From the NCBI GenBank assembly GCA_021792365.1, contig JAJYUT010000004.1:62001-126000 (forward strand): a DNA stretch of 64,000 nucleotides, given 5' to 3'. The DNA is from Pseudomonadota bacterium (lineage in GTDB: Bacteria; Pseudomonadota; Alphaproteobacteria; Dongiales; Dongiaceae). The notes under the pieces were generated by a model. It made no database searches, was not told the origin of the DNA, and saw only the letters and a program-made list of their open reading frames with translations. The position numbers and the translations under genes are program-made. Below, in pieces: positions 1 through 64,000 of the stretch (the stretch's first letter is position 1; each line of letters begins with the position of its first letter).

Positions 1-140
1 GCGCTCCCTTGTAGGCCCGCGGCGGCGGTCCGCAAGTCTCCGGCTTCGCCTCCGACTCCTCCACTTCGTTCCGGCCCTTCGGGTGCGGCCGGCCTCTGAC
101 CGCGGGCCTCTCGGTCGCTCTTCGCCGCCCACCCCGCTCA
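1..140. repeat. Left copy of a diverged ~140 bp direct repeat flanking the IS110 element
   Basis: Bases 1-140 align along their length with bases 1721-1858: both start gcgctcccttntaggcccgc, share 'cctccacttngttccgg' and end in 'tcgccgcccacccc'. By eye identity is about 75-80%. The second copy lies just upstream of the ardC remnant, so this is probably a conserved non-coding block of the mobile element that is present twice. Bases 141-428, between this copy and the transposase stop, hold nothing I recognise apart from the presumed IS110 end. Confidence 0.6.
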
Positions 141-1720
141 CATGGGGATTCTGGTCAAGCCTTTTTTGGCGACACAGGCGACTCCATCTCAATGTCGCAT
201 CCAGGTCTGAGCCTGTTTCCGTGGCATGGCGAGCATCCTCGCCAGCTCCAGCTCACATTCGGTCGCTGCTCGGGCAGCCGCACCAACATCCCGCTTGCGT
301 CGGGTAAGGCTCAGGAGGACAGGTCCATTCTTACGGTCGGCTGGTTAGGCCATGCGGGGTGGTAGGTCTGTCCACCTGGATCCGCCAGGTCCGATGGACC
401 CTGGCAGATTGGAACTTCTCGAAGACGATCAGGCGCGCTTCATGACCGCACCTTCGATCTCGACGCCTGCATGCGCGAACTTCCAGAGCGCGATCAGGAG
501 CTTGCGCGCCAAGGCGATGATCGCCGTCTTTCGGCGACGGCCGCCATCCAGCCTGACACGCTCGTGGAACCATCTGGTCAATGCCGATGCAGGTTGATGC
601 AGCAGCCAGAACCAGGAGAGCTGCACCATGACCGTGCGCAGGCGTGGGTTACCCGCCTTCGACACGCCTTGCTCGCGGTTGACTGAGCCACTTTGCCAGG
701 GCGTCGGCGTCAATCCGGCGTAGGATGCGAGCTGTCGTCGGTTGTCAAAATGGCGGAACAGTCCCTCGGACCACAGCACTTCAGCAAAATCCGGTCCGAC
801 GCCCCTCAGCTGCATCAGCCTGGCGGCCGTCGCGTGGACATTGGCGGTCTTCGGCTCGGAAGCGACGAGCGAACCGCGGGTAGCTTCCACTGCCTTGATC
901 TGCTTGAGCAGCAGCTCAAGACGATCAAGTGCCCGCCCAATGGCAGCCTTCAATTGCGGCGGCAACGGCCGCCCGTCACCCGTCTTGAGCTCGTCAAATC
1001 GCGCACGCCGATCGACCTTCAAGGGCGCGAAGCTCGTGATCCCCTGCGAGAACAGTAGGCCCTTGATCCGATTCACGAGCTTGACACGCTCCGCAATCAG
1101 CGTGCTGCGCTCTCGGCTGGTCCGGCGCCGATCTTCTTCCTCCGGACTGGGCGCGCGGACCATGGAGCAGACCCGCGGTTCGCCGCGCTTGTATGCGAGC
1201 AACGCACGTAGCAGGCGCTCGCCATCCAGCCGGTCCGTCTTCGGATTCCGCCGCCTGCGAGACATCGCGATTGAGGCGGCGTCGACCACGTGACTCTCAA
1301 TCCCTTCGCGCTGCAGGACTCGGTGGATCCAGAACCCATCCAGTCCGGCCTCCTGGATGGCCACAATCGGACACGTCTCGCTTGTTCTCCGCCGTGCCTT
1401 CTCTTGCAGGCGAGCGAAGCGATCGAACAGGCCCGCAACGTCCCCCGCGGGCACCGAATGCCTCGACATCTTCTCTCCGCAACTCGGCGTCAACGACGTG
1501 ATCACCCAGGTTGAACGACTGAGCTCCATCGAAACGAAGATCGCTCCGAGCCTCGTGTGAATCGCCATCTCCGATTCGCGCTGAAACTCATTGCCGTCCA
1601 TGTTCTGCCTCCTCTTCGCTTGGTGAGTGAATCGCGGCCACTGTGCGCTCTTTGTCGCAGCTTCAGCCATCGCTGCGCGATGACGTTGCTTTGATCTGAA
1701 CCCGGGTCGTGGGGTGGGCG
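140..1720 (-). mobile_element. IS110-family insertion sequence (outer limits only; ends not defined)
   Basis: The element is called from its transposase. IS110 elements carry no clear terminal inverted repeats and usually make no target duplication, so exact ends cannot be read here. The limits given are the inner edges of the two ~140 bp repeats on either side. The non-coding part upstream of the transposase (about 1602-1720 on this orientation) is where IS110-group elements carry their bridge RNA. Confidence 0.5.
429..1601 (-). CDS. IS110-family transposase
   Basis: A 390-aa IS110 recombinase. The N-terminal RuvC-like (DEDD) domain shows acidic positions at E26 ('SMELSRSTW'), the 'QEAGLDG' segment and 'KTDRLDGE'. 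The first acidic residue is Glu rather than Asp, as I recall for one rhizobial IS110 subgroup. The C-terminal Transposase_20 domain carries 'LRGVGPDFAEVL' and 'SYAGLTPTPWQSGS', with the catalytic Ser region. I chose ATG 1601 because a strong gaggagg site lies 6-7 bases upstream; the frame is open to ATG 1670. The gene looks intact. It probably arrived after the conjugative element had begun to decay. Confidence 0.9.
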   Translation of the reverse strand: MDGNEFQRESEMAIHTRLGAIFVSMELSRSTWVITSLTPSCGEKMSRHSVPAGDVAGLFDRFARLQEKARRRTSETCPIVAIQEAGLDGFWIHRVLQREGIESHVVDAASIAMSRRRRNPKTDRLDGERLLRALLAYKRGEPRVCSMVRAPSPEEEDRRRTSRERSTLIAERVKLVNRIKGLLFSQGITSFAPLKVDRRARFDELKTGDGRPLPPQLKAAIGRALDRLELLLKQIKAVEATRGSLVASEPKTANVHATAARLMQLRGVGPDFAEVLWSEGLFRHFDNRRQLASYAGLTPTPWQSGSVNREQGVSKAGNPRLRTVMVQLSWFWLLHQPASALTRWFHERVRLDGGRRRKTAIIALARKLLIALWKFAHAGVEIEGAVMKRA

Positions 1721-1858
1721 GCGCTCCCTTTTAGGCCCGCCTCGGCGTGCCGCAACCCTGCGCTCCGCTCCGGGTCCTCCACTTTGTTCCGGCTCTTCGA
1801 GTGCGGCCCGCCTTCGCGGCGGGCCTTTGCGGTCGCTTCTCGCCGCCCACCCCACTCT
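1721..1858. repeat. Right copy of the ~140 bp direct repeat
   Basis: Diverged second copy of bases 1-140 (see there). It ends about 90 bases before the ardC start. It contains a GC-rich inverted segment, 'gcccgcc-ttc-gcggcgggc', around 1806-1825, which could form a strong hairpin. No coding sequence is credible within it. Confidence 0.6.
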
Positions 1859-1948
1859 CCGGGTTCAGGCGCGCTGGGTTTGGACCGAGCGCGCGGCACC
1901 CATGGGACCTTTCGGGGGAAGGCGCGCGGGTTTTCAGAGGAGCGGACC

Positions 1949-2143
1949 ATGGGCCAGCGTCAGGGCCATCAGGCACCGAGCAGCGGAGAGAGGCCGGAAC
2001 GGGGCAACCTCTATGAAGAGGTGACGGCGCGCGTTGTCGCGGAGCTGGAGCAGGGGCGGGTGCCCTGGGTGCAGCCTTGGGGCAGCGGCAAGGCCGCGCT
2101 CGGGCTGCCGCGCAATGGCCTCAGCGGGCAGCGCTATTCGGGG
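1949..2143 (+). pseudogene. ardC: ardC 5' fragment (antirestriction protein, DUF1738 N-terminus)
   Basis: The first 65 codons read as the N-terminal ssDNA-binding domain of ArdC: 'NLYEEVTARVVAELEQGRVP', then 'WVQPWGSGKAALGLPRN' and '..QRYSG'. A good ribosome site (gaggagcgg) precedes the ATG. ArdC homologues continue with 'INILILW'. Here the match stops exactly at RYSG (2143), and the next bases belong to trbI in another frame. The metalloprotease domain is lost. Read-through in the ardC frame runs to 2551 with nonsense sequence, so any product would be inactive. Confidence 0.8.
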
Positions 2144-2145
2144 CG

Positions 2146-2592
2146 CAGGGATCGCATCTCGCGGGTACGTACGACAGCGTCGTTGCATTTGGTCAGTCGC
2201 GCGCACTACTCGTGTGGCGTCGGATCATCATGCCTGATGGCTCTTCTATCGAGATCGACAACCTGCCCGCCACCGATGCGGCCGGCTATGCCGGACTCGA
2301 GGACGAGGTCGACATTCACACCTGGCGGCTCCTCAAGGGCATTGCTCTCGCGACCTTGCTGGGCGTCGGGACTGAGCTCACGTTTGGCAGTGGCGAAGGT
2401 GACCCCGGATCGGGGTCCGGGGCAAGCCTGGTCCGAGCGCTTCGGCAATCAACCCAGCAGAGCACCAACGAAGCGGGCCAGCGTCTGGTCGAGAAAAACC
2501 TTGATGTCCAGCCCACGATCACCGTTCGGCCAGGCTGGCCGCTCCGTGTGATCGTCGAGAAGGATCTCGTGCTCCGGCCTTACCGCGGGTGA
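2146..2592 (+). pseudogene. trbI: trbI 3' fragment (conjugal transfer TrbI/VirB10 C-terminus)
   Basis: The last ~148 codons of a TrbI/VirB10-family protein, the T4SS channel component spanning both membranes. The characteristic C-terminal sequence is present: 'YDSVVAFGQSRALLVW', 'IIMPDGSSIEIDNLPATD', 'GYAGLEDEVD', 'HTWRLLKGIALATLLGVG', ending 'RVIVEKDLVLRPY'. The N-terminal membrane anchor and proline-rich region, about two thirds of the protein, are missing and replaced by the ardC fragment. The following DUF2274 gene keeps its usual place directly after trbI, 10 bases downstream, so the 3' side of the trb operon is undisturbed. Confidence 0.85.
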
Positions 2593-2602
2593 AGGAGGGA
2601 TC

Positions 2603-2905
2603 ATGCCGGAGTTGAAGCTTGCCAAGCTCCCCGACCGCGTGCCGGTCAAGTTGACGATCACCATCCAGCCAAATCTCGCCCAATCACTTCGTGAATATGC
2701 CGCTGTTTATCGCGCGACCTATGGAGAAGCTGAATCCGTGGAGGAACTGGTCCCCTTCATGCTCACGAGTTTCCTGGAAGGTGATCGAGGCTTCACGAAG
2801 GCGAGGAAGGAAGTGCCGCAGATGCCCATGGCTGATCTACAGCCCCGGCGGCGCGGCCGGCGAATAACATCTACAACCCAGCCCAGTGGCGGATCGGAGG
2901 AGTAG
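2603..2905 (+). CDS. DUF2274 protein of the trb conjugation cluster
   Basis: A 100-aa protein starting 'MPELKLAKLPDRVPVKLTI', the signature of DUF2274, followed by an amphipathic region ('LAQSLREYAAVYRATYGEAE', 'LVPFMLTSFLEGDRGFTKAR'). The family has no assigned biochemical role. It is almost always found directly after trbI in trb-type T4SS operons of proteobacterial integrative elements, as here. An excellent ribosome site (gaaggaggg) precedes the ATG. The Arg-rich tail after residue 80 is variable in the family. Intact, but probably a leftover of the element. Confidence 0.85.
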   Translation: MPELKLAKLPDRVPVKLTITIQPNLAQSLREYAAVYRATYGEAESVEELVPFMLTSFLEGDRGFTKARKEVPQMPMADLQPRRRGRRITSTTQPSGGSEE

Positions 2906-2908
2906 GCA

Positions 2909-3229
2909 ATGGCAGTCATCGGAACATTCGCGCCTGGGAAGGCCGGCGGGTGGGTTGGGACGATCCGGACGCTGACTATCAATGCCAAGGTCCGCCTGGT
3001 ACCAAACGATGACCGCACCAACAAGAAAGCGCCAGCGTTTCGGGTATTTGTGGGGACCTCGCGGATCGGAGAGGCATGGGAAGCGAAGACTGGCGGGGGT
3101 AGTCCCAAGGACTATCTTAGGGTCAAGCTGGATGATCCAGTTCTGCCGCAGCCGATGAATGTCGCGCTATTCGTATCGGAGAACGGAGATGCGGCGCAGA
3201 TGCTGTGGAGCCGCGTGCGAACATCGTGA
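2909..3229 (+). CDS. DUF736 family protein
   Basis: A 106-aa DUF736 protein: 'MAVIGTF', 'GWVGTIRTLTINAKVRLVPN', 'APAFRVFVG', 'IGEAWEAKTG', 'DYLRVKLDDPVLPQPMNVAL', ending in the usual 'LWSR'. DUF736 genes are markers of alphaproteobacterial plasmids and conjugative elements; their function is unknown. It starts 3 bases after the DUF2274 stop, with gcggagga as ribosome site. In complete elements DUF736 usually sits near the relaxase and lytic transglycosylase genes rather than after trbI, so its position suggests another rearrangement. Confidence 0.85.
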   Translation: MAVIGTFAPGKAGGWVGTIRTLTINAKVRLVPNDDRTNKKAPAFRVFVGTSRIGEAWEAKTGGGSPKDYLRVKLDDPVLPQPMNVALFVSENGDAAQMLWSRVRTS

Positions 3230-3536
3230 ACTGCTAAGATCGCTAGCGGTCTCTAACGGAATACAAGCGTTCCGGCTACGACTGCGGAGTATTCTCGGCG
3301 ACACTCCGTGCCACTCCTGCTTTGCGCATGTACTCTAGCACACTTTCGCCAGCATTGCCGCCGAGATGGGATTCGCTGAGCTGATGATGGCGGGTCCGCT
3401 TGAATATGCGTTGTGAAGGCCCCCCAAAAGATCCACTCATCTGGATGCGCTGCAGGTCATTCGACGGCTATCGTAGCAGCGGCGCTTGTATCTAGATAAA
3501 ATAGCTGGAACACATAGTGAGTGCGCTTGAATACAT
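3230..3536. other. Intergenic, no gene recognised
   Basis: 307 bases between convergent genes, noticeably lower in GC than the flanks. I see no coding frame, tRNA or clear terminator. It may contain the junction between conjugative-element remnants and the next cargo gene. Confidence 0.4.
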
Positions 3537-4712
3537 CTACGTCAATGTCGACACTGACATTGCCTCTGAGTGAGGCTGGCGCTCCAAATCATGCTGAAGG
3601 AGAGAAAGTCGGCAGCCAAACAGGGTGGCGCGTAAGTCAGTCAGTTCAACCGGTGCAAAGCTTGGTAGCAACTGTTTAGCCAAGTCGGCGGCAGACATTT
3701 CGATGGCTAATTCGTTCTTCTGTCCCGCACAAATATCAATGACGGCCAGAAGGAACTGAACTACCTCCGCCATTGACTGCGTCGGCCTTTGCCGTAGCTC
3801 CTCCTGGATGCCTTCAATGGTGGCCTCAGCCTTCTTGCTGCACGCTTCAAGGAAATTTTGTTCTTCCAGCAGAAGCGCCTTACCGCCGAACAGTTCCTGA
3901 CTCGCATACAGAATCAGTATGCTCTCAATCGCTTCCTCAAAGGCTTTAAGCGTGGGGCTAGTGAAACACGCATAGGGGAGATGATTCGCCCAGTGTTTAG
4001 TGAACCCTATATCCGGTATAGGTCCCATCGAGAGTATGCGGGTTGCACAAGGGGCCACTATACTCCCATCAATAAGGGGCGCGACGACGAGAGAACTTAC
4101 TTTGCCAAATTCTGGCTTCAGGGTTTCAATCTCCTTGCCGAGCCATTCGTAGTAGGCCAGGACCGAAGGAACCGCGACCAACATGCACAGTTCGCAGTCG
4201 GGCCATTGAGCCGCGCCCCGCGACGAGAGGCGGGCTATTGTGCGACCATCGACACCGGACTTGGCGCGTATGCCCTCAAACTGTGATCTGATAAGCTCCA
4301 TTTTATGAAGAGCATGCTCACGTGCGCGCGAGTGCGCCATTGGCAGTGCACTACCCGCTCTCCAAATCTGATGTGATGGCATTATTATGAGCGATGGGGC
4401 CACTCCGCCATGCTTGCCTATCGCCAGGAATATTTCGTGCAGAAGCAGCGCGGTACGCTCAATCCGGTCCAGAGCCGACGTCGGCGCGCCGCCCACATAG
4501 CTCCAGCGCACATACGTGCGCAAAGACGACGCCACCTTCGATATCTGCTGAAATTCGGTCGCCAAAAGGTACCCGTCGAGTGAGGCGTCATACATGCGAC
4601 GACACGCTGCAACGACATCAGTTATCAGTTCGCCAGTTGGATCAGACAGATTGGCTGCTTCGGAAGCGGACAGCACGATCTCGGGACGATCGAAAGGTAA
4701 TGCAGGAAGCAT
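3537..4712 (-). CDS. Hypothetical protein, 391 aa
   Basis: I do not recognise this protein. It is a soluble-looking alpha/beta protein without signal peptide or membrane segment, with Cys at 'CELCMLVAVPSVLAYYEWLG' and a helical C-terminal half. The gene is lower in GC than its neighbours and uses rarer codons, consistent with transfer. The start is weak: the frame stays open and protein-like for a few codons upstream of ATG 4712 ('RLIDLLEEM'), and the only ribosome-site-like gaggag abuts the ATG, so the 5' end may have been lost. It lies between conjugative-element remnants and the putative defence operon, a usual place for cargo genes. Confidence 0.55.
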   Translation of the reverse strand: MLPALPFDRPEIVLSASEAANLSDPTGELITDVVAACRRMYDASLDGYLLATEFQQISKVASSLRTYVRWSYVGGAPTSALDRIERTALLLHEIFLAIGKHGGVAPSLIIMPSHQIWRAGSALPMAHSRAREHALHKMELIRSQFEGIRAKSGVDGRTIARLSSRGAAQWPDCELCMLVAVPSVLAYYEWLGKEIETLKPEFGKVSSLVVAPLIDGSIVAPCATRILSMGPIPDIGFTKHWANHLPYACFTSPTLKAFEEAIESILILYASQELFGGKALLLEEQNFLEACSKKAEATIEGIQEELRQRPTQSMAEVVQFLLAVIDICAGQKNELAIEMSAADLAKQLLPSFAPVELTDLRATLFGCRLSLLQHDLERQPHSEAMSVSTLT

Positions 4713-4907
4713 CTCCTCAAGCAGATCAATGAGTCGTCACTAGCAGGGGTCGAATTCATGCGTTGCACCTCTGGGCAAGGTCCGGCTGGCGATAGATCGC
4801 GGAGCGGGTCTCGGCGTGATAGCGCTCACAGCTCAACTTCAGCGTAAGCCTCAGATTGAGGCGGCTGGATGGTTGCTTGCCTGCCGATGTCTGCCACTAG
4901 GCTGTTC

Positions 4908-6626
4908 CTAGTTCGTGGCGTCAAGGAAATCGCGGTACGTCACTTGGTTTATCGCCTGCACCGGACTTCGGCCATTTTGAATCCGCCATTGATTGAACGC
5001 AGCGATCGTGCGACCGCCAAGATCTCCATCGACGGGCCCAGGTTTGAAGCCCAAAGTAACCAGTCGCATCTGCAGTTCCATAGTTTCGCCGGGCGTCAAC
5101 GGAGCCTCGGTTCCCGCTGGCGCGCCGGAGGTACCGATTTCCAGATTGGACGAAGCGGGGACAGTTGCGGGCGTGGGCGTCGGTGCCTCTGCCGGAGCTG
5201 TTGCAGCTCCTGATTCGACGATCGGAGCGCTGCTCGAGCTCAGGTACCATCGATCTTGAGTTCCGTATAGAAACGCAGCGACGGCAAGACCCAAAGCCAG
5301 GAATCGGAAAATGCTTCCGGCCGTGTGCAGGGACGGTGCCCCGGGAATGGACGGTATCTCGAGGTCTGGCACCGCTTCATAGGGAACGTCGGAAGTACCT
5401 TCCTCCTCGACGCCTTTCGTTCGCAGAAGCGTTGCCATATAGCGCAGGAGTGCTTGCTGGAAGAGTCTCAGCGCGCGCCAATCGGAGACCATATAGACCT
5501 CATTGAGGCCGGTCTTGCTGCGCAGCGACATCTCGCCGTAGCGCATCAGCGGGATCTGGTAGTTCCCTCGGAATCTGCGGTCTGGCGAACCATCCTTGTT
5601 TGCCTTCGCCCAGACATGGCCGATTTGCTCGGCATCAGCAGGAAGGCTCTCTTCCTCGACGAAATTGCTCGGACCCACCGTGATATCAATATCACGCATG
5701 TCAAGGAGCGCGAAGCCACAACGTGGTTTCCGGACGGCGAGGATGCCGGGAAAGAGATAGAGGTCGCCACCATTGGCATTGGCCAGGTGCATCGCCTCAA
5801 AATCGCTGTCCATCTCCGCAATCTTGGCCGTTCCGAACTGCACCAGGGTTCGTGTGATGGCGCTGGAAGCGGCGCTGCGTGTTGCGGCGCGATTGATGTC
5901 GGAAGACGTCGCTACGTCCCAAATTCGCTGCGCGCTAGTGAGTTTCGCATAGGTATCAAGCAAATGGAGATATTCGGACCTCGTTTCGTCAGGCAGCCCG
6001 AAATCGGTATCGATAACCGTACCTTCCAGCGTGTTCGAGAGCTCCCCGGAAAGCGCCTCCAGCCGACCGATATGATCCGAGATTTCATCGAGTCGCTGCT
6101 TGGAGAGAAACGCACGGAGTAGAAGGGAGCGGCCGCGTTTCAGGCGGCGTCTTGCAGCTTCGGTCCGCTCGCGGCATTCGACGATCGCCTTGTCGATCCT
6201 AGCGCGCCTTGCCTCAACTTCGGAAACGAGGTCGGCCAGCTGCTGAAGATGTGGGGAACTGAGGGTATCCGGATGGGCGCTGCGATATTCCCGCCGCCCC
6301 GTATAGTGAAGGCCGTCGAACGGCAAGGGGGTCTCAGGTTGCGGGCTGAGAAAGCTCGGCGGCGTGTGCTGGAATGATTCAGGGAATGTCTGAGGAGAAA
6401 CATCGGGTTGGCCTGCTCGTTCTGACGGCGGTCGTTTCACCTGGGCATCCAAGCGCGTGCGATATGAAAGGCCGGTTCCCGGAATACCTAGGTTGAGATG
6501 TGTGCCCGCCTTACCAACTGTGACGCTTGCACCTCGAATGCCGAAGCTGGCACTGACACCAGACTTGCTGAAATTGAGCCGGACACCCGGCACGAGCCTG
6601 ACGCTTCTGCGAAACCGAAAGCTCAT
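4908..6626 (-). CDS. DUF4236 protein with membrane segment and C-terminal peptidoglycan-binding-like domain
   Basis: 572 aa. Residues 1-50 are a DUF4236 domain ('MSFRFRRSVRLVPGVRLNFS', 'SGVSASFGIRGASVTVG', 'TGLSYRT'). A helical middle region follows, then a single membrane segment near residue 460 ('FLALGLAVAAFLYG'), a Thr/Pro/Ala-rich linker, and a C-terminal module ('LVTLGFKPGPVDGDLGGRT', 'AFNQW') that matches PG_binding_1. I chose ATG 6626 because aggggga lies 7-8 bases upstream. It starts 42 bases after the 53-aa gene and ends the operon. The membrane segment plus PG-binding module suggests it ties the upstream motor-like proteins to the wall. Its function is unproven. Confidence 0.75.
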   Translation of the reverse strand: MSFRFRRSVRLVPGVRLNFSKSGVSASFGIRGASVTVGKAGTHLNLGIPGTGLSYRTRLDAQVKRPPSERAGQPDVSPQTFPESFQHTPPSFLSPQPETPLPFDGLHYTGRREYRSAHPDTLSSPHLQQLADLVSEVEARRARIDKAIVECRERTEAARRRLKRGRSLLLRAFLSKQRLDEISDHIGRLEALSGELSNTLEGTVIDTDFGLPDETRSEYLHLLDTYAKLTSAQRIWDVATSSDINRAATRSAASSAITRTLVQFGTAKIAEMDSDFEAMHLANANGGDLYLFPGILAVRKPRCGFALLDMRDIDITVGPSNFVEEESLPADAEQIGHVWAKANKDGSPDRRFRGNYQIPLMRYGEMSLRSKTGLNEVYMVSDWRALRLFQQALLRYMATLLRTKGVEEEGTSDVPYEAVPDLEIPSIPGAPSLHTAGSIFRFLALGLAVAAFLYGTQDRWYLSSSSAPIVESGAATAPAEAPTPTPATVPASSNLEIGTSGAPAGTEAPLTPGETMELQMRLVTLGFKPGPVDGDLGGRTIAAFNQWRIQNGRSPVQAINQVTYRDFLDATN

Positions 6627-6668
6627 GTTTCGATCTCCCCCTGGAATCATCGACTCTGGCGCGGGTGC

Positions 6669-6830
6669 TCAGCCGAACCCGAGCAGTCTCTTCAATCGTG
6701 CCATCGCGCTTTGGATGGTGTCCTCGAAGCTGTCCTTGACCGACGGAGGCGCGATAGCGTCCGTCACTTCCTGCCGCATCGCGTCAAGCGAGCGGCGCAA
6801 CCTGGATTCGGCTGCCGCGCTGTCGGTCAT
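6669..6830 (-). CDS. 53-aa operon protein
   Basis: A short gene whose ATG (6830-6828) overlaps the stop of the MotB-like gene in an ATGA, exactly as the three upstream junctions of this operon do. The product begins 'MTDSAAAESRLRRSLDAMRQ' and ends '..AMARLKRLLGFG'. It is hydrophilic and mainly helical, with no membrane segment or Cys. I do not recognise the family. The overlap and the operon position are the evidence that it is real. It could be a small regulator or an assembly partner of the membrane complex. Confidence 0.65.
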   Translation of the reverse strand: MTDSAAAESRLRRSLDAMRQEVTDAIAPPSVKDSFEDTIQSAMARLKRLLGFG

Positions 6831-7813
6831 TTGTTGACCTTGTTGATGTAGAAGACCTGCTCGACGCCCTTCTCCTTGAGGGCGACGTAGCGATCCTTCT
6901 CGTTGGTGGTCAGGTCATAGACACGGACATAGAACCGGCAGGCAGGCTCTTGCTGTGAGCTCCATTTGAGGATCGGCTGGCCGGCGGCGCTGAATTCTCC
7001 AGCGCTATAGGCACGGCCGAAGGAGAAACCCTTGATGGGCAGCGCCGCCTGTTCGGTTTCGCGGCCCGGAACCTTGTTGTCTTCGAGGTATATGCCGTCA
7101 TTGCGCAGGTAGGCCGTGAAAATATACTGCGTGTCACCTGTGAGCGCATTCACCCAGCACGGTGGGAGGGTACCGCCTTTCTTTGCGAGCTTCTGGGTAA
7201 GGTCAATGTTGCCTGATTTGCACACATCGAGATCCTTCTGGCAGCTAGCGCCCGCCAGCAGGTCTTCCGACGACTTGCCGCTTTTCATGGCTTGATCGCC
7301 AATCAGGGCCGCCTTCTGCAGATGGGCAAGTGCTTCCTCAGGTTCGGCCGCCGGCAAGAGGTCAGCCGCTTGTTTCTCCATCTCGCGTCCAACTTCGGCC
7401 AGCCGCGCCAGTTCCCGCGCCGCCTCCTCCGGCGTCATCTCCGGATTGTGCTTCTTTACTTCTTCGAGGACCTCCATCGCCGATTTCGCGGCAGTGAGCT
7501 GCTTCTTGGCTTCCTCGGCCTCCGCCTTGACTTTCTGATATTCCTTCGTGATGTCGTAGGCCTTGGGATTTGTCCGCCGGATCTCCTCGAGCAGCGGCTC
7601 CAAGGTCGCTAGTTTCTTCTCAGCCTCAATCTTGGCTGCAACCGCCCGGTCGCGTTCCTGCGCAGCTGTTTCGGCAAACTTCCGTTCCTCGACCAGCTTG
7701 GCCGCAAGAATCAAAAGGAGGAGGAAAATGAGCAGCAGCATGATCTCGGCCATGGTGAGGCCGAGCACCATGCCACGTCGGTATTGACGGTCCTCTTCGC
7801 TGGCGCCGATCAT
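6827..7813 (-). CDS. MotB/ExbD-like single-pass membrane protein with coiled coil
   Basis: 328 aa. One membrane helix at residues 16-40 ('VLGLTMAEIMLLLIFLLLLI') is followed by a long coiled coil (about 41-150) rich in Glu, Lys and Ala, and a unique C-terminal domain (about 195-328, 'GGTLPPCWVN', 'YIFTAYL', 'ACRFYVRVYD'). The helix resembles the ion-path helix of ExbD/TolR/MotB, but Glu23 sits where those proteins have Asp. No OmpA domain is present. Its start overlaps the stop of the TolQ-like gene (ATGA), as expected for a channel/partner pair. Likely role: the proton-coupled partner of a stator-like complex. The closest concept known to me is ZorB of Zorya. Confidence 0.7.
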   Translation of the reverse strand: MIGASEEDRQYRRGMVLGLTMAEIMLLLIFLLLLILAAKLVEERKFAETAAQERDRAVAAKIEAEKKLATLEPLLEEIRRTNPKAYDITKEYQKVKAEAEEAKKQLTAAKSAMEVLEEVKKHNPEMTPEEAARELARLAEVGREMEKQAADLLPAAEPEEALAHLQKAALIGDQAMKSGKSSEDLLAGASCQKDLDVCKSGNIDLTQKLAKKGGTLPPCWVNALTGDTQYIFTAYLRNDGIYLEDNKVPGRETEQAALPIKGFSFGRAYSAGEFSAAGQPILKWSSQQEPACRFYVRVYDLTTNEKDRYVALKEKGVEQVFYINKVNK

Positions 7814-9141
7814 TCGGCGGCGTCTCCAACCGGCCGGATGCCCCGCAACTCCCGGACGCGGTCGGTGACCGTATCGGCGAGATCCGCCATGGCCTTTCCA
7901 GTGTCGCCGGTCATGCGGCGCGTACGCGCGAGTTCCTCCGCCATCGCATCATTGTGGGTCTTCAAGGCCCCGAACAGAGCTTCAAGGCTCGCACGTGCCT
8001 GTTCCGCCAAGCGCTTTTGTTCTTCGAGCAGAGCGCCCGCCAAGCCAGCGGAACTGGCCCGGGTTTCCGAGACCAGCTGCTCTTGCTGTGCGAGGGATTG
8101 AGACATGGTGGCGGTGAGGGTGATCAGCTTCTGCGAGGCTTCCTCGGCAGCCCGGCTCGCCTTGACTGCGGCATCGGAGACGCCGCCCAAGCCACTGCCG
8201 GCCGAAGAGATCCATCCTGAGGCCTGTTTTAGGCGCTCTTCCATTTCCTTCATGCGCTGCGCGGCTTCCGAAATGGCTTTCTCATCGGCTTCCAGCCGCT
8301 CGCGCAACAGCGAGCCTGCCTTCTCCGCAGAGGACATAATGTTGTCGAGACGCCTGGAAATAAGATCGCTTGGCGGTTCCATCTGCTCGAGGCGATCGAT
8401 CAGCGTCTCGAGCGCCTTCACCGTGCCGGAGGCGACTTGATTGAGCTTCTTGGTGTTGGCGCTGAATTCCTCGAAGGCTTCCTCTATGCGGGTCAGCACG
8501 CCGCTGGAGGTTTCACCTATCTTGGCGACCGATTGCTCGAGGGCGGTATTAGCCCGTTCGGCATTGTCGCGGATGGCGTCGGCGGTGATCTGTTGAGCCT
8601 GCGCGCAGAAAGAACGCAGCGCGATAATGGCATCGTCGAGCTGAACGCGCATGTTGACCATCGTTTCGGTCAGCATCATGCGGGCGTCGCGCTCAGTTTC
8701 CAGCACGTCCTTGCGCGCTTGGTTGATGATCACGCGCAGGAGGATGCCGACGATGGTCGAGCCGAGGGCGACGCCGAAATTCGCGATAATATCGGAGACC
8801 GCCGTCGAATCGGTCGCCGACGAGGACATGGTGAACTTATAGAGCGCCCAGGACAGGCTGATAAGTGTGTAGAGAAAACCAAGATAATAGCAGTTGTCGC
8901 CGAGCTGATCTTCGCGGATGCGGAGGGCCGGAACAGACCAGACCATGGCGCAGTAGACGAGGATCAAGGCAATAGCCGCGGCGGTCACAAGCTTCTGGTC
9001 GATGCCGTAGAACTTGAGCGCCACGATTCCACACATGCCGCCGACCGCGAACAACGCGAAAGGGATGCGCGCGATCCAGGTATAATGGCCCGGGCGGCGC
9101 TGCGAACGCTTGAGGGACTTCTCGATATCGAGGCTGGTCAT
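7810..9141 (-). CDS. MotA/TolQ/ExbB-like membrane protein with long coiled-coil tail
   Basis: 443 aa. Four membrane segments lie near residues 22-44, 51-70, 84-102 and 117-140. The last two ('YYLGFLYTLISLSWALY' and 'IIANFGVALGSTIVGILLRV') have the spacing and character of the paired motifs of MotA/TolQ/ExbB channels. Residues 150-425 form a continuous coiled coil rich in Ala and Glu, a cytoplasmic tail much longer than in ExbB. Long tails of this kind occur in ZorA, where the tail is thought to pass on a phage signal. It is translationally coupled by ATGA to the vWA gene upstream and the MotB-like gene downstream. Confidence 0.7.
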   Translation of the reverse strand: MTSLDIEKSLKRSQRRPGHYTWIARIPFALFAVGGMCGIVALKFYGIDQKLVTAAAIALILVYCAMVWSVPALRIREDQLGDNCYYLGFLYTLISLSWALYKFTMSSSATDSTAVSDIIANFGVALGSTIVGILLRVIINQARKDVLETERDARMMLTETMVNMRVQLDDAIIALRSFCAQAQQITADAIRDNAERANTALEQSVAKIGETSSGVLTRIEEAFEEFSANTKKLNQVASGTVKALETLIDRLEQMEPPSDLISRRLDNIMSSAEKAGSLLRERLEADEKAISEAAQRMKEMEERLKQASGWISSAGSGLGGVSDAAVKASRAAEEASQKLITLTATMSQSLAQQEQLVSETRASSAGLAGALLEEQKRLAEQARASLEALFGALKTHNDAMAEELARTRRMTGDTGKAMADLADTVTDRVRELRGIRPVGDAAE

Positions 9142-9953
9142 CCGGGAACTTTCAATGGCGGTTGGGTGACGGCTCCCTGTAGCAGCAGCCAGTCGAGCCA
9201 GAACTGGATGACTTCGCTCGTCTGTTTGGAAGACGTACTGTGTAGGATGGCGACCTGCGTGCTGACGCCGTGGAGGTTTGACTCGACTTTTTGACCGTAG
9301 ACGGTTCTCCGAAACGCGCTGACATCGGGCGGCTGCTTATAGAGGCTGAACTCAGCCACATGCTGCATGAAGTCAGAGACAATGATGAGCTTGCCTTCGA
9401 TAACCTTTCCGGAGCCAAAATCACGAATCGACATGGCCTGCACGGCTTCCATGATCGGCGATGTCTCCGCAGCTTTGTCCGTCAGCATGCCGGCGATGAG
9501 TTGTTCAACCGGTCCCATGAATTTTGCTTCATAACGTTGCCTGGTCAGACGCTCGTTCCCGGTGAAGACGTTGACATCCTCCACATTGCCGGGATTGCAG
9601 ACCGAAAGAACGGGAGCCGGGAGGCGGCTACCGCCAGCGACTTCGTAGACCCGGAAGGCACCGTGCTCGGGCACTTCATGCACCCACGTGACGATGAAGT
9701 TCCTGAGCGCCTCGGCCTGAACCTGATTGATACCGTCCGTTCGATCGATGAGCACGGAGGTAACCGACGTCGGTCCGTCCTTGGGACAGAAGGTCTGCGG
9801 GTCGACCGATGCCGCCGCCTGCTTCTTGGAGAAATAAACCCAGCCCACCCCGATCACGACCGCCAGCACGACCAGGAACCCGATGCCAACGCCAATCTTG
9901 ACCCAGGTGGCTTCCTCGCCTTCGCCGCGGTATCGGCGACGCCTGCGCGTCAT
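9138..9953 (-). CDS. Membrane-anchored vWA-like protein
   Basis: 271 aa. A basic N-terminus (TRRRRRYRG) precedes one membrane segment (about 18-41, 'VKIGVGIGFLVVLAVVIGVG'). The rest has the strand-helix pattern of a von Willebrand A fold: 'VTSVLIDRTDGINQVQAEAL' resembles a degenerate MIDAS segment (D-x-T-D), and 'KLIIVSDFMQH' the second metal-site strand. vWA proteins usually act as adaptors or sensors in ATPase or membrane complexes. Both ends overlap neighbours by 4 bases. By the positive-inside rule the fold would be periplasmic, with the Arg cluster in the cytoplasm. Confidence 0.6.
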   Translation of the reverse strand: MTRRRRRYRGEGEEATWVKIGVGIGFLVVLAVVIGVGWVYFSKKQAAASVDPQTFCPKDGPTSVTSVLIDRTDGINQVQAEALRNFIVTWVHEVPEHGAFRVYEVAGGSRLPAPVLSVCNPGNVEDVNVFTGNERLTRQRYEAKFMGPVEQLIAGMLTDKAAETSPIMEAVQAMSIRDFGSGKVIEGKLIIVSDFMQHVAEFSLYKQPPDVSAFRRTVYGQKVESNLHGVSTQVAILHSTSSKQTSEVIQFWLDWLLLQGAVTQPPLKVPG

Positions 9954-11455
9954 GCTCCGTCTCCCACCACCGTCAGCGTGGGCCTGCCGGGCTTGATTTC
10001 AGTTTCTTCGCCTCCGTTCGCCTCGTCTTCCGCCTGCCGGGCGTCGGCGTGAGCGGCACTCTCGGCGCTACTGAGCTGCCTGATCCAAGCGACGGCTTCT
10101 TCGTGCGCGTCGTTCAGTTCCTTCGAAGCCGCCAGCAGCTTGTTGCCGACGTCCTGCCAGGTGCTCGGATCGCCCGCATCATGATCGAGCGGAGGCTCTA
10201 TCGGAGCGACGGCATCCAGCTTCCAAGCGCGGTTGAAATACTTAGGCCTCGGCTTCTTGCGGGTTTCGCTGTTGGCTTCGCGATAATTTGAGATCAAGAA
10301 CCGGCCGACATCCTGGATATGCTGCAGGTGATTGTTGAAGTTATTGATGAGACGCCTGCGGTTGCCGATGATCTGTGGAATCATCATTTGGCGATTGCTG
10401 AGCTTGAGTTGCTGGTCGCGAATCGCCGTGATGGAGTCGTTGTATATGCCTTCCAGCTCCGCGCCATGATCGCGCAGATGGTTGACCCAACGAGCGTGCG
10501 CCTGCAGCTGGTATTTGTGCACCCGTGCATAGCCGGGGTAGGGGTCCATCCAATAAAGGCCTTCCACCAAGGTTACGAAGGCAACTACCAGAGAGAGGCC
10601 GACCATCAGGACGCTCTGCGTGTCGGTGAGAAACAAGTCTGGGGTGGCCATAAGCGTGCGCATGGCCACCCTTGTGGCCTCGATCTCGGGAACGCCCGAA
10701 GCGATGGCGATGCGGTAGTGCGCGGCCAGCAGATTGAAGAAAAGGATGGCGCCGAGGACGACGAGCGATGAGATCAAGCCCAGGAATTTCCAGCCCCATC
10801 CGACATGATTGAGTCGGGTGAGGCAGAAGATGCCGAGGATGAAGGACAACGACATACTGAGTAACGTGTAGATCGAAGCGCTGACAATACCGCCCAGGAT
10901 GCCGAACTCACTGCCGGCCGAGAGAATGCTGGAATTCATGGCGACTTCGCCCAGCAGGCAGACCACCAATACCAGGCTCATGATCCAGTGGGCGCGCGGA
11001 GGATTGGGTGGGCGCTTCAAACGGTGCTCGGCGCGGAATTCGGACAGCTGCCGCTCGCGCTCGATGACGCTCTTGCGGGCCTGATCGAGGATGGCCCGTG
11101 CCTCCAGCATTTCCTTGCGGAACCCCGCGACGGCAGTCTGTGCTTCCATGAGCATGGCGGCACTTTCGCCAGCCGGGTTGGCCGCCTTCAGTCGCTCTGC
11201 GTAATGATCCAGTTCCTCGCGTGTGCGTGTTTCGTCGATCAGTGCCTGCTGGCGCATGCCTTCGGCAATGTTCTGTTCGACAACATCGAGATCAGTGGCG
11301 TCGGCGGGCGGCTGATCCTTCGCCCCGCGCTCCTTGCCAAGATCACGCAGCCTCAGGCCGTCGCAGAGCCGCTGCTGGTCGAAGCGCAGGAACTGGCCCG
11401 GCGCCGGCGTATAGTTCGTGCGGAAAAACCCCAAGATATCGTCGACGAGCGCCAC
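9950..11455 (-). CDS. Multi-pass membrane protein with cytosolic helical domains, first gene of the operon
   Basis: 501 aa from GTG 11455; gagtgaggg lies about 8 bases upstream. The frame is open to an ATG at 11584, but the extra 43 residues look non-coding. The soluble N-terminal part contains a coiled coil (about 55-135). Four to five membrane segments follow (about residues 158-330; 'LVLVVCLLGEVAMNSSILS', 'GLISSLVVLGAILFFNLL', 'SVLMVGLSLVVAFVTLVEGL'), then a cytosolic helical C-terminus. I do not recognise the family. Its stop overlaps the vWA gene start (ATGA). It could be the scaffold or effector of the membrane complex. Confidence 0.65.
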   Translation of the reverse strand: MALVDDILGFFRTNYTPAPGQFLRFDQQRLCDGLRLRDLGKERGAKDQPPADATDLDVVEQNIAEGMRQQALIDETRTREELDHYAERLKAANPAGESAAMLMEAQTAVAGFRKEMLEARAILDQARKSVIERERQLSEFRAEHRLKRPPNPPRAHWIMSLVLVVCLLGEVAMNSSILSAGSEFGILGGIVSASIYTLLSMSLSFILGIFCLTRLNHVGWGWKFLGLISSLVVLGAILFFNLLAAHYRIAIASGVPEIEATRVAMRTLMATPDLFLTDTQSVLMVGLSLVVAFVTLVEGLYWMDPYPGYARVHKYQLQAHARWVNHLRDHGAELEGIYNDSITAIRDQQLKLSNRQMMIPQIIGNRRRLINNFNNHLQHIQDVGRFLISNYREANSETRKKPRPKYFNRAWKLDAVAPIEPPLDHDAGDPSTWQDVGNKLLAASKELNDAHEEAVAWIRQLSSAESAAHADARQAEDEANGGEETEIKPGRPTLTVVGDGA

Positions 11456-11524
11456 GATGTTTGCCCTCACTCTCCCCGATCTGCCACATTCTGCTGTGCG
11501 GCCTAACGTCCATCCATACCCCAA

Positions 11525-11538
11525 ACGAGATATCTCGT
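11525..11538. promoter_or_regulatory. Perfect 14-bp palindrome, candidate operator for the WYL regulator
   Basis: ACGAGATATCTCGT lies in the divergent region between the membrane operon (GTG 11455) and the regulator. BrxR/CapW regulators bind palindromes in front of the systems they repress, so this is the obvious operator candidate. It directly abuts a 14-base direct repeat (CGTCTAGTTTCTTG at 11536-11549 and again at 11692-11705). Confidence 0.5.
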
Positions 11539-11691
11539 CTAGTTTCTTGATACATCCGATGGTTCCGCAAGAATGGTGAATCACACTTGGCTGTAGCGAC
11601 GCTCTCGACTATCGAGAGAACCGCGCCACGAGCGCTGTTCTGGTACGGGGAGCCTGCACAAAACAACTTAGGATTTCTGCCGTCTGGCCAG

Positions 11692-11705
11692 CGTCTAGTT
11701 TCTTG
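11692..11705. repeat. Second copy of the 14-base direct repeat CGTCTAGTTTCTTG
   Basis: Identical to 11536-11549, 156 bases away. Both copies lie in the space that is upstream of the regulator if its start is at 11752. They may be binding half-sites or the trace of a small duplication. Confidence 0.4.
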
Positions 11706-11751
11706 GGGTATTGTTCCGACGGGCCGGGAGTGGCATTGGGGAAGATCTTTA

Positions 11752-12624
11752 TTGCGCTGGAGCATCGAACGGCGTCTCGAATTGATCGAGTTCCGGCTCC
11801 ATTGGGAAGGGCGGCTGAATCGGCGCGACCTCATCGACGGGTTTGGGGTTTCGCCACAGCAGGCATCCGCGGACATCGCACGCTACGAAGAACTGGCTCC
11901 AGGAAACATGGAGTATGATCGGTCGACCAAGACCTACGTGCGCTCCCGCAAGTTCAAGCCGAAGCTGATCGATCCCGGCGCGTCAGACTACTTGAATGAG
12001 CTCCGGCTGGTCGCCGATGGACAGCGGCAGGTCTCCTGGATTGGCGAAGCGCCACCAGTCGGCGTGTTGCCGGCACATGCGAGGAGCGTCGACTGGCGCC
12101 GGCTGCGGGACATTCTCTCGGCAATTCGGGACGGCGACTCGATCGAGGTCCTCTATCAGTCCTTCTCGCGCCCGGATCCAGAATGGCGCGGGATCGCGCC
12201 ACACGCGCTCGGATTCGACGGCATTCGCTGGCACGCCCGAGCCTGGTGCCTGCGGTCGGAGACGTTCAAGGATTTCTCACTCGCCCGGATTCAAGGCACG
12301 CGATCGCCCAAGCCTTTCGCACTGGACCGGCGAGAAGACAAGGATTGGCTCGAAAGTATCGAGATTACGGTCGTCGCCGATCCCTCACTGCCAGCAGCGC
12401 AACGTCGGGCGATCGAGCTCGAGTATGGCATGAGGGATGGAAAACTTAAGATTCCGGTCAGGCGCGCATTTCTGATCTATGCATTGCGCCGCCTTGGGCT
12501 CGACGTACCGGAGGACGTACGGCCCATAGGTTCCCGTCGCTTGAAGCTCCTCGATCGCGCACGCATCGCCGCCATCGCTGGCATCGGCGGCCGTGAAACC
12601 GTCAGGCTGGCGACAGTCCTATGA
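11752..12624 (+). CDS. WYL-domain transcriptional regulator, BrxR/CapW type
   Basis: About 290 aa from TTG 11752 (ggggaag 7 bases upstream). It has a winged-helix N-terminus ('RWSIERRLELIEFRLHWEG', 'RRDLIDGFGVSPQQASADI'), a WYL domain near residues 110-195 containing 'HALGFDGIRWHARAWC', and a C-terminal WCX-like extension. This is the arrangement and length of BrxR/CapW regulators, which sit beside BREX, CBASS and other anti-phage systems and repress them until a ligand is sensed. The frame is open from TTG 11587, but the extra 55 residues look non-coding and overlap operator-like sequence. The stop overlaps the nuclease start (ATGA). Confidence 0.75.
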   Translation: MRWSIERRLELIEFRLHWEGRLNRRDLIDGFGVSPQQASADIARYEELAPGNMEYDRSTKTYVRSRKFKPKLIDPGASDYLNELRLVADGQRQVSWIGEAPPVGVLPAHARSVDWRRLRDILSAIRDGDSIEVLYQSFSRPDPEWRGIAPHALGFDGIRWHARAWCLRSETFKDFSLARIQGTRSPKPFALDRREDKDWLESIEITVVADPSLPAAQRRAIELEYGMRDGKLKIPVRRAFLIYALRRLGLDVPEDVRPIGSRRLKLLDRARIAAIAGIGGRETVRLATVL

Positions 12625-13148
12625 AGACATCTCTGATCCTGGCTGTCCTACTGCTCACAAGTCTCGCTGCCCCCGTAGCGGCCGGTAGCTTTCCGATCGT
12701 CGCTGGTGAAGCCGGTGTAACGGATGGCGACACCATCCGGATGGCGCGAGCAACCATCACGGTCGATGGGCGGACCCAAGAGCTGTCAAGCGTTCGCATC
12801 CGCTTTCACGGCATCGATGCACCCGAGAAGGGGCAGACTTGCGGCGACAACCATGGCAACGCGTGGTCGTGCGGCCAGGATGCGACGAAAGTGTTGGCCG
12901 AAATCGTGCACGGAAATATCGTCACGTGCTCTGTACGTGACATCGATCGCTACAAGCGACTGGTGGCGGTTTGCTCAGTACCCGGCATTGCGGACATTAA
13001 TGCCGAACTGGTGACGCTCGGTCTGGCTGTCGCCTACCGGGACTACTCGTTCGACTATGTCGATGAGGAAGACGCCGCGCGCGCAGCACACGCCGGGATG
13101 TGGGCCGGCGCGTTCGACATGCCTTGGGATTGGCGCAAAGCACATTAA
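12621..13148 (+). CDS. Secreted SNase-like thermonuclease family protein
   Basis: 175 aa with a clear signal peptide (residues 1-21, cut after 'APVAA'). The SNase fold is complete: 'DGDT' (35-38), 'IRFHGIDAPE' and 'DIDRYKR' give Arg61, Glu69 and Arg103 in the positions of staphylococcal nuclease Arg35, Glu43 and Arg87. It should be an active Ca-dependent nuclease in the periplasm. Two Cys pairs may form disulphides. The ATG overlaps the stop of the WYL gene, so the two are co-translated. Such nucleases are also common cargo of conjugative elements, so a defence role is only suggested by the operon. Confidence 0.85.
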   Translation: MKTSLILAVLLLTSLAAPVAAGSFPIVAGEAGVTDGDTIRMARATITVDGRTQELSSVRIRFHGIDAPEKGQTCGDNHGNAWSCGQDATKVLAEIVHGNIVTCSVRDIDRYKRLVAVCSVPGIADINAELVTLGLAVAYRDYSFDYVDEEDAARAAHAGMWAGAFDMPWDWRKAH

Positions 13149-13357
13149 ATGGTTTCGCCGTCGCCTTCTGACCCACGCGCTGCCCAGGCAGCTGGCTAGC
13201 TCGATGGTGCAAGAAGCCAGTATCTCGATTGGCGATGCGGATCTTTGATCTGCGGCAACCTTCGCCCAGTGCCAGTGTGCTTTTGGCTTAAGCCATTGAC
13301 GTGCCATCGAAAGTTCAAACAGCGGTTCTGGGTATCTGTTGTTCGAAGAGGCGCAAT

Positions 13358-13395
13358 ATTCGTTGGTTGCAGGTCCCCGCAACCAGATAACGAAT
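13358..13395. repeat. Two-stem inverted repeat (hairpin)
   Basis: ATTCGTT (13358-13364) pairs with AACGAAT (13389-13395). Inside it, GGTTGC (13365-13370) pairs with GCAACC (13379-13384) around the loop AGGTCCCC, with a small bulge (AGAT). It lies at the edge between the accessory region and the following genes, so it might mark an attachment site or a structured RNA. No integrase is visible nearby. Confidence 0.4.
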
Positions 13396-13398
13396 CAA

Positions 13399-13423
13399 CG
13401 CCGCAGCAATCGCTGCGGCGTTT
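13399..13423 (+). terminator. Rho-independent terminator
   Basis: CGCCGCAGC (13399-13407) and GCTGCGGCG (13412-13420) form a 9-bp stem with a 4-base loop, followed by TTTGCGTTTG. It is 250 bases downstream of the nuclease stop, reading rightward. Apart from this and the hairpin before it, I see nothing in 13149-13521. Confidence 0.65.
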
Positions 13424-13521
13424 GCGTTTGTGCAAGCGGCAGCCTATTTCGCGCTCACGGGCGAACGGGCCAACCTGAAGGCCAAGCCAAACCGCTTTCA
13501 ATCCTTGACGCCGTGGGCCCT

Positions 13522-13734
13522 TCACTCGGCGGGTCTGGAACCGCCGCCCTTTCGTTCGGGATCATGCGAATGATGCTCGTCGGGCTCACCGCCGCCACCC
13601 GAGCGCGAACTATGATGGCGTCGGCCGGAATCGGCTGGCGGCTTCTTCACTTCCAACGGTGCCTTGGCATTCTCATGCGAGGCGCCAGGGCCGCCCTGCC
13701 GGATGGTAGAGGGCGACTTGGTGGATGTAGACAT
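13522..13734 (-). CDS. Small hydrophilic protein, 70 aa
   Basis: The product starts 'MSTSTKSPSTIRQGGPG' and is very polar, with His/Ser and Gly/Arg-rich stretches and no fold that I recognise. aggagatgg lies 5-8 bases before the ATG. The gene starts 10 bases after the stop of another small gene on the same strand, so the two form a unit. Disordered, possibly a stress-related protein. The low complexity makes the call less certain. Confidence 0.5.
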   Translation of the reverse strand: MSTSTKSPSTIRQGGPGASHENAKAPLEVKKPPADSGRRHHSSRSGGGGEPDEHHSHDPERKGGGSRPAE

Positions 13735-13744
13735 TTCCCATCTC

Positions 13745-13918
13745 CTAGCGATCTTGCTGGTAACCCTGGTGCGTGGTGTTCTGCTTGGTGTTCGCGGTGT
13801 GTCCTTGCTGGTCAGGGTTCTTGGTTCCCTTGGGATGCGATCCCGTGTTGGGCTTGGGGTCGGTGCCTGGCCCCTTCGGGCTACGATTGTCCGGGGGGAC
13901 CGGTGGAAGCTTGTTCAT
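13745..13918 (-). CDS. Small conserved protein, 57 aa ('NKxPPVPPxNxSPKG ... NTTxQGYQQDR' type)
   Basis: It begins 'MNKLPPVPPDNRSPKGPG' and ends 'KQNTTHQGYQQDR'. I recall small proteins with these same ends from many soil alphaproteobacteria; none has a known function. A strong aggagag ribosome site lies 8 bases before the ATG. Pro-, Asn- and Gln-rich and probably unstructured. It is the first gene of a two-gene minus-strand unit with the 70-aa gene. Confidence 0.7.
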   Translation of the reverse strand: MNKLPPVPPDNRSPKGPGTDPKPNTGSHPKGTKNPDQQGHTANTKQNTTHQGYQQDR

Positions 13919-14545
13919 GATGCTCTCCTAGTGGATCGTTCACGCTGGCTCTTTGAAAACCAGCTGGCGCAACGGGACGTTCCGAGCGTCGACAGATTGA
14001 CTGATCGGAACGTCTCCATCTGCTGATTTAGGACTGAGCCGGTGAGTCCATCGCCACCATCCACGGACCGCGCGGCCTGCTGGCGTCTACCACGGTGCCG
14101 CGGCCGGCCGAGGACAAGAGCGCTGAATGCGCGGACGATGGCCGCGTCCTGCGCGCAAGGGGCGGCCGCCTCCTCGCTCGTTCTCCAAGGCCTGCCCGGG
14201 GGAGGGGATGATCGCGCAGCCAGCACGGGAGCCGGGGCGAACTCCGCTTGAGAACCGCAGCATCTCGCCGCGGCCGGTTCACGGAAGGAAGCCGGCCCAC
14301 ACCCTGGCGTGCGGTGATGCATATAAATTTCCGGACCGGCGGGCGGCCGCCGAAGGAAGCGCGATGTTTGAAGCGCCATGTTTACGGCGTCCGGCGGGCG
14401 CGTTGCGACTCCGCAGGGATCGCATTTCTCGATGGATGGCATTTTGCCAGGGTGGCGCTGATGGCCTCCTGACCAGCGACCGGGATTGAAAGTTTTGCGC
14501 GTCTCGGGCATGACGCAGGTTCACTGACTTGCGGGGGCAGTCTCT
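13919..14545. other. Intergenic, 627 bases
   Basis: This lies between the divergent small-protein genes and the antiporter gene and must hold both promoters. Reading frames on both strands are Arg/Pro/Ala-rich and look like GC-driven noise. I see no RNA gene. Confidence 0.5.
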
Positions 14546-16267
<1,722 letters not shown>

Positions 16268-16488
16268 CACTCACCGCACGCGTTCGCGGGCGCGTCACCC
16301 CAATATTCGCGACTTGTCACGGGGAGCTCGCCTATTGGCATGCTTCTCGGAGATCTTTCTCTGTTCCCGTTGAGATGACATTCATCGCTTCCGATGCTCT
16401 CTCTGCTCGGCTTCTGGAGGGGCTGACGTTCATCGGCTGCGGCAAACTCGCGGAAGTGGGCAACGCGAGTTCGATAATCGCGGGAGGC

Positions 16489-19008
16489 CTTCTCAGAAGT
16501 TGAAGCGGAGTCCCGCAGTGCCGCCGAGTGTGTCGGCGGTTCCGTCGGTGAGGCCGGTTTCGTAGTCGACGTTGGCGAAGATGGCGGTGTTGGGTCCGAA
16601 CTGGGCCTCGAGGCCGCCGCCGACGCGGACACTGGTGCCGCCGTTGTCGGAGGCAAAGGCGACGCCCGCCGCATCGACGCTGCCGCCGTCGAGGATCTCG
16701 TGCAGCACGTCGAGCTGCAGATAGGGCGACCACAGCGCTGGGGCCTTACCGCCGTTCTCGGCGACGAAGGTCTTCTGCAGCCGCACGCCCAGGCGCCCGC
16801 GCAGGCTCTCGCCCGCCGGCAGGTCGACCGCGATGTTGTCGACATCGGTGAAGGTGTCGAACCAGACGTGCTGATAGGCGAGCTGCGCCTGCGGCTCGAG
16901 CACCACGCGCTCGCCGAGATCGAAGGGATGGCCGCCCTCCAGCGACAGGCCCAGGCCCCAGCCGTCGGTATTGCCGACCTCGCCGCGCTCGCGGGTCGTC
17001 ACCGTCGCGTCGAAGCGCGTGCCCTGTGCCACCGCGTCGAGATACCAGCCGGACGCGTCCTGGTAGGTGCCCATCAGCGCGATGCCCGGCCCGTCCAGCT
17101 TGACCTTGGCGCTCGTTGTCTTCACCTCGACCTGCGAGCCGCCGACGCTCGCGGCCAGGCCGCCGCGCAGGGTGCTGCCGGCTTCCCCGATGTCCCAGCC
17201 GACGAAGTTGCCGCCGCCCTGGATGAACCAGGTGGTCTGGTCGTAGTCCGGCCCCTTGTCGCCGTCGAAGTCGCTGTGCGCGCCGCTGCCGCGCAGGAAC
17301 AGCTCGGCCTGCTGGCCACGGTCGAGATCCGTCGTCTGCACTGCCGCGAGGTGGCGGAACTCGCCCAGCCGCTTGTGCACCGAATCCAGCAGTGACCAGC
17401 CGTAGTTCAGCGCCCCCGAGGGCAGCGATTGGTAGCCGGCCACCTGCGGCACCGGGATCGGGTTGCCGCTGGAATCGACCGCCGATTGCAGGCGGTAGTC
17501 CCAGAAGTCGGTGGCGCCAAGCCCCACGAGGATCGGATCCAGCTCGCCGTCGGCGGAGGCGGCGGGATCGAAGGCGTTCAGATGATATTGATAGGGCCCG
17601 GCCGCGACATAGCCGCCGGCGAGCTGGAAGGCACTCGCCGCGCTGTCGCCCCCGACCTGGATGATGGAGATGCCGTCGGCGCTGCCATTGCCAGTCCCCT
17701 CCGGGGTACCGCCAACATTGATCACGTTGACGATCGTGGTGCCGGTCACATTGCCGCTGATGAGCAAGCGGTCGGCCGGCGAGCCGGTGCCGCCAAGCTC
17801 CGCCTCGATCTCCAGCGCGCCGCCATTGCCGGCGTAGTCGCCATCCACCGTCAGCGTGCCGATGGAGTTGCCCGGCGCGATGATGCCCGCATTGCTGGTG
17901 TCGCACACCGTGCCGGTGCCCTGCAGGCGGCCGCCGCCAAGCACGTTCACATCGCCGCACAGGCTGCCGTTCACCGCCAGCGTGCCGGCTTCGACCGCGG
18001 TGCTGCCCGCGAACGCCGAGTTGTTACCGGTGAGGTCGAGGATGCCACTGCCGGTCTTGAAGAGCGCGCCGGTTCCATCGATCGTGCCCGACCAGGTCAG
18101 GTCTGCGTCGGTCTCGAACCCGCCGCCGCCGGCATCGATGGTGACGTTGCGCGCCGAGCTGAACGCCGCCGTGTTCCGCAGCGTGCCGCCGTCGAAGGTG
18201 AGCGCGCCGGCGGCGTCGCCGAGATTGTCGTCCCGCGACACCGACAGCACGCCGGCCTCGAGAAAGGTGCCGCCGGAATAGCTGTTGGTCCCGGTCAGCA
18301 CCGTCGTGCCGCTCCCGACCTGTGAGACGGTGCCCGAGCCGGAGATCGCGCCGTCGAAGGTGTAGGTGTTCGACCGGTTGAACGCGAGCGCGCTGTCGTT
18401 GGTGACGTCGCCGAGGATTGCGCCGGTCGTGCCGCCATTGCCGAGCTGGAGCGTGCCGGCAGAGATCGTTGTGCCGCCGGTGTAGGTGTTGTTGGCGCCC
18501 AGCACCGTGGTGCCGCCGCCGATCTGCTCGACCGCGCCGGATCCCGAGATCGCGCCCGGCACCAGGAACGGATCGGAGCGATTGAAGGCCAGCACGCTGT
18601 TGTTGAGGATGTCGCCCGCGATCGAGCCGGACGCGCCGCCGTCGCCGAGCTGCAGCCTGCCCGCCGCGATGGTGGTGAGGCCGCCATAGCTGCCGGTCCC
18701 GGTCAACACCAGGGTCTCGAGCCCCGTCTTGGTGAGCCCGCCGGTTCCTCCGATCGCGCCGGAGAGCGTCAGGTCGGCATCGGTCTGGAAGGTCCCGCCG
18801 GACGCGCCCAAGGTGATGGCGCGCGCCGAGGTGAAGGCGCCGGTGTTCTGCAGCGTGCCGCCATTGATGCTGAGCGGACCCGCAGCCGCGCCCAGGTTGC
18901 CATCGCCCGAGACCGAGACCACGCCGCCATTGATGTTGGTGCCGCCGGCATAGTCGTTCGCCCCCGTGAGCGTCAGGGTGCCGGCGCCTGTCTTGGTGAG
19001 CGCGCCCG
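16489..19008 (-). repeat. 2.5-kb identical block, copy A (repeats at 20211-22730)
   Basis: At a constant offset of 3722 bases, every stretch I compared from 16489 to 19008 is identical to 20211-22730; the first difference is at 19009/22731. It covers the beta-barrel and most of the repeat passenger of two neighbouring autotransporter genes. Homology continues with scattered changes to about 19250. This implies a recent duplication or gene conversion. Confidence 0.9.
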
Positions 19009-20167
19009 TGCCACCGATGGCGCCCATCCAGGTCAGGTCGGCATTCGTTTGGAACGTGCCGCCCTCGTCCTCGATCGTGACAATCCGTCCGGACGAGAAG
19101 GCGCCGGTGTTCTGGAGCGTGCCCCCGTCCAGGGTGAGCGTGCCCGCCAGCGCGCCGAGATTGGCATCGCTCGAGACCGACAACGTCCCGTCCAGGATCT
19201 GCCACGAGGTCACCGCCGTCGTCGTGCTCGTCAAGGTCCAGGTGCTCGACTCAATCTTCTCGAAGGTGTGGAAATTGCGGTACTGAGCAGCAGCTCCTAT
19301 TTGGGAGACATCCAAGCTGCCGTTGGTGGCACCGCCGAGAGCGAACGTATTGACGCCGGTGCGGCCATTGACGAAGCCCGTGATGACGGAGGTGGATTCG
19401 AGGATCAATGTATCGTTGCCGGTTCCAAATTGAATCGCGGGCGCAGAGACAGAGTTCGTGGAGATCGTCCCCGCGTTGCGTAAGATCATCATCTTATTGC
19501 TCGTGTTATTCACGGCGACGAACGAGTCGCTATGAATTGTCGCGCCTTCGAAGTTATTGATAGCGATAGTGCTGGCGGCGCCAGCCTGAGGAGAAAAAAT
19601 GGTCCCTTCAGAAGAGGTGCCCGTGTCCGTGATTGATCCATAGTTGTTGATGGTGCCGGAGACGTTTGCCGCATTGACCGCAATGGCATTGCTCACACCC
19701 GAAGGGTTGTTGTTTGTGATCTGTCCATGATTGGTAATCGTGAACCCGTTGCCATTAGCACCGATCAGATCAGCGTTTGCATTTTGATTGAATGATATCG
19801 TTCCGTTATTCGTGAGGGTTTGATTGGCACCCGCAAGCCCCACGATTGTGTTGGTAATCTGACCGCCACCATTGAGCGAAGGGGCACCATGGACAGCCTC
19901 CAGGGTGCCGCCGGCATCAACAACCAACCCAGCGGCGGGTGCCGTGTTGGTCATGTTGATCCAGCCATTCAATGTCCCGCCCGATCGAATCGTCAGGACT
20001 TCCGATGGCGCCGTTAGCCGACAGCCTCCGTTTACAGAACTCGTGACCTCTGCGCATTGAGCCTGCGCGGGAGACGGCGCAGCCATCGGCAGCGCTGCCG
20101 TCCAAGCTGTGCCGATCAAGAGAGTTGCTGAGTTTAGCAGGCCGTTGCGACGCGTTGCCGATTTCAT
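16493..20167 (-). CDS. Autotransporter (type Va) adhesin-like protein, copy 1
   Basis: 1224 aa from ATG 20167 (gaggag 7 bases upstream). The frame is open further upstream, but only by running into the next gene. It has a signal peptide cut near 'SPAQAQ', an N-terminal passenger of beta-helix character (about 40-310, Asn/Gly/Thr rich), then autotransporter-associated beta-strand repeats of the kind 'GALTKTGAGTLTLTGANDY' (about 330-750). A C-terminal beta-domain of about 280 residues ends in '..GLRFNF', the usual final Phe. The barrel carries the passenger across the outer membrane. It is the last of three tandem paralogues, 47 bases after copy 2. Confidence 0.85.
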   Translation of the reverse strand: MKSATRRNGLLNSATLLIGTAWTAALPMAAPSPAQAQCAEVTSSVNGGCRLTAPSEVLTIRSGGTLNGWINMTNTAPAAGLVVDAGGTLEAVHGAPSLNGGGQITNTIVGLAGANQTLTNNGTISFNQNANADLIGANGNGFTITNHGQITNNNPSGVSNAIAVNAANVSGTINNYGSITDTGTSSEGTIFSPQAGAASTIAINNFEGATIHSDSFVAVNNTSNKMMILRNAGTISTNSVSAPAIQFGTGNDTLILESTSVITGFVNGRTGVNTFALGGATNGSLDVSQIGAAAQYRNFHTFEKIESSTWTLTSTTTAVTSWQILDGTLSVSSDANLGALAGTLTLDGGTLQNTGAFSSGRIVTIEDEGGTFQTNADLTWMGAIGGTGALTKTGAGTLTLTGANDYAGGTNINGGVVSVSGDGNLGAAAGPLSINGGTLQNTGAFTSARAITLGASGGTFQTDADLTLSGAIGGTGGLTKTGLETLVLTGTGSYGGLTTIAAGRLQLGDGGASGSIAGDILNNSVLAFNRSDPFLVPGAISGSGAVEQIGGGTTVLGANNTYTGGTTISAGTLQLGNGGTTGAILGDVTNDSALAFNRSNTYTFDGAISGSGTVSQVGSGTTVLTGTNSYSGGTFLEAGVLSVSRDDNLGDAAGALTFDGGTLRNTAAFSSARNVTIDAGGGGFETDADLTWSGTIDGTGALFKTGSGILDLTGNNSAFAGSTAVEAGTLAVNGSLCGDVNVLGGGRLQGTGTVCDTSNAGIIAPGNSIGTLTVDGDYAGNGGALEIEAELGGTGSPADRLLISGNVTGTTIVNVINVGGTPEGTGNGSADGISIIQVGGDSAASAFQLAGGYVAAGPYQYHLNAFDPAASADGELDPILVGLGATDFWDYRLQSAVDSSGNPIPVPQVAGYQSLPSGALNYGWSLLDSVHKRLGEFRHLAAVQTTDLDRGQQAELFLRGSGAHSDFDGDKGPDYDQTTWFIQGGGNFVGWDIGEAGSTLRGGLAASVGGSQVEVKTTSAKVKLDGPGIALMGTYQDASGWYLDAVAQGTRFDATVTTRERGEVGNTDGWGLGLSLEGGHPFDLGERVVLEPQAQLAYQHVWFDTFTDVDNIAVDLPAGESLRGRLGVRLQKTFVAENGGKAPALWSPYLQLDVLHEILDGGSVDAAGVAFASDNGGTSVRVGGGLEAQFGPNTAIFANVDYETGLTDGTADTLGGTAGLRFNF

Positions 20168-20210
20168 GATTTGCTCCTCGGGTACTCCGAAGTCGTGGAG
20201 ATTGCGGCCG

Positions 20211-22730
20211 CTTCTCAGAAGTTGAAGCGGAGTCCCGCAGTGCCGCCGAGTGTGTCGGCGGTTCCGTCGGTGAGGCCGGTTTCGTAGTCGACGTTGGCGA
20301 AGATGGCGGTGTTGGGTCCGAACTGGGCCTCGAGGCCGCCGCCGACGCGGACACTGGTGCCGCCGTTGTCGGAGGCAAAGGCGACGCCCGCCGCATCGAC
20401 GCTGCCGCCGTCGAGGATCTCGTGCAGCACGTCGAGCTGCAGATAGGGCGACCACAGCGCTGGGGCCTTACCGCCGTTCTCGGCGACGAAGGTCTTCTGC
20501 AGCCGCACGCCCAGGCGCCCGCGCAGGCTCTCGCCCGCCGGCAGGTCGACCGCGATGTTGTCGACATCGGTGAAGGTGTCGAACCAGACGTGCTGATAGG
20601 CGAGCTGCGCCTGCGGCTCGAGCACCACGCGCTCGCCGAGATCGAAGGGATGGCCGCCCTCCAGCGACAGGCCCAGGCCCCAGCCGTCGGTATTGCCGAC
20701 CTCGCCGCGCTCGCGGGTCGTCACCGTCGCGTCGAAGCGCGTGCCCTGTGCCACCGCGTCGAGATACCAGCCGGACGCGTCCTGGTAGGTGCCCATCAGC
20801 GCGATGCCCGGCCCGTCCAGCTTGACCTTGGCGCTCGTTGTCTTCACCTCGACCTGCGAGCCGCCGACGCTCGCGGCCAGGCCGCCGCGCAGGGTGCTGC
20901 CGGCTTCCCCGATGTCCCAGCCGACGAAGTTGCCGCCGCCCTGGATGAACCAGGTGGTCTGGTCGTAGTCCGGCCCCTTGTCGCCGTCGAAGTCGCTGTG
21001 CGCGCCGCTGCCGCGCAGGAACAGCTCGGCCTGCTGGCCACGGTCGAGATCCGTCGTCTGCACTGCCGCGAGGTGGCGGAACTCGCCCAGCCGCTTGTGC
21101 ACCGAATCCAGCAGTGACCAGCCGTAGTTCAGCGCCCCCGAGGGCAGCGATTGGTAGCCGGCCACCTGCGGCACCGGGATCGGGTTGCCGCTGGAATCGA
21201 CCGCCGATTGCAGGCGGTAGTCCCAGAAGTCGGTGGCGCCAAGCCCCACGAGGATCGGATCCAGCTCGCCGTCGGCGGAGGCGGCGGGATCGAAGGCGTT
21301 CAGATGATATTGATAGGGCCCGGCCGCGACATAGCCGCCGGCGAGCTGGAAGGCACTCGCCGCGCTGTCGCCCCCGACCTGGATGATGGAGATGCCGTCG
21401 GCGCTGCCATTGCCAGTCCCCTCCGGGGTACCGCCAACATTGATCACGTTGACGATCGTGGTGCCGGTCACATTGCCGCTGATGAGCAAGCGGTCGGCCG
21501 GCGAGCCGGTGCCGCCAAGCTCCGCCTCGATCTCCAGCGCGCCGCCATTGCCGGCGTAGTCGCCATCCACCGTCAGCGTGCCGATGGAGTTGCCCGGCGC
21601 GATGATGCCCGCATTGCTGGTGTCGCACACCGTGCCGGTGCCCTGCAGGCGGCCGCCGCCAAGCACGTTCACATCGCCGCACAGGCTGCCGTTCACCGCC
21701 AGCGTGCCGGCTTCGACCGCGGTGCTGCCCGCGAACGCCGAGTTGTTACCGGTGAGGTCGAGGATGCCACTGCCGGTCTTGAAGAGCGCGCCGGTTCCAT
21801 CGATCGTGCCCGACCAGGTCAGGTCTGCGTCGGTCTCGAACCCGCCGCCGCCGGCATCGATGGTGACGTTGCGCGCCGAGCTGAACGCCGCCGTGTTCCG
21901 CAGCGTGCCGCCGTCGAAGGTGAGCGCGCCGGCGGCGTCGCCGAGATTGTCGTCCCGCGACACCGACAGCACGCCGGCCTCGAGAAAGGTGCCGCCGGAA
22001 TAGCTGTTGGTCCCGGTCAGCACCGTCGTGCCGCTCCCGACCTGTGAGACGGTGCCCGAGCCGGAGATCGCGCCGTCGAAGGTGTAGGTGTTCGACCGGT
22101 TGAACGCGAGCGCGCTGTCGTTGGTGACGTCGCCGAGGATTGCGCCGGTCGTGCCGCCATTGCCGAGCTGGAGCGTGCCGGCAGAGATCGTTGTGCCGCC
22201 GGTGTAGGTGTTGTTGGCGCCCAGCACCGTGGTGCCGCCGCCGATCTGCTCGACCGCGCCGGATCCCGAGATCGCGCCCGGCACCAGGAACGGATCGGAG
22301 CGATTGAAGGCCAGCACGCTGTTGTTGAGGATGTCGCCCGCGATCGAGCCGGACGCGCCGCCGTCGCCGAGCTGCAGCCTGCCCGCCGCGATGGTGGTGA
22401 GGCCGCCATAGCTGCCGGTCCCGGTCAACACCAGGGTCTCGAGCCCCGTCTTGGTGAGCCCGCCGGTTCCTCCGATCGCGCCGGAGAGCGTCAGGTCGGC
22501 ATCGGTCTGGAAGGTCCCGCCGGACGCGCCCAAGGTGATGGCGCGCGCCGAGGTGAAGGCGCCGGTGTTCTGCAGCGTGCCGCCATTGATGCTGAGCGGA
22601 CCCGCAGCCGCGCCCAGGTTGCCATCGCCCGAGACCGAGACCACGCCGCCATTGATGTTGGTGCCGCCGGCATAGTCGTTCGCCCCCGTGAGCGTCAGGG
22701 TGCCGGCGCCTGTCTTGGTGAGCGCGCCCG
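20211..22730 (-). repeat. 2.5-kb identical block, copy B
   Basis: Partner of 16489-19008; see that entry. Confidence 0.9.
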
Positions 22731-24510
22731 CACCGCCGATGGCGCCCATCCAGGTCAGGTCGGCATTCGTTTGGAACGTGCCGCCGTCGTCCTCGATCGT
22801 GACAATCCGTCCGGACGAGAAGGCGCCGGTGTTCTGGAGCGTGCCCCCGTCCAGGGTGAGCGTGCCGGCGGCCCCGCCGAGATTGCCGTCGCTCGACACC
22901 GACAACGTCCCGTCCAGGATCTGCCACGAGGTCACCGCCGTCGTCGTGCCCGTCAAGGTCCAGGTGCTCGCGCCGGTCTTCTGATAGGTGCCAAAGTTGC
23001 GATACTGCGCGATTGGGCCGATTTGCGATGCATTGAACGAGCTATCGGCCGAGCCGCCAAGAATGAACGTGTCGCCGGCGGTGGCGACCACGTTTCCGTT
23101 GATCTGGTAGCCGGCCCGCAGCTCCAACGAGTTCCCTCCGGCGGTGAACGTGATGGCGTTGTTGCGCGTCGATCCGTTTCCCGACAGGCCGCCGGAGATC
23201 GTGCCGGAGGTGATGACGGAAGCACCGCCGGTTCCGGTGATGCCAACGCCCCCTGCGCCGCTGCCGGCGCCGAGGCTTCCGCCAGTACCGCCGGTAATCG
23301 TCCCCGTGTTGGACAGCGTGCTGCTAGAGAGCGTCATTCCTGCGCCGCCTGCCCCAACCGTACTGACGCCGGCGGTGCCGCCAGTGCCGCCGCTGATCGT
23401 GCCGGAGTTGGTTGCGGTGCTCCCTGTCAGCGACAGCCCGATGCCGCCCGGCCCCGCGCCAGCGCCAGCGCCGCCGGAAATCGCACTGTTGTTGGTCAGC
23501 GTGCTGTTCGTCACGAGGGCGCCGGCACCGCCTGCGCTGCCGCGGTTTCTCCACGCCTCCTGCCGGCCCAGGCCGCCCGTGACGGAGCCGTTGTTGACGA
23601 AGCTGCCGCCACCATCCAACACCAACCCTGCGCCGCCCGCTCCGGAACCTGCCGCGCCCACGCTATTACGGCCGGTTCCGCCTTGCCCGCCCCTGATCGT
23701 GCCGCTGTTCGTATGGGTGCCGCCTGTAAGTTGAGCGCCGACACCCCCCAGGCCGCCAAAAAAATTGTCCGTGCCGCCTGAGGTATTGATAGAGCTGCCG
23801 CCGTCGCCGCCGACAATCTGGCTTCGGTTGTCAAGCGAGCCGCCCGACATCACGACGCCCGTTCCCCCGGCACCGCCTCCACGGCCCGAACCGGCACTGC
23901 CGCCACCCGAATCGGTATCGCCGCCAAGTCCGCCGCTGATGATTCCCTCATTCACGAGCGTGCTGTTCGTGAGAGTCGCCCCACGGCCACCCGCGCCGGC
24001 GCCTTGAAACGAGCGGCCGCCGCCGGCGCCTCCGGTGATCGTGCCGGAATTCCGGAGCGAGCCGTTCGACAGCGATGTGCCGACGCCGCCGACCCCGGAC
24101 CGGCCCGTGCCGGTACTCGTGTCGGCATTGCCGCCCCTGACTGCGCCCGATGTCGTGAGGAGCGAGCCGCCGGAGAACGCCAGGCTGCCGCCGCTCCCGA
24201 TGCCGGATGCGATATCCGCACCCGACAACGTGAATGCACCCGTGTTGATGGTCGTCGGTTTTATGAAGGCTGGAAACGCCGTCGGATCGGCAATTGCGAC
24301 GTTGCCGGTCAGCGTAATGGTTGCGTTGGAGTCGCCATCCGCGTTGGCTGCATTGATGGCAGCGCGAAGCGAGCCCTCGTCATTCGCCGTGTAGCTTCCT
24401 GCCTGCGCGCTGGGCGCGAATGCGCCAGCAATCAGCGCGGCCGTCCACACAGTGCCGATCATGAGGGCAGCCGAACCTAGCAGGCTGTCGCGACGAGGCA
24501 CCGCTTCCAT
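20215..24510 (-). CDS. Autotransporter (type Va) adhesin-like protein, copy 2
   Basis: 1431 aa. A signal peptide ends near 'APSAQAG'. The N-terminal passenger (about 40-470) is unlike copy 1: it is built of Gly-rich repeats of the form 'L-x-N-x-G-x-I-x-GG-x-GG' ('SGTISGGTGG', 'NTGTITGG'), typical of beta-helices. From 'TSWQILDGTLSVSS' onward the autotransporter repeats and C-terminal barrel match copy 1 almost perfectly, the last 2.5 kb without change. ggggagc precedes the ATG. Fresh exchange of C-terminal halves with different N-terminal tips is a pattern seen in surface adhesins. Confidence 0.85.
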   Translation of the reverse strand: MEAVPRRDSLLGSAALMIGTVWTAALIAGAFAPSAQAGSYTANDEGSLRAAINAANADGDSNATITLTGNVAIADPTAFPAFIKPTTINTGAFTLSGADIASGIGSGGSLAFSGGSLLTTSGAVRGGNADTSTGTGRSGVGGVGTSLSNGSLRNSGTITGGAGGGRSFQGAGAGGRGATLTNSTLVNEGIISGGLGGDTDSGGGSAGSGRGGGAGGTGVVMSGGSLDNRSQIVGGDGGSSINTSGGTDNFFGGLGGVGAQLTGGTHTNSGTIRGGQGGTGRNSVGAAGSGAGGAGLVLDGGGSFVNNGSVTGGLGRQEAWRNRGSAGGAGALVTNSTLTNNSAISGGAGAGAGPGGIGLSLTGSTATNSGTISGGTGGTAGVSTVGAGGAGMTLSSSTLSNTGTITGGTGGSLGAGSGAGGVGITGTGGASVITSGTISGGLSGNGSTRNNAITFTAGGNSLELRAGYQINGNVVATAGDTFILGGSADSSFNASQIGPIAQYRNFGTYQKTGASTWTLTGTTTAVTSWQILDGTLSVSSDGNLGGAAGTLTLDGGTLQNTGAFSSGRIVTIEDDGGTFQTNADLTWMGAIGGAGALTKTGAGTLTLTGANDYAGGTNINGGVVSVSGDGNLGAAAGPLSINGGTLQNTGAFTSARAITLGASGGTFQTDADLTLSGAIGGTGGLTKTGLETLVLTGTGSYGGLTTIAAGRLQLGDGGASGSIAGDILNNSVLAFNRSDPFLVPGAISGSGAVEQIGGGTTVLGANNTYTGGTTISAGTLQLGNGGTTGAILGDVTNDSALAFNRSNTYTFDGAISGSGTVSQVGSGTTVLTGTNSYSGGTFLEAGVLSVSRDDNLGDAAGALTFDGGTLRNTAAFSSARNVTIDAGGGGFETDADLTWSGTIDGTGALFKTGSGILDLTGNNSAFAGSTAVEAGTLAVNGSLCGDVNVLGGGRLQGTGTVCDTSNAGIIAPGNSIGTLTVDGDYAGNGGALEIEAELGGTGSPADRLLISGNVTGTTIVNVINVGGTPEGTGNGSADGISIIQVGGDSAASAFQLAGGYVAAGPYQYHLNAFDPAASADGELDPILVGLGATDFWDYRLQSAVDSSGNPIPVPQVAGYQSLPSGALNYGWSLLDSVHKRLGEFRHLAAVQTTDLDRGQQAELFLRGSGAHSDFDGDKGPDYDQTTWFIQGGGNFVGWDIGEAGSTLRGGLAASVGGSQVEVKTTSAKVKLDGPGIALMGTYQDASGWYLDAVAQGTRFDATVTTRERGEVGNTDGWGLGLSLEGGHPFDLGERVVLEPQAQLAYQHVWFDTFTDVDNIAVDLPAGESLRGRLGVRLQKTFVAENGGKAPALWSPYLQLDVLHEILDGGSVDAAGVAFASDNGGTSVRVGGGLEAQFGPNTAIFANVDYETGLTDGTADTLGGTAGLRFNF

Positions 24511-24713
24511 GATGCTCCCCAGGTACCCTGAGTGAATTTCCTTGCCCCCGGTTGCCTCGAATCATCTGGTGCGACGGGGTTAATTCAGTGGAACGTACTA
24601 TTGGTCCTAGTTATTTCCGAACTCTTAACCGGACAGGATGGATAGGCTTCTTTTGACAGCCCTGCGGCATGGGAGGAGATCCTTCCGTGGCTTGGCCGGG
24701 GCGGGTCTCCTTC
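24511..24713. other. Intergenic between autotransporter genes 3 and 2
   Basis: 203 bases, lower in GC around 24560-24640, which fits a promoter for copies 2 and 1. No clear terminator for copy 3 was found. Confidence 0.35.
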
Positions 24714-27700
24714 TCAGAAGTTGAAGCGGAGTCCCGCAGTGCCGCCGAGGATGTCTGCGGTTCCGTCGGTGAGGCCGGTTTCGTAGTCGACGTTGGCGAA
24801 GATGGCGGTGTTCGTGCCGAACTGCGCTTCGAGGCCGCCGCCGAGGCGGATGCTGGTGCCGCCGTTATCGGAAGCGAAGGCGACGCCCGCCGCATCGACG
24901 CTGCTGCCGTCGAGGAACTCGCGCAGCACGTCGAGCTGCAGATAGGGCGACCACAGCGCTTGGCTGTTGCCGTCATGCTCGGCGACGAAGGTCTTCTGCA
25001 GCCTTGCGCCGACGCGCCCGCGCAGGCTCTCGCCGGCCGGCAGATCGACGGTAATGTTGTCGACGTCGGTGAAGGTGTCGAACCAGACATGCTGATAGGC
25101 GAGCTGCGCCTGCGGCTCGAGCACCACGCGCTCACCGAGATCGATTGGATAGCCGCCCTCCAGCGAGAGGCCGAGGCCCCAGCCATCGGTGTTGCCGACC
25201 TCGCCGCGCTCGCTGGTCTTCACCGTCGCGTCATAGCGCGTGCCTTGCACCACCGCATCGAGATACCAGCCGGACGCATCCTGGTAGGTGCCCATCAGCG
25301 CGACACCCGGTCCATCCAGCTCCACCTTTGCGCTCGTCGTCTTCACCTCGACCTGCGAGCCGCCGATGCTCGCGGCGAAACCGCCGCGCAGCGTGCTGCC
25401 CGCGCCGCCGATGTCCCAGCCGACGAAGTTGCCGCCGCCTTGGATGAACCAGGTGGTCTGGTCGTAGTCCGGCCCCTTGTCGCCGTCGAAGTCGCTGTCG
25501 GTTCCGTTGCCGCGCAGGAACAGCTCGGCCTGCTGGCCGCGGTCGAGATCCGTCGTCTGCACCGCCGCGAGGTGACGGAACTCGCCCAGCCGCTTGTGCA
25601 GCGAATCGAGCAGCGACCAGCCATATTGCAGCGCGCCCGAGGGCAGCGACTGGTAGCCGGCCACCTGCGGCACCGGGATTCCTGTCGATTGCAGGCGGTA
25701 ATCCCAGAAGTCGGTGGCGCCGAGGCCGGCGAGGATGGGATCCAGCTCGCCGTCGGCGGAAGCGGCGGGATCGAAGGCGTTCAGGTGATACTGATAGGGT
25801 CCGGCCGCCACATACCCGCCGGCGAGTTGAAAGGCATTCGCCGTGCTGGTGTCGCCGACTTGGACGATCGAAATGCCGTCGGCGCTGCCACTGCCGGTCT
25901 CGGCACCGCTGCCGCCGACGTTGATGACGTTGACCATCGTCGTGCCGGTGACGTTGCCGGAGATCAGCAGGCGGTCGGCCGGCGAACCGGTGCCGCCCAG
26001 CTCCGCCTCCATCTCCAGCGCGCCGCCATTGCCGGCATAGTCACCATCCACCGTCAGCGTGCCGATGGAGTTGCCCGGCGCGATGATGCCCGCGTTGCTG
26101 GTGTCGCACACCGTGCCCGTGCCTTGCAGCCGTCCGCCGCCCAGCACGTTCACATCGCCGCACAGGCTGCCGTTCACCGCCAGCGTGCCCTGCGCGACCG
26201 CGGTGCTGCCGGCGAAGGCCGAATTGTCGCCGGTGAGGTCGAGCATGCCGCCGCCGGCCTTTAGCAGCACGCCGGTGCCGCCGATCGTGCCGGACCAGGT
26301 CAAATCGGCATCGGTCTGGAACGTGCCGCCCTCGTCCTCGATGGTGACGTCGCGCGCCGAGCTGAATGCCGCCGTGTTCCGCAGCGCGCCGCCATCGAAG
26401 GTGAGCCCGCCGGCTGCGCCGCCGAGGGCACCGTCGCTCGATATCGACAGCGTGCCGTCCAGCAACTGCCAGGGCGTGACCGCGCTGGTCGCGCCGGTCA
26501 GCGTCCAGGTGCCGGTGCCGGTCTTCTCGAAGGTGTCGAAGTTCTGATATTGCGAGATGTTGATCTGATTGGTGCCGGTGCCGGCGAGGCGCAGCGTGTC
26601 ACCCCCGCCGGTGGTCGCCACGACATTGCCGTTGATCACCGAGTTGGAATGCAGCTCAAGCAGGTTAGTGCCCGATGTGGCCGTGAGCCGGATCGCATCG
26701 GCCTGGCCCGCACCGGCGCTGATCGTTCCGTCATTGATGATGGTGAAGTTCGGAACGGTTCCAGTGAACGGGCTAAAGCTCCCGAATATGGCGGGCCCTC
26801 CCGTACCGCCCTCGATCGTGCCATTGTTGATGATGGTAGGATTCCCTCCGGCCGCAAATATGGCGTTGTGACCGTTCCCGGTCGACGGGACCGAGGAGGT
26901 GCCGCCCCGGATCGTGCCGTTATTGGTGATTGTACTGGTGCCGGTGCTAATTCCCATACCTATACTTGCGGTGTTGCCTGCGCCGCCTTCGATGAGACCA
27001 TTGTTTGTGAGAGAACCACCGGAGAGACTCACGCCCGTTCCGCCGTTTCCGGCCGCTCCGCCGGCTCCGCCCCGGATCGTCCCGTTGTTGACGTAGATTC
27101 CGGTACCCAGTTGGGCGCCAACGTCACCGGCGCCGGTTCCCGCACCGGCGCCGCCGGTGAGTGTCCCGTTATTGGTCAGCGACGTGCCGCTGCTAATCAG
27201 AACCAGTCCTCGTCCGCCGTTCGCGTTACTGGTCGGATCGGCATCGCCGCCGGTGATGGCCGTCGAATTGATGAAGGTGACGGGGCCACCGAATACGATA
27301 GGGCCGCCCGTTTGGCTACCTGAAGGACTGCCGGAAGGGGCATCCCGGCCGGAGATCGTGTGACCGTTGGTGTCGATCGTGATCGGCTGGGTGGCGGTGG
27401 GGAAGTTCGTCGTGTTCGCCATGGCGATATCGCCAGTGAGCGTGATCATCGAGGGACCGGATTTGCTGTTTGCGTCGGCGATCGCGTCGCGAAGCTGTTG
27501 CTCCGTCGCGACGGAGTAATCGTCGGCCCAGGCCGGCCCGACATGGCTCGCCACCAGCGCGGTGGTGCTCATCAGCAGCGCGGCATAGAAACCTGATACA
27601 TGCGAGCGGCGCGCGCGCAGCGGTGCGATGGGACGGCTTAGCGAACCGGAACCTTTGCGATCGTGTTCGTGGAATCCCTCGATTGATTTTGCCTCACGCG

Positions 27701-27761
27701 CCTGTGTTTCCAAGGCCGGAGCCGCGTTCAGCAGGCTGCCGCAACGACTTGCCGATGCCAT
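24714..27761 (-). CDS. Autotransporter (type Va) adhesin-like protein, copy 3
   Basis: About 1015 aa. Two ATGs (27764 and 27761) follow a gggagg site; the inner one has better spacing. An unusually long N-terminal leader (about 80 residues, Arg-rich) ends in a hydrophobic stretch and 'VGPAWADD', like extended autotransporter signal peptides. The passenger opens 'YSVATEQQLRDAIADANS' as in copy 2 ('GSLRAAINAANADG') and has fewer beta-strand repeats. The barrel ends '..GLRFNF' and is clearly homologous to copies 1 and 2 but diverged. It is the first gene of the tandem set. Confidence 0.85.
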   Translation of the reverse strand: MASASRCGSLLNAAPALETQAREAKSIEGFHEHDRKGSGSLSRPIAPLRARRSHVSGFYAALLMSTTALVASHVGPAWADDYSVATEQQLRDAIADANSKSGPSMITLTGDIAMANTTNFPTATQPITIDTNGHTISGRDAPSGSPSGSQTGGPIVFGGPVTFINSTAITGGDADPTSNANGGRGLVLISSGTSLTNNGTLTGGAGAGTGAGDVGAQLGTGIYVNNGTIRGGAGGAAGNGGTGVSLSGGSLTNNGLIEGGAGNTASIGMGISTGTSTITNNGTIRGGTSSVPSTGNGHNAIFAAGGNPTIINNGTIEGGTGGPAIFGSFSPFTGTVPNFTIINDGTISAGAGQADAIRLTATSGTNLLELHSNSVINGNVVATTGGGDTLRLAGTGTNQINISQYQNFDTFEKTGTGTWTLTGATSAVTPWQLLDGTLSISSDGALGGAAGGLTFDGGALRNTAAFSSARDVTIEDEGGTFQTDADLTWSGTIGGTGVLLKAGGGMLDLTGDNSAFAGSTAVAQGTLAVNGSLCGDVNVLGGGRLQGTGTVCDTSNAGIIAPGNSIGTLTVDGDYAGNGGALEMEAELGGTGSPADRLLISGNVTGTTMVNVINVGGSGAETGSGSADGISIVQVGDTSTANAFQLAGGYVAAGPYQYHLNAFDPAASADGELDPILAGLGATDFWDYRLQSTGIPVPQVAGYQSLPSGALQYGWSLLDSLHKRLGEFRHLAAVQTTDLDRGQQAELFLRGNGTDSDFDGDKGPDYDQTTWFIQGGGNFVGWDIGGAGSTLRGGFAASIGGSQVEVKTTSAKVELDGPGVALMGTYQDASGWYLDAVVQGTRYDATVKTSERGEVGNTDGWGLGLSLEGGYPIDLGERVVLEPQAQLAYQHVWFDTFTDVDNITVDLPAGESLRGRVGARLQKTFVAEHDGNSQALWSPYLQLDVLREFLDGSSVDAAGVAFASDNGGTSIRLGGGLEAQFGTNTAIFANVDYETGLTDGTADILGGTAGLRFNF

Positions 27762-27764
27762 CAT

Positions 27765-28124
27765 TCCTCCCGGAGCTCCTAGGTGAATTCCCCGTCAGCG
27801 TCGCCCGACGCAGAGAGGCTGTTTCGCATCGCGCCTTAGGCCGCATCCGGGCAACAAGGTATTTTTTCCCGCTATGTGGGAATCCGAGCTTCAGGTAATA
27901 ATTGTTAAAAAAGGGTTAATACTGGCTCAAAAAGCCGCGCAAGCTGGTAAAAACCGCGTGGATTCCCGCTAGGGTTTCTCAACGCGCGCCGGCACCCGCG
28001 TCATAGTGGTGGGGCTTAGCGTGGTGCTGCGCTGAACTTCGCTCCGAGTCGCAGCGGATCCGCAGGGCGCGGACCGCGTCCCGGTGGTGACAGCTTCGAA
28101 AGCAACAGAACACGCGGAGCCTGG
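27765..28124. other. Intergenic with AT-rich promoter-like stretch
   Basis: 360 bases. The part 27856-27935 is the most AT-rich stretch nearby, with several A and T runs ('gtattttttcccg', 'taataattgttaaaaaa'). Lying upstream of the autotransporter genes, it is a likely promoter or upstream element. No terminator-grade hairpin for the enolase-type gene was found. Confidence 0.4.
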
Positions 28125-29225
28125 CTAGAGGCTGCTCACCTGATAGGCGGCCTTGTCCAGCCAGTCGCGGTTGATCTCCACGCCCCATCCGGGGCCGTCG
28201 GGGATCTGCACCTTGCCGTCACGCGCGGCAAGAGCCGGCTCGTAGAGGCCGCTGTCCCACGGATAGTAGTCGTCGCCCTCGATGGAGAACTCCACATAGG
28301 GGCCGGCATTCTCGATCGCGCCCATCATGTGCAGCGTGAAAACCGTCACCAGCGACTGGTTGGCGGAATGCGGCGTGACCGGCAGGCCTGCCGCCTTCGC
28401 CATATCGACCACCTTGAGCGTGCGATGGATGCCGCCGAGATAGCACACGTCCGGCTGCACAACATCGACGGCGCGCATCTCGATCGCGAAACGCCACAGC
28501 GCGAGATCGCAATCCTGCTCTCCGCCGGTGACATCGAGGTTCAGCGCCTCCGCCACCTCTTTGGTCCAGTGATATTCCCAATAAGGACACGGCTCCTCGA
28601 AGTGGCAGATGCCGTGATCCTCGAGGAAGCGGCCGATTTCGATCCCCTTCTTCGGGGTGTAGGCGCTGTTGGCGTCCACCAGCAGCCGCGCATCGGGGCC
28701 GAGCGTCTTGCGGATCAGCGGCACGATCTCGTCGGTGCGGCCCGGCCACTCGTCCTCGTCGTGGCCGCATTCCTTGCCGACGCGGAACTTGAAGGCGGTG
28801 TAGCCATGCTCGTCCCGGAGACGCACGAAGCGCGCCGCCTCGTCCTTGGGCGTGATCTCCCCGCGCTTCATGCTGGAGGCGTAGACCGGGAAGGGGCGCG
28901 GCTTGCCGCCGAGCAGCTCGCACACGCTCTTGCCCGCGCGCTTGCCGCGCAGGTCCCAGAGGGCGGTATCCAGCCCGCATAGGGCACGCATGAGATAGGA
29001 GCCGGGGAACTTGTGCTCGCGCTCTGGAATGGAGTCGGCGAGGAACGCGATGTCGTCTGCGTCGGCGCCCAGGGCCCACCGCGCGACCTGCCGATGGAAG
29101 ACCTGACAGGTGATGTCCGCGTTGTAAGGGGATACTTGGCCCCAGCCCTGCATGCCGTCCTCGGCGGTCACGCGCACGAACCCCACGAAAGGCGTGGTGA
29201 AGGTTTCCAGGCTCTTGATTTTCAC
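28125..29225 (-). CDS. Mandelate racemase / enolase-superfamily sugar-acid dehydratase
   Basis: 366 aa, the normal length of the superfamily. The capping domain covers residues 1-120 and the rest is the barrel. Visible catalytic parts are Lys146 ('AFKFRVGKE'), metal ligands Asp184 ('LLVDANSAY'), Glu210 ('HFEEPCPYW') and Glu236 ('TGGEQDCD'), and a base-like His286 ('TPHSANQ'). This set fits acid-sugar dehydratases, which remove water from aldonates to give 2-keto-3-deoxy acids. The exact substrate cannot be read. It is divergent from the aldehyde dehydrogenase gene, and a KDG-type kinase lies 12 kb away, which fits one sugar-acid route. Confidence 0.8.
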
Positions 29226-29333
29226 GTGTTGGCTCCATGACAGAAAGGAAAGCGGGGCGTCGGCGCGTATGCTATCGCGGCTCGCGGAGTTTCGCTAATC
29301 TCCCGCACATCATTCTTCAGGACCAGAGACATC

Positions 29334-30761
29334 ATGTCCAATCACCGGAAGTTCTATGTAAACGGCGCCTGGGTCGATCCCGTGACACCACGCGCGCTGG
29401 ACGTCATCAATCCCGCGACGGAGGAGCCCTTCACCGCCATCTCCGTCGGCTCCGCGGCGGACGTGGATCGCGCGGTCGCGGCCGCACGGGCCGCCTTTCC
29501 GAGGTATTCGCAGACGACCAAGGCCGAGCGCATTGCGCTGCTGAAGCGCATCGTCGCGTGCTACCGCGCGCGCATGGAGGACATCGCCCAGGCGGTCTCC
29601 GCCGAGATGGGCGCGCCCATTGCGATGGCCCGGGACAGCCAGGCCGCGGCGGGCCTGGCGCATCTGGAATCCACGCTCAAGGCGCTCGAGGACTTCGCGT
29701 TCGAGGAGGAGAGGGGAACCACGCGCATCGCGCGGGAAGGCATCGGTGTGGTGGGGCTGATCACTCCCTGGAACTGGCCGCTGAACCAGATCGCGTCCAA
29801 GGTAGCGCCGGCGATCGCTGCCGGCTGCACCATGATCCTGAAGCCGAGCGAAGTGGCGCCGGTCACCGGCGTCATTTTCTCCGAGGTGATGCATGAAGCC
29901 GGCGTGCCGGCAGGCGTCTACAACATGATCAATGGCGACGGGCCGTCGGTCGGCGCGGTGATGTCGGCCCATCCCGGCATCGACATGATGTCCTTCACCG
30001 GCTCCACCCGCGCCGGCATCCTGGTCGCCAAGGCCGCCGCCGATACGGTGAAGCGCGTGGCACAGGAACTGGGCGGCAAGTCGCCCAACATCATCCTGCG
30101 CGATGCCGACCTCGCCTGGTCGGTCCGCAAAGGCGTGCAGGCCTGCTTCAACAACAGCGGTCAGTCCTGCAATGCGCCGACGCGCATGCTGGTGCCGCGC
30201 GACATGCAGGCGGACGCGCTCGCGGTCGCCAAGCAGACGGCCGAGACGCACAAGGTCGGCGATCCCAAGGCCGAGGGCACGATCCTCGGCCCGGTGGTGA
30301 GCGAGGCGCAGTTCAACAAGATCCAGGCCCTGATCGAATCCGGCATCAAGGAGGGCGCAACCCTCGTCACCGGCGGCACCGGCCGGCCGGAAGGAATGAA
30401 CCGCGGCTATTACGTGCGCCCGACGGTGTTCGGGGACGTACGGCCGGACATGACCATCGCGCGCGAGGAGATCTTCGGGCCGGTTCTTTCCATCATGCCG
30501 TATGACAGCGAGGAGCAGGCGATCGAGATCGCCAACGACACCGTCTATGGCCTCTCCGCGAACGTCGAATCCAAGGACGTCGAGCATGCGCGGCGCGTGG
30601 CGCGCCAGCTCCGCGCGGGGCAGGTGAAGATCAACTATCCCGCCTGGGACACCTTCGCGCCGTTCGGCGGCTACAAGCAGTCGGGCAACGGCCGCGAATA
30701 CGCCGATTGGGGCATCCACGACTTCCTGGAAGTAAAGGCGATCATCGGCTACGGGGCGTAG
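29334..30761 (+). CDS. NAD(P)-dependent aldehyde dehydrogenase
   Basis: 475 aa, complete ALDH fold: 'TPWNWPLNQ' and 'KPSEVAP' for cofactor binding, catalytic Cys279 in 'NNSGQSCNAPTRM', general base Glu245 in 'QELGGKSPN', and 'EEIFGPVL' near the C-terminus. It oxidises an aldehyde to the acid; the substrate is not evident. Candidates are sugar-derived semialdehydes such as alpha-ketoglutarate semialdehyde, or the aldehyde made by the GMC oxidoreductase that follows 32 bases later. It shares a 108-base divergent promoter region with the dehydratase gene. Confidence 0.88.
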   Translation: MSNHRKFYVNGAWVDPVTPRALDVINPATEEPFTAISVGSAADVDRAVAAARAAFPRYSQTTKAERIALLKRIVACYRARMEDIAQAVSAEMGAPIAMARDSQAAAGLAHLESTLKALEDFAFEEERGTTRIAREGIGVVGLITPWNWPLNQIASKVAPAIAAGCTMILKPSEVAPVTGVIFSEVMHEAGVPAGVYNMINGDGPSVGAVMSAHPGIDMMSFTGSTRAGILVAKAAADTVKRVAQELGGKSPNIILRDADLAWSVRKGVQACFNNSGQSCNAPTRMLVPRDMQADALAVAKQTAETHKVGDPKAEGTILGPVVSEAQFNKIQALIESGIKEGATLVTGGTGRPEGMNRGYYVRPTVFGDVRPDMTIAREEIFGPVLSIMPYDSEEQAIEIANDTVYGLSANVESKDVEHARRVARQLRAGQVKINYPAWDTFAPFGGYKQSGNGREYADWGIHDFLEVKAIIGYGA

Positions 30762-30793
30762 AGGCGGCGCGCGCGCTGCTCGGGGGGACTTGC

Positions 30794-32410
30794 GTGATCG
30801 AGTACGACTATATCATCGTCGGCGCCGGCTCGGCGGGGTGCGTGCTGGCGAACCGGCTGACGGCGAGCGGCCGCCATCGCGTGCTGTTGCTGGAGGCGGG
30901 GCCATCGGACCTGAGCTTCTGGGTCCAGCTGCCGATGGGCTACGGCAAGACGTTCCACGACCCGCGCATCAACTGGATGTACAACTCCCAGCCGATCCCC
31001 GGCCTCAACGGCCGCGTCAACTACTTCCCGCGCGGCAAGGTGCTGGGCGGATCGAGTTCCATCAACGCGATGGTCTATTCGCGCGGCCAGGCCGGCGACT
31101 TCGATGACTGGGCGGGGATGGGCAATCCCGGCTGGAGCTGGCAGGACGTGCTGCCGCTCTACAAGCGCATGGAGGATCACGCGCTCGGCGCGGGTCCCTA
31201 CCACGGCGCCGGCGGCCCCCTGCACGTGACGACGGTGGAGCAGGCCGTCCATCCGCTGACGCGGCTCTACCTGAAGGCTGGGGAGGAGGCGGGGCTCACC
31301 TACAACCCCGATCTCAACGGCGCAACGATCGAGGGCGTGGGGCTCTACCAGATCACCACACGCGATGGCTTCCGCATGTCCACGGCGCGCGCCTATCTGT
31401 GGCCGGCGCGGAAGCGGCCGAACCTGCGCATCGAGACCGAGGCGCTGGCCACCCGCATCCTGTTCGAGGGCAGGCGCGCGATCGGCATCGCCTATGAGCA
31501 GGGTGGGCAGCGTCGCGAGGCGCGCGCCGGGCGAGAGGTCATCCTCTCCGGCGGGTCGATCAACTCGCCGCATCTGCTGCAGCTCTCTGGCATCGGGCCG
31601 GCGGACGTGCTGCGCGACTGCGGAATCGAGGTGCTGCATCACGCACCGGCGGTGGGGCAGAACCTGCAGGACCATCTCTGCTTCGATCACACCTACCGGT
31701 CCAATCGCCCGAGCCTCAACGAGGCGCTCTATCCCTGGTGGGGCAAGATGCACGCCGGCCTGCAATACGTGCTGACGCGCAAGGGACCGCTGTCCCTCAG
31801 CCTCAACCAGGGCGGCGGGTTCTTCCGCGCGCGACCGGATTCGGCGCGGCCGGACATCCAGCTCTATTTCTCGCCCTTGACCTATGAGAAGACTCTGCCG
31901 GGCAAGCGCAAGCTGATGCAGCCCGACCCGTTCCCCGGCTTCATCATGAGCGTGTCGCCCTGCCGACCCACCAGCCGCGGCCATCTGCAGATCCGCTCCG
32001 CCGATCCGCGCGAGGCGCCACTGATCCATCCCAACTACCTCTCTACCAACCACGACGTCGAGGAACTGCTGGCGGGCGCGCGCTTCCTGCGCAGGCTGGC
32101 GGCGACGCCGACCATGGCGGCGCTCATCGCCGAGGAATTGAGGCCGAGCCCGTCGGTGCAGAGCGATGACGATCACGTCGCGGACATCCGCAACCGCTGC
32201 TATTCGGTATTCCATCCGGTCAGCACCTGCCGCATGGGACCCGATCCGGCGCAATGCGTCGTCGATCCGCGCCTGCGCGTCCACGGGTTGGAGCGCCTGC
32301 GTGTCATCGACGCCTCGATCTTTCCCACGGTCACCTCCGGCAATACCAATGCGCCCGCCATCATGGTGGGCGAGAAGGGCGCCGACCTCGTGCTCGCCGA
32401 CGCCGGCTGA
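30794..32410 (+). CDS. GMC-family oxidoreductase (choline / alcohol dehydrogenase type)
   Basis: 538 aa from GTG 30794; gggggg lies 6 bases upstream, and the FAD motif 'YIIVGAGSAGCVLANRL' starts five residues in. Other GMC marks are 'GGSSSINAMVYSRGQ', 'ILSGGSINSPHLLQLSGIGP' and the C-terminal 'VFHPVSTCRMGPD' and 'GNTNAPAIMVGEKGAD', which carry the catalytic His and Asn. It oxidises an alcohol to an aldehyde with FAD. Placed right after the aldehyde dehydrogenase, it probably does the step before it, alcohol to aldehyde to acid. Choline is possible, but the sugar context argues for a polyol or another alcohol. Confidence 0.85.
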   Translation: MIEYDYIIVGAGSAGCVLANRLTASGRHRVLLLEAGPSDLSFWVQLPMGYGKTFHDPRINWMYNSQPIPGLNGRVNYFPRGKVLGGSSSINAMVYSRGQAGDFDDWAGMGNPGWSWQDVLPLYKRMEDHALGAGPYHGAGGPLHVTTVEQAVHPLTRLYLKAGEEAGLTYNPDLNGATIEGVGLYQITTRDGFRMSTARAYLWPARKRPNLRIETEALATRILFEGRRAIGIAYEQGGQRREARAGREVILSGGSINSPHLLQLSGIGPADVLRDCGIEVLHHAPAVGQNLQDHLCFDHTYRSNRPSLNEALYPWWGKMHAGLQYVLTRKGPLSLSLNQGGGFFRARPDSARPDIQLYFSPLTYEKTLPGKRKLMQPDPFPGFIMSVSPCRPTSRGHLQIRSADPREAPLIHPNYLSTNHDVEELLAGARFLRRLAATPTMAALIAEELRPSPSVQSDDDHVADIRNRCYSVFHPVSTCRMGPDPAQCVVDPRLRVHGLERLRVIDASIFPTVTSGNTNAPAIMVGEKGADLVLADAG

Positions 32411-32433
32411 CCGCGCCACCCCGTTCGCGGGGA

Positions 32434-32451
32434 TTGACGGAATCCCATCAA
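32434..32451. promoter_or_regulatory. LacI-type operator candidate upstream of the sugar ABC operon
   Basis: TTGACGGAATCCCATCAA, an 18-bp imperfect palindrome (7 of 9 pairs). 15 of its 18 bases are shared with the minus-strand reading of 41326-41343, in front of the LacI-type gene. Two matched copies, one at the regulator and one at a sugar transporter, are what an autoregulating LacI protein would need. Confidence 0.55.
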
Positions 32452-32669
32452 GTTGCGCTCTTCCGGCCAAGGGGTGCCGGGCTACGATGAGCGCACTGGG
32501 AGTACGCAGAAAAAGTGGGGGGAGGCGAGACCGGGCGGCGCGCAGCGCCGGCGCCGATCCGCAGAGTTCAACATAACGATCATCTTCCTCCACGGAACAC
32601 GCAAGCGGCGATGCGGCGGCAACGCGGCCGGCATCGCGGAGCAATAGAGCGAGGGAACAGGAGGAAGCG

Positions 32670-33614
32670 ATGAGATTGCTGCGCAGATTGACGACGCTGG
32701 CGGCGGCCTGCGTGATTGCGCCGGCTCTGGCGGCGGGACCGAGCTGGGCGGAAACGCGCGTCGTGTTCGTCACGCATGGCCAGGCGGCCGACCAGTACTG
32801 GTCGGTGGTGAAGAAGGGCATGGACGACGCGGCGGAGACGATGGGCGTCAAGGCCGAGTATCTGGCGCCCGAGACCTTCGACATGCCGGCCATGCAGAAG
32901 CTGCTCGATGCGGCGATCGCCTCGAAGCCGGATGGCCTGGTCGTCTCGATTCCCGACGAGAACGCCATCGGCCCGCTGGTCGACAGCGCGGTCAAGTCCG
33001 GCATCCCGGTGGTCGTGATCGATGCCGGCGGCTCCGAGCTTTCGCGCAAGCTGGGCGCGCTGCTCTTCATGGGCCAGTCGGAATACGATGCTGGCGTTGC
33101 GGCCGGCGCGAAGGTCAAGGCGCTCGGCCTCAGCAACGCGGTGTGCGTCAATCACGAGGTGGGCAATATCAGCCTCGACGACCGCTGCCGCGGTTTTGCC
33201 GATGGTCTCGGCGCGGACGTGCCGGTCCTGCAGGGCGTGATGGACCCGACGGAGATGAAGGGGCGCATCGCCGCGCACCTGGCGGCGAATCCCGCTACCC
33301 AGTTCGTGCTGACCGTCGGATCGGCCGGTGCCGATCCCGCGCTCGCCGCGATCGAAGAGGCGGGCCTCACCGGCACGATCAAGACCGGGACCTTCGACCT
33401 GTCGCCGACCATCCTCCAGGCTGTGGCGGACGGCAGGATGGAATGGGGCATCGACGCGCAGCAATACCTGATGGGCTATGTGCCCGTGGTCATGTTCGAC
33501 CTGATGAAGCGCTACAAGCTGGCGCCGATCGCGGATTACCCGACCGGTCCCGGCTTCGTCGGCAAGGCGGAGGCGGGCTCGGTGATCGAGCTTGCGAAGC
33601 AGGGCGTGCGCTAG
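32670..33614 (+). CDS. Sugar ABC transporter periplasmic binding protein (RbsB/FrcB type)
   Basis: 314 aa with a Sec signal peptide (cut near 'GPSWAET') and a Peripla_BP_4 fold: 'VVFVTHGQAADQYWSVVKKG', 'KPDGLVVSIPDE', 'GIPVVVIDAGG', 'IKTGTFDLSPTILQAV'. A very good ribosome site (caggagga) precedes the ATG. It binds a sugar or cyclitol for the permease and ATPase that follow. A LacI-type operator candidate lies 220 bases upstream. With an IolE-like enzyme as the last gene, myo-inositol or a related cyclitol is a reasonable substrate guess, no more. Confidence 0.88.
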   Translation: MRLLRRLTTLAAACVIAPALAAGPSWAETRVVFVTHGQAADQYWSVVKKGMDDAAETMGVKAEYLAPETFDMPAMQKLLDAAIASKPDGLVVSIPDENAIGPLVDSAVKSGIPVVVIDAGGSELSRKLGALLFMGQSEYDAGVAAGAKVKALGLSNAVCVNHEVGNISLDDRCRGFADGLGADVPVLQGVMDPTEMKGRIAAHLAANPATQFVLTVGSAGADPALAAIEEAGLTGTIKTGTFDLSPTILQAVADGRMEWGIDAQQYLMGYVPVVMFDLMKRYKLAPIADYPTGPGFVGKAEAGSVIELAKQGVR

Positions 33615-33793
33615 GGCGCGCCGTGCCGGCCGCATCGTCCGCGCCGAGCCGGTAGCCATACGGCGCAGGATGCGCCGGAATGCACCGCCGGGGCCAGCCC
33701 TCCTCCAAAGGCGGGTCCCGGCGGACTTTTCGGCGTCAGGGCGCGGCATCAATCCTGTGCGCGAGTCTGCGCTTGCCTGGGGGACCACCGCGG

Positions 33794-34930
33794 ATGGCGG
33801 TTAGCGAGGGAAGTCAGCACAAGAGCGAAGAGCGTCCGGGCGAACGGCGGGACGAGCGTGTGCGCGAGATCGGGTTCGCGCGGCAGGTGCTGCGCCGGCC
33901 GGAACTCGGCGCGGCGGCGGGATGCGTGCTGGTCCTGCTGTTCTTCGCGGTGTTCGCCGGTGACAGCGGCCTGTTCAGCGCACGCGGCACGGTCAACTTC
34001 CTGGAGGTGTCGGCGCAGCTCGGCATCCTCGCCGTCGCCGTCTGCCTGCTGATGATCGGCGGCGAGTTCGACCTTTCGCTGGGATCGATGATCGCGTTCG
34101 CCGGCGTCATCATCGCGATCCCCTCGACCGTGCTGGGCTGGCCGATCTGGAGCTGCGTGCTGCTCGCTTTCGCGGCGGCCATCGTCGTCGGCTACATCAA
34201 CGGCTGGCTGGTGGTGAAGACCGGCCTGCCGTCCTTCATCGTCACCTTGGCGACGCTGTTCGTGTTGCGCGGCATCACGCTTGGCCTCACGCGCCTCATC
34301 ACCGGCCGCACGCAGATCCCCGGCATCAGGGAGCTGACCGAGGGCGACTGGCTGGCGCCGTTGTTCTCCGGCCAGTTTGGCGGTGGCGTGCTCGTCTGGC
34401 TCGCGGATCACGGACTGATCGACAAGCGCCCGGACGGCCTGCCGAGTGTGCAGGGCATCCCGGTTTCCATCCTGTGGTGGCTCGGCCTCACCGCGCTCGC
34501 AACCTGGATCCTGCTGCGGACGCGCTTCGGCAACTGGATCTTCACGGTCGGGGGCGACGCCAACGCGGCGCGCAATGTCGGCGTGCCGGTCGCGAGCGTG
34601 AAGATCCGCCTGTTCATCCTGTCGGCATGCGCCGCGACCCTGTTCGCCGCGATCCAGGTGCTGAGCGTCGGGTCAGCGGATACCTCGCGCGGCCTGCAGA
34701 AGGAGTTCGAGGCCATCATCGCCGTGGTGATCGGCGGCACGCTGCTGAGCGGCGGCTACGGCTCGGCCATCGGCGCTATGTTCGGCGCGCTGATCTTCGG
34801 CGTCGTGCAGATGGGCATCTTCTACACCGGCATCGACACCGACTGGTTCAAGGCCTTCATGGGCGCCATGCTGCTTGCGGCAGTGCTGTTCAACGACTAC
34901 ACGCGCCGAAAGGCGTCGGAGACGCGCTGA
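33794..34930 (+). CDS. Sugar ABC transporter permease (RbsC/FrcC type)
   Basis: 378 aa from ATG 33794; the frame is open to 33680. A polar N-terminal tail of about 35 residues is followed by 8-10 membrane helices of the BPD_transp_2 family: '[20 protein letters not shown]', '[20 protein letters not shown]', '[20 protein letters not shown]'. An insertion near '[18 protein letters not shown]' forms the periplasmic loop usual in this family. Its stop overlaps the ATPase start (TGATG), so the two are coupled. The 179 bases between the binding protein gene and this one are longer than usual within such operons. Confidence 0.88.
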
Positions 34931-35727
34931 TGGCCCCGTTGATCGAGCTGCGCGAGGTCAGCAAGTATTTCGGCTCGGTGATCGCGCTCAACGGCGTATC
35001 CTTCGCGGTGCAGGCGGGCGAGGTCCACTGCCTGCTCGGCGACAACGGCGCCGGAAAGTCGACGCTGATCAAGATCCTCTCCGGCGTGCATCCGCCGAGC
35101 ACGGGCGAAATCCGCGTGCAGGACCGGCCGCTCCTGTTCGCCTCCCCGCGCGACGCGCTGGATCGCGGCATCGCCACCGTGTACCAGGACCTGGCGACGG
35201 TGCCCTTGATGAGCGTCGCGCGCAATTTCTTCGCCGGGCGCGAGCCGGAGATCGGCTGGGGCCCCTTGAAGCGCCTCGACTGGCCGCTGATGGAGCGGGT
35301 GGCGCGCGAGGAGATGGGGCGCATGGGCATCGACATCCGCGACCCCGGCCAGCCGGTCGGCACCTTGTCGGGCGGGGAGCGGCAATGCCTCGCCATCGCC
35401 CGCGCCGTCCATTTCGGCGCCAAGGTGCTGATCCTCGATGAGCCGACCTCGGCGCTCGGCGTGCACCAGGCGGCGGTCGTCCTGCGCATCATCGTGCAGG
35501 CGCGGGCGCGCGGCCTCGGCGTCATCTTCATCACCCACAATGTGCATCACGCCTTCCCGGTGGCGGACACCATCACGCTGCTCAATCGCGGCCGCTCGCT
35601 CGGCACCTTCGCCAAGGACGAGATCGCGCGCGAGCGCGTGCTGGAGATGATGGCGGGCGGCAAGGAGCTGGTCGATCTGGAGGCCGAGCTCGCCGCCTTG
35701 CGCCGCAGCGGGGCAAGTCTTCAATAA
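34930..35727 (+). CDS. Sugar ABC transporter ATP-binding protein, single domain (FrcA type)
   Basis: 265 aa with Walker A 'GDNGAGKST', Q-loop '[10 protein letters not shown]', signature '[13 protein letters not shown]', Walker B '[11 protein letters not shown]' and H-loop 'ITHN'. One nucleotide-binding domain only, as in the Sinorhizobium FrcA protein; RbsA has two fused domains, so here it should work as a homodimer. Coupled to the permease by a 1-base overlap. Confidence 0.9.
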
Positions 35728-35744
35728 CCACAGCAGGTTTCTTC

Positions 35745-36647
35745 ATGAGCGTACGTCTGGGCATAAACCCGATCGGCTGGACCAACGATTGCATGCCGTG
35801 GCTGGGCGATTTCATTTCCCTCGACACCTGCCTCGCGGAAGCGAAGCAGGCCGGGTTCTCCGGAGTCGAGCTGGGGCGCAAGTTCCCGCGCTCGGCGAGG
35901 CAGCTCGCTCCGATCCTCAAACGCCACGACCTGAAGCTGGTCTCGGGCTGGTATTCCGCGAACCTGCTGGAGCGCGACGCCAAGGCGGAGATCGCCGCAA
36001 TGAAGGGCCATCTCGACCTGCTGCGCTCACTCGGCGCGGAGGTGATGGTGTTCGCCGAGACGACCGGCGAGATCATCAACCAGGTCGGCGCGCCGATCAG
36101 CCGCCGGCCGAAGTTGGCGAGCGCTGCGGAGTGGAAGCGCCTGGGCGCCCGCTTCACCGAGGTCGCGAGCTATATGCGCGATGAGGGCATGCAGATGGCG
36201 GTGCATCACCATATGGGCACGGTGGTGGAATCGCAGCAGGACGTCGACCGTCTGCTCGAGAACAGCGGCGATGCCGTCGGCCTGCTGCTGGACACCGGGC
36301 ACATGACCTTCGCCGGCGGCGACCCGATCGCGGTGGCGAAGAAATACGCCGCGCACATCAAGCACGTCCATTGCAAGGACATCCGGCGCTATGCCCTCGC
36401 GGCGTGCCGGCAGCGCGACGTCAGCTTTTCCGAGGCGGTGTTGTGCGGCATCTTCACCGCGCCCGGCGACGGTCTGGTGGATTTCAAAAGCGTCTTCGAC
36501 GTGCTCGCGAAAGCCAAGTACAGCGGCTGGCTGGTTCAGGAGGCGGAGCAGGACCCGCGCGTCGCGCACCCCGCCACCTATGCCGCGCTCGGCCGCGCCC
36601 ACCTCGCGCAGCTTTGCGCCGGCGCCAGGATGAGGGTGGCGGCGTAG
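35745..36647 (+). CDS. iolE: IolE-like inosose dehydratase / sugar phosphate isomerase-epimerase family
   Basis: 300 aa, AP-endonuclease-2 type TIM barrel. The N-terminus 'RLGINPIGWTNDCMPWLG', then 'GFSGVELGRKFPR' and 'LVSGWYSANLLERDA', matches myo-inosose-2 dehydratases closely; metal-binding parts 'MAVHHHMGTVVES', 'LLLDTGHMTFAGG' and 'HVHCKDIR' are present. IolE turns 2-keto-myo-inositol into 3D-trihydroxycyclohexane-1,2-dione. It follows the ABC ATPase by 17 bases and ends the operon. No other iol gene is in the window, so it might act on another cyclitol or keto sugar. Confidence 0.8.
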   Translation: MSVRLGINPIGWTNDCMPWLGDFISLDTCLAEAKQAGFSGVELGRKFPRSARQLAPILKRHDLKLVSGWYSANLLERDAKAEIAAMKGHLDLLRSLGAEVMVFAETTGEIINQVGAPISRRPKLASAAEWKRLGARFTEVASYMRDEGMQMAVHHHMGTVVESQQDVDRLLENSGDAVGLLLDTGHMTFAGGDPIAVAKKYAAHIKHVHCKDIRRYALAACRQRDVSFSEAVLCGIFTAPGDGLVDFKSVFDVLAKAKYSGWLVQEAEQDPRVAHPATYAALGRAHLAQLCAGARMRVAA

Positions 36648-36663
36648 AGCCTTTCGAATGCAA

Positions 36664-36697
36664 AACACCACTCCCAATCTGGGGAGTGGTGTTGTTT
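36664..36697. terminator. Bidirectional terminator between convergent genes
   Basis: AACACCACTCCC (36664-36675) and GGGAGTGGTGTT (36682-36693) form a perfect 12-bp stem with a 6-base loop. GTTT follows on the plus strand, and a run of four T's follows the stem on the minus strand. It ends both the sugar operon and the peptide-binding protein gene. Confidence 0.9.
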
Positions 36698-36761
36698 CAT
36701 CACGCGAAGAGGCGACTAGGCTAGTCTAGCGCTTGAAGCGCAAGCGGATCAGCGCTTCGCT

Positions 36762-38288
36762 CTACTCCGACTTGACGGCGGTCTCCAGCATGTAGCGGCC
36801 GAGCGGGTTCTGCACGAAGCCGCTTACGGTTTTGCGCGACGCGTTGCGGAACGGGCTGTAGTACAGGTCAATCCAGTGGACATCGTCCTTCGCCATCCGC
36901 TGGATCTCGAAATACATCGCCTTGCGCTTGCCGGGATCGAGCTCGACCGCGGCCTCCTGCACCAGCCGGGTCACTTCCGGATTCCTGTAGTTGGTGTAGT
37001 ACGAGCGGTTCTCCGGGTCGCCGGAGACGCAGAACTGCGCCTTCTGGTCGGGGTCGAAGATGTCGTTCACCCACCACATCACGCCGATGTCGTAGTCGCC
37101 GGCAATCAGGGCGTCCCATTGCTGGCCCGCCTCCAGCTTCGTCAAGTTGACAGTCACCCCGATCCTGGCGAGCTGGTCCTTCACCAGCACGCCGATCTGG
37201 TCGTGCGCTGAATCGCCGGCCACCAGCACGAAGTTCAGCGTCAGGTCCTTGACGCCCTCCGCCGCCAGCATCGCCTTTGCCTTCTCCGGGTCGTACGGGT
37301 AGTTCGGGTTGTCCGGATTATAGTCCATGCCGTCGAGCGGAAAGAACGAGTTCGCGGGCTTGCCGTAGCCGAAGGTCACCACGTCCACGATCGCCTGCTG
37401 GTCGATCGCCATGTTGAGCGCCTTGCGCACATTCTTATTGCCCAGAGGCTCGTGGGCATGGTTGACCAGGATGTGGTCCATGCGCGTGGACTTGTCGAGC
37501 TGGACCTTGATATCGGGATTGCCCTGCAGCTCCGTGATCTGGTTCCAGGGGATGAAGGTCGCGGCATCCACCTCGCCCGCCTGCAGCTTCAGGGTGCGGG
37601 TGTTGTCGTCCGCGACATAGATCCATTCGACGCCGTCCAGCTTCGGCAGGCCCGCCTCCCAATAGTGAGGGTTGCGCTCCAGAACCACCTTGTCGCCGCG
37701 CGCCCACTCCTTCAGCGTGAAGGCGCCGGAGCCGACGGGCTGCTCGCCGAACCTCTCGCCCAGCTCCTTGACCGCATGCTCCGGCACGATGGAGGCGGCG
37801 AACATGGCCAGCGCCGACATCAGCGGGGTGTAGGGCTTGCTGAGCTTCAGCACGATCGTCCGATCGTCCGGCGTCTCCATGGTCTCGATCACCTGGAACA
37901 GCGAGCGCATGGGAGAGGTCTCCTCGTCCCGCACGCGGGCCAGGCTGAACACCACGTCGCTGGCCTTCACGCTGGTGCCGTCGGAGAACTTGGCCTCGCG
38001 CAGCCTGAAAGTATAGGTCAGCCCGTCCGGCGAGACCTCCCAGCTCTCGGCGAGATCCGGCACGATGTCGGTGGCGTCCTCGTTGGCACGCACCAAGGTC
38101 GAATAGAACTGGTTCAGGACCCACACGTCCGGCGCCAGGATGGTGTAGATCGGGTCGAACGTGGAGCTGTCCTGCTCACGCGCGATCCGCAGCACGTTGT
38201 CGGCCAGGGCATGGCCGGCCCCGGCCAGCAGCAGCATCGCCGCGATCGCCAGGGATGGCAGCTTGGCGGAGAGGATACGGGTCTTCAT
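36762..38288 (-). CDS. ABC transporter substrate-binding protein, peptide/opine type (SBP family 5)
   Basis: 508 aa from ATG 38288, which has a perfect aaggagg site 5 bases upstream; the frame upstream is open but noise. A signal peptide ends at 'GAGHALAD'. SBP_bac_5 features are 'LRIAREQDSSTFDPIYT', 'LVRANEDATDIVPDLAESWE', 'TFRLREAKFSDGTSV', 'VGSGAFTLKEW', 'NVRKALNMAID'. It should bind oligopeptides or similar compounds in the periplasm. No permease or ATPase gene is adjacent. It follows proline iminopeptidase by 29 bases, in the same unit, downstream of a LuxR-type gene and lux-box. Confidence 0.88.
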   Translation of the reverse strand: MKTRILSAKLPSLAIAAMLLLAGAGHALADNVLRIAREQDSSTFDPIYTILAPDVWVLNQFYSTLVRANEDATDIVPDLAESWEVSPDGLTYTFRLREAKFSDGTSVKASDVVFSLARVRDEETSPMRSLFQVIETMETPDDRTIVLKLSKPYTPLMSALAMFAASIVPEHAVKELGERFGEQPVGSGAFTLKEWARGDKVVLERNPHYWEAGLPKLDGVEWIYVADDNTRTLKLQAGEVDAATFIPWNQITELQGNPDIKVQLDKSTRMDHILVNHAHEPLGNKNVRKALNMAIDQQAIVDVVTFGYGKPANSFFPLDGMDYNPDNPNYPYDPEKAKAMLAAEGVKDLTLNFVLVAGDSAHDQIGVLVKDQLARIGVTVNLTKLEAGQQWDALIAGDYDIGVMWWVNDIFDPDQKAQFCVSGDPENRSYYTNYRNPEVTRLVQEAAVELDPGKRKAMYFEIQRMAKDDVHWIDLYYSPFRNASRKTVSGFVQNPLGRYMLETAVKSE

Positions 38289-38317
38289 GGTTGCCTCCTT
38301 GGATCGATGTCGGAGCC

Positions 38318-39229
38318 TCAGCCGCGGTGCGCGTTGAGGAACTTCTCGACCGTCGCCAGATAGTCCGCCGGCTCCTCGAAGAACGGCATATGCGAGGAGT
38401 TCGGGAATACTTTCAGGGTTGCGTTCGACAGGCCCCGCGCGATGCGCGCCGCGCTGTCCGGCGTCAACTCGTCGTGGTGGCCGCACAGCACCAGCACCGG
38501 TTGCTTGATCAGCGGCAGGTCGGCCAGACGGTCCCAGTTCTTGAGATTGCCGATGCAGTTGAATTCGTTCGGCCCCCACATGGTGCCGTAGATGTCCATG
38601 TTGATGCCGTCGGTCGAGCGCTGCAGTGCCGCCGGCCACTTGTCCAGCCGGCAGACGTGGCGGTAGTTGAGGATGGCGACTGCGCCCTGATAGGCGGGAT
38701 GGTCCGTGGTGCCCTCGGCCTCGTGCCGCGCCATCATGGCCACGGTTTCCGGCCCCAGCGCAGCCCGCAGCCGCTCCAGGTCGCGCAGGTGCAGCGGCAC
38801 CTCCGCGGTGCCGTTGGCGCAGACGAAGGTCTTGGCACCTTCCGGATGCGTGAGCAGATACTCGAATCCGAGCCAGCTGCCCCAGGACTGCCCCAGCAGA
38901 TGCACGCGGCCGAGGCCGAGCGCCTGCCGGACCGTCTCGACCTCTCGCACGTAGCGGCCGATGGTCCAGAGCGACTTGTCCTTCGGCTTGTCGGAGCGGC
39001 CGGTGCCAAGCTGGTCGTGGATCACGACACGGTAGCCCCGATCGGCCAGTGCGCTGTGGCTGTCGCGGACATAATCGCAGGGCAGGCCGGGCCCGCCGTT
39101 GAGGCAGAACAGGACTTCCGGTCCGCTGCCGAAGCTGTAGACGGTGACCTGATGGCCGTCAACCGCCACCCGGCGGATCTCGTCCGGCTCGCGCTGGATG
39201 CCCAGTTTCGCCTCTGCCGCCCCTGCCAT
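38318..39229 (-). CDS. pip: Proline iminopeptidase (S33 family alpha/beta hydrolase)
   Basis: About 303 aa from ATG 39229. Family marks: 'CLNGGPGLPCDYV' (oxyanion HGGPG-type loop), 'VVIHDQLGTGRSDKP', nucleophile Ser in 'LLGQSWGSWLGFEYL', Asp in 'LCGHHDELTP' and His in 'NSSHMPFFEEP'. It cuts N-terminal proline from peptides. It lies directly downstream of a LuxR-type regulator, with a lux-box-like palindrome 37 bases before the start. This order is the mark of the XccR/OryR/PipR loci of plant-associated bacteria, where pip is the regulated gene. Confidence 0.85.
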   Translation of the reverse strand: MAGAAEAKLGIQREPDEIRRVAVDGHQVTVYSFGSGPEVLFCLNGGPGLPCDYVRDSHSALADRGYRVVIHDQLGTGRSDKPKDKSLWTIGRYVREVETVRQALGLGRVHLLGQSWGSWLGFEYLLTHPEGAKTFVCANGTAEVPLHLRDLERLRAALGPETVAMMARHEAEGTTDHPAYQGAVAILNYRHVCRLDKWPAALQRSTDGINMDIYGTMWGPNEFNCIGNLKNWDRLADLPLIKQPVLVLCGHHDELTPDSAARIARGLSNATLKVFPNSSHMPFFEEPADYLATVEKFLNAHRG

Positions 39230-39262
39230 GGCTGAAATGTAGGGGACGGGCCAAGCACGGCA

Positions 39263-39284
39263 CAACTAGCAGAACTGCTAGGTG
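39263..39284. promoter_or_regulatory. lux-box-like palindrome in front of pip
   Basis: The core CTAGCAGAACTGCTAG (39266-39281) is a perfect inverted repeat with a 2-base centre. With the outer CA/TG pairs it makes 22 bases with one mismatched pair. Read on the gene's strand the centre is CAGTTCTG, as in las/lux-type boxes. It sits between the luxR stop and the pip start, where LuxR solos of this type bind. Confidence 0.7.
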
Positions 39285-39291
39285 GCGCCGC

Positions 39292-40062
39292 TCAATGCAC
39301 GGAACTGAACAACCGGTAATGGACGGCGTGCGCGATCGCCTGCGCGCGGTTCTGCGCGTCGAGCTTGCGGGTTGCATTGTTCAGATGCAGGCATACGGTG
39401 GCGAGCGAACGACCGAGAATATCGGCGATGTCCTGTGCCGTCTTGCCCTTCGCCGCCCAGCGCAGGCACTCGATCTCGCGCTGGCTGAGTTGCACCGCCC
39501 GGCAGCGCTTGGCCTCGGGATCCAGCCGGGTGAAGATCGCCGCGGCCGTGTGATGCGCCAGCATCGACAATGCTCCGAGGTGATGACGTGCATCCTCCAC
39601 GAAGCTCGGCGCGGGATCCACGCAGATCGCCGTGACGGTGGCCAAGCCGCCGCCGCTGACGTGGATGGGCACTGTGGCTCCGCAGGTGAGGCGGGCGTCC
39701 CGCAGATAGCTCACCACCGGCTGATGCTCGGCGGTCAGCGGGCGGTCTCCGATCGCTCGGGCATTGCCGAGATGCGACCAGACGAAGGGGATCGCGCTGT
39801 CCAGGCACGCTTGCTGCACCGGGTCGATGCGGCAATAGCCCTCGTCGCGCCAGAGCGAGACGAAGCTTTCGGGCGCGTTGCGGGTCAGGAGGACATTCGG
39901 TACGAGCATGGTGCCGAGATGGGAGCGCGACACCGGGGCAAAATCATAGATGACGCAGCCGAAGCCGAGCGTTTCGACACAGTCCGCCATGAGATCGAGG
40001 CAGGCAGCCACATCCGGAGCCTTGCCAAGGCTGTTCGCGAGCCGGTCGACAACATCCGTCAT
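39292..40062 (-). CDS. LuxR-family regulator, solo of the plant-signal (OryR/XccR/PipR-like) type
   Basis: 256 aa with an autoinducer-binding domain (about 15-165) and a GerE HTH (about 190-250, 'LSQREIECLRWAAKGKTAQD'). Aligned on TraR without gaps around 'GYCRIDPV', Asp70, Pro71 and Trp85 are kept (Asp80, Pro81, Trp95 here), but Trp57 is Phe67 and Tyr61 is Trp71. Loss of Trp57 and a Trp at position 61 are features of the subfamily that answers plant compounds instead of acyl-homoserine lactones (there usually Met and Trp). No luxI is in the window. Next genes are pip and a peptide-binding protein. Confidence 0.85.
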   Translation of the reverse strand: MTDVVDRLANSLGKAPDVAACLDLMADCVETLGFGCVIYDFAPVSRSHLGTMLVPNVLLTRNAPESFVSLWRDEGYCRIDPVQQACLDSAIPFVWSHLGNARAIGDRPLTAEHQPVVSYLRDARLTCGATVPIHVSGGGLATVTAICVDPAPSFVEDARHHLGALSMLAHHTAAAIFTRLDPEAKRCRAVQLSQREIECLRWAAKGKTAQDIADILGRSLATVCLHLNNATRKLDAQNRAQAIAHAVHYRLFSSVH

Positions 40063-40255
40063 CGAGACCTACCAGTGTTTTGTCGCGAAGGGAGCTTCAA
40101 GGATACGAAGGACGCGAAAGCCGGTCAATTCGAAGCGCTGTCGTCGGTTGGGGTCATACGCGCGATAGGCCTTCATTCTTGCAGCCGGATGCGGGCGCGA
40201 TCAATCGCGCTTCCCAACTGCGACCTCGAAGAGCTTCCATCCTGGTGACGCCGCC

Positions 40256-41281
40256 CTAGGTCTGCGGCAGGTTCTCGCGCAGGTAGATGGTGACCGGGGT
40301 CTCGAGCGGGACCTCAGCGTCCGGGACGCGGCGGTTGTAGTGCAGGAGAAGTTGCACGGCGCGCAGGGCCTCGACCTGCGGGTTCTGGTCCAGCACCGCG
40401 TCCATCAGCCCGTCGGTCAGCAGCTCGCGATGCACGTCGGTCATCTCGTGGCTGATGAGCACGACCTCGCCGCCCTTGCCGAGGGCCTTCAGCGCCGCGG
40501 CGATGCCGCGGCTGCCGACCGAGATGTTGTAGATGCCGCGCAGACTGGGGAAGCGCTTGAGAGCGTCGCGAGTCAGCTTCTCCGTGCGCTCCTGCTGCTC
40601 CTGGCTCTCGACCATCGCCACCACCTCGCAGGACGGGAAGCGCCGGCGCAGCACGCCGCGGAAGCCGCTCTCGCGCTCCTCATGGCCGATGAAGTCGTGC
40701 ATGCCGCTGACCACCAGGATCTCCCCGCCCTGCGGCCCGAGGAAGCGGCCCATCAATTCGCCGGCGACGCGCCCCGCCACGCGATTGTCGCTGCCCACAT
40801 AGGCGATGCGCCCGCTGGCCGGCAGGTCGCTGGCGACGGTCACGATCGGGATGCGCTTGCTGGTGGCCTTGAGGGCCGCGGTGATGCGCGGATGGTCGTA
40901 GCTGAGGATCACCAGCCCGTCCGCCTTCTCCGTGGCGCGGTGAATCGCGCGTGCGACGGCCGCCGGCTCCAGGCTGTCGAAATAATGCAGCAGGCACATG
41001 ACGCGCTGCGCCTCATAGGTGCGCTGCGCGTTCTGGAACGCGGTCCGCAGCGCGCCATGATAGGGATTGCTGGGGTTCTGGATCAGGATCGCGATACGCA
41101 GCCAGCGCATCGGCAGGTCGTCAAGGGCGCGGTCGATCTTCAGCTTGCGCGCCCATTCGAGCACCCGGCGCGCGCGCTCCTGCCGCACGCCGCCGCGCCC
41201 GTTGAGCACGCGGTCGACGGTCGCGACGGAGACCTGAGCCGCCGCCGCCACGTCCTGGATGGTGGTCTTGCGCTGCCCCAT
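40256..41281 (-). CDS. LacI-family transcriptional regulator
   Basis: 341 aa. The N-terminal LacI HTH ('TTIQDVAAAAQVSVATVDRV' then 'LNGRGGVRQ') is followed by a sugar-binding Peripla_BP_4 domain ('RIAILIQNPSNPYHGAL', 'KADGLVILSYDHP', 'RIAYVGSDNRVAGRVAGELM'). It most likely controls the ribose/inositol-type operon: a near-identical operator-like palindrome lies in front of its own gene (41326-41343) and of the transporter operon (32434-32451). The ligand-binding domain resembles that of the periplasmic binding protein it would control, as is usual. Confidence 0.88.
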   Translation of the reverse strand: MGQRKTTIQDVAAAAQVSVATVDRVLNGRGGVRQERARRVLEWARKLKIDRALDDLPMRWLRIAILIQNPSNPYHGALRTAFQNAQRTYEAQRVMCLLHYFDSLEPAAVARAIHRATEKADGLVILSYDHPRITAALKATSKRIPIVTVASDLPASGRIAYVGSDNRVAGRVAGELMGRFLGPQGGEILVVSGMHDFIGHEERESGFRGVLRRRFPSCEVVAMVESQEQQERTEKLTRDALKRFPSLRGIYNISVGSRGIAAALKALGKGGEVVLISHEMTDVHRELLTDGLMDAVLDQNPQVEALRAVQLLLHYNRRVPDAEVPLETPVTIYLRENLPQT

Positions 41282-41325
41282 GGGACCAGTCTAGCGTGAG
41301 GGGTTTCCTGCTCGAATTCTAGCAG

Positions 41326-41343
41326 ATGAAGGGATTCCATCAA
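41326..41343. promoter_or_regulatory. LacI-type operator candidate in front of the LacI-family gene
   Basis: On the minus strand it reads TTGATGGAATCCCTTCAT, 45 bases before the LacI gene start; it agrees with 32434-32451 at 15 of 18 positions. It could also affect the KTSC-domain gene that starts 50 bases to the right. A separate palindrome, GGAACGGTTCC, lies at 41359-41369. Confidence 0.5.
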
Positions 41344-41392
41344 TATCATCGGGCGTCAGGAACGGTTCCGTCCGCCGCCTTGTTCAACCGCC

Positions 41393-41605
41393 ATGCCGAG
41401 GGAGGCCGTGGTGTCCAGCGCGATCGCTGCGGTGGAGTATGACGACGCCGGCCAATGGCTCGGCATCGAGTTGACCAACGGCCACGCCTACCGCTATCGC
41501 GACGTGCCGCGGAGCACCTACGAGGCCTTCATGGCGGCGGACTCGAAGGGACGTTTCTACAACGACCATATCCGCGACATCTTTCTCTATGAGCGCCTGC
41601 GTTGA
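41393..41605 (+). CDS. KTSC domain protein
   Basis: 70 aa, the whole length taken up by a KTSC domain: 'VSSAIAAVEYDDAGQWLGIE', 'NGHAYRYRDVP', 'YEAFMAADSKGRFYNDHIRD'. The family is named after the KTSC motif at the C-terminus of some lysyl-tRNA synthetases, and small stand-alone forms like this are common. The 'SKGRFYN' part is the conserved core. Function unknown; RNA binding has been suggested for the domain. It is divergent from the LacI gene and 75 bases before the kinase gene. Confidence 0.85.
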   Translation: MPREAVVSSAIAAVEYDDAGQWLGIELTNGHAYRYRDVPRSTYEAFMAADSKGRFYNDHIRDIFLYERLR

Positions 41606-41680
41606 GGAGCGGTGCGGCTGGGGGAGGGCTTCGCACGATGCGCCCCTATGCTATTCATGGGCCGTTCGGGAGAGACAGGA

Positions 41681-42649
41681 ATGCCCCAATCGACACACGA
41701 AACGCGCGCGGCGCCGGTCAGGGTCGCTTGCATCGGCGAATGCATGCTGGAACTCTCCGCCGCGGAAGGGAAGCCGGACCTGCGCCGGCTAGGCTTCGGC
41801 GGTGATACGCTGAACACGGCGGTCTACCTGGCGCGCATCGGCATCCCGGTCGATTATGTCAGCGCCATGGGCGATGATCCCTACAGCCAGCGCATGATAG
41901 ATGCCTGGGGGAGCGAAGGCATCGGCACCGGCCTCGTGCAGCGCGCTGCGGGGCGCCTGCCCGGGCTCTACATAATCGAGCTCGACGAGCAGGGGGAGCG
42001 GCGCTTCTTCTATTGGCGGCAGCAGGCGCCGGCGCGCGAGATCTTCAGCAACGAGCGCACGGACGAACTGTGCACGAAGCTGCTGAACTATGACTGGCTC
42101 TATCTCAGCGGTATCAGCCTGTCGCTCTATGGCGAAGCGGGGCGCGAGCGGCTGTTCGATCTGCTGCGCCAGTTCCGCGCCAAGGGCGGAAGGGTCGCCT
42201 TCGACAGCAACTACCGCGCGCGCGGCTGGCCCTCTGTCGAGGTGGCGCGGCGCGAGATCCGCGACCAGATGGGGCTGACGGACCTCGTACTCTCCAGCAT
42301 CGAGGACGAGACCGGCCTCAACAACGTCCGGAACGCGGAGGAGGCCTGCGACTTCATCCACGGCCTTGGGCCGCGCCTCGTCGTCATCAAGCAGGGCGGC
42401 GAAGGCTGCATGGTCTCGGTGGACGGGCGCAAGACCCATGTCCCGCCGGTGAAAGCCGCGCAGGTGGTCGACGCCACCGCCGCCGGCGATTCCTTCAATG
42501 CGGGCTTCCTCGCGGCGCGTCTGCGCGGCGCCGACACCGCCGAGGCGGCCAGGCTCGGCCATCGCTGCGCCGCCATCGTGATCGGCCACCATGGCGCGAT
42601 CGTGCCGCGCGACGCCTTCCGGAGCGGGCTCGGCGAGCCGGCTATTTGA
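41681..42649 (+). CDS. kdgK: PfkB-family sugar kinase, 2-keto-3-deoxygluconate kinase type
   Basis: 322 aa from ATG 41681 (gggaga about 8 bases upstream; the open frame begins earlier). KdgK-like N-terminus 'VACIGECMLELS', then 'GFGGDTLNTAVYLARIG', 'RRFFYWRQQAPAR', 'FDSNYRARGWPS', and the PfkB signature 'VDATAAGDSFNAGFLAAR' with the catalytic Asp. It phosphorylates 2-keto-3-deoxygluconate to KDPG, which enters the Entner-Doudoroff route. That fits the enolase-superfamily dehydratase at 28-29 kb, which would supply keto-deoxy acids. Confidence 0.85.
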   Translation: MPQSTHETRAAPVRVACIGECMLELSAAEGKPDLRRLGFGGDTLNTAVYLARIGIPVDYVSAMGDDPYSQRMIDAWGSEGIGTGLVQRAAGRLPGLYIIELDEQGERRFFYWRQQAPAREIFSNERTDELCTKLLNYDWLYLSGISLSLYGEAGRERLFDLLRQFRAKGGRVAFDSNYRARGWPSVEVARREIRDQMGLTDLVLSSIEDETGLNNVRNAEEACDFIHGLGPRLVVIKQGGEGCMVSVDGRKTHVPPVKAAQVVDATAAGDSFNAGFLAARLRGADTAEAARLGHRCAAIVIGHHGAIVPRDAFRSGLGEPAI

Positions 42650-42653
42650 TATT

Positions 42654-42671
42654 GCGAAGCATTCTCAGTTA
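42654..42671. promoter_or_regulatory. Weak Fur-box-like site before exbB
   Basis: GCGAAGCATTCTCAGTTA, directly after the kdgK stop and 90 bases before exbB. The right half (CATTCTCA) agrees with Fur boxes; the left half is poor. It is the weakest of the three iron-type sites in the window. Confidence 0.35.
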
Positions 42672-42760
42672 GGCTAAGACGGCGTTCGAAGCAAGCGCCG
42701 CCGACAGGTTTTGGCGTGGCGCGGTCCTGTACTCGAAGCTGCGAGTGAGCCGAAAGCCTG

Positions 42761-43732
42761 ATGCCTCGGACGGTGATTCCTAGAGCGAACCATTCATGGG
42801 CGCACACCGTCCTGAGCGCCCTGTGGGTGGTCGCTCTCCTCCTCGCGCCGCGGGTGGCCTGGGCGCAATCCGCCGACGTGCCGGCGCCCGGAGCCCCTGC
42901 CGAGACGCCCGCTGCCGAGGGAGCGTCCGCTACCGGCGCGCCGCCGCCGATCGACGTGGAAGGTGCGGCCGATCCGCTCGCAGATCCGCTGGCCGTTCCA
43001 TCCGCCGATCCCCTGGCGCTGGACAACGGGTTGCTGCCGCGCGACCTGTCGCCCTGGGGCATGTTCCTGGAGGCCGATTGGGTTGTGAAGGCGGTGATGA
43101 TCGGACTGGTCCTCGCTTCCGTCATCACCTGGAGCGTATGGCTGGCGAAAAGCCTGGAGCTTGCGGCGGCCAAGCGGCGGACGCGCGCGATGCTGCGCGC
43201 GCTGCAGGCGGCCGGCACGCTCGGCGACGCCTTGGGCGCCAGCACCGGCAAGACCGGGGCTGCCGCCGCTTTGGTGCACGCCGCCGATCATGAACTGCGC
43301 CTGTCGGCGGGGCTCGATGCGCCGGGCATCAAGGAGCGCATCGAATCCGTGTTCGAGCGCATCCTGCACGCCGCCGCGCGCCAGGCCGGGCGCGGCACCG
43401 GCCTGCTGGCGACCATCGGCGCCACCGCCCCGTTCGTCGGACTGTTCGGCACCGTCTGGGGGATCATGAACAGCTTCATCGGCATCTCGAAGGCGCAGAC
43501 CACCAATCTGGCGGTGGTGGCGCCCGGCATCGCGGAGGCGCTGCTGGCGACCGCCATCGGCCTCGCCGCCGCCATTCCTGCAGTCGTCATCTACAACCAC
43601 TTCACGCGCGTCATCGCGGCCTATCGCGCCTTGCTGGGCGACGCCGCGGCGGGCATCCAGCAACTGGTGAGCCGAGACCTGGATCGCCGCCGCCTGCAGG
43701 CGCTCGATCGCCTGCGTGAAGCGGCGGAGTAG
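42761..43732 (+). CDS. exbB: TonB-system biopolymer transport protein ExbB
   Basis: 323 aa. It has a cleavable-looking N-terminal segment ending 'RVAWAQ', then a Pro/Ala-rich periplasmic stretch (about 37-95) and three membrane segments of the MotA/TolQ/ExbB family: 'AVMIGLVLASVITWSVWLAK', 'LATIGATAPFVGLFGTVWGI' and 'PGIAEALLATAIGLAAAIPA'. With ExbD it forms the proton channel that powers TonB. It lies first in an exbB-exbD-tonB operon and has the long N-terminus typical of alphaproteobacterial ExbB. Confidence 0.93.
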   Translation: MPRTVIPRANHSWAHTVLSALWVVALLLAPRVAWAQSADVPAPGAPAETPAAEGASATGAPPPIDVEGAADPLADPLAVPSADPLALDNGLLPRDLSPWGMFLEADWVVKAVMIGLVLASVITWSVWLAKSLELAAAKRRTRAMLRALQAAGTLGDALGASTGKTGAAAALVHAADHELRLSAGLDAPGIKERIESVFERILHAAARQAGRGTGLLATIGATAPFVGLFGTVWGIMNSFIGISKAQTTNLAVVAPGIAEALLATAIGLAAAIPAVVIYNHFTRVIAAYRALLGDAAAGIQQLVSRDLDRRRLQALDRLREAAE

Positions 43733-43741
43733 GAGAGCGCC

Positions 43742-44218
43742 ATGGCCGCTCGCCTGCAGCACAGCGACGACGAGTTCACCGAGGCGCACGAGATCAACGT
43801 CACGCCTTTCATCGACGTGATGCTGGTGCTGCTGATCATCTTCATGGTGGCGGCGCCGCTCTCCACCGTGGACGTCCCTGTGGATCTGCCCGCTTCGACC
43901 GCGACGCCGCAGCCGCGGCCGGACAAGCCTCTGTTCCTCAGCGTGCAGAAGGACCTGCAACTCAGCCTTGGCGACGATCCGGTGACGCGCGAGGGGCTGG
44001 CCGCCGCTCTGGACCAGGCCACCAAGGGCGACAAGGAGACGCGCATCTTCCTGCGCGCCGACAAGGTGGTGGATTACGGCGCGCTGATGGAGGTGATGAA
44101 CCTGCTGCGCGCGGCGGGCTATCTCAAGATTGCACTGGTCGGATTGGAAACCGTGCCGCCAACGCAAGACGCGCCGGCGCAACCGGCAAAGACCGATGCT
44201 GCTGGCAGCCGGCCATAG
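43742..44218 (+). CDS. exbD: TonB-system biopolymer transport protein ExbD
   Basis: 158 aa. A single membrane helix contains the proton-carrying Asp25 in 'INVTPFIDVMLVLLIIFMV', followed by the periplasmic ExbD domain ('VDVPVDLPAST', 'LFLSVQKDLQLSLGDDPV', 'IFLRADKVVDYGALMEVMNL'). It starts 9 bases after exbB; its end overlaps tonB by 23 bases. Confidence 0.93.
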   Translation: MAARLQHSDDEFTEAHEINVTPFIDVMLVLLIIFMVAAPLSTVDVPVDLPASTATPQPRPDKPLFLSVQKDLQLSLGDDPVTREGLAAALDQATKGDKETRIFLRADKVVDYGALMEVMNLLRAAGYLKIALVGLETVPPTQDAPAQPAKTDAAGSRP

Positions 44219-45101
44219 CTGGCGACCGGAAGCGGGCTTTGCCCGCTGGGGCGTCGCCGTTACGGCGATCCTGCTGCTTCACGCGGGTGCCGCCCTGGGC
44301 GCCATGATTCGATGGGAAAGCACCGAGCCGCCAGCACCGCCGCCGGCCGCCATCATGCTGGAGCTTGCGCCGCTTCCCGTCGCGCCGCCTGCGCCGCAGA
44401 CGATGGCGCCGCAGGAGCCGCCGCCCGCCCCTGAGCCGGAGACGGAACCCGAGCGCGTGGTCGATTTCTCGCAAGTGCTGCCGCCGCTCCCGGAACTGCA
44501 GCTAACGCCGCCGGATATCCCGGTGCCGGAAGTCGAACTGCCGAAGCCCCAGCCCGAGAAAAAGGTCCAGCAGCCGAAGGAAAGGCCGAAAGAGCAGGCG
44601 AAGGAGAAGCCGAAGAAGCAGCCGAAGAAAGAAGTCGCGGAGAAGCCCAGGCCCAAACCCCAGGCCAAGCCGAAACCCGAGCCAGAGCCTAGCGTTGCCC
44701 GGAAGCCGACGCCGCAGCCCACGCAACAGCAGCAGGCAGCGGCCGCCGCTCCGGTGCAGGCTGCGAAGGCGCCGGCCGCGCCCTCGGCCGCGGATGTCGC
44801 GCGCCGCGCGGCGGCCGAGGCGAACTGGCAAGGGCTGCTGCTGGCGCATCTCGAGCGGCACAAGAAATATCCGCGCCTTGCCCAGAAACGGCGCCAGGAG
44901 GGCACGGCCTATCTGCGCTTCCGCATGGACCGCTCGGGGCAGGTGCTGAATTTCGCGCTCGCGCGCTCCGCCGGGCACGACGCGCTCGACAAGGAGGTGC
45001 TGGCCATGATCAAGCGCGCCGAGCCGCTGCCGGCCCTGCCCCCCGAGGTGACTGACTCCCAAATGGACATCGTGGTGCCGGTGCAGTTCATGCTGCGGTA
45101 G
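44196..45101 (+). CDS. tonB: Energy transducer TonB
   Basis: 301 aa from ATG 44196, inside the end of exbD. An N-terminal membrane anchor ('WGVAVTAILLLHAGAALGAM') is followed by a long Pro/Lys/Glu-rich spacer (about 45-200, with repeats such as 'PKEQAKEKPKKQPKK') that spans the periplasm, and a C-terminal TonB domain ('LLAHLERHKKYPRLAQKR', 'GTAYLRFRMDRSGQVL'). It passes energy from ExbBD to outer-membrane receptors such as the haem receptor at 45.5 kb. Confidence 0.92.
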   Translation: MLLAAGHSWRPEAGFARWGVAVTAILLLHAGAALGAMIRWESTEPPAPPPAAIMLELAPLPVAPPAPQTMAPQEPPPAPEPETEPERVVDFSQVLPPLPELQLTPPDIPVPEVELPKPQPEKKVQQPKERPKEQAKEKPKKQPKKEVAEKPRPKPQAKPKPEPEPSVARKPTPQPTQQQQAAAAAPVQAAKAPAAPSAADVARRAAAEANWQGLLLAHLERHKKYPRLAQKRRQEGTAYLRFRMDRSGQVLNFALARSAGHDALDKEVLAMIKRAEPLPALPPEVTDSQMDIVVPVQFMLR

Positions 45102-45139
45102 CTCGCCGGGCGCTTCCGGAATCGGGACTTCAGGACTGT

Positions 45140-45160
45140 TGCAAATGAGAATGAGTTGCA
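45140..45160. promoter_or_regulatory. Fur-box-like operator before hemP
   Basis: TGCAAATGAGAATGAGTTG followed by CA, an inverted repeat (TGCAA...TTGCA) around the ATGAGAATGA core typical of Fur boxes. It lies 55 bases before hemP and should switch hemP and the haem receptor unit by iron. Confidence 0.65.
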
Positions 45161-45214
45161 TTAAGAATCCCGACCGGCGGCCGCGCTGGGCCGCCGCAGC
45201 GCATGAGATGAGCC

Positions 45215-45400
45215 ATGAGCAACTTGCAATCTGCGACGCAGAACCGTGATGCCGCCGTCAAGCTGGCGAACGCCGGCTCTGTCCCGCATCTCGAGAGCGC
45301 GCGCCTCCTCGGCGCGGGCGGCGAGGCGGTGATCGAGCACGAGGGCAATCTCTACCGCCTGCGGCGGACCAGCCGCGGTGGGCTCGTGCTCACGAAGTAG
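45215..45400 (+). CDS. hemP: Hemin uptake protein HemP (HmuP)
   Basis: 61 aa. The second half carries the family signature: 'SARLLGAGGEAVIEHEGNLY' then 'RLRRTSRGGLVLTK'. HemP/HmuP proteins are small factors needed for haem uptake; in Bradyrhizobium HmuP is a co-activator of the haem receptor operon. Here it is placed 147 bases before a haem receptor gene and after a Fur-box-like site. Confidence 0.9.
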   Translation: MSNLQSATQNRDAAVKLANAGSVPHLESARLLGAGGEAVIEHEGNLYRLRRTSRGGLVLTK

Positions 45401-45547
45401 ACCGACGACAACCGGCGGGCGCAACGCGGCGAGATCGCTGCGGAGGGGACGCTCGGCCGGCATATAGACCCAAGCCAGCCACATGACCGCCCGCCGGGCG
45501 GTCCAGCCAGCCAGGGACCTCAACGACGGGCCAATGGGGGACATGGC

Positions 45548-47716
45548 ATGGTTTCGAGATGGTTTGGCGTGGCGGCGATCCTAGCGGGCATCGCCAGGGT
45601 TAACGGCGTTGCCTGGGCGCAGGAGAGCGCGACGGAACAGACCGGGCAGCAGGAACAGGCGAGCGGAACCGGGGCCGCCGTGGATGCGGCTGACGCCACG
45701 GCGCCGGCCGTGATGTTCCCGACGATCTCCGTCACCGCGACGCGCAACCCGATCGAAGCGTTCGAGTATCCGGGCATGGTCACAGTGATCGATACCGACC
45801 GGCCGGACCTGCGCAACGCGTCAACGCCGGACGATCTCTTGAACCGGGTGCCGGGCGTCGAGTTCACCGGAGGGCCGCGCAGGACCGGCGAGGATCCGAG
45901 CATCCGCGGCTTTTCCGGCCCGGACGTGGTCATCATGATGGACGGCGCGCGGCAGAACATCGATACCGGCCACGAGGGGCGCTTCTTCCTGGACCCCAGC
46001 CTGGTCGGCGACGTGGAAGTGCTGCGCGGCGCCGCCTCCGCGCTTTACGGCAGCGGCGGCAGCGGCGGCGTCATTTCCTTCCGCACCCGGAGCGTCGACG
46101 ATCTCCTTGAAGCGGACGAGACCTGGGGCTTCCGCGTCGGAGGCGGCTATCAGGACGTCAATGAAGAAGCGATGGGCACCTTCACGCTCTACGGCCGCCC
46201 CGTGGATGGAATCGATCTCCTGGGCAGCGTCACCAAGCGCGATTCAAGCGATATCGAGCTTGGCAATGGCGACAGCCTGGACAGCGACGACGACATCGTC
46301 GCCGGGCTGGTGAAGGCTGGCTTCGAGTTCGCCGAGCATCATCGCCTCGAGACCTCCTTCCAGCGCTTCGACAACGAGGCGGAAGAGCCGATGAACGGCC
46401 AGGGCATCGGCGGTGACGACGAGGCGGAGAAGAACATCCGCGCCGACACCACGCGCCTCGGCTATGCCTACTCGAACCCGGACGACAAGCTGTTCGATCT
46501 CGACGTGACGCTCTACTACTCGGATTTCGCGATCGAATCCCTGCGGCTCGACGATCTCGGCGCCGGGCCGGAAGGCGAGCTGCTGCGGCGCGACGTTGAT
46601 ACGCTCGGCTTCCGGGCGGAGAACACCTCGCGCCTGGATTTCTCCGACATGACGGGCCTCGCCTTCACCTATGGCGCCGAAGGCTACCAGGACCGGCAGG
46701 ATGGGGAGTCCGGCAATGGCGACCGCAGCGGCGTGCCGGATGCGGAGGCCGATTTCATCGCCGGCTTCTTCCAGACCGAGCTGCGCATGGAGCAGCCCTT
46801 CGGCTTCGTGCCGGGCGAGATGCTGCTGCTGGGCGGCGTGCGCTACGACCACTACGCGGCCTCGAGCGACCTTGCCGACAGCAACACGGACGACGCGGTC
46901 TCGCCGCGCGTGGGGCTCAGCTACATGCCGACCGACTGGTCGATGCTGTTCGCCAATTGGGGCGAGGCGTTCCGCGCCCCCACCATCAACGAGATGTACA
47001 ACGAGGGCCTGCACTTCACGATGGGCTTCGCCGACAACTTCTTTGTGTCGAACCCGGACCTGCGCCCGCAGACCACCGAGACCATCGAGGTGGGCGGCGG
47101 CCTCGACTTCGACAACGTGCTCGAGACCGGCGACCGCCTGACCCTCAAGGGCTCCTATTTCTGGATCAAGGGCCAGGACTTCATTTCGCTCAGCGTCGAC
47201 CAGCCGACGCCGTTCGTCGATTGCAATATCTTCATCCCCGGCGACTGCAACGGCACGACCTTCGCGGAGAACGTCGCGCGGGCGAAGCTATGGGGCTCGG
47301 AGGTCGAGGCGAGCTACGAGAGCGACCGCTTCCGCGTAGGCTTCGGCTATTCCGACATCGACGGCAAGGATCGCGACACCGGCGATCACCTCGGCTCGCT
47401 CACCCTCACGTCGGCGCAATTCACCGTCGACGTGGCTGTGAAGCTGCCGGAGATCGATTCGATCGTCGGCTGGCGCACCTTCATCGCCGATGATTTCAAC
47501 GAGGTGAACGAGGGCGAGGAAGACCTGAAGCGCCAGAACTACAACCTGCACGACATCTACTTCTCCTGGGCGCCGGAGGGCACGTTCATCGACGGCCTTC
47601 AGGTCGATGTCGGATTGGAGAACGTGTTCGATGAGAACTATGCGCGGGTCTACACCGACTCCAAGGAGCCGGGCCGGAACTTCCGGCTCGGGGTCAGCTA
47701 CGGCATGAACTTCTAA
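45548..47716 (+). CDS. hmuR: TonB-dependent haem/haemoglobin receptor
   Basis: 722 aa. A signal peptide ends near 'GVAWAQ', followed by a TonB box region ('FPTISVTATRNP'), plug domain (about 60-170, 'LLNRVPGVEFTGGPRR', 'VEVLRGAASALYGSGG') and a 22-strand barrel ending in '..VSYGMNF'. The haem-receptor marks are there: 'FRAPTINEMYNEGLHF' (FRAP box and nearby His) and 'NPDLRPQTTETIEVG' (NPNL box). It takes haem from the outside to the periplasm using TonB energy. hmuT begins 10 bases later. Confidence 0.9.
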   Translation: MVSRWFGVAAILAGIARVNGVAWAQESATEQTGQQEQASGTGAAVDAADATAPAVMFPTISVTATRNPIEAFEYPGMVTVIDTDRPDLRNASTPDDLLNRVPGVEFTGGPRRTGEDPSIRGFSGPDVVIMMDGARQNIDTGHEGRFFLDPSLVGDVEVLRGAASALYGSGGSGGVISFRTRSVDDLLEADETWGFRVGGGYQDVNEEAMGTFTLYGRPVDGIDLLGSVTKRDSSDIELGNGDSLDSDDDIVAGLVKAGFEFAEHHRLETSFQRFDNEAEEPMNGQGIGGDDEAEKNIRADTTRLGYAYSNPDDKLFDLDVTLYYSDFAIESLRLDDLGAGPEGELLRRDVDTLGFRAENTSRLDFSDMTGLAFTYGAEGYQDRQDGESGNGDRSGVPDAEADFIAGFFQTELRMEQPFGFVPGEMLLLGGVRYDHYAASSDLADSNTDDAVSPRVGLSYMPTDWSMLFANWGEAFRAPTINEMYNEGLHFTMGFADNFFVSNPDLRPQTTETIEVGGGLDFDNVLETGDRLTLKGSYFWIKGQDFISLSVDQPTPFVDCNIFIPGDCNGTTFAENVARAKLWGSEVEASYESDRFRVGFGYSDIDGKDRDTGDHLGSLTLTSAQFTVDVAVKLPEIDSIVGWRTFIADDFNEVNEGEEDLKRQNYNLHDIYFSWAPEGTFIDGLQVDVGLENVFDENYARVYTDSKEPGRNFRLGVSYGMNF

Positions 47717-47726
47717 GGGGCAAACC

Positions 47727-48620
47727 GTGTCGAACGTGCGCGGTATTCTGGGAGCCTGCGCGGCCATCGCGTTGTCGGTCATCGCGCCATCGGCCTGGGG
47801 CGATTGCGGCGGCGCCACGGCGACCGGCCCTGTCATCTCCATCGGCGGCGACGTGACGGAGATTGTCTATGCGCTGGGCGCCGGCGACCGGGTGATCGCG
47901 GTCGACATTACCAGCCGGCATCCCACCGAGGCACGCGCTTTGCCGCAGGTCGGCTACATGCGGCAATTGTCCGCCGAGCCGATCCTCAGTCTCGCGCCGT
48001 CGCTGATCCTTGCCATTGCGGATGCCGGGCCGCCGACGGTGCTGGACCAGCTTCGCGCCGCCGGCGCCTGCATCGCGCTGGTGCCGGACGATCATTCGCC
48101 GGCGGGCGTCATCAGGAAGGTGGAAGCGGTCGCTGCCGCCCTCGGCCGAGAAACGGAGGGCGATGCGCTGGCGGCGCGCCTGGAGGCCGAGTTCGCGGCG
48201 CTGCGGGCCAGCGTCGGCGCGGTCAAGGACCAGCCGCGCGTGCTGTTCCTGTTCTCCGTCGGAGAAGGCGCGCCGCTGGTGGGCGGCCGCAACACCTCGG
48301 CCGATTCCATCATCACGCTGGCCGGCGGGCGAAACGCGATCGACGGCTTCGCGGATTTCAAGCCCGTCTCCTCCGAAAGCATCATCGCCGCGGCGCCGGA
48401 CGTGCTGCTGGTGACCGACCTCACGCTCGAGAAGCTGGGCGGCGTGGAAGGCCTGCTCCGGCGCACCGACATCGCGGAGACGCCGGCCGGCAAGGCGAAG
48501 CGCGTGGTGACCATGGATTCGCTGCTGCTGCTCGGCTTCGGGCCGCGCACGCCGCAGGCGATCAGCCAACTGGCGACGGCACTGCACCCCAGTTTTGTTG
48601 CGCCGCAGGCCGCGAATTAG
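47727..48620 (+). CDS. hmuT: Hemin ABC transporter periplasmic binding protein HmuT
   Basis: 297 aa from GTG 47727 (aagggg upstream). A signal peptide is followed by a BtuF/HmuT-type fold: 'VISIGGDVTEIVYALGAGDR', 'LPQVGYMRQLSAEPILSLAP', 'NTSADSIITLAGGRNAIDGF'. The Tyr in 'VGYMRQ' is the expected haem ligand of the family. It hands haem to HmuUV. Confidence 0.9.
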   Translation: MSNVRGILGACAAIALSVIAPSAWGDCGGATATGPVISIGGDVTEIVYALGAGDRVIAVDITSRHPTEARALPQVGYMRQLSAEPILSLAPSLILAIADAGPPTVLDQLRAAGACIALVPDDHSPAGVIRKVEAVAAALGRETEGDALAARLEAEFAALRASVGAVKDQPRVLFLFSVGEGAPLVGGRNTSADSIITLAGGRNAIDGFADFKPVSSESIIAAAPDVLLVTDLTLEKLGGVEGLLRRTDIAETPAGKAKRVVTMDSLLLLGFGPRTPQAISQLATALHPSFVAPQAAN

Positions 48621-48625
48621 CCGCG

Positions 48626-49711
48626 ATGGAATCGACCGCCGCCTTTGCCGTCCTGTTGCACCGGCAGGTGCAGAAGACCGTCCTCGCGATTGTCATCGCC
48701 GCCCTGGCCCTGGCAGTGATCTGCCTCGTCACCATTCATGCGGGCGCGATCCAGATCCCGCCCGGCACCGCGCTGGGGCTGCTCGCGGAGCAGCTTGGCC
48801 TGGCTTCGGTTGACGAGGGCATGCGGTCGTTGCGCACGATCCTGATCGATATCCGCCTGCCGCGCGTCGCACTTGGCATCCTCACCGGCGCGGGCCTCGC
48901 CGTGGCCGGGGTCACGCTTCAGGGGCTGTTCCGCAATCCGCTCGCCGATCCCGGCCTGGTCGGAGTCTCGACTGGCGCGGCGACGGCGGCCGCGGCCTTC
49001 ATTGTGCTCGGCTGGCCGCTGGCGGAATACCTGTCGGCGCCGGTCCTGCGCCATGCCCTGCCGGTGGCGGCCTTTGCCGGCGGGCTGCTCACCACCATCG
49101 TCATCTACATGGTGGCGACACGCGAGGGGCGCACGGACGTCGCGACGTTGCTGCTGGCGGGCGTCGCCATCAACGCCATGGCGGGCGCCTGCATCGGCCT
49201 GCTGGTCTTCCTCAGCGCCGAGAGCGAGTTGCGCGACCTGAACTTCTGGATGCTGGGCAGCCTCAACGGTATCACTTGGGAGCGCCTGGTGTTCGCCGGC
49301 CCCCTGATCCTCGCCGCGACCATCGCCCTGATGCGCTTCGCCCGGATGCTGAACGCCCTGCTGCTGGGCGAGGTGGAGGCGCGCCATCTCGGCTTCGACG
49401 TCGAGCGCAGCAAGCGCTGCATGATCCTGCTGGTGGCGCTGACCGTCGGGGCGATCGTGGCGCTGACCGGCGCGATCGGCTTCGTCGGCCTCGTCGTCCC
49501 GCATCTGGTGCGCCTGATGATGGGCGCGGACCATCGCGCGCTCTATCCCGTGTCGGCATTGTTGGGCGCCTGCCTGGTGCTGCTGGCGGATCTGTTCGCG
49601 CGCATTATCGTGGTGCCGGCGGAGCTGCCGATCGGCATCGTCACCAGCGTCCTGGGCGGTCCGTTCTTCCTCTGGCTGCTGCTGCGCCAGAAGGCGCAGG
49701 GAGCGTTCTGA
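48626..49711 (+). CDS. hmuU: Hemin ABC transporter permease HmuU
   Basis: 361 aa, FecCD family with about ten membrane helices: 'IRLPRVALGILTGAGLAVAG', 'TLQGLFRNPLADPGLVGVST', 'GSLNGITWERL', 'GFVGLVVPHLVRLMMGADHR'. ATG 48626 lies 6 bases after the hmuT stop; the stop overlaps hmuV (TGATG). Confidence 0.92.
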   Translation: MESTAAFAVLLHRQVQKTVLAIVIAALALAVICLVTIHAGAIQIPPGTALGLLAEQLGLASVDEGMRSLRTILIDIRLPRVALGILTGAGLAVAGVTLQGLFRNPLADPGLVGVSTGAATAAAAFIVLGWPLAEYLSAPVLRHALPVAAFAGGLLTTIVIYMVATREGRTDVATLLLAGVAINAMAGACIGLLVFLSAESELRDLNFWMLGSLNGITWERLVFAGPLILAATIALMRFARMLNALLLGEVEARHLGFDVERSKRCMILLVALTVGAIVALTGAIGFVGLVVPHLVRLMMGADHRALYPVSALLGACLVLLADLFARIIVVPAELPIGIVTSVLGGPFFLWLLLRQKAQGAF

Positions 49712-50565
49712 TGCTGGCGGCGGAGAATATCAGCGTCATACGGGGCGCGAAGCGCATCCTGGATCAGGTGAGCGCAGCGGTGAGGCCGGGCGAGTTCCTG
49801 GCCGTCATCGGGCCCAACGGCGCGGGGAAATCGACCCTGCTCCATGTGCTCGCCGGCTCGCTCGAGCCTGACGAAGGTGCGTCGCTGCTCGACAGGCGGA
49901 CGCTGTCCGCCTGGCCCGCGCGCGACCTCAGCCGCCGCCGCGCCGTCCTGACCCAGAGCCCGAGCCTCGGCTTCGCCTTGACCGCCCTGCAACTGGTGCT
50001 GATCGGCCGCTCGCCGCATTTGGGCAGCCATCCCGGCCGCGCCGACCTGCGCGCGGCCGAGGCCGCCATGAAGGAGGCGGGCGTCGCGCATCTTGCGGAG
50101 CGCTCCTATCTCACGCTCTCCGGCGGCGAGCGGCAGCGTGTCCATATCGCGCGCGTGCTGTCGCAGCTTCACACGGACGAACCGGGCGACCGCTATCTGC
50201 TGCTGGACGAGCCGACCAACAACCTCGATCTGGGCCATCAGCACCTTGCGCTGTCCGCCGCGCGCAGGATGACAGAGCGCGGCGTCGGAATCATTGCCAT
50301 CCTGCACGATCCCAATCATGCCGTCGCCTATGCCGATCGCATCCACGTGCTGGATCGCGGTCGCACCTATGCCGAAGGCGCGGCCTCCGAGGTGATGAGC
50401 GAAAAGATGATGAGCGAAGTGTTCGAGGTGAGGGCGCGCATCCTGCGCGAGGCAGCGTGCGAGCGCCCCTACATCGTGCTATCGCCGGGCGCCAAGCGTT
50501 CTTCCGCAATGATCAAGCCAAAAGGAGAGAATGATGTTCATCGCCATGAACCGCTTCCAGGTTAG
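49711..50565 (+). CDS. hmuV: Hemin ABC transporter ATP-binding protein HmuV
   Basis: 284 aa. Walker A 'GPNGAGKST', signature 'LSGGERQRVHIAR', Walker B 'YLLLDEPTNNLDLGHQ', H-loop 'AILHDPNHA'. The last 15 residues ('GENDVHRHEPLPG' end) read through the ribosome site and start of the next gene, so the C-terminus is slightly longer than usual and the two genes overlap by about 30 bases. Confidence 0.92.
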   Translation: MLAAENISVIRGAKRILDQVSAAVRPGEFLAVIGPNGAGKSTLLHVLAGSLEPDEGASLLDRRTLSAWPARDLSRRRAVLTQSPSLGFALTALQLVLIGRSPHLGSHPGRADLRAAEAAMKEAGVAHLAERSYLTLSGGERQRVHIARVLSQLHTDEPGDRYLLLDEPTNNLDLGHQHLALSAARRMTERGVGIIAILHDPNHAVAYADRIHVLDRGRTYAEGAASEVMSEKMMSEVFEVRARILREAACERPYIVLSPGAKRSSAMIKPKGENDVHRHEPLPG

Positions 50566-50845
50566 GCTGGGCAGCGAGGCGGAATTCGAGCGCATCTGGC
50601 GCGAGCGCGACACCTATCTGCGCGACCTGCCCGGCTTCGTCGAGTTCCATCTGCTGAAGGGACCGCAGCGCGAGGACCACACGCTCTATTCCTCGCACAC
50701 GGTCTGGGCTTCACGCGCCAGCTTCGAGGGCTGGACCAGGTCCGAGGCCTTCCGCAAGGCGCACCAGAATGCCGGGCAGAATCGCGACCTTTATATCGGC
50801 GGCCCGAGCTTCGAAGGGTTCGATGTCGTCCAGCACGTGAAGTAG
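50534..50845 (+). CDS. Antibiotic-biosynthesis-monooxygenase fold protein, likely haem-degrading (HmuD/HmuQ, IsdG-like)
   Basis: 103 aa, ABM/dimeric alpha-beta barrel: 'MFIAMNRFQVRLGSEAEFER', 'LPGFVEFHLLKGPQ', 'DHTLYSSHTVWASRASFEGW', 'SEAFRKAH'. The Asn, His and Trp positions fit the IsdG-type haem oxygenases, which open haem in the cytoplasm and free iron. It is coupled to hmuV, which fits the last step of haem use. ATG 50534 has the better spacing to aaggagag; ATG 50531 is also possible. Confidence 0.82.
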   Translation: MFIAMNRFQVRLGSEAEFERIWRERDTYLRDLPGFVEFHLLKGPQREDHTLYSSHTVWASRASFEGWTRSEAFRKAHQNAGQNRDLYIGGPSFEGFDVVQHVK

Positions 50846-50958
50846 CCAGCGGGCGGTCACCACTCGCCGCGGCGCCCGCGGCGGAGCGGTGAGCCGGAGT
50901 CCTTGCATTCCAATTGGTTGGGGGGATGGCAGCTTCCGCCCCGTTTGCGATTGCGTCT

Positions 50959-50977
50959 GATAATCATTCTCATTATC
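50959..50977. promoter_or_regulatory. Fur box before the imelysin operon
   Basis: GATAATCATTCTCATTATC, very close to the classic 19-bp Fur consensus (GATAATGATAATCATTATC). It lies 31 bases before the first imelysin gene and should repress the five-gene operon when iron is plentiful. Confidence 0.85.
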
Positions 50978-51008
50978 TTGCCACTCATCTGTTTGAGGAG
51001 GAAGCACA

Positions 51009-52286
51009 ATGGTTCGCAAGGCTGGTTTGTGGTGCGCGGTGGTGGGCGGCATATGGATGGCGGGAGGCGCGACCGCGCTGGCCGCCGACATCGCGGCCGT
51101 GGTCGAGACCTATGCCGATATCGCGCACGCCAAATACGAGGATTCGCTGACGACCGCCGAAGCGCTGCAAGAGGCCATCGACGTGCTGACCGCCAAGCCG
51201 ACGGAAGAGAACTTGCAGGCCGCGCGCCAAGCCTGGCTGGCCTCGCGCGTGCCGTATCAGCAGACCGAGGGCTATCGCTTCGGCAACCCGATCGTCGATG
51301 ACTGGGAGGGCAAGGTGAATGCCTGGCCGCTCGACGAGGGGCTGATCGATTACGTGGCGGAATCCTACGGCACCGAGTCGGACGCGAACCCGCTCTACGT
51401 GGCGAACGTGATCGCCAACACCAGCATCTCCTTCGGCGGCGAGACCTTCGACACCAGCGCGATCACCAAGGAACTGCTGGCCGATAAGCTGCACGAGGCG
51501 GGCGAGTCCGAAGCCAACGTGGCGACCGGCTACCATGCCATCGAGTTCCTGCTGTGGGGCCAGGATCTGAACGGAACGGGCCCAGGCGCCGGCAACCGCC
51601 CGGCCAGCGACTACGACACCGCCCATTGCACCAACGGCCATTGCGACCGTCGCGCGGCCTATCTCCGGACTGCGGCCGCGCTGCTGGTGGACGACCTCGA
51701 GGAGATGGTCGCCAACTGGACCGCAGACGGCGCGGCGCGCAAGGCGCTGCGCGATGCCGGCGGCAACGGCGCGCTCGGCATGATGTTCGCCGGCCTCGGC
51801 AGCCTCTCCTATGGCGAACTGGCGGGCGAGCGCATGAAGCTCGGCCTGCTGCTGCACGATCCGGAGGAGGAGCATGACTGCTTCTCCGACAACACGCACA
51901 ACTCGCACTACTACGACCAGGTCGGCATGATCGCGATCTACGAGGGCAGCTACACCCGCACCGACGGCAGCGTGGTCAAGGGCGCCAGCCTGTCCAAGCT
52001 GGTCGCGGCCGCTTCGCCCGACGCCGACAAGGCGGTGAAAGCCGCGATGACCGATGCCGAGGCGAAGCTGCGCGCGGTCAAGGAAAGCGCCGACAGCGGC
52101 AAGATGGCCTATGACCAGATGCTCGGCGACGGCAATGCCGAGGGCAACAAGATGCTGCAGGACGCCATCGACGCCCTGGTCGCCCAGACCCGCGCGATCG
52201 AGACGGCCGTGGATGCGCTGAAGATCGGCGCCGTGGCGATCGAAGGCTCCGATTCCCTAGACAATCCGTCCGCTGTCCTTCAATAA
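51009..52286 (+). CDS. Imelysin-family iron-regulated periplasmic protein (IrpA-like)
   Basis: 425 aa. A signal peptide ends near 'ATALAAD'. Imelysin/EfeO-type helical protein with the GxHxxE motif in 'ATGYHAIEFLLWGQDLNGTG' and 'FGNPIVDDWEGKVNAWPLDE'; 'FSDNTHNSHYYDQVG' is the second family motif. Imelysin proteins are periplasmic, iron-repressed, and thought to bind or carry iron. gaggagga precedes the ATG and a near-consensus Fur box lies just upstream. First gene of an operon with a multicopper oxidase, di-haem protein, second imelysin and DUF1513. Confidence 0.9.
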   Translation: MVRKAGLWCAVVGGIWMAGGATALAADIAAVVETYADIAHAKYEDSLTTAEALQEAIDVLTAKPTEENLQAARQAWLASRVPYQQTEGYRFGNPIVDDWEGKVNAWPLDEGLIDYVAESYGTESDANPLYVANVIANTSISFGGETFDTSAITKELLADKLHEAGESEANVATGYHAIEFLLWGQDLNGTGPGAGNRPASDYDTAHCTNGHCDRRAAYLRTAAALLVDDLEEMVANWTADGAARKALRDAGGNGALGMMFAGLGSLSYGELAGERMKLGLLLHDPEEEHDCFSDNTHNSHYYDQVGMIAIYEGSYTRTDGSVVKGASLSKLVAAASPDADKAVKAAMTDAEAKLRAVKESADSGKMAYDQMLGDGNAEGNKMLQDAIDALVAQTRAIETAVDALKIGAVAIEGSDSLDNPSAVLQ

Positions 52287-52294
52287 CGAGAGCC

Positions 52295-53695
52295 GTGTGG
52301 ACACGGCGCCAATTCCTCGCCGGCACGGCGGCGCTCACGGCGCTGCCGTTGCCGCTTCCGGCTCAGGCTCAAGCTGACAGCTCGGGCCGCGCGCCTGTGG
52401 TGCTGGAGGCGCGCCAGCGCGCCATGTCCCTGCTGCCCGGCAGCACCACGCCGATCTGGACCTATGGCGACGGGCAGGATTGGCCGCCGGTGCTGCGCAC
52501 GCAGCGCGGCGCGCCCTTCCGCGCCACGCTGACCAACCGTGTGACGGAGCACACCGCCATCCACTGGCACGGCATCCGCCTGCCCAACGCCATGGACGGC
52601 GTGCCCTACATGACCCAGCCGCCGGTCGAGCCGGGGCAGAGCTTCGCCTATGAGTTCGCCCCGCCCGATGCCGGCACGTTCTTCTTCCATCCCCATTGCA
52701 ACACCGTGGAGCAACTTGGCCGCGGACTGGCCGGTGTCCTGATCGTCGAGGATGCGGCGGAGGAGAGACGGTTCCTGGCCGACCATGTCGTCGCCATCAA
52801 GGACTGGCGGCTGAAGCCGGACGGCTCCTTCGATGTCTTCTCCACCGACAAGGGCGCGGCGCGCGCCGGCACCTTCGGCACCGTCGAGACGGTGAACGCC
52901 AGGCCGCACGCGCGGCTCGAGGCGCTGGCGCATGGCTGGGTGCGGCTGCGCGTGCTCAATCTCGACGTCTCGCGCCTCGTGGTGGTGGCGCTGGATGGCG
53001 CGGAGGGCTTCGTGATCGCGACCGACGGCAACCCCCTGCCGCCGGTTCCTTTGAAGACGTGGCGGCTCGGCCCCGCCATGCGCGTGGACATCGCCTTCCG
53101 CATGCCGTGGCACAGCGTGCGGCTGCAGAATGTCTGGGGCTCCAAGCCGGAGTTGCTGGCGGAGATCGCGTTCATTGAAAGCGCGCTGCCAGCGATTGGC
53201 GCGATGCCGCAACTGGCCGCCAGCGGCGTGACGGAGCCGGATTTCGAGAACGCAGAGCGTCTCCGCTTCGATCTGACCGCCGGCCATGTCTCGCCGGAAC
53301 TGGAGGCTTACCTGCGGGAGAACAAGCTCGGCCTGGATGCGCTGTGCCTGCCGCAACGCACCTTCTGGGCCATCAACGGCAAGTCCTGGTCTGGGCAGGA
53401 CCACCAGCTAAAGCCGCCGCCTTTGGCGGAGCTGAAGCTCGGTCGCTCCTATATCTTCGAGCTGTTCAACGGCACGCCGCACCCGCACCCGATCCACCTG
53501 CACGGCCATACGTTCCGCGTGCTGCGCTCGAGCAAGGACGAGATTGTTCCACATCTTGCTGACACTGTGCTGCTTGCGCCCAAGGAGAGGGTTGAGATCG
53601 CCTTCACAGCGGACAATCCCGGTATGTGGATGATGCACTGTCACATCATCGAGCACCAGGAGACCGGGATGATGGGCTATGTCACGGTGGCCTAG
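52295..53695 (+). CDS. Multicopper oxidase, exported by Tat
   Basis: 466 aa from GTG 52295. A Tat-type leader ('TRRQFLAG') is followed by three cupredoxin domains with all four copper-site motifs: 'HWHG' and 'FFHPH' in the N-terminal part, 'HPIHLHGHTF' and 'HCHIIEHQETGMM' at the C-terminus. The Met-rich insert of CueO is absent. In this iron operon it most likely works as a ferroxidase that oxidises Fe(II) for the imelysin proteins. It starts 8 bases after the imelysin stop, and its end overlaps the next gene. Confidence 0.88.
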   Translation: MWTRRQFLAGTAALTALPLPLPAQAQADSSGRAPVVLEARQRAMSLLPGSTTPIWTYGDGQDWPPVLRTQRGAPFRATLTNRVTEHTAIHWHGIRLPNAMDGVPYMTQPPVEPGQSFAYEFAPPDAGTFFFHPHCNTVEQLGRGLAGVLIVEDAAEERRFLADHVVAIKDWRLKPDGSFDVFSTDKGAARAGTFGTVETVNARPHARLEALAHGWVRLRVLNLDVSRLVVVALDGAEGFVIATDGNPLPPVPLKTWRLGPAMRVDIAFRMPWHSVRLQNVWGSKPELLAEIAFIESALPAIGAMPQLAASGVTEPDFENAERLRFDLTAGHVSPELEAYLRENKLGLDALCLPQRTFWAINGKSWSGQDHQLKPPPLAELKLGRSYIFELFNGTPHPHPIHLHGHTFRVLRSSKDEIVPHLADTVLLAPKERVEIAFTADNPGMWMMHCHIIEHQETGMMGYVTVA

Positions 53696-54989
53696 AGGCT
53701 TGGCCGGTCCGGCGGCCGCGCTCGCGGTCGTCCTCGGCGCGGCGCAGGCCGCCGCGGATTCCCTGGCCAGGGATTCCATGGACGTCGTGCTGGGCAAGGC
53801 CTTGTTCGAGCGCCTGTGGGTGTCCGCGCCGTCCTCCACCAAGGCGGCGGACGGGCTCGGCCCGTTGTTCAACGCGCGCGCCTGCTCCTCCTGCCATCAG
53901 GGCGGCGGGCGGGCCACGCTCGCGCTGGAAGAGGGCGATCTGCCGCCTTCGGCCGGGCTGACGCTGCGGGTCGGGACCACTGCGGAGGGCAGGCTGGCGC
54001 CCCACCCGGAACTCGGCCTGCAGGTGCAGACCATGGCCGTCGCCGGCCTGCGCCCCGAAGGCGAGCTGCATGTGACGTTCGTGACTCATGGCGAGCGGCT
54101 GACCGATGGGACGGAGGTGGAACTGCGCCGGCCGCGCATCCGCATCACCGGGCAGGACGCGCCCCGCGACCTTGCCTGGATCTCGCCGCGCCTGGCGCCG
54201 AGCCTGCATGGCAGCGGCCTGCTGGAGCGGGTGCCGCTGTCGCGACTCGCCGAATTGGCGGACCCGGATGATCTCGACGGCGACGGGATCTCCGGAGCCA
54301 TGATCGTGGGCCAGTACGGCGAGCAGGACATCGAGCCCGGCCGCTTCGGATGGAAGGGCGACGAACCGGACCTGACCCGCCAGATCTCCGCGGCCTTTCA
54401 TTTCGATCTTGGCCTGTCGACGCCGGTGCGACCGGAATTGTGGGGCGATTGCGCCGAAGCCCAGGCCGCGTGCCGCGAGGCCCCGCAGGGCGCGGCGGCC
54501 GGTGAGGCCGAGATCGACGGCAATCTCGTCGCGCTGATCGCGACCTATCTGCGCGCCTTGCCGGTGCCCGCCGGGTCACGCGGCGGTGCTGATGTCAGCG
54601 CAGGCGCGGCGCTCTTCGGCGCGATCGGCTGCGGCAATTGCCATATTGCGCAGCAGCCCGCGGAACTCGCATCCGGCGAGATCACGTGGTTCCGGCCCTA
54701 TAGCGACCTGCTGGTTCATGACATGGGCGACGGGCTCGCCGATCGCGCCGCCGACGATTCGGTCTCGACGGTCCCCGGCGCGCGCGACTGGCGCACGGCG
54801 CCGCTCTGGGGCCTGGGCGCCCGTGCTGTAGCCGAGGAAGGCGCCAATCTCTTGCATGATGGCCGCGCGCGTTCGATCCTCGAAGCCATCCTCTGGCATG
54901 GCGGCGAGGCAGAGCCGGCGAAGCAGCGCGCCGGGGAATTGTCGGCGGCGGATCGCGCCGCCCTGATCGCATTCCTGGAGAGCCTATGA
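53679..54989 (+). CDS. Di-haem oxidoreductase (DUF1111) c-type cytochrome
   Basis: 436 aa. A signal peptide ends near 'AAQAAAD'. Two haem c sites, 'CSSCHQ' (about 69-74) and 'CGNCHI' (about 305), are placed as in the DUF1111 di-haem family. 'LFNARACSSCHQGGGRA' and 'ALIATYLRALPVP' are family landmarks. It is often found between two imelysin genes, as here, and may carry electrons for periplasmic iron redox steps. The ATG lies inside the end of the oxidase gene (17-base overlap), and the stop overlaps the next ATG (ATGA). Confidence 0.88.
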   Translation: MSRWPRGLAGPAAALAVVLGAAQAAADSLARDSMDVVLGKALFERLWVSAPSSTKAADGLGPLFNARACSSCHQGGGRATLALEEGDLPPSAGLTLRVGTTAEGRLAPHPELGLQVQTMAVAGLRPEGELHVTFVTHGERLTDGTEVELRRPRIRITGQDAPRDLAWISPRLAPSLHGSGLLERVPLSRLAELADPDDLDGDGISGAMIVGQYGEQDIEPGRFGWKGDEPDLTRQISAAFHFDLGLSTPVRPELWGDCAEAQAACREAPQGAAAGEAEIDGNLVALIATYLRALPVPAGSRGGADVSAGAALFGAIGCGNCHIAQQPAELASGEITWFRPYSDLLVHDMGDGLADRAADDSVSTVPGARDWRTAPLWGLGARAVAEEGANLLHDGRARSILEAILWHGGEAEPAKQRAGELSAADRAALIAFLESL

Positions 54990-56080
54990 TACGCATTATC
55001 GCTGTTTCAATTGCGCTGCTCGCGGCCACGCCGGCCTTCGCGCTGGAGGATGCAGAGTATTCGAAGGCCATGTCCGCGACGGCGAAGGGCGCGATCATTC
55101 CCGCCTATCAAGCCTTCGGGGACGCGGCGGAAGCATTGCAGGGCGGTCTCGATGCCCTGTGCCGGTCGCCGAGTGACGCGGCTCTCACCGACGCGCAGTC
55201 GCGGTTCGCGACGGCGGCTGCGGCCTGGGCGCGCGTGCAATACATCAGCTTCGGCCCGGTGGCGGAGCATCAGGGCGGCTTTCGCGTGGAATACTGGCCG
55301 GACAAGCGCAACGTCGTCGGCCGTCAGCTTGCCGAGTTGCTGGCCAAGCCGGACGAGGCCGCGCTCGAGCCCGCGCGCTTCGCCACCACCACGGTCGGCG
55401 TGCAGGGCCTGCCGGCGCTGGAGCGGCTGCTGTTCACCGGTGACGCCCTCGCCAAGCTGCAGCCGGTCGACCAGGATGCCGCGTTCCGCTGCAAGCTGTT
55501 TGCCGCGATCGGCAACAATCTCGCCACCATCGCGCAGGCCATCGTCGCAGGCTGGTCCGATGGCGACGCATCGTTCCTGGCGCGCATCGAGCATCCGTCG
55601 GAGGAGGACGCGGAGATCCCGAACGGCCGTGCGGCTGCCGGGCGGTTGCTCAATGACCTGTTGACCACAGTGATCGCCATGCGCGACATGAAGCTGCTGG
55701 CGCCGCTGGGCAGCAGCCTCGAAAAGGCGAAGCCGCAAGCGGCGGAATACTGGCGCAGTGGCCAGTCCATCGCGGTGCTCACGGCCAATCTCGAAGGCTC
55801 GCGCGCGATGTTCGACGGGGACGGAGGATTGGGCGCATTGCTGGCCGCACAACCGGACGGCAAGGCGGTGGCCGATCAAGTGCGTGCCGCCGCGGAGCAG
55901 GCGTCGCAGGCGCTGGCCGCGATCACGCTGCCTCTGGACCAGGCGGCGGCCGATGCCGCGCAGCGCAAGCAGGTGGAGGCCTTTGCCGCGCAGCTTGTCG
56001 TCTTGCGCGACCTGCTCGCGGGTCCGGTGACGACCACGCTCAACCTGCCGATCGGCTTCAACGCGCTCGATGGTGATTGA
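54986..56080 (+). CDS. Imelysin-family protein, second copy
   Basis: 364 aa. A signal peptide ends near 'TPAFALED'. Imelysin fold, the shorter type usually paired with DUF1111: 'WARVQYISFGPVAEHQGGFR', 'EYWPDKRNVVGRQL', 'VGVQGLPALERLLFTGD'. 'GLPALERLLF' stands where the first imelysin has the GxHxxE motif, so the His is missing and metal binding may differ. It is coupled by ATGA to the di-haem gene. Confidence 0.87.
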   Translation: MIRIIAVSIALLAATPAFALEDAEYSKAMSATAKGAIIPAYQAFGDAAEALQGGLDALCRSPSDAALTDAQSRFATAAAAWARVQYISFGPVAEHQGGFRVEYWPDKRNVVGRQLAELLAKPDEAALEPARFATTTVGVQGLPALERLLFTGDALAKLQPVDQDAAFRCKLFAAIGNNLATIAQAIVAGWSDGDASFLARIEHPSEEDAEIPNGRAAAGRLLNDLLTTVIAMRDMKLLAPLGSSLEKAKPQAAEYWRSGQSIAVLTANLEGSRAMFDGDGGLGALLAAQPDGKAVADQVRAAAEQASQALAAITLPLDQAAADAAQRKQVEAFAAQLVVLRDLLAGPVTTTLNLPIGFNALDGD

Positions 56081-56081
56081 G

Positions 56082-57173
56082 ATGATGCTGACCAGACGCA
56101 CAATGCTGGCAAGCGGCGGCGCGCTTCTTCTGGCGCGGCGCCAGGCATGGGCGGGCGGCGAGCACTATCTCTCGGCAGCCGCCACGCTGATGGGCCAATA
56201 CGCGCTCGTCGCGATCGATGGCGCAGGCGAGATCCAGTTCGATTTGGACCTGGCGGACCGCGGCCACGGCCTTGCGGTGCGCCCCGGTAGCAGCGAGGCG
56301 ATCTGCTTTGGCCGTCGGCCGGGCAGCTTCGCCCTGGTGGTCGACGCGGTGGCCGGCGAAATCGTCATCGAGATCCCGGCGGCGCCCCGGCGCCACTTCT
56401 CCGGCCACGGCTTGTTCGCGCCGGGCGGCGGCCTGCTGCTCGCGACGGAGAACGACGAGGTGCGCCACCAGGGCGTGATCGGACTCTATGACGCGCGCGA
56501 CGGCTACCGGCGCATCGGCGAGTTCCCGACCTTCGGCATCGGGCCGCATGATCTGGCGCTGCTGCCGGATGGCGGGACGCTGGTTATCGCCAATGGCGGG
56601 CTCGACAAGCGCCATGACGAGATCGGCGACCGCGATCTCTCCGACATCCGCTCCAATCTGGCCTATGTCGATTGGCGCTCGGAAAGGCTGCTGGAGCGCG
56701 TGACGCTGGAGCCGCGTTTCGCGCGGCTATCCATCCGCCATCTGGCGGTGAGCGAGACGGGCGACGTGGCTGCGGCGATGCAGGATTCGGCCGAGGTGCC
56801 GAACCTCGATTGGCCGCTGGGCTTCCTGCACCGGCCGGGCGGCGCGGTGCGCTTCCTGTCGCCGCCGCAAGGCGGCTGGGCACGGCTGCGCGGCTATAGC
56901 GGGGAGGCGGCGGTGGATCGCGGCGCGGGTCTGGTCGCCCTCAGCGCGCCGCGCGGCAACTGCATCGTCCTGTGGGACGAAACGGGCGCGGCGCTGGAGA
57001 CGCTGGCGATCCATGACGGCTGCGGCATGAGCGCAACGGCCAAGGCGGGAGAGATCCTGGTTTCCAGCGGCAGCGGCGAATTATTCAGCGTGTCGCGCGA
57101 CGCGGACCGGCCCGCGCCACGCGGCGCCAATGGCGCGTTCCGCTTCGACAATCACATGATCCGGGTCGGCTAG
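56082..57173 (+). CDS. DUF1513 protein, Tat-exported beta-propeller
   Basis: 363 aa. It starts 'MMLTRRTMLASGGALLLARR', a Tat leader. The rest is the DUF1513 fold, likely a beta-propeller: 'RGHGLAVRPGSSEAICFGRR', 'RHFSGHGLFAPGGGLLLATE', 'FGIGPHDLALLPDGGTLVIA'. This family regularly ends imelysin/DUF1111 operons; its function is not known. It begins 1 base after the imelysin stop (ATG 56082 or 56085). Its TAG lies on top of the stop of the convergent GrpB-like gene. Confidence 0.87.
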   Translation: MMLTRRTMLASGGALLLARRQAWAGGEHYLSAAATLMGQYALVAIDGAGEIQFDLDLADRGHGLAVRPGSSEAICFGRRPGSFALVVDAVAGEIVIEIPAAPRRHFSGHGLFAPGGGLLLATENDEVRHQGVIGLYDARDGYRRIGEFPTFGIGPHDLALLPDGGTLVIANGGLDKRHDEIGDRDLSDIRSNLAYVDWRSERLLERVTLEPRFARLSIRHLAVSETGDVAAAMQDSAEVPNLDWPLGFLHRPGGAVRFLSPPQGGWARLRGYSGEAAVDRGAGLVALSAPRGNCIVLWDETGAALETLAIHDGCGMSATAKAGEILVSSGSGELFSVSRDADRPAPRGANGAFRFDNHMIRVG

Positions 57174-57697
57174 CGCCTGAGCTTCGCCAGCGCGTCTGCT
57201 TCGACAGCGCGGATCCAAACCGCCTTGCAATCCGTGTAGGCGTGCGAGTCGCGCGGATGCAGGCCGCGGCAGCGCATTTTCTCGGCCTCATAGGCGCGCG
57301 CCAGATCGGGGTGCGCCCGCAGATAATCCCGAAAGGCGAGGTGCCGCATGGCCTGCCGTGATCCGTCCTCGAAGCCATGCAGGTGGATCATGCGCCGGCC
57401 GGTGGCGGGATCGCTCTTGGTGCAGTAGCGCCGGCCGGGAATGCCGTATTCGCCCCACCAGGCATAGCCAAGGCCTTCGATGGCCGCGCGCGCTGGATCG
57501 AGGTCGGCGAGGCGGCGCACAACGGGCATCAGGTCCAGGATCGGCTTGGCGCGGATGCCGGGAATGGCGGTCGATCCGATATGGTGCACGGCGATGATCG
57601 CCGGCACTGCCGCCTGGAGCTGCGCCGCCGCGAGCCGCGCAGCCTCGATCCAGGCCGGATCATGCGGAGAGAGTTCCACAGGGATGGGCGCCGGCAT
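57170..57697 (-). CDS. GrpB-family (UPF0157) nucleotidyltransferase-fold protein
   Basis: 175 aa, whole-length GrpB domain: 'VELSPHDPAWIEAARLAAAQ', 'AVHHIGSTAIPGIRAKPILD', 'RRMIHLHGFEDGS', 'HLAFRDYLRAHPDLARAYEA'. 'HIGSTAIPGIRAKPILDLM' is the G-S/D-x-D-type nucleotidyltransferase centre. The substrate is unknown. The convergent end shares the CTAG bases with the DUF1513 stop. Confidence 0.88.
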   Translation of the reverse strand: MPAPIPVELSPHDPAWIEAARLAAAQLQAAVPAIIAVHHIGSTAIPGIRAKPILDLMPVVRRLADLDPARAAIEGLGYAWWGEYGIPGRRYCTKSDPATGRRMIHLHGFEDGSRQAMRHLAFRDYLRAHPDLARAYEAEKMRCRGLHPRDSHAYTDCKAVWIRAVEADALAKLRR

Positions 57698-57704
57698 GCC
57701 GGGC

Positions 57705-58667
57705 CTAGACCTTCTCGCGCTCCAGGGGCGTTGCCTCCTGCGCGGCGAACAGCATGTAGAAACCGGCGGCGACGATCAGGGCGGCGCCGATGAAGGTGTA
57801 GAAATCCGGCACCTCGTTCCAGAACAGATAGCCGCCGAGGCACGCCCAGATGATCGCAGTGTACTCGAAGCAGGCCACGAAATTGGCCTCCGCCAGACGG
57901 TAGGCCTGGGTCAGCAGGACGGTGGCGGCCGACGCGATCACGCCGCAGGCCGCCAGCATCGCAAGGTCGCCCGCGCTTGGGCTGACCCAGCCGCGCACCA
58001 GGAACTCGAGGCTCGGGTCGCCAGTGCCCTCGAACCCGCCGCCGCCGAAGATCGCCGCCAGCACCAGCGCCACCAGCAGATAGACGAAATTCTGGTAGAG
58101 CGACATGACCGGCGCGCTTTCCGTCTCGCCCATGCGCCGCGCCATCAGGGCGGAGATGGCATAGGCGAAGGCGGAGACGATCGGCAGCAGGGAGGACAGC
58201 GCGAAAGCGCTGGTCAGCGGCCGCACGATGATGAGCACGCCGACGAAGCCCACGATGGTCGCGATCCACCGCCGCATTCCCACCCGTTCGCCCAGGAAAG
58301 GACCGGCCAGCAGCGTCACGAACAATGGCGCCGTGAACCATAGCGCCACGACGTTGGCCAGCGGCATAGACGGGAAAGCGAGATAATAGGCGGTATAGGC
58401 CACCATCAGGACGAGGCCGCGCACCGTGAGCCAACCGGCGCGCGGCGACAGCAGATCGCGCAAGCTCGCCGTCGCGGCGATGACGGCCAGCAGAATCGGC
58501 ACCGCCACGATGCCGCGGATCGCGATCGCCTGATGCACGGGATAGTCGCCGCTCAGCAGCTTTATGATCCAGTCCTGACCGGCAAAGATCATCACGCCCA
58601 TGCACAGGGATGCGGCGCCCAGTACAGGATGCCGGCTGTGCGAAACGGCTGGAGCGGTGGCTGTCAC
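57705..58667 (-). CDS. EamA/DMT-family exporter
   Basis: About 320 aa from GTG 58667 (aggggac upstream; the open frame extends to 58754). Ten membrane helices in two EamA repeats: 'ASLCMGVMIFAGQDWIIKLL', 'AIAIRGIVAVPILLAVI', 'VALWFTAPLFVTLLAGPFLG', and in the second half 'YTAIIWACLGGYLFWNEVP'. Drug/metabolite transporter; the substrate cannot be told. It ends 7 bases before the GrpB-like gene, so the two are probably co-transcribed. Confidence 0.87.
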   Translation of the reverse strand: MTATAPAVSHSRHPVLGAASLCMGVMIFAGQDWIIKLLSGDYPVHQAIAIRGIVAVPILLAVIAATASLRDLLSPRAGWLTVRGLVLMVAYTAYYLAFPSMPLANVVALWFTAPLFVTLLAGPFLGERVGMRRWIATIVGFVGVLIIVRPLTSAFALSSLLPIVSAFAYAISALMARRMGETESAPVMSLYQNFVYLLVALVLAAIFGGGGFEGTGDPSLEFLVRGWVSPSAGDLAMLAACGVIASAATVLLTQAYRLAEANFVACFEYTAIIWACLGGYLFWNEVPDFYTFIGAALIVAAGFYMLFAAQEATPLEREKV

Positions 58668-58745
58668 GTCGTCCCCTGGAATTTGTTCTGGGAGAGTCTT
58701 GCCAGCGATCCGCCGGCCGCGCAAATGCGCTTTTCCGCGCCGGCA

Positions 58746-58791
58746 ACGGCGCACGGCGCATAGGTACTACGGCGCACGGCGCATAGGTGCT
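58746..58791. repeat. Tandem 23-bp direct repeat in a divergent promoter region
   Basis: 58746-58768 and 58769-58791 are back-to-back copies of a 23-base unit (ACGGCGCACGGCGCATAGGT plus three bases) with one change (A to G). It lies between the exporter and pfkB genes and could be a regulator site or a replication slip. Confidence 0.75.
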
Positions 58792-58854
58792 ATTGCGTCG
58801 CGGCAGGACACCGCGCACTGTGAACTCCCTTCCAGCAAGGATCCCGACCTACCG

Positions 58855-59817
58855 ATGCAGAAGAAGATCCTGACCGTCACGCTCAACCCCGCCCTTGACC
58901 TCTCCACTTCCGTCGATCGCATGCTTGCCAACCGCAAGCTGCGCTGCGCAGGCACGGTGCTGGAGCCGGGCGGGGGCGGGGTCAATGTCTCGCGCATGAT
59001 CCACAGGTTCGGCGGCAAGAGCACGGCGTTTGTGGCGCTCGGCGGCCCGACCGGGCGGAGCCTGCGCGAGCTGATGGAGCACGACGGGCTCGAGGTCGTG
59101 GAGTTCCCGATCGCCGGTGGCACGCGTCAGAATGTCACCGTGGATGAAACGGCGCACAAGCGGCAATACCGCCTAGTCCTGCAGGGCCCGCGCTGGAGCG
59201 GCAAGGAAATGAAGGCGGCGCTGCAACGGATCGAGCGCCTGGCTGCGGACCACGATTACGTCGTCGCGACCGGCAGCCTGCCGCCCGGCGTGCCGGAGGA
59301 TTTCTACGCGCGGCTGGCCCGGATCGTGCGACGGCAGGGCGGAAATCTGATCCTGGATACGTCGGGTCCGCCCCTGCGCAAGGCGCTCGAGGCCGGCGTC
59401 TATCTGGTGAAGCCGAACCACATCGAATTCCGCGACATGTCCTCGACCAGCCGCTCCGACTGGCAGAGCATGGCGCGTGTCGGCCGGGGCTTGCAGGAGC
59501 GTCGGAAAGCGGAGGTGATGATCGTCACCCGGGGCGCCATGGGCGCGCTGGCGATCCTGCCCTCGAACGATTCCCATGGCGGCGCCTGGCGGCTGCAATC
59601 GCCGAAAGGCAAGGTGGTCAGCAGGGTCGGCGCCGGCGATTCCCTGATCGGCGCGGCCGTGCTCGCCATCGCCCGCGGCCGGCCGCTCCTGGAGGCATGC
59701 CGCCTTGGCATCGCGGCCGCCTCCGCCGCAGTCGAATCGCCCGGCACCGAACTCGCCGGCCGTGCCGAGACGTTGCGCATCGCACGCCGGACGAAAGTGT
59801 GGGAAGTGGAGGCCTAG
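58855..59817 (+). CDS. pfkB: PfkB-family phosphofructokinase (Pfk-2 type)
   Basis: 320 aa from ATG 58855. It is like E. coli Pfk-2 through much of its length: 'LTVTLNPALDLSTSVDRML', 'KLRCAGTVLEPGGGGVNVSR', 'TRQNVTVDE', 'VATGSLPPGVPEDFYARL', 'LVKPNHIEF', 'GAGDSLIGAAVL' (catalytic Asp). It phosphorylates fructose-6-phosphate; tagatose-6-phosphate or another sugar phosphate is possible. Single gene with a tandem repeat in its upstream region. Confidence 0.87.
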   Translation: MQKKILTVTLNPALDLSTSVDRMLANRKLRCAGTVLEPGGGGVNVSRMIHRFGGKSTAFVALGGPTGRSLRELMEHDGLEVVEFPIAGGTRQNVTVDETAHKRQYRLVLQGPRWSGKEMKAALQRIERLAADHDYVVATGSLPPGVPEDFYARLARIVRRQGGNLILDTSGPPLRKALEAGVYLVKPNHIEFRDMSSTSRSDWQSMARVGRGLQERRKAEVMIVTRGAMGALAILPSNDSHGGAWRLQSPKGKVVSRVGAGDSLIGAAVLAIARGRPLLEACRLGIAAASAAVESPGTELAGRAETLRIARRTKVWEVEA

Positions 59818-60323
59818 TCCGGATACGAAATCGCGACGATCTCGATCGTCTCGGCACCCTTGGGTGTCGGGACGGTTGCGGTGTCGCCGATGCTCTTGCC
59901 CATCAGGGCGCGCGCGACGGGAGAGATCCAGCTGATCCGGCCCGTATCCGTCTCGTCGATGCCGACGATCTCGACCGTGACCTCGCTGTCATCCTCGCGC
60001 GCATAGGTGACGCGGGCACCGAAGAAGATGCGGTCGCGGTTCTTCTGCTGGCGCGGATCGACAACCTCCGCGATGGATAGGCGCTTGTCGAGGAAGCGTA
60101 GCCGCCGGTCGATCTCGCGCAGCCGCTTCTTGCCGTAGATGTAGTCGCCGTTCTCCGAGCGGTCGCCGTTGCCCGCCGCCCATTCCACGACGCGCACGAT
60201 CTCCGGCCGCTCCTGATTCCACAGCTTGCGCCGCTCCGCCACCAGGTGCGCATGGCCCTCCGGTGTCATGTAGTTCTTCTTGCCCGCCGGCAGGGGTGGG
60301 AGCTCGTCGTCTTCGTCAGCCAT
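59814..60323 (-). CDS. greB: Transcription elongation factor GreB
   Basis: 169 aa from ATG 60323. An N-terminal coiled coil ('YMTPEGHAHLVAERRKLWNQ', 'GDRSENGDYIYGKKRLREID' with the acidic tip) and a C-terminal FKBP-like domain ('IFFGARVTYA', 'GRISWISPVARALMGKSIGD'). 'YIYGKKRLREIDRRLRFL' marks GreB rather than GreA. It rescues backtracked RNA polymerase by transcript cleavage. The stop region overlaps the end of the convergent pfkB by 4 bases. Confidence 0.92.
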   Translation of the reverse strand: MADEDDELPPLPAGKKNYMTPEGHAHLVAERRKLWNQERPEIVRVVEWAAGNGDRSENGDYIYGKKRLREIDRRLRFLDKRLSIAEVVDPRQQKNRDRIFFGARVTYAREDDSEVTVEIVGIDETDTGRISWISPVARALMGKSIGDTATVPTPKGAETIEIVAISYPD

Positions 60324-60367
60324 GGTGGCATGCACCTACACCATCGGAGGCTTTGGCGGCAACTGCC

Positions 60368-60886
60368 TCAGCCCTCGCCCAGGGCCAGTTCCATGAACAC
60401 CATGTGCGGCATCAGGCGCTCTGGATACGCGTTGTAGGGGGCGCAGCGCCTGAAGCCGATCGCTTCATAGAGCGCGACGGCCTCGCGCATCTGCGCGGCG
60501 GTGTCGAGGCGCATCAGCCTGAAGCCTTCTTCGCGTGCGCTCGTGATGAGCGCGTCGCACAGCGTCCGGCCGATGCCTAAGCCGCGGAAGCGGTCCGGCA
60601 CGAACAGGCGCTTCATCTCGCAGTATTCGTTGGTGCGCCGGCGATAGGCACCGCAGCCGACCACCGCGCCATCGCGCCGGGCGAGAAAGGTCCTGCCGTC
60701 CGGCGGGCCGTAGCGCGCCGGGAGGGTCTCAAGCTCGCGGTCGAGGGACTGATGGCTGAATGCCAGGTCGATCATCCAGGCCTCGTGCGCGAAGCGCGCG
60801 CGGCACCACTCCGTATACTCCCTGACCAGCGCGCCAAAGGCTGTGTAGTGGGCCTCGCTGGTGGCTATGTGGATGCCGTTTGACAT
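60368..60886 (-). CDS. GNAT-family N-acetyltransferase
   Basis: About 172 aa from ATG 60886 (frame open to 60922). Acetyl-CoA site in 'KRLFVPDRFRGLGIGRTLCD' (motif A, R-G-x-G-I-G) and motif B 'AVALYEAIGFRRCAPYN'. The substrate is unknown. Often a free-standing housekeeping-type gene. Confidence 0.87.
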   Translation of the reverse strand: MSNGIHIATSEAHYTAFGALVREYTEWCRARFAHEAWMIDLAFSHQSLDRELETLPARYGPPDGRTFLARRDGAVVGCGAYRRRTNEYCEMKRLFVPDRFRGLGIGRTLCDALITSAREEGFRLMRLDTAAQMREAVALYEAIGFRRCAPYNAYPERLMPHMVFMELALGEG

Positions 60887-60931
60887 CCGTCGAAGGTGCC
60901 ATGAGGAATGCTGATGCGCCAAGCGGCGCAG

Positions 60932-63004
60932 CTAGCCTCGCCGCCGCCTGCGTCGTCCGCCGCCGCCTTCGTCACCCGGCGTCGCCACTTTGGGCGCTGG
61001 CAATGCCACCGCCTTCGCCAGGTGCGGGTAGGGCGCTGTCTTGTGCGGGATGGCCATCGCCTCGACGAAATGCGCCTGGAACTTGGGCTCGACGGCGGTC
61101 TCCACCTTTTCCACCTGTTTCACCACGCGCGCGATTTCCTCGCGCGCCTTGGCGTTGAGCAAAGCGATGCGCGCGCCGGTGCCGGCGGCGTTGCCGGCGG
61201 AGCTGACCTTCGCGAGGTCGCAATCGGGGATCATGCCGAGCACCATCGCGTATTTGACGTCGATATGGCTGCCGAACGCGCCCGCCAAGGTGATGCGGTC
61301 GACCTTGTCGATGTTGAGATGATCCATCAGCAGGCGCGCACCGGCATAGAGCGCGGCCTTGGCCAGCTGGATCGCGCGCACGTCGTTCTGCATGATGCGG
61401 AGCTGCGGCGTCCCGTCATGCAGCAGGTACGAGAACGTGCGCCCGTCGGCCTGCACGCGCGAAGACTTGGCGGCCATCGAGCCGTCGATCACACCGTCCT
61501 GGGTCAGGATTCCGGCAAGATACATCTCCGCGATGCATTCGATGATGCCGGAACCGCAGACACCGGTCACGCCCGTCGCCTCGGTCTGCCTGGCGAAATC
61601 CGGATGGTCGGACCAGAGGTCGCAGCCGATCACCTTGAAACGCGGCTCCAGCGTCTCGCGGTTGATGCGGATGCGCTCGATCGCGCCCGGCGCCGCGCGC
61701 TGGCCGCAGGAGATCTGCGCGCCCTCGAAGGCCGGTCCGGTCGGCGAGGAGGCCGCCAGCAGCTTGTCCTTGTTGCCCAGCACGATCTCCGCGTTGGTGC
61801 CGACATCGACCACCAAGGTCATCTCCTCGGCCTCGTGCGGCGCTTCGGAGAGAATGACGCCGGCCGTGTCCGCGCCCACGTGCCCCGCGATGCAGGGCAG
61901 CACATAGATGCGCGCATTGGGATGGATCTTGAGGTCGATCTCCGAGGCCCAGAACATGGTCGGCCCGTCGCTCGCGAGCGCGAAGGGCGCGCCGCCCAGC
62001 TCGATCGGGTTAATCCCCAGCAGCAGATGATGCATGATGGGATTGCCGACGAAGGTCACCTCAAGGATGTCCTGGACGGTGCAGCCCGCCTCCTTGGCGA
62101 CCGAGTGGGCGAGATCGTTGATCGCGTCGCGGACCGCCTTGGTCATCTCCACATCGCCGCCCGGATTCATCATCACGTAGGAGACGCGGCTCATCAGGTC
62201 TTCGCCAAAGCGGATCTGCGGGTTCATGAGGCCGGAGGAGGCGACCACCTCGCCCGAGGAAAGCTCGCACAGATGCCCGGCGATGGTGGTGGAGCCGACA
62301 TCGACCGCGAGGCCGAACACCTGGTCCTTGAAACCCGGCCATACGGCGGTGATCTGCCGGCCGAGATGCACGGCGACCGTCACGGTCCACTTGCCGGTGC
62401 GCAGCGCAGACTGCAAACCCTGGATCACGCGCAGATCGGTGGCGAGGTCGGTGAGGCCCCATTGCTCCTTCAGCGCCTTCTCCAGGCGCTGCAGGTCGCC
62501 GGTCGGGTCGTGCATGTCGGGCTCGGCGACCTCGACATAATGCAGCTTCACCACGGGATCGATCTCGATGGCGCGCATCTCGGCGCGCTTGCGAACCACC
62601 TGCTTGTGGACCTGGCTGTCCTCCGGCACGTCGATGACGAGATCGCCCAGCACGACAGCCTGGCAGGAGAGGCGCCGGCCCGGCTTCATGCCGCGCTTGT
62701 CGGCGTAACGCTGCTCGACCGGGGAGAAGTCGGAGAGGTGATCGCCCTTGGAGGTGACGCCGAGCTTGGCGAACTCGCCCTCGCTCACCACCACCTGGCA
62801 GCGGCCGCAGATCGCGCGCCCGCCGCACACGGAATCGATGTCGACCCCGAGCTGTCGTGCCGCCTGCAGGACAGGCGTGCCGCGCGGAAAGCGGCCGCGC
62901 CGGCCCGACGGCATGAAAACGATCAGAGGATCGCCATTGCCGTTCCCGTTCCCGGCGTTGTTGCTGCCGTGCTTCACGCTGATCTCGGCGCCTTCCGCGG
63001 CCAT
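60932..63004 (-). CDS. ASKHA-domain corrinoid reactivator with N-terminal 2Fe-2S ferredoxin domain (RACo-like, DUF4445)
   Basis: 690 aa. Residues about 25-125 form a ferredoxin domain with the cluster Cys in 'VCGGRAICGRC' and 'RLSCQA'. An ASKHA ATPase fold follows ('LAVDVGSTTIAGHLCELSSG', 'VVDVGTNAEIVLGNKDKL', 'GVCGSGIIECIAEMYLAGIL'). Proteins of this type reduce Co(II) corrinoid back to Co(I) at the cost of ATP, so that inactivated methyltransferases work again. The tail after residue 670 is Gly/Arg-rich ('GDEGGGGRRRRRRG'). It lies 99 bases after a pterin-binding methyltransferase gene, its natural partner. Confidence 0.88.
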   Translation of the reverse strand: MAAEGAEISVKHGSNNAGNGNGNGDPLIVFMPSGRRGRFPRGTPVLQAARQLGVDIDSVCGGRAICGRCQVVVSEGEFAKLGVTSKGDHLSDFSPVEQRYADKRGMKPGRRLSCQAVVLGDLVIDVPEDSQVHKQVVRKRAEMRAIEIDPVVKLHYVEVAEPDMHDPTGDLQRLEKALKEQWGLTDLATDLRVIQGLQSALRTGKWTVTVAVHLGRQITAVWPGFKDQVFGLAVDVGSTTIAGHLCELSSGEVVASSGLMNPQIRFGEDLMSRVSYVMMNPGGDVEMTKAVRDAINDLAHSVAKEAGCTVQDILEVTFVGNPIMHHLLLGINPIELGGAPFALASDGPTMFWASEIDLKIHPNARIYVLPCIAGHVGADTAGVILSEAPHEAEEMTLVVDVGTNAEIVLGNKDKLLAASSPTGPAFEGAQISCGQRAAPGAIERIRINRETLEPRFKVIGCDLWSDHPDFARQTEATGVTGVCGSGIIECIAEMYLAGILTQDGVIDGSMAAKSSRVQADGRTFSYLLHDGTPQLRIMQNDVRAIQLAKAALYAGARLLMDHLNIDKVDRITLAGAFGSHIDVKYAMVLGMIPDCDLAKVSSAGNAAGTGARIALLNAKAREEIARVVKQVEKVETAVEPKFQAHFVEAMAIPHKTAPYPHLAKAVALPAPKVATPGDEGGGGRRRRRRG

Positions 63005-63103
63005 GTTCCCGAACCCTAGATGCAGTTTCGCCCCCGCCCCGAAAGCTCGGATGCGGGGGCGAGGAGTGCTTACGCCATTTCGCCCGGATTATCCAACCGG
63101 CGT

Positions 63104-64000
63104 TTATCCATTAACGACTTCCGCAGTCGAGGTGGCGGCAGCCTGGACGCCTTCGGCGCCGCCATTGGCCGTCCCGCCGCCACCGCCGCGGCGGCGGTTC
63201 TCGCGCCCGCGCCGGCCGCCGGCACCCGCGCCTTCGCCTTCCGCCGACGGCTCGCGGAACTTGCGGATCCAGGCCGCGCAATGGGCGTCGTGGCCCATCA
63301 GCACGTCGCCGCCCATCACGCCCACCATCTCCTCGGTATGGAGCGGGTTGGTGATGGCGCTGGTCATGCCCGCGCCGATCGCCATGGCGAGGAAGCTGGA
63401 ATTGAGCCCGTGCCGGTTGGGCAGGCCGAAGCTGATATTGGACGCGCCGCAGGTGGTGTTGACCTTCAGCTCGGTACGCAGGCGGCGGATCAGGTGAAAG
63501 ACGGAGCGGCCGGCCTGGCCCAGCGCGCCGATCGGCATGACCAGCGGGTCGACCACGATGTCCGAATGCGGGATGCCGTAATCCGCGGCGCGCTGCACGA
63601 TCTTCTTGGCGACCTCGAAGCGCACGTCCGGGTCCTCGGAGATGCCTGTCTCGTCATTGGAGATCGCGACCACGGCGGCGCCGTATTTCTTTACCAGCGG
63701 CAGCACGACCTCGAGGCGCTCTTCCTCGCCGGTCACGGAGTTCAGCAGGGCCTTGCCCTTATAGACCTGAAGGCCGGCCTCGAGCGCGGCGACGATCGAG
63801 GAATCGATCGACAGCGGCACGTCGGTCAGCGACTGCACCAACTGGATGGTCTCGGCCAGGATGCGCGGCTCATCGGCCATCGGGATGCCGGCATTGACGT
63901 CCAGCATGTGCGCACCGGCCGCAACCTGCGCCAGCGCGTCGGATTTCACGCGGCTATAGTCGCCGGCCGCCATCTCCGCCGCCAGCAGCTTGCGCCCGGT
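63104..64000 (-). CDS. Pterin-binding methyltransferase (methyl-THF:corrinoid type), 5' end outside the window
   Basis: 298 codons visible; the start lies beyond 64000 (the frame runs 'TGRKLLAAEM' into the edge). TIM barrel of the pterin-binding family: 'HMLDVNAGIPMADEPRILAE', 'VPLSIDSSIVAALEAGL', 'KALLNSVTGEEERLE', 'AVVAISNDETGISEDPDVRF', 'VNTTCGASNISFGLPNRHGL'. It should move a methyl group between tetrahydrofolate and a corrinoid protein, in methylated-amine or similar C1 use. A low-complexity Gly/Arg tail (after about 'EPSAEGEGAGAGGRRGREN') follows the barrel, as in the partner gene. Confidence 0.87.
   Translation of the reverse strand, partial: TGRKLLAAEMAAGDYSRVKSDALAQVAAGAHMLDVNAGIPMADEPRILAETIQLVQSLTDVPLSIDSSIVAALEAGLQVYKGKALLNSVTGEEERLEVVLPLVKKYGAAVVAISNDETGISEDPDVRFEVAKKIVQRAADYGIPHSDIVVDPLVMPIGALGQAGRSVFHLIRRLRTELKVNTTCGASNISFGLPNRHGLNSSFLAMAIGAGMTSAITNPLHTEEMVGVMGGDVLMGHDAHCAAWIRKFREPSAEGEGAGAGGRRGRENRRRGGGGGTANGGAEGVQAAATSTAEVVNG

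Follow-up and report, generated by a model that had tools for sequence, protein, structure and literature searches.

A compact cassette of a LuxR solo, an AapA-side aminopeptidase and an AapF-like binding protein, with a putative unlinked importer, in a Dongiaceae genome

Closest described systems

The pip-linked LuxR solos OryR, XccR, NesR and PsrR share a Trp at TraR position 61, the absence of luxI, a neighbouring pip-family gene and a 20-bp inverted repeat, and carry Met at position 57. In the PipR-Aap system of Pseudomonas sp. GM79 (locus L135), the available part of the published account (PMC4981722) places the centre of the PipR site at -71.5 from pipA and reports that the pipA response was lost in the aapB mutant and raised in peptidase mutants. 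For Kosakonia PsrR, the accessible part of PMC7301841 describes pip as unresponsive, under the conditions used there, to rice root macerate, to ethanolamine and to HEHEAA.

The cassette described here lies in a 64,000-nt stretch of DNA that was analysed as a whole (the window), and shares with the pip-linked solos the Trp, the absence of luxI, the adjoining pip-family gene and the inverted repeat. It resembles the GM79 system in its LuxR solo (42% identity), the 20-bp box ahead of a peptidase gene, the AapA-side peptidase and the AapF-like solute-binding protein (SBP, 47%), while the PipA-side peptidase beside luxR is missing, the Aap permeases and ATPases are not beside the regulator but have a matching set on contig C9, position 57 is Phe instead of Trp, and all the cassette genes are on one strand. 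The luxR operons of the same-family genomes G006, G010 and G014 (loci L053-L055 and L195-L197) have the same luxR-peptidase-SBP order and the same Phe57, with identities to the window proteins of 72-79% for the SBP and 75-82% for the peptidase; unlike the window, they retain the permease and ATPases inside the operon, and those of G006 and G010 also include a further peptidase gene and a second SBP. The cassette looks like a compact version of a known system for the sensing of plant-derived molecules, and is best read as a divergent or sister lineage of the PipR/OryR-type LuxR, cut down to the sensor, the peptidase and the binding protein.

Organization and genomic setting

The LuxR solo is followed by the aminopeptidase and then by the family-5 binding protein, all on the minus strand and all open and full length. 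The cassette (36648..40255) is bounded on the left by a xylose-isomerase-like TIM-barrel gene (35745..36647, plus strand), which adjoins a sugar ABC operon, and on the right by a LacI-family regulator (40256..41281, minus strand). Between the same two flanking genes, no luxR, pip or SBP matches were found in the same-genus genomes G001 (only 68% complete), G002 and G003. The GC content of the cassette, 64.6% versus 67.8 and 68.4% in the flanks, was not counted as evidence because it is near the window mean (65.7%). The repeat search around the cassette gave no sign of mobile-element ends, the promoter scan returned a single weak site before luxR, with 0.5 expected by chance, and the terminator scan found no site.

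The LuxR regulator

The regulator (39292..40062, minus strand; 256 aa) comprises the Pfam domains Autoind_bind (PF03472, 8.8e-26) and GerE (PF00196, 7.3e-16), and is the sole Autoind_bind match in the 5.43-Mb genome at E 0.001 or better. An earlier luxI search had found none, yet its 14 control genomes were silent too, and hence a LuxI profile search was repeated over 12 chosen genomes; it gave matches in seven of them, including the same-family G005 and G014, and none in the genome of the window (G000), so that the absence of luxI claimed in the initial annotation holds. The replacement of TraR positions 57 and 61 by Phe and Trp, claimed there as well, was confirmed at Phe67 and Trp71, while the AHL-pocket residues Asp70, Pro71, Trp85 and Gly113 (TraR numbering) are retained, the window protein keeping Asp80, Pro81, Trp95 and Gly128.

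Trp at position 61 was present in all 95 locus rows and in two of the ten outgroup rows (L153 and L007). At position 57 the same locus rows are divided between Met (49), Trp (41) and Phe (5), the Phe rows representing four distinct genes. The change from Trp57 to Phe instead of the subfamily-typical Met had been taken as a sign of a possible variant. This view was sustained, with the adjustment that Phe is common to the same-family lineage; represented by these four genes, it marks a lineage at the family level. Met57 is itself typical but not universal in the pip-linked subfamily, PipR retaining Trp.

In the careful tree, 22 pip-type LuxR rows were split from four outgroup rows with support of 100/100, and the same split was obtained at 97 in the quick tree of 46 + 10 rows. 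The window LuxR separates from the luxI-linked LuxRs in both trees, in which the outgroup branches are long; it is basal, however, and its placement with the outgroup was not rejected (p-AU 0.126). The rows included neither OryR nor XccR, and no row was verified as NesR itself. Accordingly, the proposed kinship with the pip-linked solos of OryR/PipR/NesR type is upheld as regards the split, and is qualified by the basal position of the window lineage and by the composition of the rows.

The lux/Pip box

The 62-nt gap between luxR and the aminopeptidase gene holds a 20-bp lux/Pip box, ACCTAGCAGTTCTGCTAGTT (39264..39283, minus strand), whose centre is 44.5 nt ahead of the ATG by count, against 71.5 nt in GM79; the second box upstream of luxR in that strain is absent from the window. 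By reading, 8 of 10 base pairs are palindromic, in agreement with the near-perfect palindrome noted initially, and an exact 8+8 palindrome search found none at the site because the centre pair is mismatched and each arm has a length of only 7. A 20-bp matrix, for which 81 other luxR loci served as training set and the window lineage was held out, scored the site at 22.9 bits, the runner-up in the 64 kb being 9.9. The first matrix was seeded with a consensus chosen once the window site was known and was therefore not blind, but a matrix seeded solely from the published GM79 PipR site again gave 22.9 bits, with 9.9 at the next place. When the 180-nt stretch was shuffled 1000 times at the mononucleotide level, no shuffle reached this score (maximum 10.7).

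Among the luxR rows without pip (n = 9, eight distinct genes), the downstream score was at most 7.2. Loci L059 and L060, which are in the training set and give no pip match, score 20.5, and 19.7 when left out of training, the window staying at 22.9; a box is therefore possible without pip. The box of L054 was overlooked in the 180-nt stretch and detected in a 360-nt one, and that of G014 is weak (5.6 bits). The exact CTANCAGNNCTGNTAG occurs once in the genome; since a genome-wide search allowing up to 2 mismatches returned 108 matches per strand, and the reversed control gave more (732), the analysis relied on the exact match alone. A zero-mismatch site of another pattern on contig C10 was rejected as asymmetric and located, by reading, at the start of a folK-like ORF.

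Aminopeptidase, binding protein and importer

The gene adjoining luxR (38318..39229, minus strand) encodes a proline-iminopeptidase-family hydrolase (TIGR01250, 5.5e-78). Its 315-aa ORF is open from a TTG at 39265, and the likely start is the ATG at 39229, for which the distance to the conserved core equals, by reading, that of the L054 ATG. The gene had been annotated as pip, which stands at the level of the family; by its sequence identity (61% to GM79 AapA, 37% to GM79 PipA), the predicted enzyme is on the side of the alanine aminopeptidase AapA, and not of PipA, among the two peptidases of the PipR system. A third peptidase paralogue of the genome, on contig C21, is 37% identical to it.

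The presence of a peptide SBP in the same unit was also borne out by the third gene (36762..38288, minus strand; SBP_bac_5, 2.3e-106), the product of which has an N-terminus resembling a Sec signal peptide (by reading). It forms a separate clade with support of 100 beside the AapF-type SBPs; its closest solved relative is nonetheless AapF (7kz8/7kz9, 9.1e-153).

The cassette contains no peptide-type permease or ATPase, the nearest ABC genes (33680-35727) being those of the neighbouring sugar locus. The initial statement that both are lacking is thus true of the cassette as far as a peptide importer is concerned, but not of the genome, in which contig C9 encodes, besides a peptidase (74% to GM79 AapA), a pair of permeases, a pair of ATPases and an SBP with close similarity to the crystallised AapF (66% to GM79 AapF). 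The second permease of this set was assigned by reading translations. The C9 permease is 62% identical to the permease of the G010 luxR operon, the next best in the genome being 39%, and in G006, G010 and G014 a window-type SBP shares one operon with a permease of the C9-type family. No box was found upstream of the C9 peptidase (best score -7.1 with the same matrix), and the C9 operon adjoins an IclR-family gene both here and in G002; the LuxR would therefore not co-regulate the importer through the box motif.

The second SBP of G006 and G010 comes after the ATPases in the luxR operon, so the two SBPs seem, from this gene order, to share one importer there. Its assignment to the AapF type was rejected, as it belongs to a third branch (56-57% to the window SBP versus 54% to the C9 SBP), and thus no operon in the genomes examined contains an AapF-type SBP together with one of the window type.

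Proposed mechanism and alternatives

The reading preferred here, and a somewhat probable one, is that of a compact sensing unit of the PipR/OryR kind (pip-linked, 'plant-associated'), which this species has and the three same-genus relatives lack, with its SBP feeding the unlinked C9 importer. The activation, the docking of the window SBP on the C9 permease, the ligand and the feedback are what we infer. An imported small non-AHL molecule would be bound by the LuxR, which would then occupy the predicted box and activate the downstream AapA-type aminopeptidase and AapF-like SBP genes; the SBP would capture either the inducer itself or some related compound, probably passing this on to the C9 permease/ATPase set, which would also work for the AapF-type SBP of its own locus. 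The aminopeptidase may trim or destroy the inducer, as the GM79 peptidase mutants suggest. The gene neighbourhoods fit this reading, with a pip gene at 72 of 80 scan loci and a permease match at 70. Weighing against it are the basal place of the window LuxR, the third-branch second SBP of G006 and G010, the C9 operon without a box, and 37 positions that consistently distinguish the four window-type SBPs from 61 others.

A quite possible alternative, though one with less than an even chance, overlaps with this explanation and differs from it solely in where the signal comes from: the LuxR would answer peptides or ethanolamine-type compounds of any origin and tune their scavenging. It is consistent with the responses of PipR to peptone and Ser-His-Ser in the available part of PMC4981722, with the nine same-family genomes (including the 68%-complete G001) that retain an AapF-type SBP and have no strong match to the window LuxR, and with some plasmids from human samples that bear related LuxRs, in one case with pip and importer genes, whereas the subfamily is described, in the portions available of the respective sources, as limited to plant-associated bacteria (PMC3824090) or, in PMC10134790, to isolates of plant and terrestrial origin. 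The plant responsiveness proposed initially is thus a putative property, and these nine genomes and the negative result for Kosakonia PsrR tell against taking it as established. That the cassette is instead the decaying remnant of a full luxR-peptidase-SBP-importer operon, the importer lost, the LuxR perhaps still acting and the SBP idle or only sequestering ligand, is unlikely: the three intact genes, the box near consensus and the close importer elsewhere in the genome argue against decay, while in its favour the cassette has no importer genes of its own and, among the 80 scan loci, none combines an AapF-like or window-type SBP and pip without a permease match. Very improbable is an AHL eavesdropper set beside a peptidase gene by chance. 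The conserved AHL-pocket residues and the weak AU test would agree with it, and the luxI-linked LuxR L153 also has Trp61, so that this residue alone is not decisive; the replacement of both Trp57 and Tyr61, the separation from luxI-linked LuxRs in both trees, and the pip-type box with the AapF-like SBP speak against it.

As a tentative and rather doubtful extension of the preferred sensing cassette, the regulator, box, aminopeptidase and SBP may form a transplantable module that re-tunes a resident, differently regulated, genus-core Aap importer, the incoming SBP supplying a new ligand that is read by its own LuxR. If so, exchange of the SBP and LuxR would swap the sensing specificity with the permease unchanged. 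The different pocket residue, the divergent SBP and the separable importer of this lineage offer a clean test of which component, SBP, permease or LuxR, determines specificity.

Gene content of the cassette and identity of the peptidase

Three minus-strand genes make up the cassette (extent about 36648-40255): luxR (39292-40062; 256 aa, Autoind_bind and GerE domains), a proline-iminopeptidase-family gene (38318-39229 from ATG; Abhydrolase_1) and a gene for a family-5 solute-binding protein, SBP (36762-38288; SBP_bac_5), with counted intergenic gaps of 62 nt (luxR/peptidase) and 29 nt (peptidase/SBP). The whole host genome (30 contigs, 5.43 Mb) contains a single Autoind_bind match. The absence of luxI, proposed in the initial annotation, was borne out: the controls of a first LuxI search were silent, and in its repetition over 12 genomes seven gave matches while the host gave none. 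Judged from sequence, the cassette is real and probably working, as a variant of the known pip-linked LuxR systems; its plant response is a reasonable guess by analogy.

The name pip holds at the level of the family (TIGR01250, 5.5e-78), but not of the closest counterpart, since the peptidase groups in the tree with PMI36_04622 of Pseudomonas sp. GM79, assigned as AapA by matching the published gene order to the GM79 PipR-Aap locus, and not with PipA (61% vs 37% identity). Within the AapA side it forms a separate branch with the peptidases of L053-L055, the luxR operons of same-family genomes. AapA prefers alanine, according to PMC4981722, where induction in GM79 is also described as lost in an aapB mutant and raised in peptidase mutants.

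Kinship and pocket residues of LuxR

In a careful tree of 26 rows, 22 pip-type LuxRs (PipR/OryR/NesR-like solos) were separated at 100/100 from four outgroup rows, the outgroup being luxI-linked and other distant LuxRs of same-class genomes, and the split recurred (97*) in a quick tree that took in 46 of the 95 locus rows and 10 from the outgroup. The window LuxR is basal together with those of L053, L054 and L055, as a clade in the quick tree and a grade in the careful one. Because a topology joining it alone to the outgroup was not rejected (p-AU 0.126), it is claimed as a divergent or sister lineage of the pip-type LuxRs, with no firm place inside them.

The Phe/Trp pair noted initially at TraR positions 57/61 was confirmed and found to be common to four distinct genes (five rows), all from the window's family; the other rows carry M/W (49) or W/W (41), the latter likewise present in a luxI-linked LuxR, L153. 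The subfamily and its M/W residues are listed in the review PMC10134790. Among the pocket positions discussed for PsrR and PipR in PMC7301841, whose residues were reproduced by our mapping (Kosakonia E, V, M, R; GM79 K, T, W, H), positions 49 and 58 are Leu and Val in the window LuxR, while in 81 of the 95 rows one or the other of these two is charged or His, which hints at a different, less polar ligand.

The box upstream of the peptidase gene

The 180-nt stretches lying 3' of luxR in 81 loci (44 unique sites) served to train a 20-bp matrix, with the window lineage (the window, L053, L054, L055, L070) held out and nine pip-less rows left out. The lux-box reported between luxR and pip was recovered as ACCTAGCAGTTCTGCTAGTT (39264-39283) at 22.9 bits, against 9.9 for the runner-up place in 64 kb. 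The first seed was a consensus typed with the window site already known; seeding from the GM79 site alone left both values unchanged. At least 14 bits was reached in 78/81 training loci (exceptions: L065, 12.2; L056/L101, one gene, 8.0) and in 1/860 shuffled stretches, the window's own stretch giving a maximum of 10.7 over 1000 shuffles. The held-out relatives scored 19.9 (L053 and L054) and 5.6 (L055/L070), and the nine pip-less rows did not exceed 7.2 downstream or 1.5 upstream. The GM79 box centre lies 71.5 nt before pipA, in agreement with the position published in PMC4981722, whereas in the window the distance to the start codon is 44.5 nt. A second box of at least 14 bits upstream of luxR occurs in 69 of 86 rows; the same scan found none in the window, L053, L054 and L055.

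Binding proteins and the unlinked importer

The peptide-type SBP of the initial annotation stands, its best solved relative being AapF of Pseudomonas sp. PDC86 (7kz8/7kz9, E 9.1e-153). In the AlphaFold 3 paper 7KZ9 is named as HEHEAA-bound; a homologous transporter protein does not bind HEHEAA, as stated in PMC10134790. In the trees the window SBP and those of L053-L055 are a clade of their own, and 37 positions are fixed differently between window-type SBPs and 61 other SBPs from such loci.

No permease or ATPase is present in the cassette, as first stated, but a matching importer set exists on another contig of the host, C9 (L052): a peptidase, two permeases, two ATPases and a binding protein, adjoined by a divergent IclR-family gene. 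Its first permease matches that of the luxR operon of G010, a same-family genome, at 62% (host runner-up 39%), and its binding protein falls inside the AapF clade, with an AapF bit score of 714 vs 512 for the window SBP. The window SBP would use this importer. The 20-bp matrix scan found no box in the C9 operon; in the IclR/peptidase intergenic region (L052:1900-2010), the inverted repeat CGTATC-N7-GATACG may serve as an IclR operator. Of five related operons read (G002, G003, G008, G012, G013), an IclR-like gene was found only beside the one in G002.

The luxR operons of G006, G010 and G014 combine a window-type SBP with a permease and ATPases of the C9 importer family, and in two of them a second SBP follows the ATPases and closes the operon (G010, L195:10785-12314; G006, L196:7173-8702), so two SBPs there seem to share one importer. 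This second SBP (56-57% to window-type SBPs, 54% to the C9 SBP) is a third AapF-like branch, placed with the window-type clade against the AapF types at 100/100 in an unrooted tree; as it is not of the AapF type, the precedent suggested by these sequences is for a further SBP served by an importer of this kind, rather than for the exact window-SBP/C9 pairing.

C9-type binding proteins were found at 68-90% in nine same-family genomes (the same-genus G001-G003, and G008, G009, G012, G013, G015, G016), with no match at E 1e-100 in G004, G005, G007 and G011. In none of the nine did a match to the window LuxR extend beyond the DNA-binding domain (G001 is only 68% complete), so that, by these matches, the importer is retained in the family without a window-like LuxR. 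The literature search, with most subscription papers outside its reach, found no paper on the Phe57 lineage or the unlinked importer.

Genomic site and related loci

The cassette lies inside a sugar-use locus (32670-36647, 40256-42649) with a sugar-type binding protein, ABC genes, an isomerase, a LacI-type regulator and a PfkB kinase. The flanking isomerase and LacI-family genes adjoin in G003 and G002, with about 8 and 150 bp between aligned parts; in G001 they are 1.3 kb apart, with no luxR, pip or SBP match between them. The difference may reflect gain in the host or loss in the others; no repeats marking the cassette ends were found.

Among 80 scan loci retained of 298 matching relatives, every locus that has pip together with an SBP of the AapF-like or window type also gave a permease match; the two that have pip but gave no such match, L092 and L120, are both interrupted by contig ends. 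Homologues in Rhodospirillum are mentioned in PMC3824090, and occurrence in this part of bacteria is therefore not new. Same-group LuxRs without pip, importer match or box were seen at L058, L126, L127, L129, L132, L137, L140, L141 and L143, mostly in Pseudomonas, several named P. oryzihabitans. Further pip-type LuxR paralogues, L059 (G006) and L060 (G010), have no pip match yet were in the training set and carry a box (20.5 bits); next to them lie genes for another family-5 binding protein and another importer. The pip-type LuxR loci L057, L064, L072, L081 and L094 have a permease of a second importer clade, distant from the first, so that LuxRs of this group are linked to two or more different importers.
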